NCBI GenBank assembly: GCA_020434465.1
Contig: JAGRAS010000126.1
Coordinates: 1 to 5,538, forward strand
Direction: 5' to 3'
DNA: 5,538 nt
From: Bdellovibrionales bacterium
GTDB lineage: Bacteria; Bdellovibrionota; UBA2361; JAGRAS01
Under the pieces are notes generated by a model. It searched no databases. It was not told the origin of the DNA and saw nothing but the letters and a program-made list of their open reading frames with translations. The position numbers were made by a program, and so were the translations under genes. Shown here one piece after another: positions 1-5,538 of this stretch (positions within the stretch are counted from its first letter, which is position 1; the number at the start of each line of letters is the position of its first letter).

Positions 1-1159
1 TAGCCTGAAATTGCCCAGCTCTTTTCATTCCCCTTACTTGCCAAACCTCGATCTTACCATCTTTTAAAGCAAGAAAAACATATTCTCCATCTCCTGAGAT
101 AAGGATTTTTTCAACACTTTCTAACTGCGCTTCCCTAGGAATTTTTTTTCTATTTGTTTTCTCTATAAAGCCTCTGCCCCAAAACTTATTATCATCATAC
201 TTTCCACCAAATTGATCGCTGTCATAAAAAAGCCAAACATTCATTCCACCTTTCCAATCACCACTAAAAGCAATTCTTCCAAATGGATGATAAGCTAAGC
301 CACTAATAACAGTTGAGTGTCCTATATAACGTTCAAAAGAAAGATCTCTTTCTTTATTACTTTCAGCATTTTCGTACTCAATAAATTTCCAACGATATAC
401 AATACTATCTGCCCCACCGACTAGGATCGCATCTCCTTCAGGAGAAAATGCTATTTCGTAAGGTCTTGCTTTAAGCAATTCCAACTCTCTTGTTTCAATC
501 CCTTCTTCAAGTATTTTTATCGAAGAACCATCATAAACAGCCAGTCGCCCACTAGCGGCGCTATAGTCTGCTACTCGAGCCTCAAATGGGAGTTCCCCCA
601 AACTGACCAAGCCCCCAGTACGCTTAAGGCCAAATAATTTTTTATCATCGCTAATTGCCAAGGCTTCTAAATCACAAGGTGCAATCCCACCTAATGAAAA
701 AAGATGAATAATTTCAGAGGTTTGGCTAGGCGAACTAGTACTTAACTTGCTACAATCAAGATTTAGCAGGTTTAGTTTCAAACTGGCAGCAAAATTGAAC
801 TGCCCAATAGCTTGTAATAGACTTGAATCTGAATTATTAATATTACTCGATATTTTGGCTAATGCTGGAAATGTGTCCAGTTTAGAAGTAGCTCGGGTTC
901 CTCCATTTGATGAGTGAGAACTAGTTGCTGAAATTTCTAAGAGAGAGATATTCTCACTTGTTAAGTTTTCAGTATTAAAAGAACCAGTTACGGAACGTAT
1001 TGATTTTGTAGACAGGCTAGCCGTAAAAAAAGATTTATCTAGAGGTAGTGCTTCTAGAGGCAATGCTTCGCAATATCTATATGATAAAAATGTTAGTTCT
1101 ACAAAAATACTAGTAAGAACTAATAACTTAGCCAATTTGAGATTGGATGCTAAAGCCAT
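1..1159 (-). CDS. WD40-repeat protein with N-terminal membrane/export segment (3' end off window)
   Basis: The frame is open from an ATG at 1159 to the left edge and gives 386 residues; the C-terminus is missing. Residues 1-30 look like a signal peptide or signal anchor: Lys8 and Lys11, then a hydrophobic run of about residues 12-27 interrupted by Glu21. No lipobox is seen at Cys30. Residues about 31-190 are Ser/Asn/Leu-rich with no recognised domain and include a duplicated EALPL. WD40-type blades follow: about 233-259 (AFSPEGD...VYRWKF), 280-311 (GHSTVISGLAYHP...NVWLF) and 348-375 (ILISGDGEY...IEVWQV), so a beta-propeller probably extends past the edge. WD40 propellers generally serve as protein-binding platforms; the partner is unknown. 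Neither possible start has a clear Shine-Dalgarno. The frame stays open back to an ATG at 1384, but I prefer 1159 because the extra 75 codons contain no Ala and few G-starting codons, and a perfect TATAAT lies just upstream of 1159. I am confident it is a gene, fairly confident of the WD40 fold, and unsure of location. Confidence 0.82.
   Translation of the reverse strand, partial: MALASNLKLAKLLVLTSIFVELTFLSYRYCEALPLEALPLDKSFFTASLSTKSIRSVTGSFNTENLTSENISLLEISATSSHSSNGGTRATSKLDTFPALAKISSNINNSDSSLLQAIGQFNFAASLKLNLLNLDCSKLSTSSPSQTSEIIHLFSLGGIAPCDLEALAISDDKKLFGLKRTGGLVSLGELPFEARVADYSAASGRLAVYDGSSIKILEEGIETRELELLKARPYEIAFSPEGDAILVGGADSIVYRWKFIEYENAESNKERDLSFERYIGHSTVISGLAYHPFGRIAFSGDWKGGMNVWLFYDSDQFGGKYDDNKFWGRGFIEKTNRKKIPREAQLESVEKILISGDGEYVFLALKDGKIEVWQVRGMKRAGQFQA
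1040..1069 (-). repeat. 15-bp tandem duplication inside the WD40 gene
   Basis: Two adjacent 15-base units, 1040-1054 and 1055-1069, differ at two positions. On the minus strand each unit encodes Glu-Ala-Leu-Pro-Leu, giving EALPLEALPL just after the hydrophobic N-terminal segment. The unit is five codons long, so the duplication keeps the frame. It probably lengthens a linker between the membrane segment and the rest of the protein. Confidence 0.75.
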
Positions 1160-1190
1160 TTTGAACTTTTGTAATGGTACATTACCAAAT

Positions 1191-1218
1191 TTGTCAGTGA
1201 GAGAGTTCCCTTTATTAT
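1191..1218 (+). promoter_or_regulatory. candidate sigma70-type promoter reading towards the helicase-like gene
   Basis: TTGTCA at 1191-1196 matches the -35 consensus at five of six bases. A 16-base spacer follows, then TATTAT at 1213-1218, also five of six for the -10. Transcription would start near 1225 and give the gene at 1424 a leader of about 200 nt. An alternative -10, TATACT at 1216-1221, would need a 19-base spacer. A second, weaker candidate nearer the gene is TTGTTT at 1363-1368 with TATTTT at 1385-1390, but in such AT-rich sequence that match means little. No operator could be recognised. Confidence 0.4.
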
Positions 1219-1219
1219 A
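1214..1219 (-). promoter_or_regulatory. perfect -10 hexamer for the leftward WD40 gene
   Basis: Read on the minus strand, these six bases are TATAAT, the exact -10 consensus. A start near 1207 would leave a leader of about 48 nt before the ATG at 1159. No good -35 is seen at 16-18 bases (CCAAAA, ACCAAA or CACCAA), and a TG pair lies one base too far upstream for a standard extended -10. The hexamer overlaps the rightward -10 on the other strand. Confidence 0.35.
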
Positions 1220-1231
1220 CTCATGACAACT

Positions 1232-1317
1232 GTATTTTTGGTGTTGAATGTATTTTTGATAATGAAATTGTTCTTTAATGTGCTTTCTTTGTTTCTGTTT
1301 GCCACGTTTCTGTTTGC
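1232..1317. repeat. short direct repeats with periods that are multiples of three
   Basis: Two repeat pairs lie in this T-rich stretch. GTATTTTTG occurs at 1232-1240 and 1250-1258, 18 bases apart. GTTTCTGTTTGC occurs at 1291-1302 and 1306-1317, 15 bases apart. Both periods preserve reading frame on either strand. On the plus strand they encode Val-Phe-Leu and Phe-Leu-Phe-Ala repeats in a small open frame. On the minus strand they encode Gln-Lys-Tyr and Lys-Gln-Lys repeats in the upstream extension of the WD40 frame. They could equally be slippage products in non-coding DNA. Confidence 0.6.
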
Positions 1318-1342
1318 TAGTAATTTGGCGAAGCTTCAGTAA
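1262..1342 (+). CDS. doubtful 26-aa hydrophobic leader ORF
   Basis: An ATG at 1262 opens 26 codons ending in TAA at 1340-1342. The product starts Met-Lys, has an unbroken apolar stretch over about residues 3-19 apart from Asn6, Ser9 and Thr15, and ends ASNLAKLQ. It resembles a bare signal peptide or a one-helix membrane peptide. An in-frame ATG at 1223 would make it 39 residues, but that codon falls at the predicted transcription start. It would lie in the leader of the helicase-like gene, 81 bases before that gene's ATG. No ribosome binding site is visible. Any T-rich strand translates to Phe and Leu, so the hydrophobicity alone proves nothing. I recognise no family. Confidence 0.18.
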   Translation: MKLFFNVLSLFLFATFLFASNLAKLQ

Positions 1343-1413
1343 AAAAAGCTTAAATAAATTTATTGTTTTTAATTTATTCGACATTATTTTTAAATCTTAA
1401 ATTCAACTTAAAT

Positions 1414-1417
1414 AGGA
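1414..1417 (+). promoter_or_regulatory. ribosome binding site of the helicase-like gene
   Basis: AGGA, within TAGGAATC, ends six bases before the ATG at 1424. This is a conventional Shine-Dalgarno spacing, and it fixes the start of the gene at 1424. It is the clearest ribosome binding site in the window; the two minus-strand genes with visible starts have weak or badly spaced ones. Confidence 0.7.
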
Positions 1418-1423
1418 ATCAAT

Positions 1424-3253
1424 ATGCAGGAAGAGACTACATCAACTGGCTATTCTCAACAAGAAAACACTAATAGTGAAGTAGCCGATGCTCAAACTTA
1501 TGACTCATTTACCTCTAACCAGGAAATTTTAAGTGCTCTTAACAGCGAAGGCTTTAACAGCCCATCTGGCTTAGAAGTATCAATTCTTAAAACTTTAAAA
1601 GATGGTTGCAGTGTAATTGTTTACGGAAAACGCTGCGATACTAAGGTCACAAATTCTATTATAGCAGCTACTTTGCTTTGCAGTAATTCTGAAGTAAGAA
1701 TAATATTCGGTTCAAACGATGCAAATTCTCAGAAAACTGGCTCTGCAACTTTCAAAAAACTATCTTTTGATACGGCTTCTGTCAAAAAACCTAAAGATTC
1801 CAAAGTAGCATTTGGAAGCTTGGATGAAATTGATAGCGCGTTAAACGAAAGTGATTTTTCACCAAGTGATTTCGACTTATTGTTTTTAGACGTAAGTACA
1901 GATTCAGAATATTCAAAAGATTCAGCTTTAATTAAAAATCTTATAAAAAAATATCTGGACTTAAATCCAAATGGGCAAGCTTTGGTATGCTTAACAAATG
2001 CAGATTCTAGCCTTGCAAGTGAAATCTCTTCAGCTTCAGGTGGTTTAACTCCTGTTGAGATTAATGCCAATAAATATGGAACAGTTGAAACAGTACATCA
2101 ATACTATGAAATAGTAAGTAATGATCTTTTATCAAAACCAAATGCATTATGCGATATACTTCAAGCTGAAAACGTTCCTGCTGCAGCGATTTTTTGTAAC
2201 ACTCCATCTGATGCAGACTTGCTTGACGCAATCTTAGCTAAGCGCGGAATCAGTAGCAGAAAACTTATAGGTAACATTCCTTACCATATTGCAAAAAATG
2301 CCGTGGCTGACTGCACTAGTGGCAGATATGAAGTCTTGGTAGTTACAGATATTTCTGGACAGCAAATGGACTTAGGTGAATTGGAACTAATTGTAAACTA
2401 CTCTATCCATAGTGACGCAAATACTTACTTAAAAAGAATGGGTAAAGATGGTGGACAAGAAAAGGTTATTAGTCTTGTAACTCCGCTTGATTTTGGAAAT
2501 TTCCATTTTCTAAAAAAGGTAGTTAAATCTGAGTTCATAAAATGTGAATTACCTTCAGCGGAAGTTCTTGCTTCAGCCAAGTTCAATAAGCTTTGCAAAG
2601 ATGCCAGAGCTGCAACTTTAGCTGATCAAGAAGCCTGTCAAAGTCTTTTGGCTCAGATTCTTGAGCATGAAGATAAGGATACAATTTTAACTTACTTAGT
2701 ACATAATACTATAAGTGAGATTCCTGAACTTAAACAGCAGGGCGGTAGAAAACGTGGGCCTAAAAACGATCGCGATCGCGACTTCCGTGAAAATAGAAGC
2801 GAAAGTTCTCATGATCGTCGCCACTATCAAGATGAAGGCGATGATAATAATTTCGACCGTAACTCAAAGCGTGAACATTCTGAACCAGTCGCCCCTCCAA
2901 ACTTTGACTACAGATATTACCTTGGCCAAGGTCTGGAACATGAATTTACAGAGGACAAACTAATCGAGTTGATTAAAAGCAAAACCGATCAGGAGGCTGA
3001 TGTAATCAAACGCGTTAGCATTCGCGACTTTTATTCATTCGTAGATTTTGATGAAAAAATTGCAGAAACACTTGTAAATCAACTTGCAGACGCCGAGCTA
3101 GATGGTAATAAATTGGTGCTGTTAAAAGCAGCTTCAATTGCTCAACCAAGAGAAAAACAAGAATCCTCTGATTCAATGGAAGCTGCTGAGCTTGAGACCG
3201 CAGAAGTTGATGCGCTTGAAAGTGAAGAAATCGCGGCTAATGAAGAAGAGTAA
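1424..3253 (+). CDS. degenerate DEAD-box (DeaD/CsdA-like) protein with DbpA-type RNA-binding domain; probable pseudo-helicase
   Basis: This 609-aa protein follows the order of DeaD/CsdA. It has an acidic, Ser/Gln-rich leader (1-30), RecA-like domain 1 (about 30-235), RecA-like domain 2 (about 240-378, e.g. IFCNT 256-260, VLVVTD 304-309, LIVNYSI 322-328, then LPSAE 376-380), a helical region (381-435), a charged Arg/Asp-rich linker (437-490), a DbpA-like RNA-binding domain (about 494-570, with SIRDFYSFVDF near 532-542) and an acidic tail (573-609). The length is close to that of E. coli CsdA. Catalytic motifs are eroded. The Q-motif glutamine aligns with Glu51. The P-loop AxTGxGKT becomes GKRCDTKV (68-75), keeping only the lysine. 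DEAD becomes DVST (156-159). SAT is lost near 189-193. Motif V keeps TD but has QQ instead of RG. HRxGRxGR becomes KRMGKDGG (337-344), losing both arginine-finger positions. The intact 609-codon frame and good ribosome binding site argue against a pseudogene. I infer RNA binding without ATP-driven unwinding, in the cytoplasm. The DeaD-family relationship is fairly sure; the function is not known. Confidence 0.85.
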   Translation: MQEETTSTGYSQQENTNSEVADAQTYDSFTSNQEILSALNSEGFNSPSGLEVSILKTLKDGCSVIVYGKRCDTKVTNSIIAATLLCSNSEVRIIFGSNDANSQKTGSATFKKLSFDTASVKKPKDSKVAFGSLDEIDSALNESDFSPSDFDLLFLDVSTDSEYSKDSALIKNLIKKYLDLNPNGQALVCLTNADSSLASEISSASGGLTPVEINANKYGTVETVHQYYEIVSNDLLSKPNALCDILQAENVPAAAIFCNTPSDADLLDAILAKRGISSRKLIGNIPYHIAKNAVADCTSGRYEVLVVTDISGQQMDLGELELIVNYSIHSDANTYLKRMGKDGGQEKVISLVTPLDFGNFHFLKKVVKSEFIKCELPSAEVLASAKFNKLCKDARAATLADQEACQSLLAQILEHEDKDTILTYLVHNTISEIPELKQQGGRKRGPKNDRDRDFRENRSESSHDRRHYQDEGDDNNFDRNSKREHSEPVAPPNFDYRYYLGQGLEHEFTEDKLIELIKSKTDQEADVIKRVSIRDFYSFVDFDEKIAETLVNQLADAELDGNKLVLLKAASIAQPREKQESSDSMEAAELETAEVDALESEEIAANEEE

Positions 3254-3288
3254 TTTCTTCAAAATGAATTGAGATTGGCTGATGAGGC

Positions 3289-4995
3289 TTAAGGGATAGT
3301 CAAACGTTGGCCAATCTTTAAAGATGTCCCTTTTAGTTTATTTAAGCTTTTAAGAGAATTTATACTCACTCCATACTTCTTACTAATAGACCAAAGAGAA
3401 TCGCCGTTAGCCACTATATAGCTTTTACTAATAGTATTGCTTTTAGCGCTGGTGCTTTTATTGGTTCCACTAGTATTTGATAAACTTAAAACTTGACCAA
3501 CTCTAATTGTATCAGTTTTAAGCTTATTATTAGACTTTAACTTACTAGTTTTAATTCCATATTTTGCAGCAATCTTGTTCAAGCTATCACCTGGCTTTAC
3601 CGTATATGTGCCTTCTGGAGTACTCTTATAGGCAGTCTTAACTTCAACTTTACTTCTTTCTTTAACAACTAGACGCTGTCCAATAACAACCCTATCACTT
3701 GAGAGGCCATTTATACTTTTTATTTTACTTACACTAGTCTTATATTTGCGTGCGATATTACTTAAAGTATCTCCTTTACGAACTGTATATATATTTCCAC
3801 CATAAATTGAGCTGGCAGAATTTAAAGTGGGCTCAGGTATTTTTAAACTACGCAATTTATTAGCATATGCAATTGGCACTTTTAATTCATATCCCTGAGG
3901 GATTCTATATGCTCCTTGTAATACAGAATTGCTCAACCCATAATTCGTTCTTTGAATATCATCTTTAGAAATCCCTGTTTTATTTATCACATAAGAAATA
4001 GAGGTTGGGTGAGTTAGTTTTCTACTGTAAATCTTTAGTGGCTTCTCTTGACGTGTATAAGGAAAAAATCTTTCTTTGTAATCATATATATCAAGTGCCG
4101 CTAGAAATTCTGGATAAAAATTTGTTGATGCAAATCCAAAAACTCTAGTTTTCTGATGCTCTACAATATCAGCGATATTTTTTGTTCCAATACTTTTAAC
4201 TTTTTTAGAAACACCAGCGACTCCATGGTTATAAGAGGTAAGCGCTAAGGGCCAGGTTCCCAGGGTCTTGTAAGCAGCTTTCAAATACTTCGCTGCTGCA
4301 TGCGAGGCAGAAACCACATCTCTTCTTTCATCTACATAGTTATTTACTGTCATATATAATTTACCGGTTCCACGCATGAATTGCCAAATCCCTGCAGCAC
4401 CAACTGAACTATAAGCTTTATAATCAAATGAGGATTCAACAAAAGGAAGTCTTGTTAACTCAATAGGTAGCCCATGATCATTTACAAAAATTTTCTCAAT
4501 CAGATGCAAATATCTTCCTGAACGTGAAATAGCATCGGCATACTTTTCTTTAATTCCAGTTTGTGATCTTATTAAACCATCTTTAAGAACCTCTTTATAC
4601 TTCGCAGTACCTCCAGGCAAAAAGCTCATCCGAGCCGAAATTCTAGTTTCCATTGGAGTATTTGGAACCTTCCCAGAAGCTAAGCTATTTAGCGCCGTCT
4701 TTATTTCAGCTTCAGCTTTTTTTATTCTAGATTTCTTATATGATTCAAATCTAACATCCCCCATCTGCTTGGCTTCAGCAGTCATGTCAAGAACTTCAAA
4801 TACTACTTGTGGAAAATTTCGGTGATGCAAAACTGAGTGATATTTTCCATATTTTGAAAAGATATCAATCCAAAAATCAACTCTTGCTCTCATTTTAGCT
4901 GGAGTTTTAAATTCCGAATGTCGTTTCAATGGATCAGCAAAGCTACTACTATTAATAATTAACAATATTACAAATAAGAGCTTAAATTTTCCCAT
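3289..4995 (-). CDS. mltD: MltD-like membrane-bound/periplasmic lytic murein transglycosylase with three LysM repeats
   Basis: This family cleaves the MurNAc-GlcNAc bond of peptidoglycan non-hydrolytically, forming 1,6-anhydroMurNAc ends in the periplasm. The 568-aa product has a signal peptide (Lys3, Lys5, hydrophobic 6-14, likely cut after Ala20 in SSFA-DP); no lipobox cysteine is present. Residues 21-160 form a charged helical region. The SLT domain spans about 165-290 and has the catalytic glutamate Glu187 (LPFVESSF), GAAGIWQFM at 199-207, a conserved AAKYL helix and SYNHG at 254-258. A degenerate LysM-like stretch sits near 330-374, and clear LysM repeats follow at about 402-444, 464-506 and 526-567, each opening Y-x-V-x-x-GD-(S/T)-L. 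The last repeat ends the protein. E. coli MltD is a shorter lipoprotein with fewer LysM repeats. The start is set by the signal peptide; the AGG one base before the ATG is too close to be a good ribosome binding site. It lies 21 bp after the dacB-like gene and is probably co-transcribed with it. Confidence 0.93.
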   Translation of the reverse strand: MGKFKLLFVILLIINSSSFADPLKRHSEFKTPAKMRARVDFWIDIFSKYGKYHSVLHHRNFPQVVFEVLDMTAEAKQMGDVRFESYKKSRIKKAEAEIKTALNSLASGKVPNTPMETRISARMSFLPGGTAKYKEVLKDGLIRSQTGIKEKYADAISRSGRYLHLIEKIFVNDHGLPIELTRLPFVESSFDYKAYSSVGAAGIWQFMRGTGKLYMTVNNYVDERRDVVSASHAAAKYLKAAYKTLGTWPLALTSYNHGVAGVSKKVKSIGTKNIADIVEHQKTRVFGFASTNFYPEFLAALDIYDYKERFFPYTRQEKPLKIYSRKLTHPTSISYVINKTGISKDDIQRTNYGLSNSVLQGAYRIPQGYELKVPIAYANKLRSLKIPEPTLNSASSIYGGNIYTVRKGDTLSNIARKYKTSVSKIKSINGLSSDRVVIGQRLVVKERSKVEVKTAYKSTPEGTYTVKPGDSLNKIAAKYGIKTSKLKSNNKLKTDTIRVGQVLSLSNTSGTNKSTSAKSNTISKSYIVANGDSLWSISKKYGVSINSLKSLNKLKGTSLKIGQRLTIP

Positions 4996-5016
4996 ACCTA
5001 AAGATTTTATAACAAG

Positions 5017-5538
5017 CTATTTTACAATTAAGTTTAAAAACTGATCTTCTCTTGTAAGTGCTTCAGACGCAGATCCTACGTTGTTTTGAAGTAGAGCAAA
5101 AGTCATCATTTGTTGATTTTTATCATATATATACCCTGCAAGCGTTCTTACGCCATCTATAGAACCGGTTTTGGCAAAAACATTTTGACTACTTACAGCT
5201 CTTCTTGTTTTGAGGGTTCCACTTTTCCCGTATTGAGATAGAGAATAAATTAAAGGAACAAAGTTGTTTGGGTCTTTAGCAATTATAGCAAGCAAGCTAC
5301 TAAGAAAACTAGCCGTAAGTCTGTTATCATGACTTAACCCACTAGCATCATGTATCATCGAAGATTTTCCACCAGGAATTTGCTTGGCCACTTTATTCAA
5401 AACACCCAGCCCTCGTTCTCTATTCATAATACCATTAGAATTTTTTGAAACTGCTAAGAGGATCTGCTCAGCAATGAAATTTGTACTATAATGATTTAAA
5501 TCTCGAAGAATTAATGAAAGTGGTTTGGAATCAACTTC
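5017..5538 (-). CDS. dacB: D-alanyl-D-alanine carboxypeptidase/endopeptidase, PBP4 (DacB) type, peptidase S13; C-terminal part
   Basis: The frame enters from the right edge and ends with TAG at 5017-5019, giving the last 173 residues. Enzymes of this family remove terminal D-Ala from stem peptides or cut DD-cross-links in the periplasm. The second penicillin-binding motif, SxN, is Ser-Thr-Asn at fragment residues 18-20, followed by the family-typical ..FIAEQILL. DASGLSHDNRL at 64-74 matches the conserved S13 D-x-SGLSR-x-NR block. The third motif KTG is at 123-125 (FAKTGSIDGVRTLAGY), with GTLKTR before it. The catalytic SxxK motif and the signal peptide lie outside the window, so activity cannot be fully judged, but everything visible looks intact. 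The ATG at 5427 is internal and is not the start: 37 upstream codons carry the SxN motif. The frame is shared with the downstream mltD-like gene, separated by this TAG and seven codons. Confidence 0.92.
   Translation of the reverse strand, partial: EVDSKPLSLILRDLNHYSTNFIAEQILLAVSKNSNGIMNRERGLGVLNKVAKQIPGGKSSMIHDASGLSHDNRLTASFLSSLLAIIAKDPNNFVPLIYSLSQYGKSGTLKTRRAVSSQNVFAKTGSIDGVRTLAGYIYDKNQQMMTFALLQNNVGSASEALTREDQFLNLIVK

Follow-up and report, generated by a model that had tools for sequence, protein, structure and literature searches.

A putative DEAD-box pseudohelicase of the DeaD/CsdA type, retained across a bacterial lineage with its RecA1 domain vestigial or absent

The 5,538-nucleotide stretch of Bdellovibrionales DNA that we analyzed (here called the window) encodes a 609-residue protein that, judging strongly from its sequence, is a pseudohelicase of the DeaD/CsdA type. 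We think that it is probably kept as an RNA-binding scaffold or helicase cofactor that works without ATP and may be dimeric; the residues for ATP binding and hydrolysis have been lost. The RNA-binding part has been kept across the lineage, which suggests that the protein was turned into an RNA-binding helper rather than decayed.

The gene is one open reading frame, intact over 609 codons as the earlier note on this DNA had stated, and its ATG is preceded by TAGGAATCAAT (Table 1). Pfam recognized Helicase_C (PF00271; residues 238 to 341, 5.7e-11) and DbpA (PF03880; residues 497 to 564, 1.5e-9), both above the curated cutoffs, and found no match to DEAD (PF00270) even at an E value of ≤10, a profile that agrees with the dismantled ATPase described earlier. 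Twelve NCBIfam rows, 11 of them DEAD-box helicase families and the 12th RecQ, all lay far under the cutoff and began at residue 209 or later. Rfam gave no match at gathering scores, and promoter and terminator sites were rarer than in shuffled sequences. The N terminus reads MQE in 7 and MQD in 2 of 37 clade rows, including relatives without RecA1. Because the alignment behind the first structure model included intact helicases, which could have biased it, the prediction was repeated with dismantled rows alone in the input. In the predicted structure, residues 221 to 435 match DeaD (5gi4) and residues 221 to 430 match Hera (3eaq, a Hera dimer fragment), and the phmmer match to 5gi4 extends to residue 413. 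The dimerization-type helices are thus predicted to be kept.

Table 1. Features of the window (coordinates are those of the window unless another locus is named)
Feature	Position	Strand	Remarks
WD40-repeat gene	2..1384	-	Conserved neighbor, divergent to the pseudohelicase gene; extends off the window
Pseudohelicase gene	1424..3253	+	609 aa; ATG start, TAA stop, one unbroken frame
N-terminal peptide MQEETT...	1424..1483	+	
Vestigial RecA1 domain	1484..2068	+	Residues 21-215; predicted fold, motifs gone
Former P-loop, GKRCDTKV	1625..1648	+	Residues 68-75; AQTGSGKT in aligned same-lineage relatives
Former DEAD, now DVST	1889..1900	+	Residues 156-159; aligned with same-lineage relatives
Former SAT, now LTN	1991..1999	+	Residues 190-192; aligned with same-lineage relatives
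Degenerate RecA2 domain	2096..2551	+	Residues 225-376
Degenerate motif V, TDISGQQMD	2345..2371	+	Residues 308-316; TDIAARGLD in relatives
Former motif VI, KRMGKDGG	2432..2455	+	Residues 337-344; HRTGRTGR in relatives
Helical region	2552..2746	+	Residues 377-441; resembles the DeaD/Hera dimerization region
R/D-rich linker	2747..2899	+	Residues 442-492, from sequence; pLDDT <50 at 443-487
DbpA-type RNA-binding domain (RBD)	2900..3145	+	Residues 493-574; PF03880 match
Acidic C-terminal tail	3146..3250	+	Residues 575-609; net charge -12
LysM/SLT lytic transglycosylase gene	3289..4995	-	Convergent to the pseudohelicase gene
S13 D-Ala-D-Ala carboxypeptidase gene	5017..5538	-	Convergent to the pseudohelicase gene
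Extra dismantled DeaD gene, L087	7365..8846		
Extra dismantled DeaD gene, L135	6732..8102		
Extra dismantled DeaD gene, L136	5303..6796		

Alignment with same-lineage relatives upheld every motif change that the earlier note had read by eye. The P-loop is disarmed by C71, T73, and V75, with K74 retained; DEAD is DVST; the SAT of motif III is gone; QQ replaces RG in motif V; and in motif VI, K341 and G344 stand at the finger positions, leaving neither finger arginine. The span named for this dismantled core, 1625 to 2455, corresponds exactly to residues 68 to 344, from the P-loop through motif VI. Motif IVa (QxxR), which the note had not mentioned, reads YHIAKNA. The window protein has a predicted helicase fold with nonfunctional motifs, and none of the marks of a competent DEAD-box protein (motif I AxTGxGKT, DEAD, SAT, HRxGRxGR, and PF00270) was found in it. 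Its descent from DeaD/CsdA is traced by a RecA2 domain and a DbpA-type RBD recognizable from sequence and by a homologous RecA1: in hhalign, the 13 RecA1 remnants of the family matched 15 intact RecA1 domains with a probability of 98.7, or 97.7 when L005 and L071 were left out.

A recount on the alignment found none of the 39 dismantled rows with an intact motif I, II, III, or VI, whereas each of these motifs is intact in all 15 full-length relatives. All four were intact in 13 of 15 RBD-less relatives, the others being one with DEVD and one cut. Since no dismantled row is intact, and intact copies exist both at this locus in sister genomes and as separate genes elsewhere, the loss is old and not a recent decay. 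We find it very improbable that the protein is a divergent but active ATPase that uses other residues. K74 and D156 are still present, some relatives keep motif pieces (APAGSGKR in L005, HRTGRT in P0002, and HRMGRT in L010), and Pfam DEAD is still matched in L005 and L071; nevertheless, motif I, II, III, or VI is intact in none of the rows, and 24 of 37 clade members lack RecA1 and hence the P-loop domain. We reject a residual ATPase on the lost motifs and the absence of RecA1. The string DEAD in L004 is a coincidence; in the alignment, FVAG occupies the motif II site of that protein.

A protein search (7,997 candidates scored from a 5.8-billion-entry database) gave 26 matches, among which P0002 to P0011 are dismantled relatives. 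Nine of these have 416 to 510 residues, with RecA2 beginning at most about 30 residues from the start; P0004 has a RecA1 remnant. Family size is a lower bound, as a second search (7,998 candidates; E ≤ 1e-20) gave 19 matches, gained only the short P0027, and failed to recover P0008 and P0009. P0025 was not used; it too has no DEAD annotation, but its sequence looks like that of an ordinary helicase with a frameshift. Scanning one genome per GTDB species yielded 18 loci, 17 of the pseudohelicase family and one (L018) encoding an ordinary DEAD-box helicase; the 16 of these genomes that were examined further all fall in one small phylum (45 species examined). In the RecA2 tree (P0015, a fragment, and CORE_L092, which is cut, were dropped or doubtful), 37 dismantled rows form one clade (99/98) amid intact proteins, and the window groups with this clade there and in the WD40 tree. 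The description of the protein as full length holds for the window but not for the family: RecA1 is vestigial in 13 and absent in 24 of the 37 examined members, and its presence switches at least six times on the RecA2 tree. In L011 and L015, an internal ATG after the RecA1 remnant is a possible alternative start.

The relatives' sequences indicate that the family is retained under purifying selection. Whole-gene NG86 dN/dS was 0.033 to 0.137 in 8 of 12 pseudohelicase pairs, far from 1 and in keeping with the pseudohelicase reading of the earlier note; dS was saturated in the other four, the pairs come from one subclade, and the window is in none. The values are rough because dS in the eight measurable pairs is already 0.8 to 1.7. 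The pair L023/L025 was excluded, as the wrong frame had been compared. Among the domains, RecA2 had the lowest dN/dS (0.012 to 0.064 in the eight measurable pairs), and the RBD ranged from 0.023 to 0.247. The helical region was under weaker constraint than RecA2 (0.114 to 0.217 in six pairs; two saturated). Three differences between intact and dismantled proteins are fixed and family specific (K>P261, R>K280, and S>G283), all in RecA2. Of 245 columns compared, 30 reached 90% conservation or more among the dismantled proteins and 71 among the intact ones.

These data also bear on whether the gene is a pseudogene or a normal deaD in recent decay, possibly with assembly errors, a reading to which we give almost no credence. 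Sister genomes do have intact versions at this locus, and evolution is faster in the RecA1 remnant (dN/dS, 0.171 in L011/L015, the only measurable pair) than in RecA2. Against this, long open frames were found in 37 of 37 clade rows, which form one deep clade, residues are conserved, and the window's own remnant carries an in-frame codon signal. The chance that its 195 codons would hold no stop at their own composition is 4.6e-7, and its codon score is 0.233 in frame, whereas the other two forward frames give -0.024 and -0.157; none of 1,000 base shuffles equaled it (one reverse frame scored 0.174). Decay is contradicted for the family, and the relatives' dN/dS, open frames, and deep conservation lead us to reject a pseudogene, recent decay, or an assembly error.

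The tail that follows the RBD carries a net negative charge in 36 of 37 clade rows (median, -12), all but L094. None of 13 intact rows has such a tail; theirs is neutral or basic (medians, +11 and +8). RBD and tail borders in this comparison were set by a pattern plus a fixed length, and P0015 and P0016 (no RBD pattern found) and LOC_L095 (cut) were dropped or doubtful. The acidic tail is a derived trait of the main clade. Its sequence is poorly constrained (dN/dS, 0.07 to 0.36 in eight measurable pairs; L004/L077 gives 0.86 over 36 codons). RBD charge did not differ between dismantled and intact relatives (P = 0.18). The window protein has a net charge of -7 in the RBD and -12 in the tail, so its RNA affinity could be low.

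A divergent WD40-repeat gene adjoins the pseudohelicase gene in 26 of 27 clade loci (the window, L001 to L017, and L069 to L077); in the exception, L012, the contig ends 684 bases upstream. The two convergent genes of the window (lytic transglycosylase and carboxypeptidase) belong to families that each occur in 8 of 18 loci. All 10 sister loci encode DEAD, Helicase_C, and DbpA together, and in seven of them (L078, L079, L080, L083, L084, L086, and L088) the intact DeaD with its RBD sits at the WD40 locus; those of L081 and L082 are located elsewhere, and L085 is cut at the start.

Three further dismantled genes adjoin the WD40 gene, in L087 (G024), L135 (G028), and L136 (G021). RecA1 is missing from all three, DbpA is retained, and neither motif V nor motif VI is intact; Helicase_C was matched in L087 and L135 and unmatched in L136, and the tail charge was flipped in none. 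Their genomes cluster with intact-copy genomes (100/100 in both the WD40 and the IleS trees), and in the IleS tree G024 pairs with G028 (100/100) and G021 stands beside an intact-copy genome (97/93). Parsimony on both trees gives three dismantlings, which suggests that dismantling at the WD40 locus may have been recurrent. AU tests rejected neither a single clade of the three extra genes (0.339 on the WD40 tree and 0.058 on the IleS tree) nor a placement of every dismantled row on one side (0.30 and 0.148), and the RecA2 tree does not fix the position of L087 (a single clade with the other dismantled rows, AU P = 0.58). LOC_L079 was dropped or doubtful in the WD40 tree, as were the IleS proteins of G001 and G005 in the IleS tree. 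The latter two (L160 and L159) have 32 to 34% identity to the query, compared with 41 to 76% in the 21 other genomes matched, which points to another type of IleS or a replacement.

An RBD-less DeaD of the same subfamily occurs in 15 genomes (47 to 56% identity to P0013; next best intact matches, ≤41%). DEAD and Helicase_C were found in all 15 and DbpA in none. Such a copy was present in 14 of 26 clade genomes and in none of the 11 genomes that have a full-length one (Fisher P = 0.0022, relatedness ignored; in G019, one of the 11, the full-length copy is cut off ahead of the RBD); the 15th genome, G038, has no pseudohelicase. A DbpA-domain search of 45 genomes found the only detected DbpA-type RBD on the dismantled gene in 25 of the 29 genomes that have one (the 26 clade genomes plus G021, G024, and G028), with a further RBD in G003, G043, and G021 and none detected in G007. 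Another DEAD-box protein with an intact P-loop occurs in 15 of the 16 genomes G001 to G016, the exception, G010, being a 1.5-Mb bin. In five loci (L037, L038, L023, L024, and L026), a second, different DEAD-box helicase lies closely downstream of the RBD-less gene on the same strand (673 aa in L037 and L038).

The RBD-less DeaD in 14 of 26 genomes leans toward the scaffold or cofactor roles that the earlier note had listed. Tentatively, the two proteins could form a split helicase that arose when duplicate genes underwent complementary losses: the protein from the ancestral locus, with RecA2, helices, linker, RBD, and acidic tail, would be the RNA-targeting subunit and the other the ATPase core, with RNA targeting and unwinding joined in trans and the locus dismantled two to three times independently. 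The copies without an RBD do not clearly form a single clade (CORE_L092 and OUT_L034 were dropped or doubtful in the second grouping analysis), so a single duplication is not shown, and their absence from 12 of 26 clade genomes, several of them 1.2- to 1.7-Mb bins, means that the partner model is not general.

The same gap weighs on a role as a dominant-negative regulator, in which heterodimers with active DeaD, formed through the dimerization-type helices, would dampen or gate its activity. According to the predicted structure, the window protein still has that region, and the P0013 match continues past RecA2 in 5 of the 15 active copies without an RBD (ends at 492 to 556). In the other 10, however, it stops with RecA2 (423 to 431), and the weaker constraint on the helices than on RecA2 also argues against this role, which seems to us quite unlikely. 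A stand-alone RNA chaperone or annealer, in which RBD and linker suffice and the RecA remains are structural ballast, is unlikely as well. It would accord with an RBD that is kept while RecA1 comes and goes, and the RNA-binding mode of the Hera RBD is described as consistent with a general RNA chaperone (PMC3695512), but the lowest dN/dS and the family-specific fixed residues are found in RecA2, not in the RBD.

DeaD and DbpA act in ribosome assembly. In the scaffold or cofactor role that we favor, the RBD and linker would hold RNA, perhaps rRNA, by analogy with DeaD, DbpA, and Hera; the RecA2 body and helices may dimerize and offer a docking surface; the acidic tail may touch basic partners; and a separate motif-intact, RBD-less DeaD, where present, would provide ATPase activity. 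Such a copy is a concrete candidate partner. A lineage-wide family of this kind, with intact same-locus copies as controls, would make it possible to ask directly how a DEAD-box protein functions without ATP and whether RNA targeting is separable from unwinding.

The window protein has the same order of parts (RecA1, RecA2, helices, linker, and RBD) as DeaD/CsdA, CshA, Hera, and DbpA, and solved relatives include DeaD 5gi4, CshA 5ivl, Hera 3eaq and 4kbf, and DbpA 7pli. Unlike these, the clade lacks the catalytic motifs, its RecA1 is vestigial or absent, and its tail is acidic where this lineage's intact relatives have a neutral or basic one. RNA binding without ATPase activity is plausible because the Hera RBD is described as the major determinant for RNA binding (PMC3695512). 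Pseudohelicases are seldom described, and a search of open-access PMC text returned no bacterial DEAD-box pseudohelicase among the matches listed; the family here would be a lineage-wide bacterial one with RecA1 ranging from vestigial to none. In Deinococcus radiodurans, PriA is reported to keep DNA binding and DnaB interaction with no ATPase activity or unwinding (PMC4504706); it is likewise a bacterial pseudohelicase with nucleic acid and partner binding, but it is a DNA replication-restart helicase and not a DEAD-box protein. Utp25/Def, a DEAD-box-like pseudohelicase of the eukaryotic small subunit processome, is called only the second proposed pseudohelicase in a 2022 paper (PMC9539457). 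It shares with the window protein vestigial motifs, two RecA-like folds, and a proposed cofactor or scaffold role, but it is eukaryotic and keeps both RecA domains, and no DbpA RBD is mentioned for it in the text consulted. In the clade described here, by contrast, most examined members (24 of 37) are devoid of RecA1, and sister genomes still carry intact copies at this locus.
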